Shown here in pieces: positions 1-64,000 of a stretch of DNA of 64,000 nucleotides; position 1 is the stretch's first letter; the number at the start of each line of letters is the position of its first letter. A program made the translations under genes and the position numbers. Below the pieces are notes generated by a model. That model did no database searches. It worked only from the letters and a program-made list of their open reading frames with translations, and was not told the origin of the DNA. The DNA lies in assembly GCA_945877815.1 (NCBI GenBank), contig CAMDWJ010000002.1, positions 1 to 64,000 of the forward strand, in the 5' to 3' direction. Source of the stretch: Caenispirillum bisanense. GTDB taxonomy: Bacteria; Pseudomonadota; Alphaproteobacteria; Rhodospirillales; UBA2165.

Positions 1-2
1 TG

Positions 3-1139
3 GCGAACGCGGCGCCGTTGCTCCTGATCTCAGGCATCTTCTGGGCGACCTTCAGCACGCTCACTATGTTCGACATGATGGTCGCGACCTGGACGCTGGT
101 CGGCATTCATGGATTGATCGAGGCTTGGCGCGGATACGTGCGATGGGGCTGGGCACAGTTCGCACTGGCCATCGGCTTCGGTGTGCTGTCGAAGGGTCCG
201 GTGATCCTTGTGTTCCTGCTGCCGGCGGCGCTCGCGGCACCCTATTGGATGGTCGGCGGCGAACGCCCCCGCTGGCGACACTGGTATGCGAGCATCCTGG
301 CTGCGACGTTGGCCGGCGCCGCGATCGCGCTCGCCTGGGCCATTCCAGCCGGCATCAGCGGCGGCGAAGCCTATCGGAACGCGATCTTCTGGGGGCAATC
401 GGCAGGCCGCGTGGTCGATTCCTTTGCGCACCGCAAACCGGTCTATTGGTACTTTGCGATCCTCCCCCCGATGCTGTTGCCGTGGCTTTTGTGGCCAAGC
501 TTTCTGCGGGCACTGTGGCGTGGGATTGCAGGCTGGCGTACGCGCCGTGCAACCGCGCCCGATGCCGGGCTGCGCCTGATCGCCGTATGGGCCGGCGTTC
601 CTTTCGTGATTCTCTCGGCCTTCAGCGGCAAGGCGCCGCACTATCTGTTGCCGTTCCTTCCCGCGATCGCGTTGGCGGCGGCGCGTGGCATTGAACGCGC
701 ACCCGATGGAGTGCGCGCGCTACGCCAGGCCCTGCCTCTCGCCGTGCTCGGCGTTTTGATCGTCGTGACCGTCCATCTCGGCGCCAATGCACGTCTGAGA
801 GACGCCTTCGATCTGAAAAGTTTCGCAGAGACCCTTGCCGTTGCGCAACGCGAGGGAGAGGCCATCGGTCACTACGGCAATTATCATGGCCAATTCAATT
901 TTCTCGGCCGCCTGACCCGACCCGTCGCCGAAATCGGCGACGGTGACGCGATGGAGTGGCTTTGGCAAAATCCTAAGGCGAAGATCGTCGCGACCCGCAA
1001 AAGCCTGCCCGTACAGCCACGCCCCGAACGCGTCCAGCAATTCCGCAGCCGGTACATCATGATCTGGGATCGCAAGGACGTGCTCGCCGATCCCGGCATC
1101 GCGCAGCGCGAATCCGGCAAGGCGAACGACGACAATTAG
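3..1139 (+). CDS. ArnT/PMT-like glycosyltransferase family 39 membrane protein (5'-truncated by window edge)
   Basis: The reading frame is open from the first bases, so the start lies outside the window. The visible part is a polytopic membrane protein with many hydrophobic segments, including a PVYWYFAILPPMLLPWLLW stretch typical of ArnT-like transferases, and a soluble C-terminal tail of about 110 residues. Members move a sugar from a polyprenyl-phosphate donor to lipid A, a polysaccharide or a protein on the periplasmic side of the inner membrane. The catalytic first periplasmic loop with its acidic residues would be upstream, so substrate cannot be judged. Its stop codon overlaps the convergent hdaA stop by a few bases. 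The family call is good; the exact substrate is unknown. Confidence 0.8.
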   Translation, partial: ANAAPLLLISGIFWATFSTLTMFDMMVATWTLVGIHGLIEAWRGYVRWGWAQFALAIGFGVLSKGPVILVFLLPAALAAPYWMVGGERPRWRHWYASILAATLAGAAIALAWAIPAGISGGEAYRNAIFWGQSAGRVVDSFAHRKPVYWYFAILPPMLLPWLLWPSFLRALWRGIAGWRTRRATAPDAGLRLIAVWAGVPFVILSAFSGKAPHYLLPFLPAIALAAARGIERAPDGVRALRQALPLAVLGVLIVVTVHLGANARLRDAFDLKSFAETLAVAQREGEAIGHYGNYHGQFNFLGRLTRPVAEIGDGDAMEWLWQNPKAKIVATRKSLPVQPRPERVQQFRSRYIMIWDRKDVLADPGIAQRESGKANDDN

Positions 1140-1822
1140 GACACACGGCCTTCGCGCAGGCGCAGCATGACGTCGCGCACGAAAGGCACTGTGACGTCGC
1201 GCCGTTCCGACAGCGCCGACTGGTCGATAGCGGTGACCAGCCGCTGAGCCTCGGTCAGGGAACGCTCCATGCGGCGCGCGAGGTATTCGACCACATCGAC
1301 ATCTATGCGGACCTGACGGTCAGAGAACAGCTTCGCCAAAACCGCCTTGATAAGATCGTCGTCGGGCCGGTTCAGCGCCACGGTGGGCGCCGCCAAAATC
1401 CGCGAGCGCAGATCGGCGAGCGGGATCTTCCATTGCGACGGTGCCCGCGACGCAGTCATCAGGATGTGCCCGCCTCGCGCTGCCACCGAATTGTAAAGAT
1501 GCAGCGCGGCTTCCTGATCGGTCCAGTCTTCCGCATTGTCGATCAGGCATTCGCGTGCATTGGCCAACAAATCCGAGTAGCCGTCGGCGCCCAATTGCGC
1601 GGGCGCGATTTCGTCCGCGCCGGCGCGGGCGCGAAAGACTTGGCCGAGATGGCTCTTGCCCGACCCTGCGGGACCGTAGATGACGAGAAGCGGCGCCGGC
1701 CAATCGGGCCAGGAATCCAGCCACGAGACGGCGTCGCGGTTGCTCGATGTCACGAGAAAATCGTCGCCGGACAGGGCCGGACGATGGTCGAAGACAAAGG
1801 CGAGTTGTCGCGACATGTTCAC
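1136..1822 (-). CDS. hdaA: HdaA-type DnaA regulatory inactivator (DnaA-like AAA+ protein)
   Basis: A 228-residue protein resembling the AAA+ part of DnaA without a DNA-binding domain IV. A Walker A motif (GPAGSGKSHL) lies at residues 50-59. The N-terminus reads SRQLAFVFDH, matching the place where Hda proteins carry a short beta-clamp-binding motif, here in degenerate form. Known family role: with the sliding clamp it stimulates ATP hydrolysis by DnaA and prevents re-initiation. The start overlaps the stop of the upstream AI-2E-type transporter gene as ATGA, so it is the last gene of a translationally coupled four-gene operon. Such linkage is common for alphaproteobacterial hdaA. Confidence 0.9.
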   Translation of the reverse strand: MNMSRQLAFVFDHRPALSGDDFLVTSSNRDAVSWLDSWPDWPAPLLVIYGPAGSGKSHLGQVFRARAGADEIAPAQLGADGYSDLLANARECLIDNAEDWTDQEAALHLYNSVAARGGHILMTASRAPSQWKIPLADLRSRILAAPTVALNRPDDDLIKAVLAKLFSDRQVRIDVDVVEYLARRMERSLTEAQRLVTAIDQSALSERRDVTVPFVRDVMLRLREGRVS

Positions 1823-2901
1823 CCGGACTTGTCGCCGGAATTCACGCTGCCACCATTATAAAGCGGGCTCATCAGATATTGTGCGAGGAAGAAACGCACG
1901 AGCACGCCGATGGTGGCCGCGATCGGAATGGCGAGCAGTACGCCGGTGAAACCGAGTAGAAGCCCGCCGACCATGAGTGCGAACATCACCCAGACCGGAT
2001 GAAGTCCGACCTTCTCCCCCACGAGTTTCGGCGTGAGATAGAAGGATTCGATCGCCTGCCCGAAGCCGAACACAGCCAGCACCAATGCGATGTGAAGCAG
2101 ATCGCCGAACTGCACCAGCGCGATGATCAGCGCCAAGGTCACGCCGACGAACGAGCCGACATAAGGAATGAAGGACAGGAAGCCGGCCATCAGGCCGACG
2201 AGAAGGCCGAAATCCAATCCGATCATCGTCAATCCCGCCGCATAGACCGTGGCGAGAAACAGCACCACCGTCCCGGCGCCGCGAATGAAACCCGAAATGA
2301 TGCTATCGATCTCGATGAAAAGGGCCCGGATCGTCGGCGCGAATTCGCGCGGCAGCCACGAATCCACCTTCATCGTGATCTTGCCCCAATCGCGTAGCAG
2401 ATAGAAGGCGACGATCGGCGTGATCAATACGATGGAGATCGCGTTGAAGAGCGCGAGCCCGCCGGCCCACAGCCCCTGCATCACCCGGCCGAACCAGGAT
2501 GCCGCCGTGCCGATGAAGGATTTTCCCGCGTCTTGTAATTCTTCCATCCGCGCGACAGGAAAGGCACGCCGCAGATCGGCCGTAATCGGCTCGATGCGCT
2601 TCGTCAGAGCCTCGACCAGCGTGGGGATTTTATGGAAAAACGCGATCATCTGATCCTGAACAAGCGGGTAGAGCAGGATCAGGACCATGGCCGCGGTGGC
2701 GAAAAACGCGACCGAAATGATCCCCGTGGCGACCGCGCGCGAGCAACCCTGTCGCTCCAGCCTGTCGGCGACGGGATCGAGAAAATAAGCGATGGCGATG
2801 CCGACTAGGAACGGCAACAGAATATCGTTGATTACATAGATCATAAATAGGACGGCCACGAGGACACCGAGCCAAATCCAGATTTGCCGATTGCGTGTCA
2901 T
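1819..2901 (-). CDS. AI-2E/PerM family membrane transporter
   Basis: A 360-residue protein with about eight hydrophobic segments. The N-terminal pair starts at MTRNRQIWIWLGVL and the C-terminal half is glycine-rich, as expected for PF01594. The family contains putative exporters; some members export autoinducer-2 and others are Na+/H+ antiporters, so the substrate here is unknown. An upstream extension in frame exists, but the start at 2901 is preferred because it overlaps the stop of the upstream phosphatidyltransferase gene as ATGA. It is third in the DUF2066-pgsA-like-perM-hdaA operon. Confidence 0.88.
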   Translation of the reverse strand: MTRNRQIWIWLGVLVAVLFMIYVINDILLPFLVGIAIAYFLDPVADRLERQGCSRAVATGIISVAFFATAAMVLILLYPLVQDQMIAFFHKIPTLVEALTKRIEPITADLRRAFPVARMEELQDAGKSFIGTAASWFGRVMQGLWAGGLALFNAISIVLITPIVAFYLLRDWGKITMKVDSWLPREFAPTIRALFIEIDSIISGFIRGAGTVVLFLATVYAAGLTMIGLDFGLLVGLMAGFLSFIPYVGSFVGVTLALIIALVQFGDLLHIALVLAVFGFGQAIESFYLTPKLVGEKVGLHPVWVMFALMVGGLLLGFTGVLLAIPIAATIGVLVRFFLAQYLMSPLYNGGSVNSGDKSG

Positions 2902-3458
2902 TCGTCGGGTTCCAATGCCGTGACGCGCCGTCCCCAGACCACGACATAGGCGGTCCCCGACCACAATGTCGTCAGCGCCGTGAGATGAGCGAGAATTTCA
3001 AGTTCTGTTTCGGCGTTGAGGCCGTATCCGGTAAGGCCGAGAACGGCGGAGACGAGCAGGAACTGCGTCGCCGTATTGATCTTGCTGCTGATCAGCGGTT
3101 GCATCGAGAGGTTCTGGAACAGAAGTTGATAAAGCACCGCGCCGCACACAATCAACGCATCGCGGAACACGACAAGGATGACGAGCCAGGATTCGATATA
3201 GCCGGCATGGCCGAGTGTGACGAACACGCTGACCAGCAAAGCCTTGTCCGCAATCGGATCGATATAACCGCCGATCACCGTGCGCAAATTAAAGTGCCGA
3301 GCGATCCAGCCGTCTGCGGCATCGCTGAGACTTGCAATGACGAAAAGCCAGAAGGCCGACAACAGCCGCCCGTTAAGGATCAACCAGACGGTGAACGGAA
3401 CCGAGAGCAGCCGCGCGAAACTGATGATATTCGGGATATTGAGGATCAACGACTTCAC
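2898..3458 (-). CDS. CDP-alcohol phosphatidyltransferase family protein (PgsA-like)
   Basis: A 186-residue integral membrane enzyme with the complete CDP-alcohol phosphatidyltransferase signature D-x2-DG-x2-AR-x8-G-x3-D-x3-D, visible at about residues 46-71 (DAADGWIAR followed by GGYIDPIAD). Such enzymes transfer a phosphatidyl group from CDP-diacylglycerol to an alcohol such as glycerol-3-phosphate, making a phospholipid head group at the inner membrane. Length and motif fit a PgsA-like enzyme, but the acceptor alcohol cannot be read from sequence. Both ends overlap neighbouring genes as ATGA, showing tight coupling in the operon. Confidence 0.88.
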   Translation of the reverse strand: MKSLILNIPNIISFARLLSVPFTVWLILNGRLLSAFWLFVIASLSDAADGWIARHFNLRTVIGGYIDPIADKALLVSVFVTLGHAGYIESWLVILVVFRDALIVCGAVLYQLLFQNLSMQPLISSKINTATQFLLVSAVLGLTGYGLNAETELEILAHLTALTTLWSGTAYVVVWGRRVTALEPDE

Positions 3459-4609
3459 GGTGAAGCGCTCTTTGCCGCACCGCTGCGGTCACGTGCACTG
3501 AAACTGAGCGTCCAGGCCCCCTCTTCTTCCACGAGGTTGAGGTTCTGTTGCGCCAGCGCCAGTTTCAACTGCGATGCATCGCCGAGATAGAAGACGTTGA
3601 AGCGTGCTTCCTCGCGCGACATCAAGACGAGATCGACGCGTTGGATCTGCGCCACGTTGCGGAAACGCTTTTGCGCCTCGACCCATTCGCGCAGGCTCTT
3701 GAGCGGCATTTCGGCGACGAGCACCGAATTTTGTTCGAACTGGATGAGATTGGCTCGCTTCCAATTGTCCTCGATCAGATCGGCGGTCTCGCGCTTGGCG
3801 CGTTCGAACATGGCATCGGCCGTTTCGTTGGCATTCGTCAGGACCGTCGTCACGATGGTTTGTTCGCGATCCGCTGTGCCATAGGTCGTTGCGCTGATCG
3901 CTAGTTCGGCCCGGCCGTCGCGGCCGCTGTTCATTGTCGCGTGGGCCACGATGACGATGTCGGTTTCATAGCGCGCCCCTGCCGAAGCGATGCTTTTGGC
4001 ATCGCCGCGCGCGGCCAACTCGGCGCTGATGACCGCGATATCACGCAGATTGCCTTCGGGAACCTTCAAGGTGACGAGGCCGGGACGGATCGGTGTTCCC
4101 TGCCAGGCCTTGCGCCAGGGATTGGGATCTTCCCATAGCGCCAAGGCACCCGCGGTCTCGTAGAGCGGCAGGATCAAGATCGATTTGGCGCGCGTCTCGG
4201 CGTAGCGGACCTGACTGGATTTCATCAGGCTGCGCACAGCCTGCTGCTTGAAGCGATAGGTCACGTCAGCGATATAACGCACGCCCGAGGTCTTTTCGTT
4301 GGCGATCGCGATATCCAACACCAAGCCGGTGATTTGCTCCGCGCTCAGGCGCGGAACCTTGTCGCGGTCCCCGCGCGAGGTGAGCCGCCGCATCAATTCG
4401 TCAAAGGCGCGTCGCTCTCCGCGGGCCAGCGCCACAGTCCGTGCATCGGCCGCCGACTGTCCCGATTCGTCGACATGGATGTCGGAGACGGTGAAAATGT
4501 CGGCACTCTCGGCTGCCCGCGCAGCTTGGGGCGCGACCGCGCAGAAAAATAGGAGAAAGGCGGTGGCCGCGATGCTGGATTGCCGAGCGACGCGCGAGAA
4601 TACTGACAT
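3455..4609 (-). CDS. DUF2066 domain-containing exported protein
   Basis: A 384-residue protein with a signal peptide (about residues 1-32, hydrophobic [14 protein letters not shown] then AARAAE). The rest fits the DUF2066 family: an N-terminal block with conserved [17 protein letters not shown] and a later [20 protein letters not shown] segment. No biochemical function is established for the family. It is the first gene of the minus-strand operon leading to hdaA and is divergent from purM, with about 40 bp between the starts, so the two promoters must lie close together or inside the coding regions. Confidence 0.85.
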
Positions 4610-4647
4610 CGATGTCCGTCCTGGCTCGATTCTGTTATTGCCGTAGA

Positions 4648-5793
4648 ATGTCAGTTAATTTAACACGTCTTGTCGGTCCCGAAAGGATACCCGAAATTTC
4701 TTCCCCCCGCGACACAAACGGACTCTCCTATCGCGACGCCGGCGTCGATATCGACGAGGGCGACCGCTTCGTGCAGGCCATCAAGCCCTTGGCCAAAACC
4801 ACCATGCGCCCTGGCGTCGTCGCGGGAATCGGCGGTTTCGGGGGTATTTTCGACCTCGCCAAGACCGGCTATCGAGACCCCCTGCTGGTCGCCTCGACCG
4901 ACGGGGTGGGCACGAAGCTAAAGGTGGCGATCGAGGCCGGATTGCACGGCACGGTTGGCATCGACTTGGTCGCCATGTGCGTCAACGACCTGATCGCCCA
5001 AGGGGCAGAGCCGCTGTTTTTCCTCGATTATCTGGCGACCGCCAAGCTGGCCGCCAAACCTTTCGACGAGGTCATGCAGGGCATTGCGGACGGCTGCCGC
5101 CAGGCCGGCTGCGCGCTGATCGGCGGCGAGACCGCCGAAATGCCCGGCATGTATGCCAAGGGAGACTACGACATGGCCGGCTTTACGGTGGGCGCGGTCG
5201 AACGCGATGCCGTGTTGCCGCGCACCGATATTGCGGCCGGCGACGCGGTGCTCGGGCTGGCTTCGTCCGGCGTGCATTCCAACGGCTATTCGCTGGTGCG
5301 CAAGGTGGTTGAGCGCTCCGGCCTCGCCTACCAGGACCCCGCCCCCTTCGCGGCCGACCTGAAACTCGGCGAGGCCTTGCTGGCCCCCACGCGCATCTAT
5401 GTCAAAAGCTGCCTCAAAGCCATCAAGGTCGGCGGCGTGAAGGCCTTCGCCCATATCACCGGCGGCGGGCTGATCGAAAACATCCCGCGCGTCCTGCCGG
5501 ACGGGATCGGCGTGGCGCTCGATGCCTCGACATGGACCATCCCGCCGGTTTTCCCGTGGCTCGCCGATATCGGCGGTATCGACGTGCATGAAATGGCGCG
5601 CACCTTCAATTGCGGCATCGGCATGGTATGCATCGTCGCGGCAGAGGCAGCCGACGCGGTTGCCGCTTCATTGCGTAACGACGGCGAGACTGTTTCGAGA
5701 ATTGGTGCCGTCGTGACGGTCGCGGATGGCGCCGAACGCGTGCATGTCGCCGGGCTCGATGCCGCTTGGGCACGCGGGAAGAAACACCGGTGA
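4648..5793 (+). CDS. purM: Phosphoribosylformylglycinamidine cyclo-ligase
   Basis: PurM (AIR synthetase) closes the imidazole ring of the purine precursor FGAM using ATP in the cytoplasm. Recognised by [13 protein letters not shown] near the N-terminus, the [12 protein letters not shown] and [12 protein letters not shown] segments, [29 protein letters not shown] and [16 protein letters not shown]. From the ATG at 4648 it is 381 residues, slightly longer than usual because of about 25 extra N-terminal residues. An in-frame ATG at 4612 exists but lies almost on the divergent start and would add unrelated residues. The stop overlaps the purN start as GTGA. Confidence 0.96.
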
Positions 5794-6431
5794 AAATCGG
5801 TGTTCTGATCTCGGGACGCGGCAGCAATCTCCAGGCGCTGATCGATGCGGCCCAGGTTCGGGGCTTCCCGGCCGAGATCGCGCTCGTCATCTCGAACATT
5901 CCCGGCGTCTATGGAATTGAGCGCGCCGAACGAGCGGGCATCCCGACCCGCGTCGTCGATCACAAATCTTTCGCGGGCAAGGCACCCTTCGAGGATGCGC
6001 TGCACGATGAGTTGACCACGGCCGGCGTCGAATTGGTCTGTCTCGCGGGTTTCATGCGCCTGCTGACCGAAGGCTTCGTCAGTCGCTGGCCTGACAAGAT
6101 CGTCAACATCCACCCTTCGCTTCTGCCCTCCTTCAAAGGCCTGCACACGCATGAGCGGGCGTTGGAAGCCGGCGTGCGCTTCGGCGGCTGCACGGTGCAT
6201 TTCGTGCGCCCGGCCATGGATGACGGGCCGATCATCGTGCAGGCGGCGGTGCCGATCCTAACGAACGATACGGTCGATGCGCTGACCGCGCGCGTGCTCG
6301 CAGAGGAGCACCGCATCTATCCGCTGGCGGTGAAGCTGATCGCGCAAGGCCGCACACGCGTCGACGGCGAGCGCGTGACGATCGCGGATGCCGAAGCACC
6401 GGCCGCTGCTCTCGTAAATCCCCAAGGATAA
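5790..6431 (+). CDS. purN: Phosphoribosylglycinamide formyltransferase (GART)
   Basis: PurN transfers a formyl group from 10-formyl-tetrahydrofolate to glycinamide ribonucleotide, an early step of purine synthesis. It begins at a GTG overlapping the purM stop; [17 protein letters not shown] is the classical N-terminus. The catalytic region shows [32 protein letters not shown] and GGCTVHFV, including the Asn-His-Pro triad site and the later Asp in [11 protein letters not shown]. The length of 213 residues is normal. It is co-transcribed with purM. Its formyl donor is the product of Fhs encoded at 13-14.7 kb. Confidence 0.96.
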
Positions 6432-6440
6432 AAGTAGGCC

Positions 6441-6522
6441 GTCATGCCCCGCTTTATGCGGGGCATCCATCATCCATCTTGCGAGGTCTCGCATGGATAC
6501 CCCGGACAAGCCGGGGTATGAC
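6441..6522. repeat. Dispersed double-hairpin GTCAT repeat, copy 1
   Basis: An 82-bp element bounded by GTCAT and ATGAC. It holds two hairpins, ATGCCCCGC/GCGGGGCAT and ATACCCCGG/CCGGGGTAT, separated by a short spacer with GGATGG-like arms. The same architecture recurs at 12822 and 14761. It lies between the convergent purN and ndk genes and could also act as a bidirectional terminator. No coding potential is seen. Confidence 0.75.
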
Positions 6523-6539
6523 GATTGGCGGCGTAGGGT

Positions 6540-6962
6540 TCAGCCCGGGATTTCGAGGCCGCTGAAGAAGAAGGCGATTTCCTGAGCGGCCGTCTCGACC
6601 GCGTCCGATCCGTGCACCGAGTTCGCTTCGATGCTTTCGGCGAAATCCTTGCGGATGGTGCCAGGCGCCGCATTGGCCGGGTTGGTGGCGCCCATCACTT
6701 CGCGGTTCTTGAGCACGGCGTTTTCACCTTCGAGGACCTGCACGACCACCGGGCCGGAGATCATGAACGCGACGAGATCCTTGAAGAAGGCGCGCTCGCG
6801 ATGCACGCCGTAAAAGGTGCCGGCCTGCTCCTGGGTCAGGTGGATGCGCTTCTGCGCCACGATGCGAAGTCCCGCATCCTCGAACCGCGCATTGATCTTG
6901 CCGGTGAGATTGCGGCGCGTTGCGTCCGGTTTGATGATCGAGAGAGTGCGTTCGACGGCCAT
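6540..6962 (-). CDS. ndk: Nucleoside diphosphate kinase
   Basis: A 140-residue enzyme that transfers the gamma phosphate of ATP to nucleoside diphosphates through a phospho-histidine. The N-terminus [18 protein letters not shown] is diagnostic, and the active-site histidine is in [10 protein letters not shown] near residue 117. PGTIRKDF and [15 protein letters not shown] are further conserved blocks. It starts at an ATG preceded by an AT-rich stretch (6970-7010) that probably holds its promoter. It is convergent with purN, with a GTCAT repeat between them. Confidence 0.97.
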
Positions 6963-7070
6963 GGTTGCAATAACCCCTAGTTCTTAATCTTATAAATAAT
7001 ATGTAAGAGCGGGCGCGTTATAGACAGTGCGCCCGCCCCTAGCAACAGTTTCGTGGACCGCGCGCGGCGT

Positions 7071-7385
7071 TCAGTGCGGATAATGCCAGCCCCGTTCGGG
7101 GCTGTGTTTGAGGCGCGGGTTGAGTCGTTTGGCATAAACGTCGATCAGGCGCCCTACGACGAAAAAGACCAGCGCATAGCCGATCAGCTCGCGGGCACCT
7201 CCGAAGCTGAACCAAGCGTTGCGCACCTTTTGCAGCAGTTCGACGCCCTTCCAGACCTCCATCCAGGTGAGGAACAAGAACGCCAGGAACAGCAGGAAAA
7301 ATTGCGTCGCCACAACATGCAAGACGGTGCCGAGCTTCAGCTTGCGCCGTTCGGTGAAAAGGACGGAGAGATCGAAGGACGGCAT
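7071..7385 (-). CDS. Hypothetical small membrane protein
   Basis: A 104-residue protein that I do not recognise. It has two clear hydrophobic segments, at about residues 20-42 (VLHVVATQFFLLFLAFLFLT) and 65-80 (LIGYALVFFVVGRLID), with a positively charged C-terminal tail (KRLNPRLKHSPERGWHYPH). It follows the 126-residue secreted protein gene on the same strand after 42 bp, so they may be co-transcribed. No catalytic motif is visible. Confidence 0.6.
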   Translation of the reverse strand: MPSFDLSVLFTERRKLKLGTVLHVVATQFFLLFLAFLFLTWMEVWKGVELLQKVRNAWFSFGGARELIGYALVFFVVGRLIDVYAKRLNPRLKHSPERGWHYPH

Positions 7386-7427
7386 GGCCGCGCCTCGCGC
7401 ATTTGGCCTGAGCGACGCCGCGACCGC

Positions 7428-7808
7428 CTATGAGACGAGTTGCGCCGGCGACTTCTTCATCTGGCGTTCGAAGCAGCCGAGCTGGCGGTCGGCGGACGAG
7501 CCGACGAACCTCGCATAGGTGACTTCGTTGACCCGGCTGATCACGTAATTGACCCGCTCGGAACGCACGCCCTGATTTTGCAGATACGAGCGATAGGCCG
7601 CCTCGTGCGAGGAACAATTGCGATAGGCCGGCACCATGCGGCGCACGCTCGCCTTGGGATCGGCCGCCGCCAATTGGTCGGATAGGCAGGCGAGATAGGT
7701 TTCTTCCGGGTTCGGTTGCGCCATCGCCAGCAATTCGTCGCGCATCGGGGTGACTACCGCGGCGGCTACGAGGACGATACCGGCGACGCTCCACAATGTC
7801 TTTGCCAT
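7428..7808 (-). CDS. Hypothetical secreted or membrane-anchored protein
   Basis: A 126-residue protein with an N-terminal hydrophobic segment (LWSVAGIVLVAAAVVTP, about residues 5-21) that is either an uncleaved anchor or a signal peptide. The rest is soluble and contains three cysteines (in YLACLSDQL, YRNCSSHEA and LGCFERQM), a spacing that could allow disulfide formation in the periplasm. A ribosome-binding-like AAGGAG precedes the start. No family was recognised. Confidence 0.6.
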   Translation of the reverse strand: MAKTLWSVAGIVLVAAAVVTPMRDELLAMAQPNPEETYLACLSDQLAAADPKASVRRMVPAYRNCSSHEAAYRSYLQNQGVRSERVNYVISRVNEVTYARFVGSSADRQLGCFERQMKKSPAQLVS

Positions 7809-8037
7809 GCAAGGACTCCTTGAGTTTCACCAACTCTACACCCGAAGCGGAATAGCAAGCTAGAGCCTTTGGCGGAGCCTTCAATTGGGCCGATTTTCCG
7901 CAAAAGACTGATTCCGTTGCCGAAAACGATGAAATAAACAGAGGGCGTTTTCGACTGTTTCCATGCGCCCGGACTTGCGGATGCTTCCTATTCGTGGGAA
8001 TTTTAAATATTATAATGTTTAACAATTGCGGCGAGTT

Positions 8038-8793
8038 ATGACCGACGCCTCGACCTATTTTCCTGCGGCCGACGAACCGGCTGACGACAGGGCCTGGAGT
8101 CCCGCGCGCGTCGCCCCCGTTTCGGGCCAGATCGTCGCGCAGGTTCGCCATGCCTTGTTCGCGGGCGAGTTGAAACCCAGGCAATTCTTGGGATCGGAAG
8201 CGCAACTTGCCGAACGGTTCGGTGCCAGCCGCGGCACCATCCGCACGGTGCTGAGCACGCTCGAAGCGCTCGGGATGATCGACATCAAGGCGGGGGCCGG
8301 CGGCGGCGTGCGCGTGGCCGATGGCAATCCGGATCGTTTCGCCGAAGCGCTGGCGGTTCAATTTCGCCTCGTCGGCGTCAGCCATACCGAACATCTGGAC
8401 GCCCAAATCGCCATCGAATCGGCGACCGCGCGTTTGGCGGCGTTGAATGCAACGCAATCCGACATCGCGACCCTGCGCCGCCTCCTCGAACAGGCGCGCG
8501 CGATCGAGGACGACGCGCCGCGCGCCTCCGAACTCGACCTCGCCTTTCATCTGGCCGTCGCGGAGGCCGCGCATAATCGTGCGCTCGCGGTTCATCTCAA
8601 GGCGCTGCGCCATCATATGTGGCCCGAAAACAACAGCCGTCCGACCGGCGCCATCGCGCGACGGCTTATCGAGGTTCACACCGAAATTTTCGAACGGATC
8701 GTCGCCCGCGACGAAATCGGCGCGGAACACGCGATGCGCAAGCATCTGGATCACGTGGGCAATTTCAAACCGAACGGCGAAGATTGTTGCTGA
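8038..8793 (+). CDS. GntR family (FadR/FCD type) transcriptional regulator
   Basis: A 251-residue regulator. The N-terminal winged helix-turn-helix spans about residues 22-90 (SGQIVAQVRHALFAGEL, LAERFGASRGTIRTVLSTL). The C-terminal helical FCD ligand-binding domain shows FCD-style histidine and aspartate positions (ELDLAFHLAVAEAAHN, EVHTEIFERIVARDE, AMRKHLDHV). FCD domains usually bind organic acids, often with a metal. The ATG at 8038 is preferred over a TTG at 8026. The gene lies just before an extracellular solute-binding protein on the same strand, so it probably controls that gene and itself; the effector is unknown. Confidence 0.88.
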   Translation: MTDASTYFPAADEPADDRAWSPARVAPVSGQIVAQVRHALFAGELKPRQFLGSEAQLAERFGASRGTIRTVLSTLEALGMIDIKAGAGGGVRVADGNPDRFAEALAVQFRLVGVSHTEHLDAQIAIESATARLAALNATQSDIATLRRLLEQARAIEDDAPRASELDLAFHLAVAEAAHNRALAVHLKALRHHMWPENNSRPTGAIARRLIEVHTEIFERIVARDEIGAEHAMRKHLDHVGNFKPNGEDCC

Positions 8794-8797
8794 ACTA

Positions 8798-8840
8798 CCG
8801 CCGGTCGCACGCGATAAGCGGCCGGCGGATTGTATTTTTT
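8798..8840 (+). terminator. Probable intrinsic terminator between the GntR gene and SBP gene
   Basis: The arms CCGCCGG and CCGGCGG are separated by 17 bases and followed by ATTGTATTTTTT. It sits right after the GntR stop and only about 25 bp before the SBP start, so it could reduce or modulate read-through into the SBP gene. Confidence 0.5.
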
Positions 8841-8865
8841 CGTTCACATTAAGGAGAGCCAACCA

Positions 8866-10389
8866 ATGAATATGAAAATGATGATGGGGGCAGCGACGCT
8901 GGCGCTGCTTTGGGCGCCGGATTTCGCCGCCGCCCAGAAATCGAAAGACACCGTCCGCATGGGTTTCCTCGATCCGATCGAAGCGATCGATTTCTATTTC
9001 GACCCCAAACCGGAAACGGCCTTCACGGTGCGCGGCGTCTTCACCAACCTGATCGACTACGATCCAGAAGCCGGCAAGCTCGTCCCCCTGATGGCCGAAA
9101 GCTGGAAGCAGGTGAACGACACGACGGTGGAATTCAAGCTGCGCTCGGACGTGAAGTTCCACGACGGCACGCCCTTCACCGCCGACGACGCCGTTTACAC
9201 GCTCAAATGGCTGATCGATCCGGCGACCAAGCTGCGCTTCAAGGCCAACTACGATTGGATGAAGGACGCCGAGAAGATCGACGCGACGACGGTGCGCGTG
9301 ATCTCGCATACGCCGGTCGCGCACGGCATGGCGCGCCTCGCCGTCTCCACACCCATCCTGCCTGCGGCCGCGCACGGCGCCTTCAAGGAGAAAGCCGATT
9401 TCGGCCGCAAGCCGGTCGGTGCGGGCCCGTACCGTGCGGTCTCCGTCGATTCCAACAACGGCATCGTGATGACGAAATTCGACGGCTACAATTTGGGCGG
9501 CAAGCCGAATATCGGCCGCTTCGAGATCCGCCCCATGCCCGAAGTTCAGACCCAGATCGCGCACTTCATCCGTCAGGAAGTCGATCTGTTGAACGCGGTG
9601 CCGAAGGATCAGATCCAATCGATGACCGCGAACCCGGACGTTCGCATGACGCCGTCGCAAGCGATGGCCTACCACTACTTCCAGTTCGACGCGGCCGGCC
9701 GCTCGCCCAACAAGGTGTTCAAGGACATCCGCGTGCGCCAAGCCGTATCGATGGCGCTCGACCGCGAAGCGATCGTCAAAAACATCCTCGATATCGGCGG
9801 CTCGGTGAAGACGATGGATAATATCTGCTTCAAGGTGCAGCAGGCGTGCGCCTTTTCGGCGAAGCCGCCGGCCTACAATTTGGCGCAAGCCAAGAAGCTG
9901 CTCGCCGATGCCGGCCTCGCCAACGGCTTCGATCTGGAAATCACGGCGCAGCCCGAAACCTACGAACTCGCCGAAGTGATCGCGGGCGAGCTGCGCAAGG
10001 TGAATATCCGCGCCACGGTCGATAAGCGCACCATGGGCACCTACCGCAAGAAGCAGACGGACGGCGAATTGCAGTCGCTGACCGGCATCTTCACGGCGGG
10101 CGGGCTGCCGGATGCCTCCGCGCTGCTCAACTTCCATTTCGACGGCGGCCCTCGCGATTATACGAAGGATCCCGAGATGACCAAGTTGGCCGAGGAAGGC
10201 GAACGTACGATGGACCCCAAAGCGCGAAATGCCATCTATATGAAGGCATTCGATAAGCTCAACGAGATGAGCTATCTGCTGCCCATCGCCAACAAGCCGA
10301 CCTATTGGCTGCACACCAAGGAGATCAAGGTGATCCCGGGCTCGCTCGCCCCCATCGGCGGCGAACCGTTGCGGATACAGTGGAACTGA
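8866..10389 (+). CDS. ABC transporter substrate-binding protein, family 5 (SBP_bac_5), orphan
   Basis: A 507-residue periplasmic binding protein of the peptide/nickel/opine type. The signal peptide covers about residues 1-24 (MMMGAATLALLWAPDFAAAQ) and the mature N-terminus begins KSKDTVRMGF. Family blocks include LVPLMAESWKQV, FKLRSDVKFHDGTPFTADD, VGAGPYRAVSVD and VRQAVSMALDREAIVKNIL. The start is fixed by a good AAGGAGAG site at 8851. No permease or ATPase genes lie nearby, so it must use a transporter encoded elsewhere. It is likely regulated by the GntR gene just upstream. Two paralogues with the same mature start occur at 32754 and 55875. Confidence 0.9.
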   Translation: MNMKMMMGAATLALLWAPDFAAAQKSKDTVRMGFLDPIEAIDFYFDPKPETAFTVRGVFTNLIDYDPEAGKLVPLMAESWKQVNDTTVEFKLRSDVKFHDGTPFTADDAVYTLKWLIDPATKLRFKANYDWMKDAEKIDATTVRVISHTPVAHGMARLAVSTPILPAAAHGAFKEKADFGRKPVGAGPYRAVSVDSNNGIVMTKFDGYNLGGKPNIGRFEIRPMPEVQTQIAHFIRQEVDLLNAVPKDQIQSMTANPDVRMTPSQAMAYHYFQFDAAGRSPNKVFKDIRVRQAVSMALDREAIVKNILDIGGSVKTMDNICFKVQQACAFSAKPPAYNLAQAKKLLADAGLANGFDLEITAQPETYELAEVIAGELRKVNIRATVDKRTMGTYRKKQTDGELQSLTGIFTAGGLPDASALLNFHFDGGPRDYTKDPEMTKLAEEGERTMDPKARNAIYMKAFDKLNEMSYLLPIANKPTYWLHTKEIKVIPGSLAPIGGEPLRIQWN

Positions 10390-10413
10390 TCCACGCAACC
10401 GCGCTCCCGATAA

Positions 10414-10442
10414 CCTCATCCTGAGCCTGTCGAAGCAGAGGT
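10414..10442. repeat. Short dispersed CTCATCCTGAGC-type repeat
   Basis: CCTCATCCTGAGCCTGTCGA followed by AGCAGAGG matches the class of dispersed palindromic repeat CTCATCCT...AGGATGAG; a complete copy is at 19055. This copy is imperfect on its right arm. It is located just after the first SBP gene. Confidence 0.5.
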
Positions 10443-10465
10443 TGGCGGGACGAACGACAAACAAA

Positions 10466-10496
10466 GGGCTGCGTCCAATCGGACGCGGCCCTTTTC
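10466..10496 (+). terminator. Intrinsic terminator downstream of the first SBP gene
   Basis: An 11-bp stem, GGGCTGCGTCC / GGACGCGGCCC with one G-U pair, has a 4-nt loop and is followed by TTTT. It marks the end of the SBP transcript and the left edge of the non-coding, partly AT-rich island. Confidence 0.75.
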
Positions 10497-11060
10497 GTTG
10501 CGACCTCCCCCAGCAAAGCCGTTTTTCTCGACATTTTAAGGCGCAGGCCTCGCAGATGCCCGGAAATCGGCCATACGCGAATTTCCGAAATGTAGAGACG
10601 TCTCTACATTCTCTCGACATTGTCTCGACATTTCATAGACCGTCTGTCGACATCCGATAGGCTGGTTTCGACCGCACTCTCGACATTCCGGCGGGGCGGT
10701 TGCGGGCCGCGCGCGCACTGCAAAGCGACATCGCGCGCGTCATTCCCGCACACGCAGGACTCCAGAAAACCGCGATCCCAAACCGCCATCACCATCTCAC
10801 CACCCCGCCGTCATGGTAGAGCCCAGACATGGCCATCCATCTTGGATATAGGAATATATTTCCATATAAAAAGCCAAAAAAAGGCGACACAGGCGTCGCT
10901 AACGAGAAATTTATCCGATTCTGGTTACTAAAATCAATATTTAAATTCCAATTTTAGACACGCCTTTTCCGGGAAACTAGAATGAATCTTGCCACTCAAA
11001 ATTAGAGTATCAGTGGCCAGCGCTTAGGCCCGAGTAAGTGAATAAAATCGACGGGACAAA
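10497..11060. other. Gene-poor, partly AT-rich island with no supported gene
   Basis: About 560 bp without a convincing gene. The left part holds a perfect palindrome and tandem 11-bp repeats (10589-10687). The right part (about 10840-11060) is much richer in A and T than the rest of the window, suggesting acquired DNA. Short open frames here show no recognisable protein. Confidence 0.6.
10589..10687. repeat. Perfect 22-bp palindrome and tandem TCTCGACATT units
   Basis: Positions 10589-10610 form a perfect inverted repeat centred on GAGACGTCTC. Its right half, TCTCTACATT (10601), is followed at exact 11-bp steps by TCTCGACATT at 10612 and 10623. A further exact unit lies at 10678 and a degenerate one (TGTCGACATC) near 10645. 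The one-turn spacing suggests a multimeric protein-binding site, but no partner gene is apparent. Confidence 0.7.
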
Positions 11061-11249
11061 ATGCAATTCATAAAGAATGGCCCGGATATTCCCGAACGAC
11101 TCGTCGAGGCACACGAGAACGGACGAGTCGTATTCTTTTGTGGCGCAGGGATTTCCTATCCCGCGGGCTTACCTGGCTTTGGTGGCCTTGCAGAAAAACT
11201 CTATTCAAATTTAGCTGTAACGCCCACGTCAGTTGAAAACGCCACTAAT
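11061..11249 (+). pseudogene. N-terminal fragment of a SIR2-like family protein
   Basis: From an ATG at 11061 the frame encodes the first ~60 residues of a SIR2-like protein: NGPDIPERLVEAHENGR, then VVFFCGAGISYPAGLPGF, which is the NAD-binding GAGIS motif, then GGLAEKLYSNLAVTPT. Full-length members run to hundreds of residues and many act in anti-phage defence by NAD depletion. Here homology stops around 11235-11249, where the sequence becomes the C-terminus of a peroxiredoxin in another frame. This looks like a deletion-truncated remnant. Flanking DNA is AT-rich, consistent with a former mobile defence gene. The 72-residue frame itself is probably non-functional. Confidence 0.7.
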
Positions 11250-11418
11250 CGATTCGATGCAACTCACCGCGAAGCATAAGGTGGCCACACCCGTGAACTG
11301 GAAACAGGGCGACGACGTGATCATCACCACAGCGGTCAGCAACGAAGACGGCGACAAGATCTTCCCCGGCTACAAGACGCTTAAACCGTATCTGCGCACG
11401 ACCAAGCAGCCGAAATAA
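11245..11418 (+). pseudogene. C-terminal fragment of a 1-Cys peroxiredoxin (AhpC/TSA family)
   Basis: The frame reads IDSMQLTAKHKVATPVNWKQ, then GDDVIITTAVSNEDGDKIFPGYKTLKPYLRTTKQPK and a stop. This is the typical C-terminal domain of 1-Cys peroxiredoxins (Prx6 type). The thioredoxin-fold part with the peroxidatic cysteine is missing: the upstream sequence is the SIR2-like fragment in a different frame. A strong terminator follows 30 bp later, as expected for the end of the original peroxiredoxin gene. The fragment is about 57 residues, compared with about 215 for an intact gene. Confidence 0.75.
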
Positions 11419-11446
11419 GCCGCGCGCTCCGCGTAGGCTAAAAAAC

Positions 11447-11488
11447 AGAGGGACCCGGAGCTAAGCTTCGGGTCCCTCTATTTTATTT
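11447..11488 (+). terminator. Strong intrinsic terminator after peroxiredoxin remnant
   Basis: A long stem, AGAGGGACCCGGAGC paired with GCTTCGGGTCCCTCT, is followed by ATTTTATTT. It retains full terminator form although the gene it served is truncated. It also isolates folE from upstream transcription. Confidence 0.85.
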
Positions 11489-11574
11489 GCGGGAGCGTTG
11501 GCCCGGTGATCCAAGCCGCCACGCCGCGCGTAATAACCCCCAGTATCGCAGCCTTAGTATCCGGGGGAATAGCC

Positions 11575-12198
11575 ATGAACAAAATCACGAAACACGATTT
11601 TCCCGCCCTTCTCGACGATGCCCTCGTCCACGATCGGCCAAGCCGCCAAGAAGCCGAGGAGGCCGTGCGCACCCTGCTCAAATGGGCGGGCGACAATCCG
11701 AGCCGCGGCGGCCTGTTGGATACCCCGGCGCGCGTGGTGCGCGCCTATGAGGAATATTTCGCGGGCTACCGCCAGGACCCGCTCGACTTTCTGAATCGCA
11801 CTTTCGACGAAACCGAGGGCTACGACGAAATCGTGTTGCTGAAGGATATCCCGTTCGAATCGCACTGCGAACATCACATGGCGCCAATCATCGGCAAGGC
11901 CCACGTCGCCTATCTGCCGACCGACCGCGTCGTCGGCATCAGCAAGCTCGCGCGCCTCGTCGAATGTTACGCGCACCGCCTGCAGATCCAGGAAAAGCTG
12001 ACCGCCCAGATCGCGACCGCGCTCCAGGATACCTTGGAGCCACGCGGCGTCGGCGTCGTGATCGAAGCGGTCCATCATTGCATGACCACGCGCGGCGTCC
12101 ACAAATCCGGTGTTTCGATGACGACCAGCCGGATGGTCGGGGTGTTCCGCACCGACGCGGTGGCACGCGCCGAACTGCTGGCGATGATCGGAAAGTAG
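11575..12198 (+). CDS. folE: GTP cyclohydrolase I
   Basis: FolE converts GTP to 7,8-dihydroneopterin triphosphate, the entry step to tetrahydrofolate and pterins. The 207-residue protein shows the FolE core: [20 protein letters not shown], the zinc site [10 protein letters not shown] (about residue 100), [21 protein letters not shown], and the third zinc ligand cysteine in [10 protein letters not shown]. The ATG at 11575 has GGGGGAAT upstream and fits the family N-terminus; an in-frame start at 11506 is rejected. It stands alone between two terminated regions. Confidence 0.96.
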
Positions 12199-12395
12199 GA
12201 TCTTATCGGGCGATTGTCGCCGGCAGGGTGAAGACCGTCCGCAATGAGGTTTTTGCGTGAATGATGGTAACGCGATAGACTTGATACCTTACCTTTCGAA
12301 CGCCCCCGACTGAGGGGCTAACGAAATCGTGTTTGGAACCGGACGCCAATCCATGCGTTATTGGCTTTCTTACAACGCCGCAGGAGACTTCACAC

Positions 12396-12668
12396 ATGCA
12401 ATTCAAGACCAAGCGCGCCACCCCACGGCTGGCGATCGTCCTTCCCCTACTCGCCGGGGCGCTGCTGCTCAGCGCCTGCGGCACCAATAGTGTCGATCGT
12501 ACCGTCAGCGGCGCCGGCCTTGGCGCCGGCGCGGGTGCTACCGTCGGCGCCATCTTCGGCGGCGTCGGCGTCGTGCCGGCCGCGATCGTCGGTGCGGCCG
12601 TCGGCGGCGTCGGCGGCTTGGTGTCGAGCCCGCAACAGGTCGATCTCGGCAAACCGGTCTGGCGCTAA
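12396..12668 (+). CDS. Small glycine-zipper lipoprotein, hypothetical
   Basis: A 90-residue protein with an N-terminal signal and a clear lipobox LLLSACG (cysteine about residue 28), so it should be lipidated at that cysteine and exported. The mature part is dominated by glycine/alanine repeats (GAGLGAGAGATVGAIFGGVG, AAIVGAAVGGVGG), typical of glycine-zipper domains found in small outer-membrane lipoproteins. The start is fixed by the CAGGAG site at 12381. A strong terminator follows at 12690, so it is a monocistronic unit. The cellular role is unknown. Confidence 0.75.
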   Translation: MQFKTKRATPRLAIVLPLLAGALLLSACGTNSVDRTVSGAGLGAGAGATVGAIFGGVGVVPAAIVGAAVGGVGGLVSSPQQVDLGKPVWR

Positions 12669-12689
12669 CCGCGTACGACCCGCAAACAG

Positions 12690-12724
12690 GCGGCGGCCGG
12701 TCCCCCACCGGCCGCCGCTTTTTT
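12690..12724 (+). terminator. Strong intrinsic terminator
   Basis: A 12-bp GC-rich stem GCGGCGGCCGGT / ACCGGCCGCCGC with a short C-rich loop is followed by TTTTTT. It ends the small lipoprotein transcript. Confidence 0.9.
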
Positions 12725-12776
12725 GTGCGTATATCGGCTTAGCAAACCAGCGCCTTCAGCCGACTGCAAAAAGGCC

Positions 12777-12985
12777 GTCATTCCCCGACTTGTTCCACTG
12801 CTGTCCGGTTTAAATTAAGCCGTCATGCCCGTACTTGTTACGGGCATCCACAGAGGAAAGCGCGATAACACGAAAAGACTCGTGGATGGCCGCAACACGT
12901 GCGGCCATGACGGGCTAGAGGAAATTGCCCAACTTTTGACACGACAGTTTTTGTGGGCCAACATGTCGCCCAACGCATCAGCAAT
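12777..12985. other. Non-coding stretch with repeat elements upstream of fhs
   Basis: The gap between the lipoprotein terminator and fhs contains a partial GTCAT element (12777-12800) and a complete one (12822-12911). The remaining sequence before fhs shows no obvious consensus promoter or riboswitch that I can support. Confidence 0.5.
12822..12911. repeat. Dispersed double-hairpin GTCAT repeat, copy 2
   Basis: A 90-bp element bounded by GTCAT and ATGAC. The left hairpin is ATGCCCGTA/TACGGGCAT and the right hairpin ATGGCCGCA/TGCGGCCAT, with ATCCAC and GTGGAT arms pairing inside the element. It has the same plan as the copies at 6441 and 14761. Confidence 0.75.
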
Positions 12986-13006
12986 ATGCATCAGGGAATC
13001 AACACC

Positions 13007-14725
13007 GTGGCCAAAAATTCCGCCAAATCCGCAACCAAGCGCGATCCTAAAACCGTCGGCAGCGATATTGAGATCGCCCGCGCCGCCAAGCCGAAACCGA
13101 TCGAGCAGATCGGCGCCGTGCTCGGCATTCCCAAGGATCATGTGCTCGCCTACGGCCGCGCCAAGGCGAAAGTCGATCTCGACTACATCTCGACCCTCGC
13201 CAAGAAAAAAGACGGCAAGCTGATCCTGGTGACCGGCATCAGCCCGACGCCCGCCGGCGAAGGCAAGACGACAACCACGGTCGGCCTCGGCGATGCGCTG
13301 GCCGCGCTCGGCAAAAAAACGGCGATCTGCTTACGCGAACCTTCGCTCGGCCCGTGCTTCGGCGTCAAAGGCGGAGCGGCCGGCGGCGGCTACGCCCAAG
13401 TCATCCCGATGGAGGACATCAACCTCCACTTCACCGGCGATTTCCACGCCATCACCTCGGCGCACAATCTGCTCGCCGCGATGCTCGACAACCATATCTA
13501 TTGGGGCAACGAACTCAACATCGACCAGCGCCGCATCACCTGGCGCCGCGTGATGGACATGAACGACCGCGCCCTTCGCTCCATCGTCGGCTCGCTCGGC
13601 GGTGTCGCCAACGGATTCCCGCGCGAGGACGGCTTCGACATCACGGTCGCCTCCGAAGTCATGGCGATCTTCTGTCTCGCCGAATCCTTGGAAGATCTGC
13701 GCACGCGCCTCGGCCAGATCGTCGTCGCAGAAACGCGCGACCGTAAGCCGGTGACGGCGGCGGACTTGAAGGCGCAGGGCGCCATGACCACGCTGCTGAA
13801 AGACGCCATTGCGCCGAACCTCGTGCAAACGCTTGAGGGCACGCCCGCCTTCGTGCATGGCGGCCCCTTCGCCAATATCGCGCATGGCTGCAATTCGGTG
13901 ACCGCGACGCGCACAGCCCTCAAGCTTGCCGACTACGTCGTCACCGAAGCGGGCTTCGGTTCAGACTTGGGCGCGGAAAAATTCCTCGACATCAAATGCC
14001 GCAAGGCAGGATTAACGCCGAATGCCGTGGCGCTGGTCGCCACCGTGCGCGCGCTCAAGATGCACGGCGGCTTGGCCAAGGATCAGCTCAAGGGCGAGAA
14101 CCTGGACGCGCTCAAGAAGGGCCTGGTCAATCTCGGTCGCCATATCGACAATCTCAAGAAGTTCGGTGTACCACTCGGCGTGGGCGTCAACCGATTCACT
14201 ACCGACACCGATGCCGAAATCCAGATCGTGATCGATTTCTGCGCGACCAAGAATGTTAAGGCTTACGAGTGCACCCATTGGGCCGACGGCTCTAACGGCA
14301 TCTCGCCCTTCGCCGAGCACATCATGACGCTCGCCGAGACCGGGGGGAAGGATTACAAACCGCTCTACGCGCTCGAACTTCCGCTGTGGAAGAAGATCGA
14401 AACGATCTGCAGCGAAATCTACCGTGCCGGTGAAGTCACCGCAGGGTCGGGCGTGCGCGCGAAGCTCGACGGATTCGAGAAAGCGGGCTTCGGGAACCTT
14501 CCGATCTGCATCGCCAAGACGCAGATGAGCTTCTCCACCGACCCGACCAAGATCGGGGCACCCGAAGGCCACGAAGTGAACGTCCGCGAAGTGCGCCTTG
14601 CCGCCGGCGCCGGCTTCATCGTCGCCATCTGCGGCGAGATCATGACCATGCCCGGCCTGCCGCGCGTGCCGGCGGCGAACAGCATCAACGTCAATGCCGA
14701 CGGCATGATCGAAGGGCTGTTTTAA
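13007..14725 (+). CDS. fhs: Formate-tetrahydrofolate ligase
   Basis: Fhs joins formate to tetrahydrofolate with ATP, giving 10-formyl-THF for purine synthesis (PurN) and fMet-tRNA. Recognised by [14 protein letters not shown] near the N-terminus, the P-loop-like [53 protein letters not shown], and the C-terminal [15 protein letters not shown]. Two starts are possible: the GTG at 13007, with AGGGAA eight bases upstream (572 residues), and an ATG at 12986 that adds seven residues. I prefer 13007. It lies between two GTCAT repeats and appears monocistronic. Confidence 0.97.
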
Positions 14726-14760
14726 GAAACAGGCGCACTACGCGACATCTAAGAAGAACC

Positions 14761-14842
14761 GTCATGCACGGCTTGCCCCGCGCATCCGGCTTACGATGTC
14801 AGCGTCTGAAAGATGGATACGCGGGTCAAGCCCGCGTATGAC
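14761..14842. repeat. Dispersed double-hairpin GTCAT repeat, copy 3
   Basis: An 82-bp element bounded by GTCAT and ATGAC just after fhs. The right hairpin ATACGCGGG/CCCGCGTAT is perfect; the left arm (ATGCACGGC...CGCGCAT) has decayed. A fragment of a further right end (CGCGCATGAC) lies at 14881-14890. Confidence 0.7.
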
Positions 14843-14943
14843 GATTTCCTTAAAGAGACGGCCTTGTTAGAAATCAAGTCCGCGCATGACGGCTAGCTTT
14901 TTACCCGATTTGAACTTCGGGGAGGCATGCTCTAAGACGGTCC

Positions 14944-16038
14944 ATGCTGTCGTCATTCCCCGACAAGATCCGAAATGAGATCCGCGAGTTCCGCGCGAGC
15001 TGGCGCTGGCTCGTCCTCAGCCTGATCCTCGGCTTCGTCGGCGCCTCGATCTTCGTGTATTACCGACTGCCGCTGCCCTGGGTGCTGGGTGCCATGGCAG
15101 CGTGCACGATCGCCACCATCGCCGGGGTTCGCATCTGGATTCCGCACTGGCTGCAATTTCCAATGACGTTGATCCTCGGCCTTCTGTTTGGCACCACCAT
15201 CGCGCCCAATATCTTCGGGCGCGTGCTCGAATGGCTGCCGAGCGTGCTCTCCATCTTCGTCTTCGTGCTGGTTACCACCGGCGCCAGCATGCTGTACCTC
15301 ACCCGCGCGATGAAGACGGATTTCATCACCGCCTATTTCTCCTCTTCGCCGGGCGGCGTTATCCCGATGACGGCGATGGGCACCCATTACGGCGGCGAGA
15401 TGCGCGTCATCGCGTTGGTGCAAAGCATGCGCATGATCGTCACGGTCGCCGTCCTGCCGGTCGCCTTCGCGCTGTTCGCGGGCTATCATCCGACCGGCAG
15501 CGCCGGCACCGGCCATACGATGGCGGAACTGAGCGCGCTCGACGTGCCGATCCTGATCGCGTTGGCGATCGGCGGTTGGGCCGGCGCGAAGCTCGCGCGC
15601 TTTCCCGCACCCGATTTGTTGGGCCCGCTGTTGGTGATGGGCCTGCTTCATTCCAGCGGCGTTTATGGAGCACCCATCCCCGATCCGCTCGTCGCCTTGG
15701 CGCAGCTGACCTCGGGCGCCCGTCTCGCCAGCGGTTTCTATCGCCTCAATCTACGCACCTTCGGGATGCAACTGCTTCACGCAACGACGGTAGCGCTGAT
15801 CATGCTGGCGATGGGCGCGCTGTTCGCATTGGCCCTCAAACCGTTCAGCCCGCTGCCCATGACCGCGCTCATGCTCTCCTACGCGCCGGGCGGGATCGCC
15901 GAAATGTCGCTCATCGCCTTCGGTCTCGGCATCGAGGTGGTCTTCGTCATCACCCACCAACTCATTCGATTCTTCTTCGTGGTCGGACTTGTTCCCCTCG
16001 CCGTCTGGGCCTTCAAGATGAAGCCCAAACCAGACTAG
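14944..16038 (+). CDS. AbrB family (AbrB duplication, PF05145-like) membrane protein
   Basis: A 364-residue membrane protein with about ten hydrophobic segments arranged as two similar halves. Each half contains a glycine/proline-rich motif followed by APGG or SPGG (SSSPGGVIPMTAMG around residue 137, LSYAPGGIAEMSLIAFG around residue 318). This is the pattern of the AbrB/ammonia monooxygenase-like family, which despite its historical names is probably a transporter. The substrate is unknown. It follows the third GTCAT repeat and precedes the small DUF983 gene by 100 bp on the same strand. Confidence 0.82.
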   Translation: MLSSFPDKIRNEIREFRASWRWLVLSLILGFVGASIFVYYRLPLPWVLGAMAACTIATIAGVRIWIPHWLQFPMTLILGLLFGTTIAPNIFGRVLEWLPSVLSIFVFVLVTTGASMLYLTRAMKTDFITAYFSSSPGGVIPMTAMGTHYGGEMRVIALVQSMRMIVTVAVLPVAFALFAGYHPTGSAGTGHTMAELSALDVPILIALAIGGWAGAKLARFPAPDLLGPLLVMGLLHSSGVYGAPIPDPLVALAQLTSGARLASGFYRLNLRTFGMQLLHATTVALIMLAMGALFALALKPFSPLPMTALMLSYAPGGIAEMSLIAFGLGIEVVFVITHQLIRFFFVVGLVPLAVWAFKMKPKPD

Positions 16039-16139
16039 CCGCGACCCATGCAAAATCGCTGGGCCTGCTAGGCCGAAGCCATGCTTGTTGACGCAGCCCG
16101 ACGCCGCTATTTACAGGCCACCATTCAAGGAACACGGCA

Positions 16140-16541
16140 TTGGAAACGACTTCTCGTCTCGGCGCTGTTCTCCGCGGCCTGCGCGGCCGCTGCCCCAAAT
16201 GCGGCGAAGGACATATGTTCCGCGCCTTCCTCAAGGTCGTTGACCGCTGCCCGAACTGCGCCGAGGAACTACACCACCACCGCGCCGACGATTTTCCCGC
16301 CTATATCGTGGTCACCATCCTCGGCCATGTGCTGATCCCCACAGTGGTCGCGGTCGAACTAGCCTATTCGCCGCCCTATGCCCTGCAGCTCGCGGTCTGG
16401 CTGCCGACCGCGCTGGCCCTCACACTCATCTTGTTGCAGCCGGTCAAGGGCGCCATCGTCGCCCTGCAATGGGCGATCGGGCTGCATGGATTCGAGACGG
16501 CGAAGGCGGCACGCGACGCACGCACGGTCAGCGCAGCGTAA
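16140..16541 (+). CDS. DUF983 family zinc-ribbon membrane protein
   Basis: A 133-residue protein starting at TTG with AAGGA just upstream. The N-terminal zinc ribbon is formed by CPKCGEGHMF and CPNCAEEL (residues about 18-40), followed by two hydrophobic segments (VVTILGHVLIPTVVAVEL and LPTALALTLILLQPVKG). DUF983 proteins are of unknown function, often located near cytochrome oxidase or housekeeping genes. The C-terminus overlaps the convergent Kelch gene by 14 bp. Confidence 0.85.
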   Translation: METTSRLGAVLRGLRGRCPKCGEGHMFRAFLKVVDRCPNCAEELHHHRADDFPAYIVVTILGHVLIPTVVAVELAYSPPYALQLAVWLPTALALTLILLQPVKGAIVALQWAIGLHGFETAKAARDARTVSAA

Positions 16542-17601
16542 AGCCTTCGTTTGTCGCCACCCTCGGGCCGCCGCCGCGACCGGTCGCCCCACCCGGCATA
16601 TAGAACACGCCATCGATGACCGCCGCCCCGGTACCGTGGCGAGGGACCGTCATGGGTGCGAGCGTGCGCCACGTGTCGGTCTTGGGATCGTAGGCTTCGT
16701 TTTCGCCGCAAACACCGCGCTCGCTCGACCCCTCGCCGCCGATTACCACGATCAAGCCATCGAGCACGCCGGCCGAGGCTCCGCTGCGCGGCGTGGGCTG
16801 GCGCGCGCGTTCGCTCCAGCTATCGGTCTTGGGATCGTAGAAATGATGGATCGTATTGTTCTGGAACAAATTCTCGATGCGTCCGCCGATCGCATGAATC
16901 TTGCCGTCATAGACGACGGTCGCGATATGGTCGCGCCGCACCGGCAAGGGCGCTGCCTTGCTCCAGCTGTTCGTCGTCGGATCGTAGATATCGTGGTCAG
17001 TCAAACTGGTACGCGCACCCTTCTGCGGCGGCGGCGGGACATTATCGACCGGCATGGCGGGTGGTGGCGCCGACGGAGCACCGCCACCACCACCGATGCC
17101 CGCCCCACCTTCGCCACCGATCGCGCCGCCGATCACATGAATCTTGTCGCCCAGTACGACAACCGACGAAGCCGCGCGCGCGAAGGGCAGCGGCGCGATC
17201 TCCTGCCAGCGGTTGGTGGCGACATCATAGGCGTAAGAATTGGCGATCGGATGCTGGTTCTGTTTTATGAAACCGCCGAAGGCGTAAATCTTGCCCTTAT
17301 GGCCCACGACATTGACGTGATTGACGCCGATCGGCATCTGCGCGTGATCGGCCCATTTGTCGGTCTTGGGATCGTAGGATTGCAGAAGATTGGCGGTCAC
17401 GCTGCCCAGCACATAGCCGCCGACCAGGTAAAGCTTGCCGTCAAGTTCGGCGACCGAAACTTCGGTGCGTTCCACCGGCACCGGTGCCTTGGCGACCCAG
17501 CGGCCAATATTCTGAGACGGGCTTTGCTGCGTCTGCGCGGCGGTCGGCGCGACGAAGGCCGCCGCGACCGCCGCCAGCCAGAGATATCGATGCAAACCCA
17601 T
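16528..17601 (-). CDS. Exported Kelch-repeat protein
   Basis: A 357-residue protein with a signal peptide (YLWLAAVAAAFVAPTAAQ, about residues 5-22). At least six Kelch-type repeats follow, each with the pattern GKLYLVGGY..., YDPKTDKWADHAQMPIG or similar, giving a predicted beta-propeller. A Gly/Ala/Pro-rich insertion interrupts it near residues 165-190 (GGEGGAGIGGGGGAP then PPPAMPVDNVPPPP). It should act in the periplasm or outside the cell, probably in binding; the ligand is unknown. It is divergent from the LigB dioxygenase gene, with an FNR-like box in the shared upstream region. Confidence 0.85.
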   Translation of the reverse strand: MGLHRYLWLAAVAAAFVAPTAAQTQQSPSQNIGRWVAKAPVPVERTEVSVAELDGKLYLVGGYVLGSVTANLLQSYDPKTDKWADHAQMPIGVNHVNVVGHKGKIYAFGGFIKQNQHPIANSYAYDVATNRWQEIAPLPFARAASSVVVLGDKIHVIGGAIGGEGGAGIGGGGGAPSAPPPAMPVDNVPPPPQKGARTSLTDHDIYDPTTNSWSKAAPLPVRRDHIATVVYDGKIHAIGGRIENLFQNNTIHHFYDPKTDSWSERARQPTPRSGASAGVLDGLIVVIGGEGSSERGVCGENEAYDPKTDTWRTLAPMTVPRHGTGAAVIDGVFYMPGGATGRGGGPRVATNEGFTLR

Positions 17602-17686
17602 ATTCGTCTCCCGTGATCTTTTTGCGGACCTTTATGCCGCCAGAATAATACCTGGCTCGCGAAATTTATATGTCAGTTGCCACCGC

Positions 17687-17700
17687 TTGATCTGGATCAA
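17687..17700. promoter_or_regulatory. FNR/FixK/FnrL-type box (TTGAT-N4-ATCAA)
   Basis: TTGATCTGGATCAA is a perfect match to the FNR/FixK consensus inverted repeat, inside a slightly longer perfect palindrome (17686-17701). For the LigB gene, a possible -10 (TATGAA at 17723-17728) would place a start site near 17735, so the box would be centred at about -41.5, the class II activator position. It could also act on the divergent Kelch gene. Confidence 0.7.
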
Positions 17701-17756
17701 GTGACGCCCCGTTTTTGTTCGTTATGAAGATAACAGAAGAAGAGGAGGTTCTTTCC

Positions 17757-18779
17757 ATGGCACAAATCGTATTCGGCGTCGGTACGTCGCACAGCCCGCT
17801 CCTGGCCATCGAGCCGGATAAGTGGAGCCTCCGCGCGGAGGACGACAAAAAAAATCCGAAACATTTCTTTCGCGGCAAAACGCACACGTTCGACGAATTG
17901 GTGAAGCTGCGCAAAGACGAGAATCTGAAGAAGCAGGTCGCGCTCGACGTGATCACCGAACGCCACAACCGCAATCAGAAACATCTCGACAATCTCGGCC
18001 AGAAGATCAAGGACGCGAAGCTCGACGTTCTGGTGATCTTCGGCGATGATCAGCACGAGATCATCCTGCCCGACAATTCACCGGCCTTCATGGTCTTCAC
18101 CGGCGCGGACGTTCCCTTCATGCCGACGAGCGACGAACGCCTGGCCGAAATGACACCGGCCATCCGCTTGGCCGACTGGGCGCGCCATCCCGAAAAGCCG
18201 ATGATGCGGAAAGGCGATCCGGATCTTGCCCGCCATGTCGTCAGCTCGGTGGTCAAGGATGGCTTCGACGTCGCGACGTCGGATCGCGTTCTACCGAAGC
18301 CCGGCGGCGAGGACGGCATGGGACACGCCTACGGCTTCTATTACCACCGCCTGCTGGACGATCTGAAGGACGTCCCCAACATGAAGACGCTGCCGATCTT
18401 CATCAATTGCTTCTTCCCGCCCAACCAGCCGACCGCCAAGCGCGTCATCGAGTTCGGCCGCGCGGTCGGACGCGCCATCAAGTCATGGGACAAGAATCTC
18501 CGTGTCGGCATCGCGGCCTCGGGCGGGTTCAGCCATTTCGTCATCGACGAGGAACTCGATGCGCGCCTGATGGAAGCGATCAAGACGCGTGATACCCAGA
18601 CGCTGATCACGGAACCCGAGTCGAGCTATCAATCGGGCACCTCGGAGATCAAGAACTGGATCGCGACCATGGCCGCACTTGAAGGCACCGGGCTTGAGTT
18701 CGATCTGCTCGACTATATACCCTGCTATCGCTCCGAAGCCGGCACCGGCAATGCCATGGCCTTCGCCGTATGGAAATAA
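17757..18779 (+). CDS. LigB-type class III extradiol ring-cleavage dioxygenase (catalytic subunit)
   Basis: A 340-residue protein of the LigB superfamily, whose members cleave catecholic rings with non-heme Fe(II) and O2 in the cytoplasm. It starts at MAQIVFGVGTSHSPLL, where the early histidine fits a metal ligand; GDDQHEIILPDNSPAF and GGFSHFVIDEELD carry further conserved histidines. The ATG at 17757 has an excellent AGGAGG site. An FNR-like box precedes it. A small membrane protein and a convergent VOC protein follow, suggesting an aromatic-degradation context, but no LigA-like small subunit is seen next to it. The substrate is not deducible. Confidence 0.85.
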   Translation: MAQIVFGVGTSHSPLLAIEPDKWSLRAEDDKKNPKHFFRGKTHTFDELVKLRKDENLKKQVALDVITERHNRNQKHLDNLGQKIKDAKLDVLVIFGDDQHEIILPDNSPAFMVFTGADVPFMPTSDERLAEMTPAIRLADWARHPEKPMMRKGDPDLARHVVSSVVKDGFDVATSDRVLPKPGGEDGMGHAYGFYYHRLLDDLKDVPNMKTLPIFINCFFPPNQPTAKRVIEFGRAVGRAIKSWDKNLRVGIAASGGFSHFVIDEELDARLMEAIKTRDTQTLITEPESSYQSGTSEIKNWIATMAALEGTGLEFDLLDYIPCYRSEAGTGNAMAFAVWK

Positions 18780-18865
18780 GTGTTCTATCAACCAGTTGTT
18801 GCGGCGGCTGCGCCTATCTAGTTAAAACTGTTGACGCGGCCGCAGAGGATGGGAGACAAGACGTT

Positions 18866-19045
18866 ATGGCAAGTGCACCCGTCCGCCCCCGCAATATGCT
18901 TTATACGGCCATCGCCTTTGCCGCGCTTGGCGGTGTGATGGCCTATAACGGCTCGGAATTCAAATATACGCTGATCGGCTTCGTGCCCGCGGCCGCCTTC
19001 CTTGGCGTGTTCATCTGGGGTCTGATCACCGAAAAGCGGTTTTAG
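18866..19045 (+). CDS. Small two-segment membrane protein
   Basis: A 59-residue protein starting at ATG with GGGAGAC upstream. It has two hydrophobic segments (MLYTAIAFAALGGVMAY and LIGFVPAAAFLGVFIWGLI) joined by a short NGSEFKYT loop. No family is recognised. It follows the LigB gene by 86 bp on the same strand and may be co-transcribed with it. Confidence 0.55.
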   Translation: MASAPVRPRNMLYTAIAFAALGGVMAYNGSEFKYTLIGFVPAAAFLGVFIWGLITEKRF

Positions 19046-19054
19046 GTCCAGGCC

Positions 19055-19087
19055 GGCCTCATCCTTCGACAAGCTCAGGATGAGGCC
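19055..19087. repeat. Palindromic CTCATCCT/AGGATGAG dispersed repeat, possible bidirectional terminator
   Basis: GGCCTCATCCT and AGGATGAGGCC form a perfect 11-bp stem around a TCGACAAGCTC loop. It lies between two convergent genes, where it could terminate both. A degenerate copy is at 10414. Confidence 0.7.
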
Positions 19088-19092
19088 CTTTC

Positions 19093-19620
19093 CTATTCGG
19101 CCGGAACAGGCTCCATCGCCCCCTGGTTCGTCTTGGCCTTGAACTCTTCCAGCTTCACCTTCTCGGCTTCATCCAGCTCATAAAGTTTGGCACCGATATA
19201 CCAATTCTCGGGCTTCTGCTTCAGTTCCTTGCCGCTCGCCTTGTCCATGATGAAGGCAAGCTCGATGGTGGCGCCGTTCGGATCCTTGATGAACAGCCGC
19301 TTGAGATGATCGTCGCCGATATTCGCTTCACGGTACATGTAGTTCTTGGATTGGAGGAATTCGACCGTTTCGTCGTAGCCCTCGGCAAGGCTCGCCCAAT
19401 GATCGATGCGATTGAGCCGGCCGGGCGGCACGCCGTCGTTCTCGGCGATCTCGATCAGATGCAGAACCGGGTTGATGCCGTGATACATCCAATAGCCGGG
19501 CACGGGCAGGCGCGGCCGCGGTCCGACGCGAAGGCCGACGACGTCTTCGTAGAACTGTCGCGTTTCCTCGAGCTTGCAGGTCTCGATATTGACGTGGTGC
19601 AAACCGTGCGTTTTACGCAT
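19093..19620 (-). CDS. VOC superfamily (glyoxalase/extradiol dioxygenase-like) protein
   Basis: A 175-residue protein beginning MRKTHGLHHVNIETCKLEET, with the usual VOC metal-ligand histidine near residue 8, a second histidine in VLHLIEI, and a glutamate in NGATIELAFIMD. Two beta-alpha-beta-beta-beta modules fit glyoxalase I or type I extradiol enzymes. The start at 19620 is supported by GGGAGAGCAAGA. It is convergent with the LigB/small-membrane-protein pair. The shared chemistry (ring cleavage or rearrangement of oxygenated products) suggests a joint role but is inference. Confidence 0.8.
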   Translation of the reverse strand: MRKTHGLHHVNIETCKLEETRQFYEDVVGLRVGPRPRLPVPGYWMYHGINPVLHLIEIAENDGVPPGRLNRIDHWASLAEGYDETVEFLQSKNYMYREANIGDDHLKRLFIKDPNGATIELAFIMDKASGKELKQKPENWYIGAKLYELDEAEKVKLEEFKAKTNQGAMEPVPAE

Positions 19621-19683
19621 TCTTGCTCTCCCATCTCCGCCTCGGGCCGTTACGGGCCACATCGAGCGGCAGTATAATCCCCT

Positions 19684-19783
19684 AATTCTTCTTTTCCCAA
19701 GCGCCGCGCTCGTTCTGCTGCCAATTGGTCAGCCTGTGGCCGCCTTCGCACAGTTTCTTTCAGCGTTCGCGGGCGGCCGGGAC
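19684..19783 (-). pseudogene. Decayed duplicate of the holC 3' end
   Basis: Reading the minus strand gives AARER, stop, KKLCEGGHRLTNWQQNERGAWEKKN and a stop. The intact holC at 22809 ends AARERWKKLREGGHTLTYWQQ then NERGAWEKKAS. About 100 bp match at high identity; the TGG tryptophan codon has become TGA. This remnant and the intact copy are direct repeats about 3.1 kb apart and enclose the winged-helix gene, purE, purK and sbtA. Confidence 0.8.
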
Positions 19784-19807
19784 CTCTATTTTGCTTAGGC
19801 CGTCGTC

Positions 19808-20083
19808 CTATCGCCCGCGCACCATTTTAACGAGATCGCGGATCGCGCGGTGCCGTTCGATGGGGTGCCGCAGCGAAAGGTCAGGATGTATCTCGTAACG
19901 ATTTTCCCGGCCCTCGCGCATTCGACTGATGAAGCCGTCTGTCTCCAATTCCGAAACAATTCGCTGCACCGCCCGCTCGGTGATTCCGACCCGTTCGGCG
20001 ATATCGCGAATGCGCGCGTCGGCATCGTCGGCGATGCATAGCAGCACGTGCGCGTGATTGGTCAGAAAAGTCCAATTCGCCAT
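19808..20083 (-). CDS. Winged helix-turn-helix transcriptional regulator (MarR/ArsR-like)
   Basis: A 91-residue single-domain DNA-binding protein: NHAHVLLCIADDADARIRDI, AERVGITERAVQRIVSEL (recognition helix) and a wing GFISRMREGRENRYEIHPD. The start is set at 20083 by a GGAGGA site seven bases upstream; an upstream in-frame ATG is less likely. It is divergent from purE over about 100 bp, so it may regulate purEK-sbtA or itself. No effector domain is present. It lies inside the segment bounded by holC-3' repeats. Confidence 0.75.
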   Translation of the reverse strand: MANWTFLTNHAHVLLCIADDADARIRDIAERVGITERAVQRIVSELETDGFISRMREGRENRYEIHPDLSLRHPIERHRAIRDLVKMVRGR

Positions 20084-20187
20084 CGGATCGTCCTCCATAT
20101 TTCTTCTTGCATATTTACCCGCCATAGAATACACGAATTACATTTCCGGTATCCAGCATCATATATCACTGCTTGGTGGAGAACGCT

Positions 20188-20685
20188 ATGTCCGATCAAT
20201 CCCAGCCTGCCGCCCGCGTCGCTGTCATCATGGGAAGCCGCAGCGATTGGGACACGATGCGTCATGCCTCCGACATCCTGACGGAAATGGAAATTGCGCA
20301 TGAGACGAAGATCGTCTCGGCACATCGCACCCCCGACCTGCTGTTCGAATACGTGGGCAATGCAGAGGCGCGCGGGTTGCGCGTCATCATCGCCGGGGCA
20401 GGCGGCGCCGCCCACCTGCCCGGAATGGCCGCCGCTAAAACGACCCTGCCCGTTCTAGGTGTTCCGGTGCAATCTCGCGCGCTCAGCGGTCTCGACTCTC
20501 TCTTGTCGATCGTCCAAATGCCAAAGGGCGTTCCCGTCGCCACCTTTGCGATCGGCGAAAGCGGCGCGGCCAATGCCGCCCTCTTCGCCGCTGCCATCTT
20601 GGCGGGTGAGGATCCATCTGTCGCCGCCGCCCTGAAACGCTTCCGCCAGGCCCAGACGGCGCGGGTCCTGGAGGACGAACTGTGA
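20188..20685 (+). CDS. purE: N5-carboxyaminoimidazole ribonucleotide mutase
   Basis: PurE (class I) converts N5-CAIR to CAIR in purine synthesis. The 165-residue protein has the class I signatures [34 protein letters not shown] and LPVLGVPVQ. The ATG at 20188 has GGTGGAGA upstream. Its last codons overlap the purK start as GTGA, so the two are translationally coupled. The presence of PurK confirms the bicarbonate-dependent two-step route. Confidence 0.96.
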
Positions 20686-21800
20686 CGCTCTACCCGGGCG
20701 CGACCATCGGCATTCTGGGCGATGGACAATTGGCCCGGATGATGGCGTCGGACGCACGCCGCATGGGCTACGAGGTCGCCGTCTTTGGCCCGACACCGGA
20801 CGGCCCCGGAGGACAATTCGCCAGTTCGTTTTTCGTCGGCGGTTTGGAGGACGTCGAGGCGGCTTCGGCTTTCGCCAAGACGTGCGACGTCGTAACGCTG
20901 GATACTGAGCACGTTTCAGCCGATGTCATGCGTGCCGTCGAACAGGTTTGTCCGCTCCGTCCCTCGGCATCGATCCTGTGCATTATTCAAGACCGCCTCA
21001 ATCAGAAGCGATTTCTCGAACGTAACGGACTCCCTCAGGCAGACTTCGTCGCGATCGATCCCGCCGCCCCTCTCAAAGGCACCGAAGCGCTGCGCTTTCC
21101 GGCCATCGTGAAGACGCGGACACACGGCTACGACGGCAAAGGTCAGGTCCGCGTCGCGACGCAAGCCGAGGTCGTGGAAGCGGTGCGGGCGATCGAAAAC
21201 CGCCCCTGCATCATCGAAACATCTATTTCTTTCGACCGCGAAATTTCGGTCGTCCTGGCGCGCGACAAGTCAGGAACGATCCGCTTCTATCCAATCGCCG
21301 AGAACGGCCATCGCAACCACATCCTTCATCTTACATGTGTCCCTGCGCGCATCGACGCAGCCACTGCGAGACACGCCGAACAGATTGCGGCATCCATCGC
21401 GGAAGCACTCGACTATGTGGGGGTCATGGCGGTCGAAATGTTCGCGATGTCGGACGGTTCGCTTTTGGTCAACGAGATCGCGCCAAGGGTTCACAACAGC
21501 GGGCATTTCACCCTGGGCGCCTGCGTCACATCCCAATTCGAGCAGCACCTGCGCGCCATATGCGGATTACCGCTCGGCGACACGACGCTTCTGCATCCGG
21601 TCGTGATGATTAACCTGCTTGGCGAAGACTGGCTCGACGATCCGGGTACCGTTGAGCGTGCCGCATCCCTCCCCAACGTAAAACTCCATCTCTATGGAAA
21701 ACGGCCGGCAAAAAGAGGCCGGAAAATGGGACACGCGCTGATATTCGACAGCGACCTGAATAGCGCGCTGCGAACCGCGGATAGTTTGGTCCGCCGCTAA
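20682..21800 (+). CDS. purK: 5-(carboxyamino)imidazole ribonucleotide synthase
   Basis: PurK uses ATP and bicarbonate to carboxylate AIR to N5-CAIR, the substrate of PurE. The 372-residue ATP-grasp protein begins at GTG with the typical [20 protein letters not shown]. Other blocks are [15 protein letters not shown] (ATP-binding loop), [11 protein letters not shown]-like [12 protein letters not shown], and [18 protein letters not shown] near the catalytic site. It is followed after 34 bp by a bicarbonate-transporter-like gene. Confidence 0.96.
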
Positions 21801-21834
21801 TTTTTCCGGGTCCAACGTATTTGGAGACACACGG

Positions 21835-22812
21835 ATGGTCGTGGCACTTGAGATCGCACGCGACAATCTCATATCCCCCATAGTTTTGTTTTTTCTGCTC
21901 GGCGTGTTTGCCGCTGCTCTGAAATCCGATCTTGCCATCCCGGAGCCAATCTCGAAGGCGATCTCGCTCTACCTTGTGGCGGCGATCGGATTCAACGGCG
22001 GCGTCGAGCTGTCGCACGTGGGGCTCGGGACTTCGATCCTATTGGCGATCTTCTGCGCGATCGCGCTCAGCTTCGGACTGCCCGTCGTCGCTTACGCCCT
22101 CGCCCGCCGCTTTACCGGCCTAGATCGGATCAATGCCGCCGCGACGGCCGCCCATTATGGGTCGGTCAGCGTCGTAACCTTCGTCGCCGCAGCTGCGTTT
22201 CTGACCGCTAACGGGCATTCGTACGAAGGATTCCTGGTCGGACTTCTGGCCGCCATGGAAACACCGGCAATATTGTCGGGGCTACTGCTCGCAGGCAAAA
22301 CCGGCAATTCGGGAGGCAACAAATTTAGGCGCACGGCCAGAGAGGTATTATTGTCCGGCAGCATCGTCTTGATCCTTGGCGCCTTTGCGATCGGCTTCAC
22401 CACGGGTGACAAAGGTCTCGCCGTCATGGCGCCTCTGTTAAAGGATCCCTACAAGGCGATCCTTGCGATCTTCCTGCTCGATATGGGGCTGCTGGTCGGA
22501 GCGAGGATACGTGATTTTCTGAAGATGGGACCCGCTTTGCTGGCTTTCGGCATCTACATGCCGCTCATCGGCGGCACCATCGGACTGGCCGTCGCTTACA
22601 TGTTGGGGCTGTCGCTCGGAGGTTCGACGTTGTTTGCCGTGTTGGCTGCGAGCGCCTCCTACATCGTCGTGCCAGCCGCCATGCGTGAAGCGCTCCCGCA
22701 GGCAAATCCGGCGATCTACGTCACCTTGTCCTTGAGCGTCACGTTCCCTTTTAACCTGCTGATCGGCATACCGATCTATTATGCGCTCGCGCGCCTAACG
22801 ATCGGCAGTTAA
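21835..22812 (+). CDS. SbtA-like sodium-dependent bicarbonate transport family permease
   Basis: A 325-residue membrane protein with about ten hydrophobic segments, matching the SbtA family (PF05982): LISPIVLFFLLGVFAAALKS at the N-terminus, AIGFNGGVEL, AHYGSVSVVTFVAA and MPLIGGTIGLAVAY. Cyanobacterial SbtA is a high-affinity Na+/HCO3- symporter. Here it directly follows purK, whose enzyme consumes bicarbonate, so supply of HCO3- is an attractive but unproven role. No SbtB-like PII partner gene is adjacent. Its stop codon overlaps the convergent holC stop. Confidence 0.85.
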   Translation: MVVALEIARDNLISPIVLFFLLGVFAAALKSDLAIPEPISKAISLYLVAAIGFNGGVELSHVGLGTSILLAIFCAIALSFGLPVVAYALARRFTGLDRINAAATAAHYGSVSVVTFVAAAAFLTANGHSYEGFLVGLLAAMETPAILSGLLLAGKTGNSGGNKFRRTAREVLLSGSIVLILGAFAIGFTTGDKGLAVMAPLLKDPYKAILAIFLLDMGLLVGARIRDFLKMGPALLAFGIYMPLIGGTIGLAVAYMLGLSLGGSTLFAVLAASASYIVVPAAMREALPQANPAIYVTLSLSVTFPFNLLIGIPIYYALARLTIGS

Positions 22813-23273
22813 CTCGCCTTCTTCTCCCAAGCCCCGCGCTCGTTCTGCTGCCAATAGGTCAGCGTATGGCCGCCTTCGCGCAGTTTCTTCCAGCGTTCGC
22901 GCGCGGCCGCCAGCGCCGCATCGTCGTTGCCGTCGAACAAATCGAAGCAACGCTCAAAGGGGGCGGGATCGGCCTCGGCCCCATCGGTCAGGAACAGGAA
23001 ATTGGCGCTGTTGGCATTGTCGGCCACATTGTTGGTAACGTCGGCGGTAAGCCAGACCGGCTGATCCTCGGGCCTTCCGTCCTTGGCGTTGCCATGCGGC
23101 AGCCACGAGGCAGGATCGAAGGTCCACAGCATGGCGGTCAGGTTTTCAACGCGCTCGTCCGAGCCCGCCACGACCAGCGCGCGCTTGCCCTGATCCAGCG
23201 TGCGCAGCAACAGGCGCGGCAACACCGCATCGAGCGAGGATTTTTGAAGATGATAGAACGCTATTTCCGCCAC
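22809..23273 (-). CDS. holC: DNA polymerase III subunit chi
   Basis: A 154-residue protein starting at GTG (VAEIAFYHLQKSSLDAVLPR), with the HolC fold pattern: LLRTLDQGKRALVVAGSDER, LNxxLW-like NLTAMLWTFDPASWLPHG and NFLFLTDGAEADPAPFERCFDLFDG. HolC links the clamp-loader complex to SSB. In many proteobacteria holC directly follows pepA; here pepA is on the same strand but about 2.4 kb upstream, separated by two plus-strand genes. A decayed copy of its 3' end lies at 19684-19783. Confidence 0.92.
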   Translation of the reverse strand: MAEIAFYHLQKSSLDAVLPRLLLRTLDQGKRALVVAGSDERVENLTAMLWTFDPASWLPHGNAKDGRPEDQPVWLTADVTNNVADNANSANFLFLTDGAEADPAPFERCFDLFDGNDDAALAAARERWKKLREGGHTLTYWQQNERGAWEKKAS

Positions 23274-23332
23274 AATCGGACTGTAGAGAGGTGGTTCTAT
23301 AGTGTCAAAAGTGCACCCCGCCGGAGATGAAG

Positions 23333-24034
23333 ATGAAACGCGCCCTGCTCCTGCCCGCCGCACTCGCGGCCCTGGCCCTGGCGTCCACCGCCTTCGCCGC
23401 CGATGCCCCTACTCCGCGCAGTATTTCCGTTCAGGGCAACGGCAGCATGACGGCGATCCCCGACATGGCCATTGCGCGCTCGGGAATCGAGAGCCGGGGT
23501 GCGACGCCCGAGGAAGCCCTCGCCGCCAATACCAAGGTCATGAATGCCGTGATGGCGGCGATCAAACGCCACGGCATCGCCGAGCGCGATTTCGAGACAT
23601 CGTCATTCGCCGTCAACCCGGTCTATGGCCAGGCGACGCCACGCGGCGTCATGATAATCGAAGGCTATCAAGTGACGAACCAGGTCAGCGTGCGCTTGCG
23701 CGATATCGCCAAGCTCGGAGGATTGCTGTCGTCGCTGGTCGAGGCCGGCGCCAACCGACTGAATGGCGTGTCGTTCGATATCGCCGAACCCGCGCCTCTC
23801 ATGGACGAAGCACGCAAAGCCGCCCTCGCCGATGCGCGCAAACGCGCCGATCTCTATGCCACGGCGGCCGGCGTGAAGGTTGCGCGCGTCCTGTCGATTT
23901 CGGAGGGCGGCAGCATGCAGGCCCCTCAACCGATGATATTGCGCGCGATGAAGGCAGGCGGCGAAGCCGTGCCGATCGCGGCCGGCGAGCAGGCGATCAA
24001 CGCCAGCGTCAGCGTCGTTTACGAGATCGAATAA
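23333..24034 (+). CDS. SIMPL domain-containing (DUF541) periplasmic protein
   Basis: A 233-residue exported protein with a signal peptide (LLLPAALAALALASTAFA, about residues 4-21). The SIMPL/DUF541 domain follows: SVQGNGSMTAIPDMAIARSGI, NTKVMNAVMAAIKRHGI and a C-terminal VSVVYEIE strand. Family members include the outer-membrane protein BP26 of Brucella; no enzymatic role is known. The ATG at 23333 is six bases after GGAG and is preferred over the ATG at 23327, which abuts it. It lies between holC and phoD and is divergent from holC. Confidence 0.88.
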   Translation: MKRALLLPAALAALALASTAFAADAPTPRSISVQGNGSMTAIPDMAIARSGIESRGATPEEALAANTKVMNAVMAAIKRHGIAERDFETSSFAVNPVYGQATPRGVMIIEGYQVTNQVSVRLRDIAKLGGLLSSLVEAGANRLNGVSFDIAEPAPLMDEARKAALADARKRADLYATAAGVKVARVLSISEGGSMQAPQPMILRAMKAGGEAVPIAAGEQAINASVSVVYEIE

Positions 24035-24101
24035 TCGACCCGGTTTCCGACGAGGGTTCACACAGCTATCATCTAGGTGCATTAACGTTCCTTAGATTGA
24101 G

Positions 24102-25694
24102 ATGGACAGACGCACTTTCCTTCATCTGACCGGAACAACCGCGCTTGTCACGCTTGCCGCGCCCGCGCTGGTCGGCTGCGCCGGCGCGGACCGCCCGGCG
24201 TGGACCAAAGGCGATCCCTTTGCGCTCGGGGTGGCGGCCGGCGATCCGACGCCGGATGGATTCGTGTTATGGACGCGCCTGGCACCCGATCCCTTGTCCG
24301 CCGATCCCGCGACGCCCGGGGGCTTAAGCGTCGGCAATATCGGCATCGGTTACGAGATCGCAACCGATCCTGCCTTGCGCGATATCGTTCGGCGCGGCTC
24401 GGCGATCGCCGAGGCGGCCCATGCGCATTCCGTTCATCTCGAAGTGAGCGGCCTCGCCCCCGGACGACCCTATTGGTATCGCTTCACCAGCGGCAACGCG
24501 CAGAGCCGGATCGGGCGCGCGATGACCCTGCCCGCATTGGGCGCCCGCGTCGATAAACTGCGCTTCGCCTTCGTCTCCTGCGCCAATTACGAGATCGGTT
24601 ATTTCTCGGCCTATCGTCATCTTGCCGACGAGCAACCCGATCTGGTCCTGTTCCTAGGTGACTACATCTACGAATACATGGAACGGCGGCGGCCCACGGT
24701 GCGGATGCACAGCGACGGCGTCGAAGCCACGACTTTGCCAACCTACCGCAACCGTTATGCGCAATACCGCCTCGATCCCGATCTGCAGCGCCTGCATGCC
24801 GTCGCGCCGATGCTGGTTACATGGGACGATCACGAGGTCGATAACGATTACGTCGGCGAATGGTCTATGCGGTTCATCGATCCGGCGGTGTTCCTGAAAC
24901 GCCGCGCTGTGGCCTATCAGGCGTTTTACGAACATATGCCGCTGCGGCCCGATCGCTATCGGTCAGGACCGACCGGCCCCGCGATCCGGCTGCATGACCG
25001 CTTCGCCTTTGGCGACCTCGTCGAATTCGCGGTGCTGGATCCGCGCCAATATCGTTCGCGCCAAGCCTGCCCGATTCCGCCCAATCGCGGCGGCGGACAT
25101 CTGGAAACGATCGCAAGCTGTCCGGAATTGATCGAGCCCGCGCGCTCCTTCCTTGGAGCGGCGCAGGAAGGCTGGCTGATGGACGGGTTCACACGCTCGC
25201 CCGCGCGCTGGAACGTGATCGCGCAAAGTACGCTCATGGCGCAATGGCGCCAGCGCATGGAAAACAAAGAAATCAGCTTCTGGACGGAGGATTGGAACGG
25301 GTATGAACCGAGCCGCACGCGGCTGCTGCATCACCTGCATGATGCCCGCGTGACCAATCCTGTGGTGATCGGCGGAGATATCCACTCGTTCTGGGCCAAC
25401 GACCTCAAACTCGATTTCAACGATCCGAAGTCACCCACAATCGCGACCGAGTTCGTCGGTAGTTCGATCACGTCCTTCGGTCCGCCGCACGAACAGTTCC
25501 TGACCTACCTGCCCGACAATCCGCATGTGCGCTTTTTCGAGGCCCGCCATCGCGGCTATGTCGCGGTCGATCTCACGCGCCAAAGCATGACGACGCAGTT
25601 CCGCAACGTCTCGGATGTCAGGCTACTCGACGCGGGCATCTCGACCTTGAAAAATTTCACAGTCGAGCATGGCCGCGCGGGCGTGCAAATCTAA
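24102..25694 (+). CDS. PhoD-like alkaline phosphatase/phosphodiesterase, Tat-type lipoprotein
   Basis: A 530-residue PhoD-family enzyme. The N-terminus MDRRTFLHLTGTTALVTLAA carries a twin-arginine motif, and LVGC at about residue 25 is a possible lipobox, so the enzyme may be folded before export and lipid-anchored. An N-terminal beta domain (GDPTPDGFVLWTRL) is followed by the metallophosphatase core: SCANYEIGYFSAYRHL, LFLGDYIYEY, TWDDHEVDNDY and VIGGDIHSFWAND. PhoD enzymes use Ca2+ and Fe3+ to hydrolyse phosphomono- and diesters. No Pho box was identified upstream. Confidence 0.92.
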   Translation: MDRRTFLHLTGTTALVTLAAPALVGCAGADRPAWTKGDPFALGVAAGDPTPDGFVLWTRLAPDPLSADPATPGGLSVGNIGIGYEIATDPALRDIVRRGSAIAEAAHAHSVHLEVSGLAPGRPYWYRFTSGNAQSRIGRAMTLPALGARVDKLRFAFVSCANYEIGYFSAYRHLADEQPDLVLFLGDYIYEYMERRRPTVRMHSDGVEATTLPTYRNRYAQYRLDPDLQRLHAVAPMLVTWDDHEVDNDYVGEWSMRFIDPAVFLKRRAVAYQAFYEHMPLRPDRYRSGPTGPAIRLHDRFAFGDLVEFAVLDPRQYRSRQACPIPPNRGGGHLETIASCPELIEPARSFLGAAQEGWLMDGFTRSPARWNVIAQSTLMAQWRQRMENKEISFWTEDWNGYEPSRTRLLHHLHDARVTNPVVIGGDIHSFWANDLKLDFNDPKSPTIATEFVGSSITSFGPPHEQFLTYLPDNPHVRFFEARHRGYVAVDLTRQSMTTQFRNVSDVRLLDAGISTLKNFTVEHGRAGVQI

Positions 25695-25698
25695 TCGG

Positions 25699-27198
25699 TT
25701 ACTTCTCGTAAAAATCCGTCACGAACTGTTCGAGCAGGCGCACGCCGAAGGCGGTGCCGCCCTTGGGCACGGTCGGCGCATCGCCCTTCGACCAGGTGAC
25801 GCCGGCGATATCGAGATGCGCCCATGGCGTCTTGTCGACGAAGCGTTGCAGGAACTGCGCCGCGATGATCGAGCCGCCCCCGCGCCCGCCGATATTCTTC
25901 ATATCCGCGCCGTCGGTATTGAGCTCCTTGTCGTACTCTGCACCCATCGGCATGCGCCACAGTTTCTCGCCGACCTTGAGTCCCGAACTGGTCAGGCGCT
26001 CGGATAGTGTGTCGTCGTTGGAAAACAGCCCTGCATATTGCGCGCCGAGCGACACGATGATCGCGCCGGTGAGTGTCGCGAGATTGATCATGAATTTCGG
26101 CTTGAAGCGTTCCTTGCAATACCAGAGCGCGTCGGCCAACACGAGACGGCCTTCGGCGTCGGTATTGATCACTTCGATCGTCTGACCGGACATGGAGGTG
26201 ACGATGTCGCCCGGGCGCTGCGCATTGCCGCCCGGCATGTTTTCCACGCAACCGATGATGCCGACGACATTCACTTTCGCCTTGCGCCCCGCGAGCGCCA
26301 TCATCAGGCCGACCACGACGCCGGCCCCGCCCATATCCCATTTCATGTCTTCCATGCCGCCGGCCGGCTTGATCGAGATGCCGCCGGTATCGAAGGTCAC
26401 ACCCTTGCCGAGGAAGGCGATGGGCGCTTCGCCCCGGCCGGCCGCACCCTTGCCGTTATATTGCATGACGACGAGCTTGGATTCGCGGATGCTGCCCTGG
26501 CCGACGCCGAGCAGCGAGCCCATTCCCAGCCGCTTCATCTGCGCCTCGCCTAGGATCTCCACCTTCACGCCGAGCTTCTCGAGCTCCTTCGCTTTTTTGG
26601 CGAGGACTTCGGGATAAAGAATATTAGCAGGCTCGGAGACGAGATCGCGGGTGAAGAAGACGCCGTCCGCGATGCGGTCGAAATGGGCATAGGCCTTGCG
26701 CGCGATGTCGAACTTGTCGGACTGAAAGGCGATGGTGCGTAAGTTGGGCTTGTCCGATGCCTTTTCCTTGGTGCGGTATTTGTCGAAGCGATAGCTGCGC
26801 AGCCGCGCGCCATAGCCCATGCGCGCCGCCATTTCCCATGCCTTCAGACTGGCGCCGCCGACCGCATCCACCGCGACCACGACCGAACCGCTCTTCTCGC
26901 GTTGCGTCTCGGCATAGATGCGGCCGCCGAGATTTTCCATTTCGGTCTCGGTGATCTCGTCGGGCTTACCGAACCCGACCAGTAGAATGCGGTCGAGTTT
27001 GGTTCCGGCCGGTGCCAGCAACGACAGGCTTTGACCCTTGTTGCCCTCGAAGCGGCTAGCGCGGATCGCGCGGCGGATTGCGCCGCCCGTCTTGCGGTCG
27101 AGTGCTTGCGCCGCCTTGGTCAGGGTGCTTTTGGCGAGCACGCCGACAACCACCGTGCCGGAGGCAGGTAGACCGTGTTTGACGAACGAAACCTTCAT
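25699..27198 (-). CDS. pepA: Leucyl aminopeptidase (M17 family)
   Basis: A 499-residue cytosolic M17 aminopeptidase that removes N-terminal residues and can also bind DNA at some sites. The signature NTDAEGRLVLADAL lies at about residue 340 and the metal-binding segment GKGVTFDTGGISIKP near residue 270. Metal and catalytic residues (Lys, Asp, Glu) of the family are present in these blocks. It is convergent with phoD (4 bp between stops) and follows the flippase-like gene on the same strand. holC, its usual downstream neighbour, is displaced. Confidence 0.96.
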   Translation of the reverse strand: MKVSFVKHGLPASGTVVVGVLAKSTLTKAAQALDRKTGGAIRRAIRASRFEGNKGQSLSLLAPAGTKLDRILLVGFGKPDEITETEMENLGGRIYAETQREKSGSVVVAVDAVGGASLKAWEMAARMGYGARLRSYRFDKYRTKEKASDKPNLRTIAFQSDKFDIARKAYAHFDRIADGVFFTRDLVSEPANILYPEVLAKKAKELEKLGVKVEILGEAQMKRLGMGSLLGVGQGSIRESKLVVMQYNGKGAAGRGEAPIAFLGKGVTFDTGGISIKPAGGMEDMKWDMGGAGVVVGLMMALAGRKAKVNVVGIIGCVENMPGGNAQRPGDIVTSMSGQTIEVINTDAEGRLVLADALWYCKERFKPKFMINLATLTGAIIVSLGAQYAGLFSNDDTLSERLTSSGLKVGEKLWRMPMGAEYDKELNTDGADMKNIGGRGGGSIIAAQFLQRFVDKTPWAHLDIAGVTWSKGDAPTVPKGGTAFGVRLLEQFVTDFYEK

Positions 27199-27272
27199 GG
27201 ATGGATCTTTCTCGGCTAAGGACAGGGGCTTGATGGCAACTGTAGCGTTGCGGCTCGGTCTCTTGAAAGCCC

Positions 27273-28235
27273 CTAGTTTCCGCTACTTTCAGATGTGCCC
27301 GCGTCGACGGACTTGCTGCGGCCGCTAGCAAGCCACACCAAGCCGGCCGGCAGAGATGCCACAAGATTGACCACACCGAACAGGATCGACAGCACGAAGG
27401 CATCGCTTTGCGCGACACCGACAAAAGCGAAAACGGCGACCATTGCGCCCTCGCGGATTCCCCAGCCGGCGATCGAGATCGGGATGGTCGTGATCAGGAT
27501 GACCGGCGGAATCAATACGATGCAATCGAGCAGATCGATCGCATCGAGGCCCAACGCCTTGGCAAGCACATAGACCATCACCGATATCAGGAGTTGTCCG
27601 ACGACACCCAACGCTATCGCGGCGATGGCGTAGGCCGGGCGCAGGAACAGCCGCTTTGCATCGCCTGCGAGTTGCACGAGGCCACGCACGATACTCCACC
27701 GGCGCCAGTTATCGGGAATGCGATCCAGCACCATCAATACGCCGACGCCGAACAGTCCGCCCAAGGCGAGCACGGGGAAGACATATTTGGCAGGATTGTC
27801 GCCGATACGCGCAAGCAGGAACGGCTGCGTCGCGACGACCAGCAAAATCAGGCCGAGCACCGCGACGACGCGCTCCAACATCACGCTATTGATGGCCGCC
27901 CCCAATGAAAGGCCGGCGCGACGGCTGAAAAACATGCGCGCGGCGTCGCCCCCGATGGTCGAGGGCAAGGCTTGATTGAAGAAGGCTGCAATATAAAGCA
28001 TGCGCAACGCCGCTAGGAATTTGAGCCGCGCGCCGATGGCCGCGATCACAATCAGCCAGCGCACTGAATTGTTAACCATCAACGCAGCGAAAACAGCGAC
28101 CGACGCGGCGATCCAAAGGCCTTCGACTTGGGCGATGCGCTGCGCCGCATCGCCCAAGTCGAAGGTCGACGCCATATAGGCGATAAGCGCCGCCGAGAAG
28201 GCTAATTTGAGGGCGAAGCCCAGATACTGCTTCAT
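27273..28235 (-). CDS. Flippase-like (lysylphosphatidylglycerol synthase TM region, UPF0104) membrane protein
   Basis: A 320-residue membrane protein with about eight hydrophobic segments. It shows the family pattern NNSVRWLIVIAA, FFNQALPSTIGGDAARMFF, SVMLERVVAVLGLI and a late VILITTIPISIAGWGIREGA. Members (YbhN, AglD, MprF N-terminal part) are thought to flip or move lipid-linked compounds. The substrate is unknown. It may be transcribed with pepA after a 74-bp gap. Confidence 0.82.
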   Translation of the reverse strand: MKQYLGFALKLAFSAALIAYMASTFDLGDAAQRIAQVEGLWIAASVAVFAALMVNNSVRWLIVIAAIGARLKFLAALRMLYIAAFFNQALPSTIGGDAARMFFSRRAGLSLGAAINSVMLERVVAVLGLILLVVATQPFLLARIGDNPAKYVFPVLALGGLFGVGVLMVLDRIPDNWRRWSIVRGLVQLAGDAKRLFLRPAYAIAAIALGVVGQLLISVMVYVLAKALGLDAIDLLDCIVLIPPVILITTIPISIAGWGIREGAMVAVFAFVGVAQSDAFVLSILFGVVNLVASLPAGLVWLASGRSKSVDAGTSESSGN

Positions 28236-28311
28236 GGCAGAGGGGATTAGGGCAATTTGCCCGTCCGATCAATCTCACTTACCCCTCCCCATAGGCGAGG
28301 GAACTCCGGGA

Positions 28312-28782
28312 TCAGGCCGATTTCTTCCGCTTTTGCGCCGTCGGAACGTCCTGATCGACGACCCGGACTATAAGATCGAGCAAGATCCTGCGTTCCTCAG
28401 GGCTCAGCTTAGCCAGCATCCGGCGTTGCGCCCGGTCGGCGGCGGGCAGCAGAACACCCAAAAGATTGCGTCCCGCCTCCGTCAGATACAGCAGGTTCGA
28501 GCGCCGGTCGTGTGGCGCCGGTGCTCGTGTGATCAGTTGCTTCTTTTCTAAGCGCAGGACCACACCCGCAATCGTGGTGCGGTCGAGCTTGATGGCGTTC
28601 GCGAGACGCAACTGGTCCGTTCCGGGGCGGAATTGGATGGCGCGCAGAGCCGCCAATTGAACCGGCGTGATGTCCAGCGGTTCCGTTTCATCGGCATAAA
28701 AAGCGTCTGCCGTCTGGTGCATACGGCGGATCAGGTAATTCAACCGCTTGAGCTGGTCGTCGTGAAGCGTGTCCTCGGTCAT
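28312..28782 (-). CDS. MarR family transcriptional regulator
   Basis: A 156-residue regulator with the MarR winged helix: LDITPVQLAALRAIQFRPGT, LRLANAIKLDRTTIAGVVLR (recognition helix) and the wing RAPAPHDRRSNLLYLTEAGR. Such proteins normally bind aromatic or phenolic ligands and release their operator. It is divergent from the CoA-transferase-like operon, with a TAATCA-N6-TGATTA inverted repeat between them, so it probably represses that operon and itself. Confidence 0.9.
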   Translation of the reverse strand: MTEDTLHDDQLKRLNYLIRRMHQTADAFYADETEPLDITPVQLAALRAIQFRPGTDQLRLANAIKLDRTTIAGVVLRLEKKQLITRAPAPHDRRSNLLYLTEAGRNLLGVLLPAADRAQRRMLAKLSPEERRILLDLIVRVVDQDVPTAQKRKKSA

Positions 28783-28823
28783 GGGCGCAGTGTAATCCAG
28801 TGACGCCCGGCAAAACCAGATAA

Positions 28824-28841
28824 TAATCAGTACTATGATTA
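28824..28841. promoter_or_regulatory. Candidate MarR operator
   Basis: TAATCA and TGATTA form a perfect inverted repeat with a 6-bp spacer, in the 127-bp region between the MarR gene and the divergent catabolic operon. It overlaps AT-rich sequence that probably holds promoter elements, e.g. TATTAT on the minus strand. Confidence 0.5.
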
Positions 28842-28909
28842 ATTTCGTTGACTCAGGCCAACGTGGATCCTAGGAGTCGAGGCAACGAATTAGCATTGGA
28901 ACCCTCCGA

Positions 28910-29875
28910 ATGGCGTCCACACCCACAGACGTACCTCCGCATAAGTTCATGATCCCGCTCGACGAGCAGACGGCCAAAACCGCCAAGCGTACGAGCAAGC
29001 TCATCAGCCTCGAAGAAGCGGGCAAGATCATCGCTTCGAAAAAGACGATCTCGCTCGCCGGATCGCATTCGGCGGACGCGGCCATGAGCCTGATCCGCGC
29101 CGCCATCCGCGCCGGTGCCAAGGACATGACCATGATCCCGCCGGTCACGACATCGATCGCGGCCGACCTGCCCATCGCGGCGAAAATGCTGTCGAAGCTC
29201 TATCTGTCCTATGTCGGCTTCGAGGTGTGGGGCATGGCGCCCGCCTTCCGCTTTGCGGCCGAGAACCAGACGATGGAAATCGTCGAGGCCGACGAGCCCT
29301 TCATTCTATTGGGCACGCAGGCGGCGGCCGGCGGCCGGCCGTTCAACACGGTGCAATATCTGTACGATGCGACCTCGCATCCGAAATTGAACCCCGAGAT
29401 CAAAACCGTGACCGATCCCTACACCGGTTGCACCGTCTATACGATCCCACCCTTGTATTCCGATGTCTTCATCATGCATGCGCAGGCGTGCGACGAATTC
29501 GGCAATGCGCAATGCTGGGGCGGCAGCGGCCAGGAACGCGACAAGGCGAAGGCCGCGAAAATGGTCATCGTGCAGACCGATCAAATCGTGCCCTCGTCCG
29601 AAATCGAAAAAGACGCGGGCAAGCAGACCATCCCTGGCCTCTGGGTCGATCACGTCGTGCATGTGCCTTACGCCGCGCATCCTACCTTCTCGTCGCTCAA
29701 CTACGCGCCCGACGAGGAGCACTTGAAGCTCTATATCGACATGGTGAAGGACGGCCGCGCGCAGGAATACATCGATACCTACGTCACCGGTCCGAAGGAT
29801 CACATGGACTATATCGAGCGCGTCGGCGGAATGGCGCGCATGGAAGAACTCCGTAAAGCAGTCGCGGAAGGCTAG
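28910..29875 (+). CDS. CoA-transferase family I, alpha-like subunit (glutaconate CoA-transferase/IpdA-like)
   Basis: A 321-residue protein of the class I CoA-transferase alpha-subunit fold: KTISLAGSHSADAAMSLIRA, MTMIPPVTTSIAADLPI, GTQAAAGGRPFNTVQYLYDA and IVQTDQIVPSSEIEKD. The closest biochemical models are glutaconate CoA-transferase GctA and the steroid-ring hydrolase IpdA. It is the first gene of the cluster and is followed after 6 bp by the beta-like subunit, with which it should form a heteromer. Regulation by the divergent MarR protein is likely. Confidence 0.82.
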   Translation: MASTPTDVPPHKFMIPLDEQTAKTAKRTSKLISLEEAGKIIASKKTISLAGSHSADAAMSLIRAAIRAGAKDMTMIPPVTTSIAADLPIAAKMLSKLYLSYVGFEVWGMAPAFRFAAENQTMEIVEADEPFILLGTQAAAGGRPFNTVQYLYDATSHPKLNPEIKTVTDPYTGCTVYTIPPLYSDVFIMHAQACDEFGNAQCWGGSGQERDKAKAAKMVIVQTDQIVPSSEIEKDAGKQTIPGLWVDHVVHVPYAAHPTFSSLNYAPDEEHLKLYIDMVKDGRAQEYIDTYVTGPKDHMDYIERVGGMARMEELRKAVAEG

Positions 29876-29881
29876 AGGCAC

Positions 29882-30727
29882 ATGGCAGAAGTCGCTTATC
29901 CCGGAACCGATCGCTATTCGATGGCAGAACTCATGGCCGTCTTGCTCGCGCGCATGGCGGTAGGCGACGCCGAAAGTGCGGGCGGCGGCGGCGCCAACCA
30001 GATCATCAGCCTCGCCGGCAATCGCCTCGCGCAGCTTACCACCGCGCCGAACGTGTGGCTCTTCACCGGCGGCGCCGGCGTCTATAACGGGAAGTTCGAT
30101 CGCCTCCCCATCGGCACGTGGGATTCGCGCTGCGGCCAGGATGCCGAATGCAAGATTCCGTTGATCGACGTCGCCGACGGCCTGACCAAGGGCGTTAACG
30201 ATAATCAGCCGAAACGCGTGCAGCGCGTCGGCGCGGGCGGACTCGGCGGTATCCAGGTCGACAAATACGGCAACATCAACATGATCGGCATTGGCCCGCA
30301 TCCGAAGCTGAAGGTGCGCGGTCCGGGAACTGTCGGTTCCATCTGGCTCGGCGCCGGACAGACCAACATCTTCCTGCAGCATCACGGCAAACGCCTATTC
30401 GTCGAAAAGGTCGACTACGTCAGCGGCGCCGGCTGGCTGACGGGCGGCGATTCCCGCGCCAGAACCTTGAACGGACGCGAAGGGCCGCGCTACGTCTGGA
30501 CGCCGATCGCCGTCATGGATTTTACCCCGGACGAACATCGCATGCGGATTTGCACGGTGCATCCGGGCTACACGGTCACCGACGTTGTCGCCAATACAGG
30601 ATTCGAATTGGCGATCCCAGACATGGTGCCGACCACCACCGCACCGACCGATTACGAACTGCACATGTTGCGCACCAAGGTCGATCCGGACGGCGTGTTG
30701 CGGACCAAGCGCGTGACCGTTGGTTAA
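29882..30727 (+). CDS. CoA-transferase family I, beta-like subunit (IpdB-like)
   Basis: A 281-residue partner of the preceding subunit, with the beta-subunit N-terminus YSMAELMAVLLARMAVGDAE and the segment ANQIISLAGNRLAQLTTAPN. Where classical transferases carry the catalytic glutamate of the FE-x-G type, this protein reads VWLFTGGAGVYNG, with no glutamate. IpdAB also lacks the canonical glutamate and acts as a hydrolase, so this pair may not transfer CoA. The position assignment is by eye. AGAGG lies just upstream of the ATG. Confidence 0.78.
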   Translation: MAEVAYPGTDRYSMAELMAVLLARMAVGDAESAGGGGANQIISLAGNRLAQLTTAPNVWLFTGGAGVYNGKFDRLPIGTWDSRCGQDAECKIPLIDVADGLTKGVNDNQPKRVQRVGAGGLGGIQVDKYGNINMIGIGPHPKLKVRGPGTVGSIWLGAGQTNIFLQHHGKRLFVEKVDYVSGAGWLTGGDSRARTLNGREGPRYVWTPIAVMDFTPDEHRMRICTVHPGYTVTDVVANTGFELAIPDMVPTTTAPTDYELHMLRTKVDPDGVLRTKRVTVG

Positions 30728-30822
30728 GCGGAGCAAGACCCCCGCCGCAGACAACAAGCGAAGAGGACCGGAATCGGAATCATAACCCGCGTGGCACGGC
30801 GGGAAACGACAGGAGAGAAGCA

Positions 30823-32277
30823 ATGACAGATGAAATGATGTGCGACGTCCTCGTCATCGGCTATGGCGGCGCCGGCGCGTCGGCAGCCATCGAGGCGCAC
30901 GACGCCGGCGCCGAAGTTGTCATCCTGGAAAAACTGGACGAGCCCGGCGGCAATACCCGCTGGAGCAATTGCTCGTGGTTCGCACCGCCTCCCGGCACCG
31001 AGCAGCAGGCCGTCGAGCATATCGACGCGCTGTGCTTCGGCCGCACGCCCATCCCGGTCATCGAGGCCTATGTGAAGGCCGCCTCCGAGAACAAAGCTTG
31101 GATCGAGAAACTCGGCGGCGTTTACAAGGCGACCCACTTCCTCAACGTGCGTTATCCGACGATCACCCATCCCTCCTGGCCGAACTTCCCGGGCTCGGCC
31201 GCGATGGTCAATCAAACCGTCATGTCGCCGCGCGACGATCAGCCCAACGGCGAACGCCTGTTCGGACTGTTGCGCGACCATGTCGAGAAACGCGGTGTGA
31301 AGGTCTTCACCGGCACGCCCGCCAGAGATCTGATCACCAACGGCAAGGGCGAGGTCGTCGGCGCCACCGCCCTGAAGGACGGCAAGAGCTTCACCGTGAA
31401 GGCGCGGCGCGCCGTGATCCTGTGCAGCGGCGGATTCGAATTCAACGAAGAGATGAAGAACGAATATCTGCCCATTTACCCGGTGACCGCCATCGGCAGC
31501 CCGGGCAATACGGGCGACGGCATCACGATGGCGCGCAAACTCGGTGCGCAGATCTGGCATATGGGCGTGTGTGTCGCCGGCTTCGGTCTCGAGGTCGACG
31601 GTTATCCCGGCGGCTTCGGCATTTCCTTCCCGACGCCGCACTTCATCCACGTCAACAAATACGGCAAGCGCTTCGCCAACGAGCTTGGCACCGAGATGCA
31701 TTTCGCGTGGCACGAGGTCGCGGTTTTCGATCCCAAGAAGCCCGGCCATCCCACCTTGCCGTCCTATGCGATCTTCGATCACCAGGCGGTGCAGAAAGGC
31801 GCGGTCAGCATCGGCACAGCGGGGACGACGCGGGACTATAAGTGGAGCCCCGACAATTCCGCCGAGATTGCCAAAGGGTGGATCAAGAAAGCCGATACGA
31901 TCGGCGAACTGGCGAAGATACTGAAGCTCGATGCGGCGGTGCTGGAAAAGACGGTTGCCAAATACAACGACGCCTGCGCCAAAGGCGCCGACGATGACTT
32001 CCATCGCGCTAGGGAAACGCTGCAACCGTTCAAGGGCCCCTTTTACGCAATGGAAATGAATCTCCGCATGGTCAACACCATGGGCGGGCCGCGACGCGAC
32101 GAACATGCGCGCGTCGTCAAACCCGACGGCACGCCGATCGGACGCCTCTATTCGGCGGGCGAGTTGGGCTCACTGTGGGGGCATCTCTATTGCGGTGGCG
32201 GCAATGTCGGCGAGGCGCTCGCCATCGGACGCCAAGCCGGCCAGAACGCCGCCAAAGAAAAACCCTGGAGCAACTAG
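30823..32277 (+). CDS. FAD-dependent oxidoreductase (fumarate reductase/KstD-like flavoprotein)
   Basis: A 484-residue flavoprotein with the N-terminal dinucleotide-binding motif VLVIGYGGAGASAAIEAHDA followed by EKLDEPGGNTRWSN, and the C-terminal FAD block GRLYSAGELGSLWGHLYCGG and GGNVGEALAIGRQAG. This arrangement is shared by fumarate reductase flavoproteins, 3-ketosteroid dehydrogenases and tricarballylate dehydrogenase. It probably oxidises or reduces a C-C double bond next to a carbonyl. The start is set by AGGAGAG at 30811. It lies downstream of the CoA-transferase-like pair and 1 bp before the next gene. Confidence 0.85.
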   Translation: MTDEMMCDVLVIGYGGAGASAAIEAHDAGAEVVILEKLDEPGGNTRWSNCSWFAPPPGTEQQAVEHIDALCFGRTPIPVIEAYVKAASENKAWIEKLGGVYKATHFLNVRYPTITHPSWPNFPGSAAMVNQTVMSPRDDQPNGERLFGLLRDHVEKRGVKVFTGTPARDLITNGKGEVVGATALKDGKSFTVKARRAVILCSGGFEFNEEMKNEYLPIYPVTAIGSPGNTGDGITMARKLGAQIWHMGVCVAGFGLEVDGYPGGFGISFPTPHFIHVNKYGKRFANELGTEMHFAWHEVAVFDPKKPGHPTLPSYAIFDHQAVQKGAVSIGTAGTTRDYKWSPDNSAEIAKGWIKKADTIGELAKILKLDAAVLEKTVAKYNDACAKGADDDFHRARETLQPFKGPFYAMEMNLRMVNTMGGPRRDEHARVVKPDGTPIGRLYSAGELGSLWGHLYCGGGNVGEALAIGRQAGQNAAKEKPWSN

Positions 32278-32278
32278 A

Positions 32279-32716
32279 ATGGCCGGGACGCCGTTCATCA
32301 TTCAGCAATTCACGCTCGCGGCGTCCCAGTACCGCGTCTGGGATCTGCTGGCCACCAGCATCCTGCAAAGCATGCCGGTCGAGCAGACCGAGATCGTCAA
32401 CGATTCCACTATGCGCGGCGTGTTGCGCTTCAAGTTCGCCGGCATCATCGTTCCGCTGCGCCTGCAGATCGAAGTCGCCGACGTGTCACCCATGGACTCC
32501 TTCACCACACTTGTGACCGTCACCAAATGGGGAACCGAGACTGTGTTGCGCGTGAAATACGATCTAACGGTCGTGGGCGACGAGCAGATCCAGGTGAACT
32601 GCTCGGCCATGATCGAGAAGGCACCGGCCTGGATGGCGCTGGTGACGCCGATGCAGAAGAGTTTCGCCGCGAACATGTTCGAAGATATCCGCAAGGAACT
32701 CGTTCGCGCGGTGTGA
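32279..32716 (+). CDS. CoxG-like SRPBCC-fold protein, hypothetical
   Basis: A 145-residue protein without signal peptide. Its pattern (FTLAASQYRVWDLLATSIL, then LRFKFAGIIVPLRLQIEVAD, and a long amphipathic C-terminal helix) resembles SRPBCC/CoxG-type lipid- or quinone-binding proteins. It begins one base after the FAD oxidoreductase stop, so the two are very likely co-expressed, and a role as partner of the oxidoreductase, e.g. handling a hydrophobic substrate or quinone, is a reasonable inference. The family assignment is moderate. Confidence 0.6.
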   Translation: MAGTPFIIQQFTLAASQYRVWDLLATSILQSMPVEQTEIVNDSTMRGVLRFKFAGIIVPLRLQIEVADVSPMDSFTTLVTVTKWGTETVLRVKYDLTVVGDEQIQVNCSAMIEKAPAWMALVTPMQKSFAANMFEDIRKELVRAV

Positions 32717-32753
32717 TCGCGTGCTGTCGCCGTTTAATATAGGGAGAACAATC

Positions 32754-34283
32754 ATGCGTTTAACGACATTGGGACTGATAGCCGCCGCCAGCGCGTTGCT
32801 TGCAAACCCAGCCTTCGCGCAAAAATCCAAGGACACAGTGCGTTATGCCGTGAGCAACCCGTTCGCGGTCCTTTCCAATTTCCATCTGCCGCTCGACGAA
32901 GCGGCCGTCGTCTACAAGAAGGTCTACGAGCCGCTCATCGGGTTCGACGAATATAATCAGAAATGGGTTCCGCGCCTGGCATCGGCGTGGCGAACGGTGT
33001 CGCCCGGCGTCTACGAATTCGATCTGCGCCAGGACATCAAGTTTCACAACGGCAACACCTTCAATGCCGACGATGTCATCCGAACTTTGAAATACATCGC
33101 CGATCCCGCAGTGAAACTCACGTTCAAACAACGCTACAGTTGGATCAAGGACGTCGAAAAACTATCCCAGTACAAGATCCGGATCATCGCCGATGAACCG
33201 CGAACGGACCATTTCGAGCTGCTCGCCTTTCGCATCAACATCTGGGATGCGGAGACCATGGACAAGCTCGACAATATCGAAGATTACGGGCGTCTGTCTC
33301 CTTACGGAACGGGCATCTTCAAAGCCGTCTCCATGGATCGCAACGCCGGCGTCATCGTGGAACGTTACGAGGGCTTCAACACTAATCGCGCGGAGACAAC
33401 CGGGTCGAAGCGTGTCCATGCCATACCCATGCCGGACCGCCAGACGCAGGTGGCGCAGCTTCTCACCGGCGGCGTGGACATTTTGCGCGGGGTTGGTCCC
33501 GATACCGCCAAGGAGCTGGATCGCAACCCGAATATCGACATCACCAACCTCGCTTCGCCCTCGACGTTTTATTTCGCGCTCGATTCCGCCGGCGTTTCCG
33601 GCAACAAGGCACTGACCGACAAGCGGGTGCGGCGCGCCGTTTTCATGGCGATCGATCGCGACACGCTGATCAAGCATCTGGTGCCCGGCAGCGAGGTCGC
33701 GGAAAAGCTCGATGCCCTTTGCTATAAATCGACGCGCGACTGCAAATTCAACGTCAAAGCCCCGGACTACGACCCGGCCGGCGCCAAGAAGCTGCTGGCC
33801 GAGGCCGGTTATCCCAACGGCTTCGAGTTCGAATACAACGTCTTCTCCCCCTACATTCATTTGGGCGAGGCGATAGCGGGCGATCTGCGCAAGATCGGCA
33901 TCATTGCGAAGATCCAGAGCGTCGATATCTCGCTCTACCGCCGCAAGCAGGGTCAGGGCCAACTCCAGGGAATCTCGGTTCTGAGCCCCAGCGCGACCCA
34001 TCCGTCGGCGTCGAACATACTCAATATCTTCTTCGATGGGCCTGCGTTCCAATATTACAACGACAAGATCATCTCCGACTCGATCGAAGCCGCGGGCCGC
34101 GAGTTCGACGACGCCAAACGCGCCGATCTCTACGCCACGGTCTTCGATCGCGCCAATAGCGAAAGCTACATTTTCCCTGTCACCTCGATCCCGACCGTTT
34201 ATGCGCACACCAAAGACATCAAGATCGTCCCTGACCCTTATGCGACCGGCGACGTGTGGTCGACGTCATATACCTGGAAGTAG
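32754..34283 (+). CDS. ABC transporter substrate-binding protein, family 5, orphan (second copy)
   Basis: A 509-residue SBP_bac_5 protein. The signal peptide (LTTLGLIAAASALLANPAFA, about residues 3-22) is followed by the mature start QKSKDTVRYAVS, the same as the SBP at 8866. Family blocks: FDLRQDIKFHNGNTFNADD, GTGIFKAVSMDRNAG, KRVRRAVFMAIDRDTLIKHL. A good AGGGAGA site precedes the ATG. It is the last gene of the cluster and probably captures its growth substrate, but no permease or ATPase is encoded here. Confidence 0.9.
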   Translation: MRLTTLGLIAAASALLANPAFAQKSKDTVRYAVSNPFAVLSNFHLPLDEAAVVYKKVYEPLIGFDEYNQKWVPRLASAWRTVSPGVYEFDLRQDIKFHNGNTFNADDVIRTLKYIADPAVKLTFKQRYSWIKDVEKLSQYKIRIIADEPRTDHFELLAFRINIWDAETMDKLDNIEDYGRLSPYGTGIFKAVSMDRNAGVIVERYEGFNTNRAETTGSKRVHAIPMPDRQTQVAQLLTGGVDILRGVGPDTAKELDRNPNIDITNLASPSTFYFALDSAGVSGNKALTDKRVRRAVFMAIDRDTLIKHLVPGSEVAEKLDALCYKSTRDCKFNVKAPDYDPAGAKKLLAEAGYPNGFEFEYNVFSPYIHLGEAIAGDLRKIGIIAKIQSVDISLYRRKQGQGQLQGISVLSPSATHPSASNILNIFFDGPAFQYYNDKIISDSIEAAGREFDDAKRADLYATVFDRANSESYIFPVTSIPTVYAHTKDIKIVPDPYATGDVWSTSYTWK

Positions 34284-34305
34284 ATCGGCACCGACGGGCG
34301 ACCGA

Positions 34306-35499
34306 TCAGGTAGCCCGTTTCGACTCAATCTTGATCGGCTGACGTTTGCGGCCCCAATCGCCGTGCGGGCCGTCGAATACGCCCGGAAGCGGCAAACCGC
34401 ACGTCAGGCATGCGCCCGTCTCCGACAAATGCCACGTCGAAAGCTCATACCAGTCGCGCCCGATCAGTTCGGCGCCGCAGCCGTGGCAATAGGTGCTCGA
34501 CCCAGCCTTGTGGTGGACGTTGCCGACATAGACGTAGCGCAGGCCGTATTGCAGCGCGATGTCGCGAGCACGCCGGAGCGTCGAAGGTGGCGTCGCCGGA
34601 ATGTCGCGTATCTTCCAATCGGGATGGAACGCGGTGAAATGCAGCGGCACGTCGGGGCCGAGATGCTCGGCAATCCAAGCGCATTGCGCATGCAGTTCGA
34701 CATCGGAATCGTTTTTGGTCGGGATCAGCAGGGTCGTGATCTCGAACCAGACCTCCGTTTCGTGCTTCAGGTATTCGAGCGTCTCGAGCACCGCGCCCAG
34801 CTCGGCGGTGCATAGCTCCTTATAGAATTCCTCGGTGAAGCCCTTTAGGTCGATATTAGCCGCATCCATGTGGCGATAAAATTCGGCGCGAGGTTCGGCG
34901 CGCATATAGCCGGCCGAGACGGCCACCGACTTGACGCCCTGAGCGCGGCAGGCGTCGGCGATATCGATGGCATATTCGTGGAAGATGACTGGGTCGTTGT
35001 AGGTGAAGGCGACGCTTTTGCAGCCGGTCGCCCGGGCCGCCTCGGCGATCGCCTCGGGCCTGACCAGCTGTTCGTCGAGCACATTCATGGTTCGGACGTC
35101 TTTTTCGCTGCGCGGACGTTTGAGGTCGACCGCCTTGTCCCGCCCGTCGAGCATATAATCCGCGTTGCCGACCAGCGGGGTCTGCTTGCCCGCCTTGCTG
35201 ATCGACCAGTTCTGGCAAAAGCGGCAGGTTAGATTGCAGCCCTGCTGCCCGAAGCTGAGAATCGGCGTTCCCGGCAGGAAATGGTTGAGCGGCTTCTTTT
35301 CAACCGGGTCTATGCAAAAACCGGAAGCCTGCCCCCAGCTCGACAGCACAATCTCGCCGCGATGGTTGCCGCGCACCCAGCACAACCCGCGCTGGCCGTC
35401 GCGCAAGCGGCAGTTGCGCGGGCAGATGTCGCATTGGACGCGCCCGTCGTCGAGCGCCGACCAATATTTCGTGCGAACGACATTTGGAGGAAGGTTCAT
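34306..35499 (-). CDS. amrS: AmmeMemoRadiSam system radical SAM enzyme
   Basis: A 397-residue radical SAM protein with the CxxxCxxC cluster motif CNLTCRFCQNWS (about residue 80). Two extra cysteine clusters are typical of AmrS: CDICPRNCRLRDGQRGLC at the N-terminus and CHGCGAEL with CLTCGLPLPG at the C-terminus. The core also shows AFTYNDPVIFHEYAID and HFTAFHPDWKI. The start at 35499 fits the family; a longer in-frame start runs into the divergent gene. It is divergent from the Memo-AMMECR1 fusion gene over 52 bp. The reaction of the system is not established. Confidence 0.93.
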   Translation of the reverse strand: MNLPPNVVRTKYWSALDDGRVQCDICPRNCRLRDGQRGLCWVRGNHRGEIVLSSWGQASGFCIDPVEKKPLNHFLPGTPILSFGQQGCNLTCRFCQNWSISKAGKQTPLVGNADYMLDGRDKAVDLKRPRSEKDVRTMNVLDEQLVRPEAIAEAARATGCKSVAFTYNDPVIFHEYAIDIADACRAQGVKSVAVSAGYMRAEPRAEFYRHMDAANIDLKGFTEEFYKELCTAELGAVLETLEYLKHETEVWFEITTLLIPTKNDSDVELHAQCAWIAEHLGPDVPLHFTAFHPDWKIRDIPATPPSTLRRARDIALQYGLRYVYVGNVHHKAGSSTYCHGCGAELIGRDWYELSTWHLSETGACLTCGLPLPGVFDGPHGDWGRKRQPIKIESKRAT

Positions 35500-35538
35500 G
35501 ACCGTACTATATAATAGGTATGATTGAGGCCACCATCT

Positions 35539-35550
35539 GGAGGCGCCTCC
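35539..35550. promoter_or_regulatory. Palindrome covering the Shine-Dalgarno of the Memo-AMMECR1 gene
   Basis: GGAGGCGCCTCC is a perfect 12-bp palindrome whose left half is the GGAGG ribosome-binding site, eight bases before the ATG at 35552. It could pair within or between transcripts and affect initiation, or be coincidental. Confidence 0.4.
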
Positions 35551-35551
35551 T

Positions 35552-37126
35552 ATGAGCGGCATAACGATACATCCCGGTCAGTTGATTCCGGCGACCGGCC
35601 AAGTACCGGGTGCGGTGCGCCCGCCCGCCGTGGCTGGGAGTTTCTATCCCGGAAAAGCCGACGAGTTGCGCCGCGCGATCGGCACCTACCTGGCTGAGGC
35701 CGACGCCAAAATTCCGCGTCAGCCCGGTGCCGTGCCGAAAGCGATCATCGTGCCCCATGCGGGTTATATCTATTCCGGCCTCACCGCTGCGGCGGCCTAC
35801 CGGACTCTGGCGCCGGCGCGGGGGATCATCACCCGCGTCGTCATGATGGGCCCCTGCCATCAGGTTGGCGTGCCCGGCATCGCATTGCCCTCGGCAACCG
35901 CCTTCCGCACGCCGCTTGGCGACGTATCCGTCGAACGGGCGGCCATTAACACCATTTCCTCGCTGCCCGCCGTTGCCGTGATAGACGCGACGCATAAGGA
36001 CGATCACGCGCTTGAGGTCCATCTGCCGTTCCTCCAGGTGGTGCTCGGCGATTTCAAGATCGTACCTATGATCGTCGGGGGATCCACAGCGGAAGATGTC
36101 GCGCGCGTGCTCGAAGCCCTGTGGGGCGGACCGGAAACGCTGATTCTGATTTCATCCGATCTCAGCCATTATCTGCCCTATGACGCCGCACGTAAAATTG
36201 ACGACGCCACCCGTCAGGCGATCGAAAGGATCGACGCGTTGGCGCTTGGCGATAACCAGGCCTGTGGGCGCCATTCCATCAAAGGCCTGATGCTCGTCGC
36301 CCGCGCCAAGGGACTCACGGTTTCGACCGCCGACATCCGCAATTCCGGCGATACGGCCGGCCCCAAGGACCGGGTCGTCGGCTACGGCTCGTGGCTGTTC
36401 CACGAACCGAAGACGACTATGGTTTCGCAAGCACCGACAGCGAGGAAACGTCCGATCATCAATGTGATTCACCCGCCCAAGGCCGTGCCCCGATCCCAGC
36501 CCGCCGACGGCGACCCGGTCTCCGAGACGCGGGCACTATTGGACCGGCATGGACCCTTCGTACTGAAACATGCCGCGCGGGCGATCCTGGCGAAACTCAA
36601 TGTCGCCGGAGCCGCCGCCGGCCCGGTCGCGCCGGAATTGCGCGCACCCGGAGCAAGCTTCGTTACCTTGCAGAAGGACGGCAAGCTGCGCGGCTGCATC
36701 GGCTCGGTGGTGGCGCACCGCCCCCTGATCGACGACATCGCCGAGAATGCCGTACGTGCGGCCTTCCACGATCCGAGATTCCCTAAGCTGAGTTTGGATG
36801 AAATCAAGGCGCACTTGGTCCATGTCCATATCTCGGTTCTCAGTCCGCAGGCGCCGATGAGCTTCACCTCGGAGGCCGATCTGCTGTCCCAGATACGGCC
36901 GAACCGCGACGGACTGGTGCTGCAAGATCAGGGACAGCGAAGCGTGTTCCTGCCGTCGGTCTGGGAATCGTTGCCGGATGTCCGCCTCTTCCTCAATCAG
37001 CTCAAGCGCAAGGCGGGCTTGCCCGAAACCCATTGGTCCGACACGGTGCAGGTCTGGCGCTATGCCACAGAAGACATCCGCTCGGAACACCTGCCGGCGG
37101 ACTCAATCCTGTGGGCCGTGCCGTGA
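35552..37126 (+). CDS. AmmeMemoRadiSam fusion protein: Memo (AmrB) plus AMMECR1 (AmrA)
   Basis: A 524-residue two-domain protein. Residues about 20-290 form a Memo/dioxygenase-like domain: VAGSFYPGKADELRRA, IIVPHAGYIYSG, MGPCHQVGVPG, DDHALEVHLPFLQ and SSDLSHYLPYDAA, with histidines at the usual metal positions. Residues about 330-510 form an AMMECR1 domain with FVTLQKDGKLRGCIGSV, containing the invariant LRGCIG. The fusion and the divergent AmrS gene together make a complete AmmeMemoRadiSam set. The function of the system is still unclear. Confidence 0.93.
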   Translation: MSGITIHPGQLIPATGQVPGAVRPPAVAGSFYPGKADELRRAIGTYLAEADAKIPRQPGAVPKAIIVPHAGYIYSGLTAAAAYRTLAPARGIITRVVMMGPCHQVGVPGIALPSATAFRTPLGDVSVERAAINTISSLPAVAVIDATHKDDHALEVHLPFLQVVLGDFKIVPMIVGGSTAEDVARVLEALWGGPETLILISSDLSHYLPYDAARKIDDATRQAIERIDALALGDNQACGRHSIKGLMLVARAKGLTVSTADIRNSGDTAGPKDRVVGYGSWLFHEPKTTMVSQAPTARKRPIINVIHPPKAVPRSQPADGDPVSETRALLDRHGPFVLKHAARAILAKLNVAGAAAGPVAPELRAPGASFVTLQKDGKLRGCIGSVVAHRPLIDDIAENAVRAAFHDPRFPKLSLDEIKAHLVHVHISVLSPQAPMSFTSEADLLSQIRPNRDGLVLQDQGQRSVFLPSVWESLPDVRLFLNQLKRKAGLPETHWSDTVQVWRYATEDIRSEHLPADSILWAVP

Positions 37127-37152
37127 GGCGACCAATCTAAGGAATCAAGCGT

Positions 37153-37629
37153 ATGACGATAAAAATTAGACGCATCGTGACGGACCACGATGCTGCGGGG
37201 AAAGCCGTCATCAGCTCCGATGCCGTGATGGACAATGTCGGCCAGCTGCGGTCCGGCAATTTCAATTCTCTGCTCTGGGTGACCGACGACTCGCCGGCCG
37301 AGATCGAGGGCAGCGAGGATCCGGCGCTGCGCAAGATGGATATCGAGCCGCCCGCGCGCGGCACAGTGTTCCGGGTTCTCGAGCTGATGCCGGGCAAAAC
37401 GGCTTACATGCATCGCACGAATACAATTGATTATGCCATTGTAATGTCTGGAAGATGTATTATGGAATTGGATGATGGAGCCACGGTCGACATGGCCGCC
37501 GGCGATGTCATGGTCCAACGCGCGACCTGGCACGGCTGGGCTAATCCACACGCCGAGCCCTGCCAGATCATCTTCATCCTGATCGGCTCTACCCCCCCCT
37601 CCAAAGTCCTCCATCCGGCGGCCCATTGA
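37153..37629 (+). CDS. Cupin-domain protein
   Basis: A 158-residue protein with a cupin core: RVLELMPGKTAYMHRTNTID, YAIVMSGRCIMELDDGATVD and AAGDVMVQRATWHGWANP. The second cupin motif (GDxxxxRxxxxHxW) is clear; the first has one conserved histidine. Such proteins often bind a metal and a small acid. The codons in 37417-37479 are strikingly AT-rich compared with both sides. It lies between the Memo-AMMECR1 gene and cysQ on the same strand with short gaps and may be in an operon with them. Confidence 0.8.
   Translation: MTIKIRRIVTDHDAAGKAVISSDAVMDNVGQLRSGNFNSLLWVTDDSPAEIEGSEDPALRKMDIEPPARGTVFRVLELMPGKTAYMHRTNTIDYAIVMSGRCIMELDDGATVDMAAGDVMVQRATWHGWANPHAEPCQIIFILIGSTPPSKVLHPAAH
37417..37479. other. 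Local AT-rich patch inside cupin gene
   Basis: About 63 bp, roughly 21 codons (ACG AAT ACA ATT GAT TAT GCC and onward), use many A/T-ending codons with about one third G+C by my count, while the flanks are GC-rich. The frame is intact. It covers the central cupin strands. Confidence 0.6.
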
Positions 37630-37632
37630 TCG

Positions 37633-38409
37633 ATGCCGCCCTCCCTCCCTGATCTGCGCCGGCTGACCCAAGACATCGTGACGATCGCCACTCATGCGGG
37701 TGTAATCGTCATGGAGGTCTTTGCCTCCAACTTCGAGGTTCGAGCCAAGGCGGATAAATCGCCGGTGACCGTCGCGGACGAGCGGGCCGAAGCCTTTATC
37801 GTCGAACATCTGGGCGTCGCCGCCCCTGGGATTCCGGTGGTCGGTGAAGAAGGCTACGCGGCGGGGCTGCGGCCCGACATTTCGGGTGGGCGGTTCTGGC
37901 TGGTCGATGCGCTCGACGGCACCTCGGAATTCACCCGGCGCGGCACCGACTTCACCGTCAATATCGCACTGATCGACGGCGGGGTTCCGATCATGGGCGT
38001 GGTCCACGCCCCAGCCCTCGGCGGGACCTATTGGGGCTCGCGGGACGGGGCCTTTCGCAGGGCCACGGACGGTCCGGCCGAACCGATTGCGGCCTGCCTG
38101 CCGGACGCGGCCGGGCTTGTCGCCGTGATCAGCAAATCCCATCAGACCGACGAAGCAGCTTATCTCAAGACTTTTCCGATCAGCCGCATCGTGAATCGGG
38201 GCAGCTCGCTCAAATTCGCCCTGGTCGCGGCAGGCGAAGCCGACATCTACCCGCGCCTCGGCCCGACCTCGGAATGGGACATCGCTGCCGGCCATGCGGT
38301 TTTGGCGGCGGCGGGCGGCACAGTCACCACGCTTGACGGCGAGCCGATCCGCTACGGTAAGGCCAATGTGCTCAACCCCTACTTCGTGGCGCGGGGGCGC
38401 ACCGCTTGA
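37633..38409 (+). CDS. cysQ: 3'(2'),5'-bisphosphate nucleotidase (CysQ, inositol monophosphatase family)
   Basis: A 258-residue enzyme that removes the 3' phosphate of PAP formed in sulfate assimilation, Mg2+ dependent. Signatures: KADKSPVTVADERAEAFI, PVVGEEG, the metal motif WLVDALDGTSEF (family DPxDGTxEF) and GPTSEWDIAAGHAVLAAAGG at the C-terminus. The DGT-(K/S)-EF form favours CysQ over inositol phosphatase. The stop overlaps the next gene start as TTGA. Confidence 0.9.
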   Translation: MPPSLPDLRRLTQDIVTIATHAGVIVMEVFASNFEVRAKADKSPVTVADERAEAFIVEHLGVAAPGIPVVGEEGYAAGLRPDISGGRFWLVDALDGTSEFTRRGTDFTVNIALIDGGVPIMGVVHAPALGGTYWGSRDGAFRRATDGPAEPIAACLPDAAGLVAVISKSHQTDEAAYLKTFPISRIVNRGSSLKFALVAAGEADIYPRLGPTSEWDIAAGHAVLAAAGGTVTTLDGEPIRYGKANVLNPYFVARGRTA

Positions 38410-39356
38410 ACGCTCCCCGGATCATGGCCGCCGACGCAACCGGCATCGCCGAGGCGGCGGCCATGATCCGCAGCGGGCAGATCGTCGCCTTTCCGACCGA
38501 GACCGTGTACGGGCTCGGCGCCGACGCCACCAACGATGCCGCCGTCGCGAAGATCTTCGCCGCCAAGGGCCGCCCCGACTTCAATCCGCTGATCGTCCAT
38601 GTCAAAGACGCGCCGGCGGCGCGGGGCTATGTGCGCTGGACTGAAACCGCAACAACCCTGGCTGCGCGTTTCTGGCCCGGGCCTTTGACCCTGGTGCTCA
38701 AGCGCCTGCCCGATTGCCCGCTATCCCTGTTGGTCAGTGCCGGCCTGCCGAGTGTCGCCATCCGCGTGCCCGCTCATCCGCTCGCCCAGGCATTGTTGGC
38801 CCAGGCCGACCGGCCAATCGCGGCACCTTCAGCCAATCGCTCGGGCGCGGTCAGCCCGACCACGGCGGCCCATGTCGCGGCCTCGCTCGGCGCGCAGGTC
38901 CCCCTCATCCTCGACAGCGGGCCGTGTTTGGTCGGCCTCGAATCCACCGTAATCGATCTGACCGGCCCCGAACCGATCCTGCTGCGGCCGGGCGGCCTGG
39001 CGCTTGAAGCGATCGAGATCGCCATTGGCCGATCGATCGCGTCGGCCCTGGACGACACCAATCATCCGAAATCGCCGGGAATGCTCGAACGCCACTATGC
39101 GCCACGGGCATCGCTGAGACTCGATGCCGAGGCCGCCAAACCCGGCGAAACGCTCCTCGGATTCGGGCCAGTCGCGCCGTCCGGCTCGGTCAATCTGAGT
39201 CCGACCGGGAACTTGGACGAAGCCGCCGCCAACCTGTTCGCGATGCTGCATCGGCTGGACGAAAGCGCCGAGCGGATCGCCGTGATGCAGATCCCCGAGG
39301 TGGGTCTTGGGCGGGCCATCAACGACCGGCTTCGCCGGGCTGCCAAGCGGGGGTAG
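38406..39356 (+). CDS. L-threonylcarbamoyladenylate synthase (Sua5/YwlC type)
   Basis: A 316-residue two-domain protein. Residues about 10-200 form the YrdC domain (GQIVAFPTETVYGLGADATN, KGRPDFNPLIVHV, RFWPGPLTLVL, AIRVPAHPLAQALL, APSANRSGAVSPT). The rest is the Sua5 C-terminal domain after SPGMLERHYAPRAS. It makes threonylcarbamoyl-AMP for the universal t6A37 tRNA modification. The start is a TTG overlapping the cysQ stop; the ATG at 38424 is the alternative. Confidence 0.95.
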   Translation: MNAPRIMAADATGIAEAAAMIRSGQIVAFPTETVYGLGADATNDAAVAKIFAAKGRPDFNPLIVHVKDAPAARGYVRWTETATTLAARFWPGPLTLVLKRLPDCPLSLLVSAGLPSVAIRVPAHPLAQALLAQADRPIAAPSANRSGAVSPTTAAHVAASLGAQVPLILDSGPCLVGLESTVIDLTGPEPILLRPGGLALEAIEIAIGRSIASALDDTNHPKSPGMLERHYAPRASLRLDAEAAKPGETLLGFGPVAPSGSVNLSPTGNLDEAAANLFAMLHRLDESAERIAVMQIPEVGLGRAINDRLRRAAKRG

Positions 39357-39395
39357 AGCATGGCCGAACCCCATCCTTTGAGGTAAGAAAACGTC

Positions 39396-40808
39396 ATGAC
39401 ACTGCCCTCGGAGTTCCTCGATCGTCTGCGCCAACTCGTTGGCGCCGCCAACGTCCTGTCCGCCGACGGCGACACGGAACGTTATCGCCACGAAGAACGC
39501 GGCCTAATGACCAGCATCTGCGACGCGGTCGCACGCCCCGGCACCGCGGACGACGTCGCCGCCGTAGTCCGCGTGTGCGCCGAGGCCCATGTCCCCATTG
39601 TCGCGATGGGCGGTAATACCGGCCTAGTCGGCGGCGGCGTAGCCAATGGCGGGGTGATCCTCTCGACCGAGCGCTTAAACCGCGTCATCGAGGTCGATGC
39701 GCTCAACCATACCATGACCATCGAAGCCGGCTGCATACTCGCCGATCTACAAAAAACCGCTGAAGATCACGATTGCTTCTTCCCGCTCAGCCTCGGGGCC
39801 GAAGGCAGCTGCCGGATCGGCGGCAATATCTCCACCAATGCCGGCGGCGTCGGCGTGCTGCGTTACGGCAATACCCGCGACCTCATTCTGGGCCTCGAAG
39901 TGGTGCTGCCCGACGGCCGAATCTGGAGCAAGCTCAACGGGCTACGCAAGGACAATACCGGCTACGATCTGAAACATCTGTTCATCGGCGCCGAAGGCAC
40001 GCTTGGAATCGTCACCAAGGCGGTCGTAAAGCTGTTCCCGCGTCCGCGCGCTAAGGTGACGCTGATGGCAGCCCTGCCGACGCTGGATTACGTGCTGATC
40101 CTGTTCGACCGGATCCGCGCGGCCTGCGGCGACCGGCTTGCGGCCTTCGAGATGGTGCCGGAATTGGGCATCGAGCTGGTCACCCGCCATATTCCCGATA
40201 CCCGCGATCCCTTCGCCGAACGTCATCCCTGGTACGTGCTGATGGAGTTGACCAGCCCCCGCCCAGGAGACGATCTGCGTGCCGAGGTCGAAAATGCGAT
40301 GGGCGAGGCCTTCGAAGCCGGCATCGTGGTCGACGCGGTCTTCGCCGACAGCGAAACCCAGGGCCGGGCGCTGTGGAAGCTGCGCGAAGAAATCCCCGCC
40401 GCCCAAACGCGCGAAGGCGGCAGCATCAAGCACGACGTGTCGGTTCCGGTCTCAAAGACCACCGAATTCGTCCGCCTCGCCATGGAGGCCGTTTGCGCGG
40501 AAATGCCGGGCCTGCGCCCCTGCCCCTTCGGCCATATTGGCGACGGCAATATCCATTTCAACCTGACCCAGCCGCCCGGCATGGACAAAGCCGCCTTCAT
40601 CGCGCGCTGGGCGGATTTCAACCGCATCGTGCACGATCTGACCAAGCGCTATTCGGGCAGCATCAGCGCCGAGCACGGCATCGGGCTGGTCAAACGCGAC
40701 GAGCTCGAACATTACACCTCGCCGCTCGACATTGAGCTGATGCGCAGAGTCAAACGGGCGCTCGACCCCAACAACATCATGAACCCCGGGAAGATCTTTA
40801 CCGCCTAA
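39396..40808 (+). CDS. FAD-binding oxidoreductase (GlcD/D-2-hydroxyglutarate dehydrogenase-like)
   Basis: A 470-residue flavoenzyme. The N-terminal FAD-binding domain shows VAMGGNTGLVGGGVANGG, SLGAEGSCRIGGNISTNAGG and GYDLKHLFIGAEGTLGIVT. The C-terminal part ends with HGD-like GHIGDGNIHFN and GSISAEHGIGLVKRDEL, including the usual His residues. Members oxidise D-2-hydroxy acids such as D-lactate, glycolate or D-2-hydroxyglutarate; the D2HGDH-like subgroup fits best. It may be co-transcribed with Sua5 and cysQ. The stop overlaps that of the convergent methyltransferase gene. Confidence 0.88.
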   Translation: MTLPSEFLDRLRQLVGAANVLSADGDTERYRHEERGLMTSICDAVARPGTADDVAAVVRVCAEAHVPIVAMGGNTGLVGGGVANGGVILSTERLNRVIEVDALNHTMTIEAGCILADLQKTAEDHDCFFPLSLGAEGSCRIGGNISTNAGGVGVLRYGNTRDLILGLEVVLPDGRIWSKLNGLRKDNTGYDLKHLFIGAEGTLGIVTKAVVKLFPRPRAKVTLMAALPTLDYVLILFDRIRAACGDRLAAFEMVPELGIELVTRHIPDTRDPFAERHPWYVLMELTSPRPGDDLRAEVENAMGEAFEAGIVVDAVFADSETQGRALWKLREEIPAAQTREGGSIKHDVSVPVSKTTEFVRLAMEAVCAEMPGLRPCPFGHIGDGNIHFNLTQPPGMDKAAFIARWADFNRIVHDLTKRYSGSISAEHGIGLVKRDELEHYTSPLDIELMRRVKRALDPNNIMNPGKIFTA

Positions 40809-41971
40809 ACGACGCGGTAAAGCTCCTCCGCGTAACCTTCAATGATCCAATAGGGGAAACGGTAGATCCGTTCGAACCCGCCGACCTCCTCGATCATATC
40901 CGATACGATCGTTTGGCGCTCCAAGCGCACTTCGTGAGGGGCACTCGCCTCTTGGTTGATAGATAGGAACTGCCGCGAGGTGCGTCGGATTTCCCGCAGA
41001 TATGCCAAGGCTTCCGGCCGTGGGATTTCAGGCAAGGAATCCATATTAATGCTCAAGGCGACGCTCCGGTCCGGAATTTCCCCGAAACTCGGAGGCGGCA
41101 GGACCCGCATCGCCGCCGGATTTTCGCGGTAACCGGATACTGCGTCGCGACCGAGGGCACTGCCGAGAAAATAGGTTTGGATGGCGCCGACGACCGGCAA
41201 ATCGATGATCGTGTAATTTCGAAACCCGGCGCGGTTTGCGAGCAGGCCAAGCGAGCCGAAACCGCCGCCAAGCTCGACGATCGCCTCCTGCGGACCAACA
41301 CCCAACTGCCGGATCCGATTGGCGACATAGGCATGACGCACCATATCGGCGTTGGTTGAAATCCCGTTCAGCGTGAAAACAGGCGGATTGCCGACGCGGG
41401 GCATTTCCAGCGAAAAGGCAAGAACCGCTTCGATCTTGCCGAACAGGGCATTCTGATCGGTATGCATGGCCGTGACATAATCGATGAGTTTCATTTGGGC
41501 ATGGCTTGGCAATGAGAGGACCCCAAGCGCCTCACCGAGTGCCAGCAGAGTATCGGTCATACGCAATTCCTGGAATCCGGGGCGCCAAACTCGTTCGCCA
41601 AAATAAAGCGTCTCGGCATGCCCCATGCCCAAAAGCAGATTATCCTGAAACAAACGGCCGAATTGGGAGGCCAAACTATCGGCATCGCCGGCCGTGAGAG
41701 CACGATGAAGCGGCGCCACGTCCGGCCAGATCGTGAATTCGGTGCCGAAGTCTTGAGTCAGGGCGCGATAGTTTTCAAGCAGACGGGCAACCAGCACCCG
41801 GTCGACGTCCATCGACACGCTCGTCTTTTTGATCGCCGGCCGGGGCGCGTCGAACAGGTCATGCACCAGGCCGGCAGCCCCCCATAACTTGATATTTCGA
41901 TAGCGATTGACGGTGATCGACCATTTGAGAAGACGGCGACGTTGCCTGGCCCATAACTTTTGAAGAAGCAC
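40805..41971 (-). CDS. Putative sugar O-methyltransferase
   Basis: A 388-residue protein starting at GTG with TGGAGAAAG upstream. Its central SAM-binding motif is AIVELGGGFGSLGLLANRAG followed by NYTIIDLPVVGAIQTYFL, the pattern of the 'putative sugar O-methyltransferase' group found with polysaccharide genes. The N-terminal about 150 residues are helical. No glycan cluster surrounds it here. Substrate unknown; class I methyltransferase fold is well supported. Confidence 0.72.
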   Translation of the reverse strand: MLLQKLWARQRRRLLKWSITVNRYRNIKLWGAAGLVHDLFDAPRPAIKKTSVSMDVDRVLVARLLENYRALTQDFGTEFTIWPDVAPLHRALTAGDADSLASQFGRLFQDNLLLGMGHAETLYFGERVWRPGFQELRMTDTLLALGEALGVLSLPSHAQMKLIDYVTAMHTDQNALFGKIEAVLAFSLEMPRVGNPPVFTLNGISTNADMVRHAYVANRIRQLGVGPQEAIVELGGGFGSLGLLANRAGFRNYTIIDLPVVGAIQTYFLGSALGRDAVSGYRENPAAMRVLPPPSFGEIPDRSVALSINMDSLPEIPRPEALAYLREIRRTSRQFLSINQEASAPHEVRLERQTIVSDMIEEVGGFERIYRFPYWIIEGYAEELYRVV

Positions 41972-42143
41972 CTAGTCTTTCTCCACCCGGTCTAGATCGA
42001 CCCTGAACTAACATGTTTGATCGACCACACAAAGCGACGCCCACTGTCCGGGCCCAAGAAATATTCGTGACTCTGCTGCAATAAAATCGTCTTATTTATT
42101 GATTCCCATATGTTTTATGCCTGTGAACCGGCGATTCGGCGGC

Positions 42144-42149
42144 TATAAT
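42144..42149 (+). promoter_or_regulatory. Candidate -10 element for lptF with almost no leader
   Basis: TATAAT lies only eight bases before the lptF ATG at 42158. A start site seven bases downstream would fall within one or two bases of the ATG, giving a nearly leaderless mRNA. No convincing -35 or Shine-Dalgarno is seen. Confidence 0.4.
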
Positions 42150-42157
42150 TCTGCGGC

Positions 42158-43288
42158 ATGAAGCAATATCAACTCTATCTGTTGCGGCAGCTCATGACGG
42201 CGATGGCGATCATCACGATGGTCATGACCGGTATCATCTGGCTGTTCATTTCCGTCCGAGCGGTGGAATCGATCGTCAATCGCGGGTTGTCGTTCTCGCT
42301 CTTCCTCTCGCTGACGGGGATGCAGCTCCCGAATTTCCTGGTTCAGATCGTACCCATCGCCCTCTTCATCGCCGGGGTCTTCGTCTATAACCGGCTGAGT
42401 TCGGACCGCGAGGTTCTGGTGCTACGCGCGGCCGGCGTGAGCCCCCTGGCGCTCGCGCAGCCGATCATCGTGCTGGGTCTCGCCGCATCGGCGCTCTGCT
42501 ATGCCTTCGCGCTCTATATAACCCCGATGTCCTACCAGATGTTCCGCGACCTACAATGGGACGTTCGCTACAGCTTCACCAACATTCTATTGCGTGAAGG
42601 CGTCTTCAACACGCTATCCAACACGACGACTGTTTATATCCGCGAACGTACCGGCCGCGATGAGTTGCGCGGCCTTCTAGTTCACGATACCCGCGACCCC
42701 GAAAAAGAGGCCACAATCATCGCCGAGCGCGGCGCGGTCGTGGATACGCCGACCGGCCCGCGCGTCCTCATGTTCGACGGCAATCGGCAGGAGCTCAACC
42801 GCAAGACCGAAAAATTGTCGATCCTCTATTTCGACCGCTATAGCTTCGATCTCGGAGGCGTCGCGCAAAAGCCAGAAGCTCGCTTTCGCGAACCGCGCGA
42901 GCGAACCATGGACGAGTTGCTCTTCTTGACGAAGGAGGATGTCGGAAATCCAAATGATTTCGGGCGGTTTGTAGTCGAGGCGCATCAGCGCCTGTCGATG
43001 CCATTGCTGTCGCTCGGCTACGGGCTGGTCGCGTTTCTTTTCATCACCTACGGCGAATATTCCCGCCGCGGACAGGCCGTACGCATCATCAATGCGGCGG
43101 CGATATTCGTCATTCTCCAGGTCTGCCAGTTGGGGCTCATCAATATCGTGGCCAAGAACCTCGCCTTGGTCCCGGTACTTTACATCATGGCGCTGATGCC
43201 GATTGCGGTGCCGATCGCCCTGCTCATCTATAACCCGAAGCTTCCCTCGCCGCTCAAATGGCGCGCGGATGTACGCGGCACGGCATAG
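42158..43288 (+). CDS. lptF: LPS export system permease LptF
   Basis: A 376-residue membrane protein of the YjgP/YjgQ family: MKQYQLYLLRQLMTAMAIIT, LPNFLVQIVPIALFIAGVF, VLRAAGVSPLALAQP, then a periplasmic domain and three C-terminal hydrophobic segments. LptF and LptG form the transmembrane part of the LptBFGC ATP-driven machine that lifts LPS from the inner membrane. It is first in the lptF-lptG-lptD-surA-pdxA-rsmA operon. Confidence 0.95.
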   Translation: MKQYQLYLLRQLMTAMAIITMVMTGIIWLFISVRAVESIVNRGLSFSLFLSLTGMQLPNFLVQIVPIALFIAGVFVYNRLSSDREVLVLRAAGVSPLALAQPIIVLGLAASALCYAFALYITPMSYQMFRDLQWDVRYSFTNILLREGVFNTLSNTTTVYIRERTGRDELRGLLVHDTRDPEKEATIIAERGAVVDTPTGPRVLMFDGNRQELNRKTEKLSILYFDRYSFDLGGVAQKPEARFREPRERTMDELLFLTKEDVGNPNDFGRFVVEAHQRLSMPLLSLGYGLVAFLFITYGEYSRRGQAVRIINAAAIFVILQVCQLGLINIVAKNLALVPVLYIMALMPIAVPIALLIYNPKLPSPLKWRADVRGTA

Positions 43289-43298
43289 GAGCGCGCTC

Positions 43299-44399
43299 GT
43301 GCGAGTGTCGGGTATCCTTTCCATCTATATCGGACGCAGTTTTCTACTGAGCTTTGGCGTCGTGTTCGTCGTATTTCTCGGCATCATATATATGCTCGAC
43401 ACGATCGAGCTTCTGCGCCGGGCCGCGAACGATGCGATCGGCATGGGCTTGATCCTTCAGATGGGGCTGTTGAAATTACCGCATATGGCCCAACAGGCAT
43501 TCCCGTTCGCGGTCCTGTTCGGCGGCATGAGCGCTTTTTGGCGATTGACGCGATCGAGCGAACTCGTTGTTGCCCGCGCGGCCGGGGTCTCGGCCTGGCA
43601 ATTCCTGTTTCCCGTGCTGGTCGTCGCCTTCGCGCTCGGCATCGTCAAAATCGCGGCCTTCAGCCCTCTGTCCTCGGCCCTGCTCGGGCGGTTCGACCGG
43701 ATGGAAACGCAGTACTTCAAAGGCCAATCGAGCCTTTTGTCGGTCTCGCCGACTGGACTTTGGCTGCGTCAGGCTAGCGATGCCGACCAGTCCGTGATCC
43801 ATTCCCAAAGGGTTAGCATCGACGGAACCAATATCAGGCTCGATCAGGTCACCATCTTCATCAACGAGGGCGCCGACAAGTTCTACCAAAGAATCGACGC
43901 CAAAAGAGCCGATCTCGAGGACGGGTTTTGGCATCTCGAGGGCGTAACGCTGACCGAGCGCGATAAGGAAGCACCCTTAATTCTGCCCGAGCATTGGATC
44001 GCGACCGATATTACCCTCAACAATATCAACGAGAGCTTCGCGCCGCCGGAAACCATGTCGTTCTGGGATTTGCCGGCATTCATCGCCAATCTCGAGCGGG
44101 CCGGGTTCTCGGCGTTGCGCCACCGGATGTATTTCCATTCGTTGCTGGCGGCCCCTCTGCTCTTGTGCGCGATGGTGCTGATCGCCGCAACCTTCACCTT
44201 GAAGCAATCGCGCCGCGGCAATCCGACCTATGTGGTGGTCGGCGGCATTCTGACTGGTTTCGTGCTATTTTTTCTGTCAGACGTCGTCGCGGCACTCGGA
44301 ATGCGGGAAAGTATTCCCGTCGTGATGGCCGCTTGGACGCCCTCCGGCGTTTCGACCCTTCTGGGTCTGGCGCTTGTGTTCCACCTCGAAGACGGCTAG
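43299..44399 (+). CDS. lptG: LPS export system permease LptG
   Basis: A 366-residue partner of LptF: SIYIGRSFLLSFGVVFVVF, FPFAVLFGGMSAFWRLTRSS, VVARAAGVSAWQFL, a periplasmic beta domain and terminal hydrophobic segments (FSLDVVAALG region). The GTG at 43299 is seven bases after AGGAG and gives the proper N-terminus; an earlier in-frame ATG would overlap lptF by 86 bp in another frame and is rejected. It ends 11 bp before lptD. Confidence 0.94.
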   Translation: MRVSGILSIYIGRSFLLSFGVVFVVFLGIIYMLDTIELLRRAANDAIGMGLILQMGLLKLPHMAQQAFPFAVLFGGMSAFWRLTRSSELVVARAAGVSAWQFLFPVLVVAFALGIVKIAAFSPLSSALLGRFDRMETQYFKGQSSLLSVSPTGLWLRQASDADQSVIHSQRVSIDGTNIRLDQVTIFINEGADKFYQRIDAKRADLEDGFWHLEGVTLTERDKEAPLILPEHWIATDITLNNINESFAPPETMSFWDLPAFIANLERAGFSALRHRMYFHSLLAAPLLLCAMVLIAATFTLKQSRRGNPTYVVVGGILTGFVLFFLSDVVAALGMRESIPVVMAAWTPSGVSTLLGLALVFHLEDG

Positions 44400-44409
44400 G
44401 TCGCGGGCG

Positions 44410-46563
44410 ATGCGTAGATATGTCGTTCCAATTCTTGGCCTATTGGTTGGGTGGGCATGCGCGAGCCCCGCTCTGGCACAAGGTCAATCTCTGGCGCCTG
44501 TGGGCGAAACACCGATCCTGTTTACCTCGGATCGGCTGTCGCACGACCGCGACCTAGGCGTGGTGACCGCGTCCGGCAATGTTGAGATTTCCCAACAGGA
44601 CCGAATCTTGTTGGCGGATGCCGTTTCCTACAACGAACGCGAGAATGTCATGACGGCATCGGGCAACGTCAAACTGGTCGAGCCGACCGGGGACGTCCTG
44701 TTCGCCGAATACATGGAGCTGAGCGGCGATTTCAAGGATGGCTTCATCCGCGGATTGCGTATTCGCCTCGCCGACAATGCCAGAATTGCTGCGGCGGGCG
44801 GGCGCCGCTCGGACGGCAATCGGACCGAGATGGCCAATGCGGTTTATTCAGCGTGCGATTCCTGCGCGAGCAAGCCCGAGGCACCGCCGCTCTGGCAGGT
44901 GAAAGCCAAGCGCATTGTTCACGATCAGTCAGAGAAAACGATCGAATATCGCGATGCCTGGATGGAATTCGCGGGCGTGCCTGTCGCCTATACTCCCTAT
45001 TTTTCGCACCCCGACCCAACGGTTCGGCGCAAGACTGGGTTCCTTACGCCGAGCGCCGGTGCGTCGTCCTTCTTAGGCCCATTCGTTACGACCCCATTCT
45101 TCTGGAACCTTGCCCCGGAACAGGATTTGACTGTCACACCGACTGTAACAGTTGACGAACGCGCTGTGTTGGCAGGCGAATATCGAAGACTGGGTCAAAA
45201 AAGCCTGACCAACGCGAAATTAAGCGGGACGGTCGATTCAAACGACAAGTTCAGGGGCCATATCGACAGTTCTCTCAAATATCACGTGAACGATACCTGG
45301 CGCTGGGGCGGCACCGTTCAGCGGAGCACCGACGATACCTATATGCGTCGTTACGGCTTTCCCTCGAGTAAGACTCTGACGTCCAACGCGTTCGCCGAGG
45401 CATTCCGCGGGCGCGACTATGCATCCGCCAATGCCTATGCCTTCCAAGGCCTGCAGGCCAATGATCGACCGGGGGAGACACCGCTCGTCCTGCCGTTCAT
45501 GGAATACAGTCACATCGGATTGCCCAACGCCTACGGCGCACGCACCTCATTGAACGCCAGCGCACTAGCACTGACCCGCAATGACGGCGTCGATACGCGC
45601 CGCTTCTCGACTGAGGGCGGCTGGCATGTTCCCTATGTCGGCCCGAATGGAAACGTGTTCAGTATCGATGCTACATTGCGCGGCGACATGTACCATGTCA
45701 GCAGTCTGGACGTTCCCAACGATCCGGGCAACGAAGACAGTGGCGCCCAGGGCCGCCTATTCCCGCAACTCGGACTCGGCTGGAAATTGCCCCTGGCGCG
45801 CCAACACGGAACCATCAGCGAAACCTTTACCCCGATGGCGACCCTCTATACGGCTCCCAGAGGCGGCAATTATTGGCAAATTCCCAACGAAGACAGCCTT
45901 GAGCCGGAATTCGACGAGCTCAACCTGTTCTCGGCCAGCCGCTTTCCGGGCATAGACCGCGTAGACGGCGGTACGCGTATCAGCTACGGCGGCCAGTGGG
46001 GCGTTTATGGGCCGGACGGAGCCGGTACGGATGTTTTCCTAGGCCAAAGCTATCGCTTCACGGGCGACGATACTTTCGCGGCCGGATCTGGGCTCGAGGA
46101 CCAACTCTCAGATTATGTTGGGCGGGTCCGTTTTACACCGGCAGAGTATGTCCGGATGACCTACCGGGCTCGTTTCGATAAAGAAGACTTGGCGCCCCGG
46201 CGGAGTGAAGTCCAGTTGGACGCGGGGCCGGCCGCGCTCCGCGGCTCACTAAACTACGTGTTCTTCGACAACCGCTCGTCGGCACAATTCGGAGCACGCG
46301 AGGAAATAGCCGGCAGCGTCCGAGCTAAGCTTGCGCGTAACTGGAAGGGCGGGTTCACGGCCCGCCACGATATCGAAGAGTCCGAATTGCGATCGGTCGG
46401 AATGCAGCTTACCTATGACTGTGAGTGCTTCACTTTCGACACCATCGTGAGACGCGATTTTTACCACGATCGGGATTTGGAGCCGAGCGATGCTATCTTG
46501 TTCCGATTGACCTTCAAAACTTTAGGCGACGTGCACGGTAGTGCGAGCCTAAGCGGACTTTGA
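44410..46563 (+). CDS. lptD: LPS-assembly outer membrane protein LptD
   Basis: A 717-residue protein with a signal peptide (YVVPILGLLVGWACASPALA, about residues 4-23). The N-terminal OstA/jellyroll domain has repeated GNVEISQQDRILLADAVSYN and GNVKLVEPTGDVLFAEY strands that receive LPS from LptA. The C-terminal beta-barrel (about residues 200-717) inserts LPS in the outer leaflet. Two cysteine pairs, CDSC near residue 150 and CEC-type DCECF near residue 680, could form the interdomain disulfides known to be needed in E. coli. It precedes surA, the chaperone that assembles LptD. Confidence 0.94.
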   Translation: MRRYVVPILGLLVGWACASPALAQGQSLAPVGETPILFTSDRLSHDRDLGVVTASGNVEISQQDRILLADAVSYNERENVMTASGNVKLVEPTGDVLFAEYMELSGDFKDGFIRGLRIRLADNARIAAAGGRRSDGNRTEMANAVYSACDSCASKPEAPPLWQVKAKRIVHDQSEKTIEYRDAWMEFAGVPVAYTPYFSHPDPTVRRKTGFLTPSAGASSFLGPFVTTPFFWNLAPEQDLTVTPTVTVDERAVLAGEYRRLGQKSLTNAKLSGTVDSNDKFRGHIDSSLKYHVNDTWRWGGTVQRSTDDTYMRRYGFPSSKTLTSNAFAEAFRGRDYASANAYAFQGLQANDRPGETPLVLPFMEYSHIGLPNAYGARTSLNASALALTRNDGVDTRRFSTEGGWHVPYVGPNGNVFSIDATLRGDMYHVSSLDVPNDPGNEDSGAQGRLFPQLGLGWKLPLARQHGTISETFTPMATLYTAPRGGNYWQIPNEDSLEPEFDELNLFSASRFPGIDRVDGGTRISYGGQWGVYGPDGAGTDVFLGQSYRFTGDDTFAAGSGLEDQLSDYVGRVRFTPAEYVRMTYRARFDKEDLAPRRSEVQLDAGPAALRGSLNYVFFDNRSSAQFGAREEIAGSVRAKLARNWKGGFTARHDIEESELRSVGMQLTYDCECFTFDTIVRRDFYHDRDLEPSDAILFRLTFKTLGDVHGSASLSGL

Positions 46564-46566
46564 CGA

Positions 46567-47874
46567 GTGCAGTTCTTCGCCAAACAGCGCAACATTGAAC
46601 AAATAGCGATTTCGGTGCGCGAGCAGCAGCGCCGAATTTGGACGGTACTGTTTGTCTGTCTGCTCGTTGTATTGGGTACCCAACCGCTAAGCGCGCAGGG
46701 ATTACGGATCGCAGCTCTGGTCAACGAGGAGATCGTTACACAGTTCGATCTGCAGTCGCGGACGGACCTCATCATCCTGTCGTCGCAACTTCCCAACACC
46801 GAGGAAGTCCGCCAGCGCCTTGCACCACAAGTTCTAAGGACCTTGATCGACGACCGCCTGCGTCTGCAGGAGACCCGCAAACAAAAGATTTCCGTAAGCG
46901 ACCAGGATATCGACTCCGCGATTCGAGAAATCGAAGAACGCAACAAGATGAGTCCCGGGGGCATGACGGCCATGCTCGATCAATATCGAATCGACCGGGG
47001 AACCTTGCGGCTGCAGCTTGAAGCCGATCTGGCTTGGCGCCGACTCATCGGCAATCAGGTGCGCGCCAACGTCACCATTACTGACGAAACGATAAACGAC
47101 GCCATCCAGCGGATAGAATCGAACAAAGGTAAACCGGAACATCTGATCAGCGAGATATTTATCTCGATGACCGCGGCCAAATCGGTTGTCGAAACCAAGC
47201 AAATCGCCGAACGTCTGCGTCAACAAATTACCGATGGTGCAAATTTCGCCGAATTGGCGCGATCCTTTTCACAAAGCGCTTCAGCCGCGACGGGCGGCAA
47301 TCTTGGCTGGGTACGCGACGACCAACTTGACCAGGCACTGGTCGATGCAATCTCGACCATGAATCCCGGCGATCTGTCTCAACCCATTCAAGGCATCGAC
47401 GGCTTTTATATCATTTCGCTTCGGAGCCGACGCCAGTCAGAAGGCTTACCGACACCCGATATTTCACTCACCCTGCAACAGGTGTTCATTCCACCGGAAG
47501 CCGGCGACATGAATGCACGAACAGCTATCGCCGAGAAGATTTCCGCATCGGCCCAAACCTGCGAGGACATGGACGCCGCCGGCAAGAAACTTGCCTCCCC
47601 GCAATCCGGACGCTTGTCCGACATCAAGCTGGCAAGCCTGCCTCAATCCATCCGCGATCAAGTCAGCCAATTGAAGGACCGCGAAGCCAGCAAACCGATC
47701 CGCGTCGGCGACGGCATCATGGTCCTGATGATCTGCCAGCGCCAAGGCGATCAGGTCACCATCGAAACCCGCAATCGCGTGCGTACGATCTTGCTGGGCG
47801 AGCGGGCCGAACTGATCGCGCGCCGTCAGCTGCGCGATCTCTACAGGTCCGCGTTCGTGGACATTCGGCGGTGA
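46567..47874 (+). CDS. surA: Periplasmic chaperone/peptidyl-prolyl isomerase SurA
   Basis: A 435-residue protein with an N-terminal hydrophobic signal (TVLFVCLLVVLGTQPLSAQ). The SurA N-domain follows (IAALVNEEIVTQFDLQSR, LRTLIDDRLRLQETRKQ), then one clear parvulin domain (about residues 190-290: LISEIFISM, DGANFAELARSFSQS, GGNLGWVRDDQL, GFYIISL) and a more divergent second one. It begins at GTG three bases after lptD and assists folding of outer membrane proteins including LptD. Its stop overlaps pdxA as GTGA. Confidence 0.93.
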   Translation: MQFFAKQRNIEQIAISVREQQRRIWTVLFVCLLVVLGTQPLSAQGLRIAALVNEEIVTQFDLQSRTDLIILSSQLPNTEEVRQRLAPQVLRTLIDDRLRLQETRKQKISVSDQDIDSAIREIEERNKMSPGGMTAMLDQYRIDRGTLRLQLEADLAWRRLIGNQVRANVTITDETINDAIQRIESNKGKPEHLISEIFISMTAAKSVVETKQIAERLRQQITDGANFAELARSFSQSASAATGGNLGWVRDDQLDQALVDAISTMNPGDLSQPIQGIDGFYIISLRSRRQSEGLPTPDISLTLQQVFIPPEAGDMNARTAIAEKISASAQTCEDMDAAGKKLASPQSGRLSDIKLASLPQSIRDQVSQLKDREASKPIRVGDGIMVLMICQRQGDQVTIETRNRVRTILLGERAELIARRQLRDLYRSAFVDIRR

Positions 47875-48920
47875 ACGCAGCGGAACGCCCGTCTGCCCGC
47901 CCTACCGCCGTCACCATGGGAGACCCGGCGGGCATCGGCGGCGAGATAACCTTGAAGGCGTGGCTGACTCATCGCAGCGCGATCGCCCCTTTTTTCGTCA
48001 TCGACGATCCCGATCGCCTTGACCAGTTGGCAAAGCGCCTCGGGTTTGCGGTCCCGATCGCGCGCATCGATAGCCCCGGCGAAGCCGTATTGGCTTACGG
48101 CAGCGCACTTCCCGTGCTTGCCGAACCGCTATCTGTCCCCCCCCAACCCGGGCGTCTCGATCTCGCCAATGGCGCTGCCGTACGACGCTCGATCGAGCGC
48201 GCCGTGGCACTGACACTCGGCGACTCGGCTGGTGCTGTGGTGACAAATCCGATCCATAAATTCGGCCTGACCCAGACCGGCTTCGAATATCCCGGCCATA
48301 CCGAATTTCTGGCCGCCCTTGCCGGCGTGACAAGCGAGCCGGTCATGATGCTTGCGGCCGAAATGCTGCGTGTCGTCGCTATCACCCGCCACGTCAGCGT
48401 GTGCGACGCCATCAACATGCTAACATCCGATTTGATCGCGGAAACAGCCCATATCACCCATACCGCCTTGATACGGGATTTCGGCATTGCCCGCCCCCGC
48501 CTTGCCATCACCGGGCTCAATCCCCATGCCGGCGAAGGCGGCCTGATGGGGCCTGAGGAAAAGGACATCATCGAGCCCGCCATCGCGCGCCTGCGCAAGG
48601 ATGGCCTTACCGTGACCGGGCCGCATCCAGCCGATACCTTGTTCAATCCCAGGGCGCGCGCGAACTATGACGCCGCGCTGTGCATGTATCACGATCAGGC
48701 GCTGATCCCGATCAAGACCATCGCTTTCGACAGCGCCGTGAATGTAACGCTCGGCATTCCCTTCATACGTACGTCGCCGGACCATGGAACCGCGTTCGAT
48801 ATCGCCGGCACGGGAACAGCCGATGAAAGCAGCCTGGTTGCCGCCCTAGTGATGGCTGGATCCATGGCAAGTCACCGTGCGCGATGGGAAACGCATCGGA
48901 ACGCCCCGGCGAGCGCTTGA
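47871..48920 (+). CDS. pdxA: 4-hydroxythreonine-4-phosphate dehydrogenase
   Basis: PdxA oxidises 4-phosphohydroxythreonine in pyridoxal phosphate synthesis. The 349-residue protein shows VTMGDPAGIGGEITLKAW, TNPIHKFGLTQTGFEYPGHT (metal-binding histidine), GLNPHAGEGGLMGPEE and MYHDQALIPIKTIAFD. The start is a GTG overlapping the surA stop. The next gene, rsmA, begins inside its last codons. The surA-pdxA-rsmA order is widely conserved. Confidence 0.96.
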   Translation: MNAAERPSARPTAVTMGDPAGIGGEITLKAWLTHRSAIAPFFVIDDPDRLDQLAKRLGFAVPIARIDSPGEAVLAYGSALPVLAEPLSVPPQPGRLDLANGAAVRRSIERAVALTLGDSAGAVVTNPIHKFGLTQTGFEYPGHTEFLAALAGVTSEPVMMLAAEMLRVVAITRHVSVCDAINMLTSDLIAETAHITHTALIRDFGIARPRLAITGLNPHAGEGGLMGPEEKDIIEPAIARLRKDGLTVTGPHPADTLFNPRARANYDAALCMYHDQALIPIKTIAFDSAVNVTLGIPFIRTSPDHGTAFDIAGTGTADESSLVAALVMAGSMASHRARWETHRNAPASA

Positions 48921-49753
48921 CGAAAGTGGCCGATCTCGGGAATTTGCCGCCGCTTCGCGAGGTCATCCGGACCCACGATTTGACGCCAGTCAAATCTCTA
49001 GGGCAACACTTCCTGCTCGACACCAATCTGATCGACCGCATCGCCCGTGTGGCCGGCCCGCTGGGCGGCATCAACGTGATCGAGATTGGTCCCGGCCCCG
49101 GCGGACTGACCCGCGCCCTGCTCGTCCATGGCGCGGCGAACGTAACTACCATCGAAAAGGACGCGCGCTGTGTCGTCGCCCTCAACGATCTCATGCAGGC
49201 ATCGGATGGACGTTTGACGATCATCCCGGGTGACGCGCTCGCACTCGATGTGGCTGCTTTGACGCCTGTGCCGCGTCGTATCGTCGCTAATCTGCCTTAC
49301 AATATTTCGACCGTCTTGCTATTGCAGTGGCTTGCGCGGATTCAGGATTTCGATCGCATTGTCGTTATGCTGCAAAAAGAAGTCGCCGAGCGCCTGGTGG
49401 CTACGCCATCCACCAAGGCCTATGGACGCCTCGCCGTAGCGACGCAATGGCGCTGCAACGTGCGAATCGAATTCAATGTTGACCCCCACGCCTTCACCCC
49501 ACCACCGAAGGTCGTCTCGAGCATCGTGACCCTTACGCCGCGCGCCGAACCTCTTGCTCCGGCGGAATGGAAATGGCTTGAGGCCGTAACCGCCGCGGCC
49601 TTCAATCAGCGCCGCAAAATGTTGCGCTCCGCGCTCAAGTCATGGGGTTTCAATTTCGAAGGGCTTGGTATCGATCCGGAAGCGCGCGCGGAGGAATTGA
49701 GCGTCGAGCAATTCTGCGTACTCGCGCGTTGGGCGGCCGCGAATAAGGACTAA
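48884..49753 (+). CDS. rsmA: 16S rRNA (adenine(1518)-N6/adenine(1519)-N6)-dimethyltransferase
   Basis: RsmA (KsgA) dimethylates two adjacent adenines in the 3' end of 16S rRNA during 30S maturation. The 289-residue protein shows KSLGQHFLLDTNLIDRIA, the SAM motif EIGPGPGGLTRALL, and the catalytic NLPYNIS. The ATG at 48884 overlaps pdxA by 37 bp; a TTG at 48917 overlapping the pdxA stop (TTGA) is an alternative that would remove 11 residues. It is convergent with gmk. Confidence 0.95.
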   Translation: MGNASERPGERLTKVADLGNLPPLREVIRTHDLTPVKSLGQHFLLDTNLIDRIARVAGPLGGINVIEIGPGPGGLTRALLVHGAANVTTIEKDARCVVALNDLMQASDGRLTIIPGDALALDVAALTPVPRRIVANLPYNISTVLLLQWLARIQDFDRIVVMLQKEVAERLVATPSTKAYGRLAVATQWRCNVRIEFNVDPHAFTPPPKVVSSIVTLTPRAEPLAPAEWKWLEAVTAAAFNQRRKMLRSALKSWGFNFEGLGIDPEARAEELSVEQFCVLARWAAANKD

Positions 49754-49762
49754 TGCGCGGCC

Positions 49763-50419
49763 TTACGCGTTCGGTTTGAGCGACTCGACAAATTCATGCA
49801 AGCCGATCTGGCGCGGACGACGCAGACGCTCCGCCGTCAAAATCGCCCGGACTTCGGCCACGCTCCGCTCGACATCGTCATTGACGATCACATAGCTGTA
49901 TTCCGAGTAATGGCTCATCTCGTCGGCCGCCTTGGCCATCCGGCTGCGAACCACCTCGTCCGGATCCTGCGCGCGGCGGCGCAGGCGATCCTCGAGAACA
50001 TCAATCGACGGCGGAAGTATAAAGACACTGACGAGATCCCCCCCGGTGACTTCATTCTGTTTCAGTTGCTGGGTGCCCTGCCAGTCAATATCGAACAGCA
50101 TGTCGGTTCCCAGCGCGAGCGCCTGCTCCACCGGCCCTCGCGGCGTTCCGTAATGACGATTGAATACATGAGCATGTTCAAGAAGCTCGCGCCGTTCGAC
50201 CATGGCCTGGAACACCGCCTCATCGATGAAGTGATAATCCTTTCCATCAACTTCGCCAGGCCGCATCGGCCGCGTCGTCACGGACACCGACATCGTGAGG
50301 TTCTTGTCGCCCTGCAAAAGTGCCCGCGAAATCGTCGTCTTCCCCGCGCCGGACGGCGACGACAACACGAGCATCAGCCCGCGCCGCGAGAAAAAAGTCC
50401 GATGCGTCGCGTCACTCAA
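49763..50419 (-). CDS. gmk: Guanylate kinase
   Basis: A 218-residue kinase converting GMP to GDP. The P-loop SSPSGAGKTTISRALL lies at residues 16-31; GMP-binding blocks are SVTTRPMRPGEVDGKDYHF and ALALGTDMLFDIDWQGTQQL. It overlaps the upstream yicC gene by 8 bp and closes the long minus-strand operon running from fabD. Confidence 0.96.
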   Translation of the reverse strand: MSDATHRTFFSRRGLMLVLSSPSGAGKTTISRALLQGDKNLTMSVSVTTRPMRPGEVDGKDYHFIDEAVFQAMVERRELLEHAHVFNRHYGTPRGPVEQALALGTDMLFDIDWQGTQQLKQNEVTGGDLVSVFILPPSIDVLEDRLRRRAQDPDEVVRSRMAKAADEMSHYSEYSYVIVNDDVERSVAEVRAILTAERLRRPRQIGLHEFVESLKPNA

Positions 50420-51308
50420 TGTTCTGAACCTGTTCGCGGAACTGTTCTATTACGGTTTTAAGTTCGATGCCGATGCGGGTCATCTCCACATCCTGGGCCT
50501 TCGAACACAGCGTATTGGCTTCGCGTGTGAATTCCTGACACAGGAAATCGAGCTTGCGGCCAACCACCGCACCTTCCTTGATAAGCTGCCGAGCCGCCGC
50601 CAGATGGGCACGCAGGCGATCGAGTTCCTCGCGCACGTCGGCGCGGGTCGCCAGCACCGCAACCTCCTGCATCAGACGTTCTTCCGACAATGCAGAAGCC
50701 GCCCCCAATAGTTCCGTGAGTTGCGCCTCGAACCGGGTACGGATGGCATTGGGCTGGTTCTCGGCGAGACCCGCTGCGGCTTCCGTCAATCGCGCGACCT
50801 CATCGAGTTGCGCGTAAAGCACGACGGCCAGCCGGGAACCTTCCTGCGCACGCATTTCGAAAAGTGCGGCAAGCGCCGTGCCGAGATCGGTCAACATCTT
50901 GCCGTCGCGGATGCGTTTGTAGTCCTCATCCTCTTCTTCGTCTTCGGCCGGCTCGACGACACCTTTGACGTTCATCAAAACATCGAGGCTCGGAGGTTCT
51001 CGTCCCGCCGTCCCGAATGCGGTGACCGTATCGAGGAGATGGCGCAGAAGGTCTTCGTTGACACGATATTGGCCGCGTGCGGATTCGCGACGCAGCGTGA
51101 GATTGACGGAAATGTTTCCACGCTTGAAACGCTCGGCCGTTTGGCTTCGCACGCCGACCTCAAGCGCCTCGCCGCCCTGCGGAAGACGGCACCGCACATC
51201 GAGCCCCTTGCCGTTGACGCTTTTGACCTCCCAAGCCCAGCTGCGCACGCCGTCATCACCAGCGGAGCGGGCGAATCCGGTCATCGATTGAAGGCGGGAG
51301 CTGGCCAT
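50412..51308 (-). CDS. YicC family endoribonuclease-like protein
   Basis: A 298-residue protein with the classical N-terminus SMTGFARSAGDDG, the YicC core (KSVNGKGLDVRCRLPQG, RGNISVNLTLRRE) and the C-terminal DUF1732 block (KLDFLCQEFTREANTLCSK, IGIELKTVIEQFREQVQNIE). E. coli YicC is an RNA-degradation factor. The ATG at 51308 is chosen over an upstream TTG; the distance to the SMTGFAR motif is then close to normal. It is coupled to gmk. Confidence 0.92.
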   Translation of the reverse strand: MASSRLQSMTGFARSAGDDGVRSWAWEVKSVNGKGLDVRCRLPQGGEALEVGVRSQTAERFKRGNISVNLTLRRESARGQYRVNEDLLRHLLDTVTAFGTAGREPPSLDVLMNVKGVVEPAEDEEEDEDYKRIRDGKMLTDLGTALAALFEMRAQEGSRLAVVLYAQLDEVARLTEAAAGLAENQPNAIRTRFEAQLTELLGAASALSEERLMQEVAVLATRADVREELDRLRAHLAAARQLIKEGAVVGRKLDFLCQEFTREANTLCSKAQDVEMTRIGIELKTVIEQFREQVQNIE

Positions 51309-51395
51309 GGTGTCGGGGCGGTCTGCCAAATGGAGGAAGAGGAGATGCAGTTTAGTTGCGCAGCCGAGGCTTCGACAAGCGCGCGATCTTACAAG

Positions 51396-52385
51396 CTATT
51401 CCGTCGACGGCCGGTTCTTCAAAAAGGCGCGCCAACGCGCCACATTCTGATTGTGCGCGGCAAGCGTGCGCGCGAAGGAATGTCCGCCGGTGCCGTCGGC
51501 GACGAAATAAAGATCGCTCGACTCGGCCGGATTCAAGGCGGCCTCCAGCGACGCGCGCCCCGGATTCGCAATCGGCCCGGGCGGCAATCCGGCGTTGACA
51601 TAGGTATTGTAGGGCGAGGCCGTTTCCAAATCCGCGCGCGTCAGGGCCCGCTCGTACAAGGTCTTTCCCTCGGTCAACGCATAAACGACGGTCGGATCCG
51701 ATTGCAGCCGCATGCCGATCTTCAGGCGATTGACAAAAACGCCTGCCACCCGGGCACGTTCGTCGGCACGCCCGGTCTCCTTCTCGACAATCGAGGCCAT
51801 CGTGACGAGCTTGCCAATCGAATCGTAAGGCGAGCCGGCGGGACGGCGTTTCCACAAATCGTCCAGCGTTTCGCGCATCGCCGTTTGCATCCGTCGCACG
51901 ATGTCGTTGCGTGAATCTCCGTAAGAGAAATGATAGGTTTCCGGCAACAATTCGCCGTCCGCCGGCGCCTGCGCGATTACGCCCATCAGCCCTTCGGTCT
52001 TGGCAAGACGGTCGAGAATCTCGACCGTTGTCAGGCCTTCGGGAATGGTCACGCGGCGCACAACGGTTTTGCCGCTTTGCAGGATTTCCATGGCGCCGCG
52101 TACGCTCACGCCCCTTGGGAATTCATATTCGCCGGCCTGCAGCGGCCGTTCGCGGCCGAGCGTCCGCGCACCCAGACGGAAAATCACATTGTTCTCGATG
52201 ACTCCTGCGCTTACGAGAAGTTGTGCGATCGAATCGATGCCGGACCCGCGCGCAACGATCACGACCGCGTCGCCTGCCAGCGGGCCCGGCACGACGAAGC
52301 GCGCGTAAAGGAATATGCCGATGCCTGCGATCGCTATCGAGGAGAGAATGAATAAGACCGCGAACAGGCGGAGCATGCGCCCCAT
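51396..52385 (-). CDS. mltG: Endolytic murein transglycosylase MltG
   Basis: A 329-residue inner-membrane protein with an N-terminal anchor (LRLFAVLFILSSIAIAGIGI). The YceG/MltG domain has a LysM-like part (VIVARGSGIDSIAQLLVSAG) and the catalytic region VTMASIVEKETGRADERAR, with the conserved glutamate, followed by NRLKIGMRLQSDPTVVYAL and NTYVNAGLPPGPIANPG. It cuts nascent peptidoglycan strands. The start at 52385 lies eight bases after the fabF stop. It is linked to the fab genes as in many alphaproteobacteria. Confidence 0.94.
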   Translation of the reverse strand: MGRMLRLFAVLFILSSIAIAGIGIFLYARFVVPGPLAGDAVVIVARGSGIDSIAQLLVSAGVIENNVIFRLGARTLGRERPLQAGEYEFPRGVSVRGAMEILQSGKTVVRRVTIPEGLTTVEILDRLAKTEGLMGVIAQAPADGELLPETYHFSYGDSRNDIVRRMQTAMRETLDDLWKRRPAGSPYDSIGKLVTMASIVEKETGRADERARVAGVFVNRLKIGMRLQSDPTVVYALTEGKTLYERALTRADLETASPYNTYVNAGLPPGPIANPGRASLEAALNPAESSDLYFVADGTGGHSFARTLAAHNQNVARWRAFLKNRPSTE

Positions 52386-52392
52386 GGACGCC

Positions 52393-53649
52393 TCAATCGA
52401 GCGCGGAGAAGATGAGGCTCGCGTTGGTTCCACCGAAGCCGAACGAATTCGACAGGGCTCGTTTCACCTTGCGCTGTTGCGCGGTGTGGGGAACCAGATT
52501 GATGTCGCATCCCGCGGATGGATTGTCGAGATTGAGCGTCGGCGGGATGATGCCGTGTCGAATCGCCAGCACAGAATAAATTGCCTCGACCGCACCGGCA
52601 GCACCCAGGAGGTGACCGATCGCCGACTTTGTCGAGGACATGGCGATCTTGTAGGCGGCATCGCCGAACAGCCGCTTGACCGCCCCAAGCTCGATCTCGT
52701 CGCCAAGCGGCGTCGAGGTTCCGTGGGCATTCACATAGTCGATGTCGTCAGGCGTTAGTCCCGCACGTTTGAGCGCCGCCTGCATCGCGCGATAGCCGCC
52801 GTTGCCATCCTCGGCCGGCGCTGTGATGTGATGAGCGTCGCCCGACATGCCATAGCCGATGATTTCGGCGTAGATTTGCGCGCCGCGCTTTTTTGCGTGC
52901 TCAAGTTCCTCGAGCACAAGAACGCCCGCTCCTTCGCCGATGACGAAACCGTCACGGTCCTTGTCCCACGGACGCGATGCCTTGGTCGGCGTTTCGTTGA
53001 ACGACGTCGACAAGGCGCGCGCCTGGGCGAAACCAGCAACGCCCAGCCGGCACAGCGCCGATTCGGCCCCCCCGGCGATCATCACGTCGGCATCTTCCCA
53101 CTGGATCAGACGCGCTGCGTCGCCGATAGCATGAGCGCCCGACGCACAGGCCGTGACGACGGCGTGGTTCGGCCCTTTGAAACCGTAGCGGATGGCGACA
53201 TGCCCGGATGCCAGATTGATCAGGCTCGCCGGAATAAAGAACGGGCTCAGTTTCCTAACATTGCGCGATTCGACGATGATCGCGCTTTTCTCGATTTCGG
53301 GCAAACCGCCAATGCCCGAACCGATCATCACACCGGTGCGCTCGCGGCTCTGCTCGTCGGTCGGTTTCCACCCCGCATCGGCGACAGCCAATTCGGCGGC
53401 GCCCATGGCGAACTGGATGAAGGCATCCATCCGCCGCTGTTCCTTGGAGGAAAAGAAAGTCTCGGGGATGAAGGCCCCTTCGCCTTCGCGCGGAACGGAG
53501 CCCGCGATTTTAGAGGGGATATCCGAAACGTCGAACGCAGTGATCGGGGAAATGCCCGATTCGCTGGCGATGAGGCGACGCCAATTCAGATCGTTTCCGC
53601 AACCGAGCGGAGTGACCAAACCAACGCCGGTGATGACTACACGCCTCAT
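52393..53649 (-). CDS. fabF: Beta-ketoacyl-ACP synthase II
   Basis: FabF condenses malonyl-ACP with acyl-ACP during fatty-acid elongation. The 418-residue protein has the Cys-His-His triad: VVTACASGAHAIGDA (about residue 165), YVNAHGTSTPLGDE (about 305) and KSAIGHLLGAAG (about 342). The start at 53649 gives the standard MRRVVITGVGLVTPLG. It lies downstream of acpP in the fabD-fabG-acpP-fabF operon. Confidence 0.97.
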   Translation of the reverse strand: MRRVVITGVGLVTPLGCGNDLNWRRLIASESGISPITAFDVSDIPSKIAGSVPREGEGAFIPETFFSSKEQRRMDAFIQFAMGAAELAVADAGWKPTDEQSRERTGVMIGSGIGGLPEIEKSAIIVESRNVRKLSPFFIPASLINLASGHVAIRYGFKGPNHAVVTACASGAHAIGDAARLIQWEDADVMIAGGAESALCRLGVAGFAQARALSTSFNETPTKASRPWDKDRDGFVIGEGAGVLVLEELEHAKKRGAQIYAEIIGYGMSGDAHHITAPAEDGNGGYRAMQAALKRAGLTPDDIDYVNAHGTSTPLGDEIELGAVKRLFGDAAYKIAMSSTKSAIGHLLGAAGAVEAIYSVLAIRHGIIPPTLNLDNPSAGCDINLVPHTAQQRKVKRALSNSFGFGGTNASLIFSALD

Positions 53650-53724
53650 TGCTTCAGCGGGCATTGTCCGTTTCAAAAAATGCAGACTGCGGGCCCATTG
53701 CGGACCGCGCGACGCGGTGGGAGA

Positions 53725-53961
53725 TTATTGAGCGTGCTTGGAGAGGAAATCGACCGCGTCCTTAACGGTCAGGATCTTCTCGGCGGCATCGTCAGGGATT
53801 TCGCAGCCGAATTCCTCTTCGAACGCCATGACGAGCTCAACCGTGTCCAGGCTGTCGGCGCCCAAATCGTCGATGAAGCTGGCAGTATCGGTGACCTTGT
53901 CACCCTCGACGCCCAGATGCTCAACAATGATCCCTTTAACCCGTTCGGCAACGTCGCTCAT
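53725..53961 (-). CDS. acpP: Acyl carrier protein
   Basis: A 78-residue acidic protein: [20 protein letters not shown], then [20 protein letters not shown], where the serine of DSL is the phosphopantetheine attachment site. It carries the growing acyl chain. The start at 53961 gives the normal length; a longer frame upstream is a shadow. The flanking gaps (about 75 bp to fabF and 130 bp to fabG) are large for this operon and may contain its own promoter. Confidence 0.97.
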
Positions 53962-54090
53962 TCTGTTTTCCTCAACCAAATTAATATGAATCTCAACCCT
54001 TACCGGGCGACCCACGGTGGGGCATATGCGCGGTGTCGTAACACACTTTCCGAGGGTTGGCCAGTCGTCCGCCCGCCCCAAAATTCGCCC

Positions 54091-54828
54091 TTAAATCATC
54101 GCCATTCCGCCGTTGATATGCAGTGTTTGTCCGGTGACATAAGCAGCCTCTTCGCTGGCCAGGTAGACCACGCCCGAAGCGACGTCCCCAACCACGCCGA
54201 GACGCCCGGATGGTATCGAAGCCAACAGTTTTGCGCGGATATCGTCCGACAGGCCGTCAGTCATCGGCGTCGCGATGAAGCCCGGCGCAAGGCAGTTCAC
54301 AGTGATGCCGCGCGAGGCTACCTCGGCCGCGAGGGATTTCGACATTCCGATCAGGCCGGCTTTTGAGGCGGCGTAGTTCGCCTGCCCGGCATTGCCGGTG
54401 ACGCCGACGATGGACGTAATATTGACGATTCGCCCCCAGCGCTGCTTCATCATCCCACGCAAGCAGGCGCGGCTGAGACGGAACGCCGAGGTCAAATTTA
54501 CCTCCAGCACGAGGCGCCAGTCGTCGTCCTTCATCCGCATCGCAAGCGTGTCACGCGTGAGGCCCGCGTTGTTTACTAAAATGTCGATCCCACCCATCGC
54601 CGAATCAGCCGCCGCGATCAATGCATCGGCGCCCTCGGTCGTCGAGAGATCGGCTTTGACGACATGTACGCGGTCTTTCAACTCGGCCGCAAGTTGCGCA
54701 AGCGCATCCTCGCGGGTCCCCGACAGCGTAACGATCGCACCTTGGCCATGGAGTGCCTTGGCGATGGCGCCGCCAATGCCGCCCGATGCACCCGTCACCA
54801 CGGCGCGTTTGCCGGAAAGATCGAACAT
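54091..54828 (-). CDS. fabG: 3-oxoacyl-ACP reductase
   Basis: A 245-residue short-chain dehydrogenase that reduces beta-ketoacyl-ACP with NADPH. The nucleotide motif VTGASGGIGGAIAKAL lies at residues 11-26, NNAGLTRD at about 86, and the catalytic Ser-Tyr-Lys in ITSIVGVTGNAGQANYAASK (about 137-156). The C-terminus ends in HINGGMAMI, typical of FabG. It is placed between fabD and acpP. Confidence 0.97.
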   Translation of the reverse strand: MFDLSGKRAVVTGASGGIGGAIAKALHGQGAIVTLSGTREDALAQLAAELKDRVHVVKADLSTTEGADALIAAADSAMGGIDILVNNAGLTRDTLAMRMKDDDWRLVLEVNLTSAFRLSRACLRGMMKQRWGRIVNITSIVGVTGNAGQANYAASKAGLIGMSKSLAAEVASRGITVNCLAPGFIATPMTDGLSDDIRAKLLASIPSGRLGVVGDVASGVVYLASEEAAYVTGQTLHINGGMAMI

Positions 54829-54840
54829 GATGGCTCCTTC

Positions 54841-55782
54841 CTACAGCGTTTTCAGAACGGCTTCGACGTCGGCCGGCGACGAAACGGACATCCCCATCAG
54901 CTCGCGGTCGATGCGCTTGGTCAGCCCAGTCAACACCTTCCCCGCACCGATTTCGATGATGGTATCGACGCCGCCGTCTTTCATGCGGAGCACGCATTCG
55001 CGCCAACGCACGCGCGAGGTCACTTGCTGCACCAATAGGCGGCGAATCTCGTCGGGATCGGAAGACGGCATCGCCGTCACGTTCGCGATCACCGGCACCG
55101 CCGGAAATGCAATCTTCGTCGCCGCCAGAATCTCGGCCATCTGATCGGCCGCGGGCTGCATCAGCGCGCAATGGAACGGCGCGCTCACCGGCAATTTGAT
55201 CGCGCGCTTGAAGCCGCGCTCGGCCGCGATGGCCAACGCGCGGTCGACCGCCGCAGCATCGCCGCTGATGACGATCTGACCGGGCGCATTGTCGTTGGCC
55301 GCCGCACATACTCCACCTTGCGCCGCGTCCTTCGCGATCGCCTCGGCCATCTCCAACTCGACGCCAAGCAAAGCAGCCATCGCGCCCATACCGACCGGCA
55401 CGGCCTCCTGCATCGAGCGGCCGCGCACCTTCAAGATGCGCGCCGCATCGCCGAGCGAAAATGCACCGGCCCCCGTCAAGGCCGAATATTCACCGAGCGA
55501 ATGGCCGCCGACGAACGCGCATTTGGCGCCGATCTCGAAATTCCCTTCGGTGCGCAACACCCGCAACACGGCCATGCTCATCCCCATCAAGGCGGGCTGG
55601 GCATTTTCGGTGAGCAGCAATTCGGCTTCCGGTCCCTCGAGCATCAGGCGGCGCAGATTCATGCCGAGCGCATCGTCGACCTCTTCGAAGACCTCGCGGG
55701 CAACGGAAAAGGCCTCGGCCAACTCGCGGCCCATGCCGACTTCCTGCGATCCCTGCCCCGGAAAAACGAACGCGCGCGCCAT
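54841..55782 (-). CDS. fabD: Malonyl-CoA:ACP transacylase
   Basis: A 313-residue enzyme that charges ACP with malonyl groups. Motifs: FPGQGSQEVGMGRELAE at the N-terminus, the active-site serine in FVGGHSLGEYSAL (about residue 93), and the catalytic histidine in SAPFHCALMQPAAD (about residue 200). It is the first gene of the minus-strand operon ending with gmk. An SBP gene lies 92 bp upstream on the same strand. Confidence 0.97.
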   Translation of the reverse strand: MARAFVFPGQGSQEVGMGRELAEAFSVAREVFEEVDDALGMNLRRLMLEGPEAELLLTENAQPALMGMSMAVLRVLRTEGNFEIGAKCAFVGGHSLGEYSALTGAGAFSLGDAARILKVRGRSMQEAVPVGMGAMAALLGVELEMAEAIAKDAAQGGVCAAANDNAPGQIVISGDAAAVDRALAIAAERGFKRAIKLPVSAPFHCALMQPAADQMAEILAATKIAFPAVPVIANVTAMPSSDPDEIRRLLVQQVTSRVRWRECVLRMKDGGVDTIIEIGAGKVLTGLTKRIDRELMGMSVSSPADVEAVLKTL

Positions 55783-55874
55783 CCTAGAATCCTTAAGAGT
55801 GCCTCCGATTTACCGGGGCAACTGATACAAGCCACCACTAAGCTGTCAAGGCAAGCGAGCCGGAGCGGAGCGAT

Positions 55875-57413
55875 TCAGTTCCAGGAGAAGTCCCAAAGAT
55901 CCGCGCCCCAGCCGTTAATGGCTCCAGGGTTGAGCGACACCTCGCGCGAATGCACGAAGACATTCGGCACACTGCTCAGAGGCAGGATGTAAGATTGCTC
56001 GATCACGCGGTCAAAGAGCTTGGTATAGATATCATCCCGCTTTTTGGGATCGAGCTCCTCAACCCCTTGGAGTCGCCAATCGGCTAGCACTTTGTCGCCG
56101 AACGCATCCGTCTGACCACCGAGAGTGAAGAAGCGATTGAGCGCGCGCGCCACGTCGGGTTGCATCGTCCAGGGTGCCACATGCGCCTCCAGCTTTCCGT
56201 CGCGCTGCCAATCGCGATAAACGGAATTCACAAGCGGCTGATGGCGCGCGCGGATACCGACTTTGTAAAGTTGCCCGGCGATCGCTTCGCCGATGTCCTT
56301 CACCTCCGGCGGAGAGGAATCGACGATCAGGTCGAAGCCGTTGGGATAGCCGGCCTCGGCAAGCAATTTCTTGGCGCCTTCCGGATCGTACTTCGGATAG
56401 AACGCGGTATGGGCGCAGCCAATCTGGCGCTCCGCGTGACAGAACGCACCCAGGGCCTTGGCCATTTCGGCGCCGGGCATCAGCGCCTTGATAATCCCTT
56501 CGCGATCGATCGCCATGAAGATAGCTTTGCGCACGCGCTGGTCGGTCAGTTCCTTACGTCCCGATTTTCCGAGCGCATCCAACTGCAGATAATAGATCTG
56601 CATGCCGGGCGACGCGGTCAGCTTGAAGCGGGAATCCTTCTTGAGGTTATCGAGTTGATCCGCGCTCAGATCGCCGACCACATCGACGGCTCCAGTCAGC
56701 AAGTTGGCGATGCGTGTCTGATCGTCGGGAACCGAGAGACCGTGAATGGTTCCGATATGCGGCTTCTTCCAATCTGGACCGACGTAGCCCGTATACTTCG
56801 CGGCGATCGTTCCCTTGTTCACGTCGCGCTGGGCGATTTTATATGGTCCCGTCCCAACCATGATGTTGCGATCGTACTCGGAGCGATCGGCGAGCTTGGA
56901 ATGGATGGCCGAGTCGTAGAGCTTGACCGAATAGGCAAGCGACGACAAATCCGTTGCGACAGGTTTCGACATGTAGAGCCGGACTTTGTACGGACCGACT
57001 TTTTCCGCGCGAACGATAAAATCGGTATCTTCGAGATGCCGCAATTTGGTCGCGGGATCCTTCAACCACGAAATCATCCCGACGACGTCGTCGGCATCGA
57101 ATTTCTTGCCGCTATGAAAGACTACATCTTCGCGCAGGTCGAACTCGAGGACACCCGGTTCCGGTCGGCGGTATTCCTTGGCGAGACTGGGCTCGATCTT
57201 GCCTGTGCGTGGATTGAATTCGACCAAGCTCTCATAGACCCCGTTGAACAGGTATACGCCCGGGTGAGAGGTGTAATAAGTTGAGACGGCTTGGATCGGC
57301 TCGTTCATCGGCACACGCAAAGTATCCCTACTCTTCTGCGCGAGCGCATCGTCCGCATTGCAAGCGAGCAAAGCCGCCAGTCCGGCAACCGCTATCGTTC
57401 CAAATCGTTTCAT
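55875..57413 (-). CDS. ABC transporter substrate-binding protein, family 5, orphan (third copy)
   Basis: A 512-residue SBP_bac_5 protein. The signal peptide (FGTIAVAGLAALLACNADDA, about residues 3-22) leads to the mature start QKSRDTLRVPMN, nearly the same as in the SBPs at 8866 and 32754. Family blocks: FDLREDVVFHSGKKFDADD, VGTGPYKIAQRD and QRVRKAIFMAIDREGIIKAL. The ATG at 57413 is preferred over an upstream frame overlapping the cupin end. It follows the cupin gene by 93 bp, so the two are probably one unit. No permease genes are nearby. Confidence 0.9.
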   Translation of the reverse strand: MKRFGTIAVAGLAALLACNADDALAQKSRDTLRVPMNEPIQAVSTYYTSHPGVYLFNGVYESLVEFNPRTGKIEPSLAKEYRRPEPGVLEFDLREDVVFHSGKKFDADDVVGMISWLKDPATKLRHLEDTDFIVRAEKVGPYKVRLYMSKPVATDLSSLAYSVKLYDSAIHSKLADRSEYDRNIMVGTGPYKIAQRDVNKGTIAAKYTGYVGPDWKKPHIGTIHGLSVPDDQTRIANLLTGAVDVVGDLSADQLDNLKKDSRFKLTASPGMQIYYLQLDALGKSGRKELTDQRVRKAIFMAIDREGIIKALMPGAEMAKALGAFCHAERQIGCAHTAFYPKYDPEGAKKLLAEAGYPNGFDLIVDSSPPEVKDIGEAIAGQLYKVGIRARHQPLVNSVYRDWQRDGKLEAHVAPWTMQPDVARALNRFFTLGGQTDAFGDKVLADWRLQGVEELDPKKRDDIYTKLFDRVIEQSYILPLSSVPNVFVHSREVSLNPGAINGWGADLWDFSWN

Positions 57414-57506
57414 AACTACCGTCCCCATTTTAACTCGTACGACAAAAAGCCTCGGCGCAACCGCATCGAGGCTTTTGCTCGGGCCTAACCAGGCTTTGTT
57501 AGCCAC

Positions 57507-58373
57507 TTATTCGGCGGCTTGGGCGAACCGCATCGTTTCGTAGGATGGGATAACGATCGACAGGATCGTGCAGGCGGTTTCGGCCATCACCGAGAATGCC
57601 TCCCCCGGCGCTCCTTCGAAGGTCGTTTCCCCGTCGAAGCTGTTGCCGGCGCAGTTGCCTTTGCCTTCAGCCACGAAGCCCAGGCGCGTCGAAAGCTCAG
57701 CCGGGACGGTCCAGGTTACGCCCGCGTCCAGACGATAGAACTCCAGCCGAGTTTCACGTTCGGAGAACACCCCCATCAGCTTGCGCGATACGCCATTCTG
57801 ATCCGTTTGCTTCCAGGCGAAGCTGTCGGGATCGAAAATGATCGGCTCTTCGTAACGGCGCTTCGGGTAGACGAGCTTCTTTTGGTTGGCGTATTCCCAC
57901 AGCGCCTCGAAACCGTCCTGGTTCTTTTTGCCCGAGCCTGAGGTGCGATAGAAGATGCCTTTCTCGAAGGTGCCGAGCTGCTCAAGCGCCTCTTTCGCCT
58001 GCTGGGTCTCGCGTTGGCTGAGATATCCCGCCCCACTGGCGCCGGCGAATTGCAGCACGAGAGTCGTACGCTCGGCACCGGCATCGTCCTGCGGCCCGTA
58101 ATGTGTCCCTTCGGGGAAATAGCCGATCTCGCCTTCCCTCACCGATTTCTTCTTGCCGATGCTGAGATCGCCCTTCAGCGAAAAACGTATCTGATCGAAA
58201 TTGTGTCGATGGCGGGGGCTATATCGCGCGCCGTCGCTTTTTGCGATCACCCAAAGATAGTTGTCGAGCGAGCCTTCCTGGCCTTTGAGCATGGTCTTGA
58301 ACCACAGTCCGCCGCCGCGCGGGCCGGCATCGTGACCCGAAAACTCCACATCCGACGCTCTGATAACCCGCAT
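57507..58373 (-). CDS. Cupin-like two-domain protein, hypothetical
   Basis: A 288-residue protein. The N-terminal half contains a cupin-type pattern (YSPRHRHNFDQIRFSLKGDL, KKSVREGEIGYFPEGTHYG), with histidines suitable for metal binding. The C-terminal half is a second beta-rich domain (LEFYRLDAGVTWTVPAEL). No substrate is known. The start at 58373 has a clear AGGAGG site. A candidate promoter lies upstream (TTGAAA at 58442-58447 and TATTTT at 58420-58425 on the minus strand). It is divergent from rpsF and probably co-transcribed with the downstream SBP gene. Confidence 0.72.
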   Translation of the reverse strand: MRVIRASDVEFSGHDAGPRGGGLWFKTMLKGQEGSLDNYLWVIAKSDGARYSPRHRHNFDQIRFSLKGDLSIGKKKSVREGEIGYFPEGTHYGPQDDAGAERTTLVLQFAGASGAGYLSQRETQQAKEALEQLGTFEKGIFYRTSGSGKKNQDGFEALWEYANQKKLVYPKRRYEEPIIFDPDSFAWKQTDQNGVSRKLMGVFSERETRLEFYRLDAGVTWTVPAELSTRLGFVAEGKGNCAGNSFDGETTFEGAPGEAFSVMAETACTILSIVIPSYETMRFAQAAE

Positions 58374-58477
58374 GGCTATGCCTCCTGCAAACTCGCTTTC
58401 TGGGAACGAGATATTCGTTAAAATACCACTGTTATCGATTGTTTCAAATGCCGGATTGGCCCAATCCCGCCACCCGG

Positions 58478-58505
58478 TTGCACCTCGCGCGTGAATGTGT
58501 ATAGT
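58478..58505 (+). promoter_or_regulatory. Candidate sigma-70 promoter for the rpsF operon
   Basis: TTGCAC (58478-58483) and TATAGT (58500-58505) are separated by 16 bp. A start near 58512 would give a leader of about 100 nt before rpsF, long enough for autoregulation by S6:S18, but I cannot confirm the known S6:S18 leader structure. Confidence 0.65.
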
Positions 58506-58611
58506 GCGCGCCCGATCAATCCTTGCCAGGAGCCTGACGACGGCGCCCTGGCTATGCCCCATCTGCGGACATCGGGTTCGCAAGGGCTGAGAAGCCGGAA
58601 GGAGATCACAC

Positions 58612-59082
58612 ATGTCGTTGTATGAAACCGTGTTCATTGCACGGCAGGAAATATCCGTCCAGCAAGCCGATGCTCTCGCCGACACATTCGCGACCGTCAT
58701 CGCCGAAAATGGCGGCTCGGTTCCCAAGCGGGAAAACTGGGGCCTCAAATCCCTCGCCTTCCGCATCAAGAAGAACCGCAAGGGCCACTACGTCCTTCTC
58801 AATATCGACGCACCATCGACGGCCATCAACGAGATGGAACGCCAGATGCGCCTGCACGAGGACATCATCCGTCATATGACGGTTCGCGTCGAGGAACTGG
58901 AAGAAGGGCCGTCGATCCAGGCCCGCGCCGGTCGCGACCGTGACGAGCGCGACGAGCGTGGCGACCGGGGAGATCGTGGCGACCGTGATCGCGGCGGTGA
59001 CCGCGACCGTCCGCGCCGCCGCTTCGATGGCGACCGCGATGCGTCCCCAATTGCAGCTCCTGAGATGGGAGAAGACTTATGA
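58612..59082 (+). CDS. rpsF: 30S ribosomal protein S6
   Basis: A 156-residue S6 protein: [40 protein letters not shown] and [19 protein letters not shown]. The core ends near residue 103; the remaining about 50 residues are a low-complexity tail of Arg, Asp and Gly ([18 protein letters not shown]). S6 pairs with S18 on the 30S platform. GGAAGGAGAT precedes the ATG. The stop overlaps rpsR. Confidence 0.96.
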
Positions 59083-59420
59083 GCGATAGCGAATTCCGTT
59101 CGGGGGGCGAGCGCTCCGGTCCTCGTGGTGCCGGCGGTCGTCCGGGCGGAGGTGCGGGTGCGGGAGCAGCTGGCGGCGCGGGTGCCGCTGCTGGCGGACG
59201 CCGTCCGTTTTTCCGTCGCCGCAAGAGTTGCCCGTTTTCGGGCGCCAATGCGCCGAAGATCGACTACAAGGACACGAAGCTGTTGTCGCGCTATGTTTCG
59301 GAGCGGGGTAAGATTGTGCCTTCCCGCATCACTGCGGTTTCGGCGAAAAAACAGCGTGAACTTGCCCAGGCGATCAAGCGGGCGCGGTTTTTGGCTCTTT
59401 TGCCCTACGTTACCCAATAG
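59079..59420 (+). CDS. rpsR: 30S ribosomal protein S18 with long Gly/Ala-rich N-terminal extension
   Basis: A 113-residue S18. The canonical part begins at [20 protein letters not shown] (about residue 44) and ends [13 protein letters not shown]. The first about 43 residues are Gly/Ala/Arg-rich ([20 protein letters not shown]), longer than the usual short tail. The start is fixed by the ATGA overlap with rpsF, so the extension is translated. It is between rpsF and the DUF2232 gene. Confidence 0.95.
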
Positions 59421-59446
59421 GCTTGGCTGAAACTCGAGGCGCGGTC

Positions 59447-60460
59447 ATGAAAATGATCCGCATTATCGCCTGGAACGGTCCGCACGGTGCACAAATGCAA
59501 CGGGATTGGTTGATCGCACTCGGCGGCGGCATCGCAAGTGCCGTACTCTCTCTCGGGCTTCTCACAGGTTCGGGTGGGCTCGCTTTGCTGTCGTATTTTG
59601 CGCCCCTGCCCCTGTTCGCGGTGGGTTTTGCAGCGGGTGCCCGCCCGGTTATCACGGCCGGAAGTATCGCCGTCGTGATATTAGGTTTGGTTGGAGGCGT
59701 GCCGTCGGCGGCCGTCTTTCTCGGCTCTATAATGATTCCGTCTTGGATTATCGTGTATCACGCATTGTCTCATCGTCTGCTCTCGAACGGATCGGCCGGT
59801 TGGTATAGCCCGGGCGAGATCGCGAGTCGTCTTGCCGCCTTGGGGGCCCTGGTTGTCGCGGCCATCACGCTGTCGACAATGGGGACCGAGAACGGGATCG
59901 AGGCCTCCATTCGCACCTTCATCGAGGCCTCCTTATCGCAATTTATGCCCATCGGCGAAAACGATCCCGGCGGCGAAGTAATCAGCCGGTTGGTTCCGTT
60001 GTTCCCTGCCTTCGCGATGTTGTCTTGGCTCGCCATGCTCACGGTCAATGCGACGATCGCCCAGGGTTCGTTGGTCAAACAGGGCAAGGCGCTCCGCGCC
60101 TCGCCCCATTACCGCGCGATCGAGGCTCCGGAATGGGCCTATTGGGCTTTGGTCGGTGCCGCCGCGCTGAAGCTAGTTAGCTCCGGCGATGTCGAATTCC
60201 TGGCCCAGAACGTCACGATGATTCTGGCGACGCCGTTCTTCTTCGTCGGTCTCGCCGTCATTCACTCGTTGTCAGGCCGCCTGAAGTCGCCGACTGTCGG
60301 GCTCACCATTTTTTATGTTTTGTTGTCGTTTATGATTTTTTCCTGGTTGGGATTCGCCGTCGCAGCCCTGGGATTTGCCGAACAATGGCTCAAGCTGCGC
60401 GATCTCTACGGAAGCCGGAATCGCAGCGTGATGCCCCGCAATCAGTCGGAGGACGAGTAA
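59447..60460 (+). CDS. DUF2232 family membrane protein
   Basis: A 337-residue membrane protein with about eight hydrophobic segments ([58 protein letters not shown]). DUF2232 proteins often lie between rpsR and rplI in alphaproteobacteria; their role is unknown. The ATG at 59447 has CGAGG upstream and is preferred over a TTG at 59423. It overlaps rplI as TAATG. Confidence 0.87.
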
Positions 60461-61041
60461 TGGAAGTCATTCTGTTGGAGCGCATCGAGAAGCTCGGTCA
60501 AATGGGCGACGTCGTAAACGTCAAACCCGGGTTCGCGCGCAATTATCTGCTGCCGCAAAAGAAAGCGGTCACCGCGACCGACGGCAACAGGAAACAGTTC
60601 GAAGCCAAGCGCGCACAGCTCGAGGCGCAAAACCTGGAACGTCGTTCCGAAGCGCAGAAGATCGCGTCGAAGGTCGAAGGCTTGTTCGTCACGATGATCC
60701 GCCAAGCCGGCGATGCCGGACAGCTGTACGGTTCAGTCAACGCACGCGATATCGCGTCCGCAGTCACCGAAGCCGGCTTCACGATCGAGCGCCGCCAAGT
60801 GAATCTCGATCAGCCGATCAAAACGATCGGCCTGACGCCGATCCGCGTCGCCCTGCATCCGGAGGTCTATGTGACGATCACGGCCAACGTCGCTCGTTCG
60901 GCGGAGGAGGCGGAGATCCAAGTGAAGACCGGCGCGGCGGTGTTGCGCACCGACGGCGAACCAGCTGAAGACGTCATCGAGCAGGGCACCGCCCCTGCCG
61001 AACCGCAAGACGATGCGGCAGCAGACGCAAAAGCCGGCTAA
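60460..61041 (+). CDS. rplI: 50S ribosomal protein L9
   Basis: A 193-residue L9: [40 protein letters not shown], a long charged connecting helix and a C-terminal domain ([20 protein letters not shown]), then an acidic/alanine-rich tail ([20 protein letters not shown]). The start codon overlaps the DUF2232 stop. L9 is near the L1 stalk of the 50S subunit. Confidence 0.96.
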
Positions 61042-61073
61042 CCCGAACCGGCAGATCGAAGGGGGAAGCAAAC

Positions 61074-62365
61074 ATGTTTCCGGCGGCCCACTCTTTCGCC
61101 GGTTGTTTCAAGAGGGCTCCGTCGAGGTCGTCGACGCGCACGGAGCCCTGCACCGCTTCGGAGATAGCATCCCTCCGACCGTCCGCATCCGCTTTCACGA
61201 CAAGTTGACCCCAGGAAGCTCCTGATCGCTCTCAGCATGACGCTGGGCGAGGGCTATGTGGACGGCAAGATCACCGTCGAAAACGCGCACATCTACGACT
61301 TCCTCGACTTGGCCACGCGCATTATGCGCCGGATCGGCAGCCTGCCGCTGTCGCTCATGGCCGAAAATCTCAGCAGGGTCGTCCGCTACATCCAGCAGTT
61401 CAACTTCACGCAACACGCGCGCCGCAACGTGGCCCATCATTACGATCTGTCACGCCAATTGTTCGAATTGTTCCTGGACATTGATCGCCAATATTCCTGT
61501 ACCTATTTTGATCGCCCCGACGACGATATCGAAACGGCACAGATCAACAAGAAGCGCCATATCGCCGCCAAGCTGTTGCTCGCCAATGGCCAGTGCGTGC
61601 TCAATATCGGCTGCGGCTGGGGCGGCCTCGGCCTCTATCTCGCCAAGAAGCTCGATCTTCATGTGACGGGTATCACGCTTTCGGAAGAACAGCATGCCGT
61701 CGCCAATGAACGCGCACTCAATGAACCGATGGCCGGGCGCGCGACGTTCGATCTGCGCGACTACCCGTGAACAGACGGGCCTGTTCAACAGGGTCGTCTC
61801 GATCGGAATGTTTGAGCATGTCGGTATTCCGTTCTATCGGACCTTTTTCGACAAGGTCCGCGATCTCATGAAGCCAGACGGCGTGATGCCGTTGCACACG
61901 ATCGGGCACAGCAACCCTCCGACCGTGACCGATCCAAGGATTCGCAAATATATTTGCCCGGGCAGCTATATCCCGGCGCAATCCGAGGTGATGCCGGCGA
62001 TCGAGGATGCGGGACTGACCGTCATCGATATCGAATTTCTCGGTCCTCACTACGCCGAAACCTTGCGCGCCTGTCAAAACCGTTTCCAAGCCAATCGTGA
62101 AAAAGTGAAGGCGCTGTAAGACGAATGATTTTGCCGAATGTGGGAATATTATCTGGCCGGAAGCGAAGTATCGTACCGTCACATGGGCACGACATTATTT
62201 CAGATCCAGATGGTGAAGAACCGCGAATCGGTCCCCATGACTCGTGACTATATCGCGAAATCGGAGAAGAGAATTGCGTCCCCAGGCGCGGCGTACCCCA
62301 AGTTATCCCCGCTATTCTCCGTTATACAAAACTCCTCGCTATCGATGCGCTGCCAAGAGGTCTAG
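61074..62365 (+). pseudogene. cfa: Cyclopropane-fatty-acyl-phospholipid synthase, multiply disrupted
   Basis: The parts of a CFA synthase (SAM-dependent) are present in order but in broken frames. The N-terminus starts at the ATG 61074 (MFPAA), then shifts near 61090 to LFRRLFQEGSVEVVDAHGAL. A further shift near 61213 after HDKLTP leads to MTLGEGYVDGKITVENAHIY and the SAM motif NIGCGWGGLGLYLAKK. A third near 61767 leads to EQTGLFNRVVSIGMFEHVG. Then two in-frame stops (TAA at 62117, TGA at 62126) precede RMWEYYLAGSEVSYRHMG and MTRDYIAKSE. The true gene end is not certain; the last open frame closes at 62365. No intact copy is in the window. Confidence 0.9.
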
Positions 62366-62375
62366 TTTCCCTTTC

Positions 62376-63893
62376 ATGGCAACGGTATTACAGAACAACT
62401 CGAACATCGCCCCTTTCGAGGGCGATCAACGCTCACTTCCCGCCTTCCGCTCGCCGCCGCACAACTTCGAAGCCGAAAAGGCTTTGCTGGGCGCGATCCT
62501 CGCCAACAACAACGCCTTCGACCGCGTTACCGATTTCCTGAAATCGGAACATTTCGCCGATCCCGTGCATGGCCGCATCTTCGACGCGCTGGCACGGCTG
62601 ATCCTGCGCAACCAGATCGCCGATCCGGTGACGCTACGCATGTTTTTCGAGCAGGACGGTTCGCTCGCCGATGTCGGCGGCCCGCGCTACCTCGCCGAAC
62701 TCGCCGCCTCGATGGTCAGCATCATCAATGTCAACGATTACGGGCGGTTGATCTACGATTTACACGTAAAACGTCAGCTCATCGATCTTGGCGAGCAGGT
62801 CGTCAACCGCGCCTACGATCCGGAACTCGAAGCCGAGCAACAGATCTCCGAAGCCGAAAACCATCTCTACAAACTCGCCGAAACCGGCGAGATGGAAAAC
62901 GGCTTCAGTGCCTTCTCCAATGCCGTCACCGAAGCGATCAAGATCGCAGAGGCCGCGCACAAGCGCGATGGCCGGCTGGCCGGCGTCGGTACCGGGTTTC
63001 GCGATATCGATGAAATGCTGGGCGGACTGCATCCGTCCGACCTCATTATTCTCGCCGGTCGCCCATCGATGGGCAAAACGGCGCTCGCCACCAATATCGC
63101 TTACAACGCCGCCGCCAATTATAAGACTGAGATGGATTCCAGCGGCCGCGCCCAAGTAGTCAGCGGCGCCGTGGTCGGCTTCTTCTCGCTCGAAATGTCG
63201 TCCGACCAGTTGGCCGCGCGTATCTTGTCGGAGCAATCCAACATCGCGTCCGACGCGATGCGCCGCGGCAAACTCACCGATTCCGAGTTCGACCGCCTCG
63301 CCCAATGCGCGACCGATCTGCACCGTCTGCCGCTCTACATCGACGACACCCCTGCCATGTCAATTAGCATGCTGCGCACCCGCGCCAAGCGCCTAAAACG
63401 CGAGCACGGATTGGGGCTCGTCATCGTGGACTACCTCCAGCTCATGACCGGCTCGCAACGCACCGACAACCGCGTGCTGGAAATCGGCGAAATCACGCGC
63501 GGCCTCAAGACACTGGCCAAGGAACTCAAGATCCCGGTCATTGCCCTGTCGCAGTTGAGCCGCCAAGTGGAAAACCGCGAAGACAAACGCCCGCAGCTCG
63601 CCGACCTGCGCGAATCGGGCACCATCGAGCAGGACGCCGACGTCGTCAGCTTTATCTATCGCGAGGCTTATTATCTCGAGCGGGCCGAGCCGCAGCAGCG
63701 CCCCGAGGATAGTCCGGACAAATACGCAGAGCGGCATGAGCGTTGGCAAAGCCGAATCGACGAATGCCGACATATCGCCGATCTGATCCTTGCCAAGCAA
63801 CGCCACGGCCCGACGGGGACGGTCAGCCTCTATTTCGATGGCATGTACACGCGCTTCGGCGATTTGGATACCCAGCACACCAACGCACACTAG
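62376..63893 (+). CDS. dnaB: Replicative DNA helicase DnaB
   Basis: A 505-residue hexameric helicase. The N-terminal domain (about residues 25-135: SPPHNFEAEKALLGAILANN, FADPVHGRIFDAL) is followed by the RecA-like domain with Walker A LAGRPSMGKTALATNI (about residue 230) and Walker B LVIVDYLQLMTGS. ALSQLSRQVENREDKRPQLA and LRESGTIEQDADVVSFIYRE are also typical. No intein is present. The ATG at 62376 gives the normal N-terminus but lacks a clear Shine-Dalgarno. It lies after the cfa pseudogene and immediately before alr. Confidence 0.97.
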   Translation: MATVLQNNSNIAPFEGDQRSLPAFRSPPHNFEAEKALLGAILANNNAFDRVTDFLKSEHFADPVHGRIFDALARLILRNQIADPVTLRMFFEQDGSLADVGGPRYLAELAASMVSIINVNDYGRLIYDLHVKRQLIDLGEQVVNRAYDPELEAEQQISEAENHLYKLAETGEMENGFSAFSNAVTEAIKIAEAAHKRDGRLAGVGTGFRDIDEMLGGLHPSDLIILAGRPSMGKTALATNIAYNAAANYKTEMDSSGRAQVVSGAVVGFFSLEMSSDQLAARILSEQSNIASDAMRRGKLTDSEFDRLAQCATDLHRLPLYIDDTPAMSISMLRTRAKRLKREHGLGLVIVDYLQLMTGSQRTDNRVLEIGEITRGLKTLAKELKIPVIALSQLSRQVENREDKRPQLADLRESGTIEQDADVVSFIYREAYYLERAEPQQRPEDSPDKYAERHERWQSRIDECRHIADLILAKQRHGPTGTVSLYFDGMYTRFGDLDTQHTNAH

Positions 63894-63899
63894 ACGTCG

Positions 63900-64000
63900 A
63901 TGAATACTGCGGGCGCCATTCTGACGATCGATCTCGGCGCCGTGCGGCGCAACTACCGTACCGTGCGCCAGCACCTCGGCACCGCCGAGCTTGCTGGCGT
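63900..64000 (+). CDS. alr: Alanine racemase (3'-truncated by window edge)
   Basis: Only the first 33 residues are visible: MNTAGAILTIDLGAVRRNYR then TVRQHLGTAELAGV. The LTIDLGAVRRNYR segment is the typical N-terminus of alanine racemase, just before the PLP lysine region. The position seven bases after dnaB matches the common dnaB-alr order. The enzyme makes D-alanine for peptidoglycan. Confidence 0.85.
   Translation, partial: MNTAGAILTIDLGAVRRNYRTVRQHLGTAELAG

Follow-up and report, generated by a model that had tools for sequence, protein, structure and literature searches.

The window (the whole stretch of DNA that was analysed, 64,000 nucleotides) contains amrS on its minus strand and, divergent from it, a gene encoding a fused Memo and AMMECR1 protein, followed by a small cupin gene and a block beginning with cysQ. 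The features are listed here with the evidence for each in brackets.

34306..35499, minus strand: amrS, AmmeMemoRadiSam radical SAM enzyme, 397 aa (TIGR04337, 590 bits; PF04055)
35215..35238, minus strand: AmrS cluster motif codons, C88xxxC92xxC95 (seen in the sequence and when aligned with relatives)
35206..35216, minus strand: GCCAGAACTGG, the first seven bases of which are the crossover core of the relatives' islands (junction comparison and sequence reading)
35065..35193, minus strand: enlarged AmrS segment, residues 103-145, 43 residues (alignment with relatives)
35552..37126, plus strand: fused Memo (AmrB-like) and AMMECR1 (AmrA-like) protein, 524 aa (TIGR04336, TIGR04335, PF01875, PF01871)
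35624..36391, plus strand: Memo domain, residues 25-280 (Pfam match and alignment)
36620..37072, plus strand: AMMECR1 domain with LRGCIG, residues 379-384 (Pfam match and alignment)
37153..37629, plus strand: small cupin, neighbour of cysQ, outside the Amr set (PF07883; distribution)
37633-38409, plus strand: cysQ (profile matches and synteny)
38406-39356, plus strand: sua5/tsaC (profile matches and synteny)
39396-40808, plus strand: FAD-linked oxidase (profile matches and synteny)

The amrS start at 35499 agrees with homologues and leaves 52 bp between amrS and the fusion gene. The mechanically called start at 35562 was rejected: it would run into the fusion gene, and homologues fit 35499. 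On the other side, amrS is adjoined by positions 28910-34283, which contain two CoA-transferase subunits, an FAD-dependent dehydrogenase of the flavocytochrome c/ketosteroid dehydrogenase type, an SRPBCC-like ORF (identified by eye) and a peptide-type binding protein, possibly a catabolic cluster.

NCBIfam profile searches identified all three members of the AmmeMemoRadiSam set. AmrS matches TIGR04337 at 590 bits (cut-off 220) and contains the CxxxCxxC motif, the Memo half of the fusion matches TIGR04336 over residues 23-283 (244 bits, cut-off 26), and the AMMECR1 half matches TIGR04335 over residues 338-507 (179 bits, cut-off 99). Pfam agrees, with PF01875 and PF01871 both above cut-off in the 524-residue protein, and there is one AMMECR1 match in the genome. 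The original prediction of a complete set, with Memo and AMMECR1 in one protein and amrS divergent from its gene, is therefore confirmed, and the AMMECR1 domain is detected by the profile search that had been named as a check. An alignment of four fusions shows H69, H103 and C238 of the Memo domain, which we take to correspond to the metal ligands of MEMO1, to be invariant, together with LRGCIG (379-384) of the AMMECR1 domain. Solved structural relatives are MEMO1 for the first half of the fusion and PH0010, MM0484 and ST0229 for the second. The structure model of the fusion has a mean pLDDT of 64 (four sequences), and residues 288-320, between the domains, are unresolved. On general knowledge of these families, AmrS presumably makes a 5'-deoxyadenosyl radical and Memo offers a metal site of the LigB type, with AMMECR1 as their partner, and the three are predicted to modify a substrate together.

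The system had been described as widespread, which was borne out. In the order sample 170 of 199 genomes have an AmrS match (164 over the cut-off), and 93 of 249 genomes in the phylum sample have one to AMMECR1. Among the 113 AMMECR1 matches listed, 54 lie in frames of at least 426 aa and 59 in frames of at most 319 aa, frame length being only a proxy for whether the domain is fused or separate. Within the family the fusion is matched in 18 of 24 genomes, 16 times in frames of 480-532 aa covering both domains and twice in shorter frames at contig ends; a Memo-AMMECR1 fusion is also found on a Bacteroidales contig. Because the counts in family, order and phylum show both to be common, the set and the fusion are of an ordinary, common kind. 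The suggestion that the fusion fixes the stoichiometry of the two domains is a fair inference from the fusion itself, but Memo and AMMECR1 have separate reading frames at L004:6001-7417 and, in G124, at L127:3036-4395. Memo-AMMECR1 systems are in print (Burroughs et al. 2019, as cited in PMC7159879), and a passage of PMC6393860 places AMMECR1 among uncharacterised archaeal proteins, there linked to other genes.

The cupin gene lies 26 bp downstream of the fusion gene on the same strand, as originally noted, and had been put forward as a possible extra member of the system. Its distribution instead follows cysQ. A close copy (E<=1e-50) occurs in only 21 of the 199 order genomes, and AmrS is matched in 17 of these 21 and in 153 of the 178 without one, so that there is no association between the two. 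Four cupin genomes (G004, G014, G015 and G018, 85-87% complete) gave no AmrS match; the fusion is nevertheless present in G004 and G014, while in G015 and G018 (both 85-86% complete) neither amrS nor memo-AMMECR1 was found and the cupin, cysQ, sua5 and oxidase genes occur together. In all 15 family loci that hold both, the cupin is within 75 bp of cysQ. Its distance from memo-AMMECR1 ranges from 36 bp to 2.3 kb; seven of the 15 loci have less than 350 bp and the other 8 more than 1 kb, so that adjacency to the fusion is not conserved; in all three gaps looked at, a further ORF of about 300 aa lies between them. G006 contains the fusion and cysQ without a cupin between, and G146, G030 and G035 contain the cupin without cysQ in the stretch examined. 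Because it adjoins cysQ in 15/15 loci, occurs without amrS and shows no association with AmrS, the cupin is a passenger and not a member of the Amr set; the short same-strand gap in the window and the seven close family loci would favour a fourth member, which, given the 153 amrS genomes that lack the cupin, we consider extremely improbable.

The genes downstream of the cupin (cysQ, sua5, FAD-linked oxidase and an lptF-like gene, 37633-43288) are syntenic as a block in the family and in the other members of the order seen, whether Amr genes accompany them or not. The neighbours cysQ and sua5 are rejected as evidence for what the Amr genes do, the block being present without Amr genes in G015 and G018.

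Compared with the known AmmeMemoRadiSam system (TIGR04335/04336/04337), the window is alike in matching all three models, in the fusion, as in many relatives, and in the divergent amrS. It differs in AmrS itself, which has 43 residues after the cluster where 10 are usual. The segment following CxxxCxxCQNWxISK is 10 residues long in 47/47 relatives without an insert, which range from the window's family to other classes, compared with 43-44 in the window's genus. The window AmrS is approximately 33 residues longer than its relatives, all at one point. Measured as the spacing between GCN and YNDP, the distance is 47 in 67/67 plain AmrS (20 beyond the 47 above) and also in G497, 80-81 in the window's genus, and 86, 94, 94, 94 and 95 in five other AmrS. 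The TIGR04337 alignment splits in two, in the window as in its genus mate G002, because of the enlarged segment.

Over the 38 codons of the insert that can be aligned, the window and G002 differ at 20 bases. Third positions account for 11 of these 20, compared with 116 of 171 differences in AmrS outside the insert; 32 of the 38 aligned residues are identical, and there is one in-frame indel. Judged from this in-frame indel, the 32/38 identity and the lower share of third positions, the insert is translated and kept, under a constraint that appears weaker than in the rest of AmrS. The AmrS stem branch of the genus is long (0.42). The structure model of AmrS (mean pLDDT 39, two sequences) is too poor to place the insert; the extra residues near the cluster presumably form a loop. 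We initially suspected the enlarged segment to be restricted to the window's genus, which was dropped after further genomes with an insert were found.

Three of these genomes, G166, G192 and G545, contain apparently complete islands with a tyrosine recombinase inside amrS. Their loci are as follows.

L132:3612-5321 with L126: island in amrS, G166
L129 with L133: island in amrS, G192
L186 with L187: island in amrS, G545

The order in all three is a host amrS 5' fragment beside memo, ending directly after the third cluster cysteine, then the integrase, the cargo and a chimeric amrS; the fragment and the full-length gene are 17, 24 and 27 kb apart. The full-length amrS at the far end has a different N-terminal part and a linker, joined to the host QNWDISK and the remainder of the gene. 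Host fragments match relatives from their own family at 88-97% (3/3 tested), and the N-termini of the chimeras have at most 79% identity with any plain AmrS compared, 23 rows lacking the string PGTP having been left out of this table. Comparison of the fragments with the full-length genes shows that the island has cut off the host 5' end and provides an N-terminal part of its own together with a translated linker, which adds 39-48 residues.

The G166 integrase matches PF00589, and the copies in G192 and G545 are 98-99% identical to it; the frame is 570 codons long and has in G545 a TGA at codon 18, before the likely start at codon 42. The three islands share 5.2 kb on the integrase side (94-96%), 0.7 kb with a second recombinase of 192 aa (91-93%) and the amrS end (84-89%), and much of the middle differs. 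The cargo of G192 includes an MmeI-type restriction enzyme, a HEPN-Toprim protein, a D12 methylase and a PTPS/radical-SAM pair; this pair looks like 7-deazapurine synthesis. Viral and plasmid carriers were considered and set aside: one scan of viral contigs with the window AmrS gave no relative, and the integrase matched 7 plasmid records, at 25-29% identity where at least 44% was covered.

The junctions identify the site of crossover. The core GCCAGAA is common to the left and right junctions of G166, G192 and G545 and to the native gene of two same-genus relatives. The native amrS of these two relatives reads AAGTTCT-GCCAGAA-CTGGGAC and has GCCAGAACTGG at the site; the left junctions are AAGTTCT-GCCAGAA-AATCC and the right junctions AAGGATA-GCCAGAA-CTGGGA. 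Seven shared bases are as expected for the core of a tyrosine recombinase. The core occupies the codons for C-Q-N, directly after the third cluster cysteine. The native site is near-palindromic (9/11 pairs, compared with 6/11 in the joined attP and 6/11 in the window) which follows from its K-F-C-Q-N-W codons. Near both junctions there are repeats of ACACAGTTT, the right-hand ones being translated as part of the linker. The junction site in G124 is GCCAAAACTGG; its two junctions share 11 bp, which are one base off the two native sites looked at in its genus.

Two junction searches over 317 order genomes, the queries of which can miss inserts of unrelated sequence, found the enlarged segment in at least nine genomes: G000 (the window's genome), G002, G047, G506, G166, G192, G545, G100 and G124. 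The 118 order genomes outside the 199-genome sample were covered by the junction queries alone; where comparable, the AmrS profile search (199 genomes, 20 of them re-searched) agrees. Five genomes (G166, G192, G545, G124 and G506) have an intact second copy of QNxDISK; that in G100 appears eroded, and none was seen in G047 or the window. Neither G047 nor G100 contains an integrase copy at E<=1e-20, and we read their inserts as scars of lost islands. Other families thus contribute a small version of the island (G124), two scars (G047, G100) and one contig-end case (G506). The small version is only 1.6 kb long and has no recombinase. Between its broken and chimeric amrS (L127:7007-8249) lie two genes, of 167 and 248 aa, for the products of which Pfam and PADLOC gave no match. 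In G506 AmrS lies at a contig end and shows the second motif copy; it begins there (L122:1-400) with two copies of CKF[CS]QN, perhaps two insertions in a row.

We propose the following explanation. In the relatives, as the comparison shows, islands with a tyrosine recombinase are inserted into amrS at the 7-bp core in the codons C-Q-N, where they have severed the host amrS 5' end beside memo, and the island-borne N-terminal part and translated linker restore a full amrS frame. An ancestor of the window's genus may have acquired such an island and later lost both it and the severed 5' fragment, so that a chimeric amrS remained whose segment beside the cluster is 33 residues longer. That the window AmrS is a relic chimera of this kind is the reading towards which we lean, with limited confidence. 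It is favoured because the insert is at the same position as the island junctions and the signature residues are similar. TA precedes GCN in 67/67 plain AmrS and 4/4 host fragments, but in none of the eight insert-bearing AmrS, among them that of the window. At the second position after CQN, 63 of the 67 plain AmrS have D (H in 2, E in 1, N in 1), whereas the eight with an insert have S (5), T (2) or N (1). The shared residues might also have arisen to compensate for an insertion of whatever origin in this place.

In the phylogenetic analysis a foreign N-terminus of the window AmrS is at most suggestive, and the tests are weak. The trees were made on chosen loci, and the C-part and cluster-free trees and the clade tests did without 19 of the 24 rows from the phylum sample and without G506, whose row is cut off. 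In the tree of AmrS up to ISK, all seven insert-bearing rows form one clade (97/83). In the C-part tree each groups with its host family, and one common clade is rejected (p 3.7e-67); the C-part of the window falls in its own family (100/96), which rules out horizontal transfer of the whole amrS. On the 85 columns that remain without the cluster region, the window still groups with G002 and G124 (97/86) and the other four form a separate clade; a single clade of all seven is not recovered, and the test does not reject it either (p 0.20). Placing the chimera N-termini of G166 and G192 in one clade with six rows from their host family is rejected (p 0.002). The control clade, of the family without the window, is also rejected (p 0.011), and the tests are therefore liberal here. 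The test does not reject a group of the window's genus with G005, the family member nearest to it (p 0.104). The join between window and G124 involves long branches, and without G124 the placement of the window is lost.

Alternatively, the longer segment might have nothing to do with the islands: a surface loop could have gained residues in frame, by insertion or expansion, independently and in an otherwise ordinary set. The window locus itself is what this would predict, since neither an integrase nor a second QNWDISK copy nor a host 5' fragment is present there and only 52 bp separate amrS from memo; its genome has a single amrS match, and the nearest relative of the integrase is 30% identical and on another contig. 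The insert has no recognisable sequence in common with the islands' linkers, and the foreign N-terminus is not established for the window's genus. However, an unrelated insertion would have had to fall in the same place as the island junctions, at a point where length is invariant in 67/67 plain AmrS, and to be accompanied by signature changes of the same kind as in the chimeras; moreover, scars seem to exist, as G047 and G100 carry inserts without a close integrase copy. We consider independent insertion possible but doubtful. A further alternative is an adaptive loop that shapes access to the cluster or binds a partner special to the genus, the position and residue changes being functional convergence. 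The window and G002 do both keep the insert in frame, with 32/38 residues identical, and the stem branch of 0.42 is long, but no partner or function is in sight, the third-position share (11/20 vs 116/171) points to weaker constraint, and the AmrS model is too poor to place a loop. As it also leaves the islands at the same place in other lineages unexplained, we regard it as unlikely.

Spacing between amrS and memo varies among these genomes. In G002 (L036:1485-8267) approximately 7 kb separate amrS from memo-AMMECR1 and contain, by eye, sugar-nucleotide and glycosyltransferase-like genes, and in G100 the distance is 12.7 kb. A gap of 2-3 kb between the two genes is also seen in some family members with a plain AmrS.

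Islands that use a protein-coding gene for attachment and restore its frame are well known, examples being e14 in icd, SXT in prfC and SGI1 in trmE. The amrS islands resemble these in the recombinase beside the cut fragment, the short core and the frame restored by island DNA. They differ in their target, the codons of an iron-sulphur motif, in replacing the whole N-terminal part and in adding 39-48 residues. The abstract of the 2019 paper by Burroughs and colleagues reportedly makes no mention of insertion at amrS, and searches of the open-licence literature found no paper describing integration at amrS. Islands in protein-coding genes are therefore a known kind, and the amrS target and the replaced N-terminal part look new. 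The window has the same domain trio as the Memo-AMMECR1 systems already described (Burroughs et al. 2019), and the gene set itself adds little.

Our overall proposal, which we regard as evenly balanced, is that the Fe-S motif codons of amrS serve as a palindrome-like attachment site for defence-carrying islands, that integration swaps the N-terminal part and adds a linker, and that the hybrids may outlive the islands, the window AmrS being one kept by its lineage. amrS would then be a new integration site for islands, of which only that in G192 is annotated, with restriction-modification and other defence-like genes. Each hybrid amrS is a naturally occurring domain swap with 33-48 residues inserted near the radical-SAM cluster, the frame being kept. 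These hybrids show how much AmrS tolerates beside its cluster, and indicate that amrS is worth restoring after integration.
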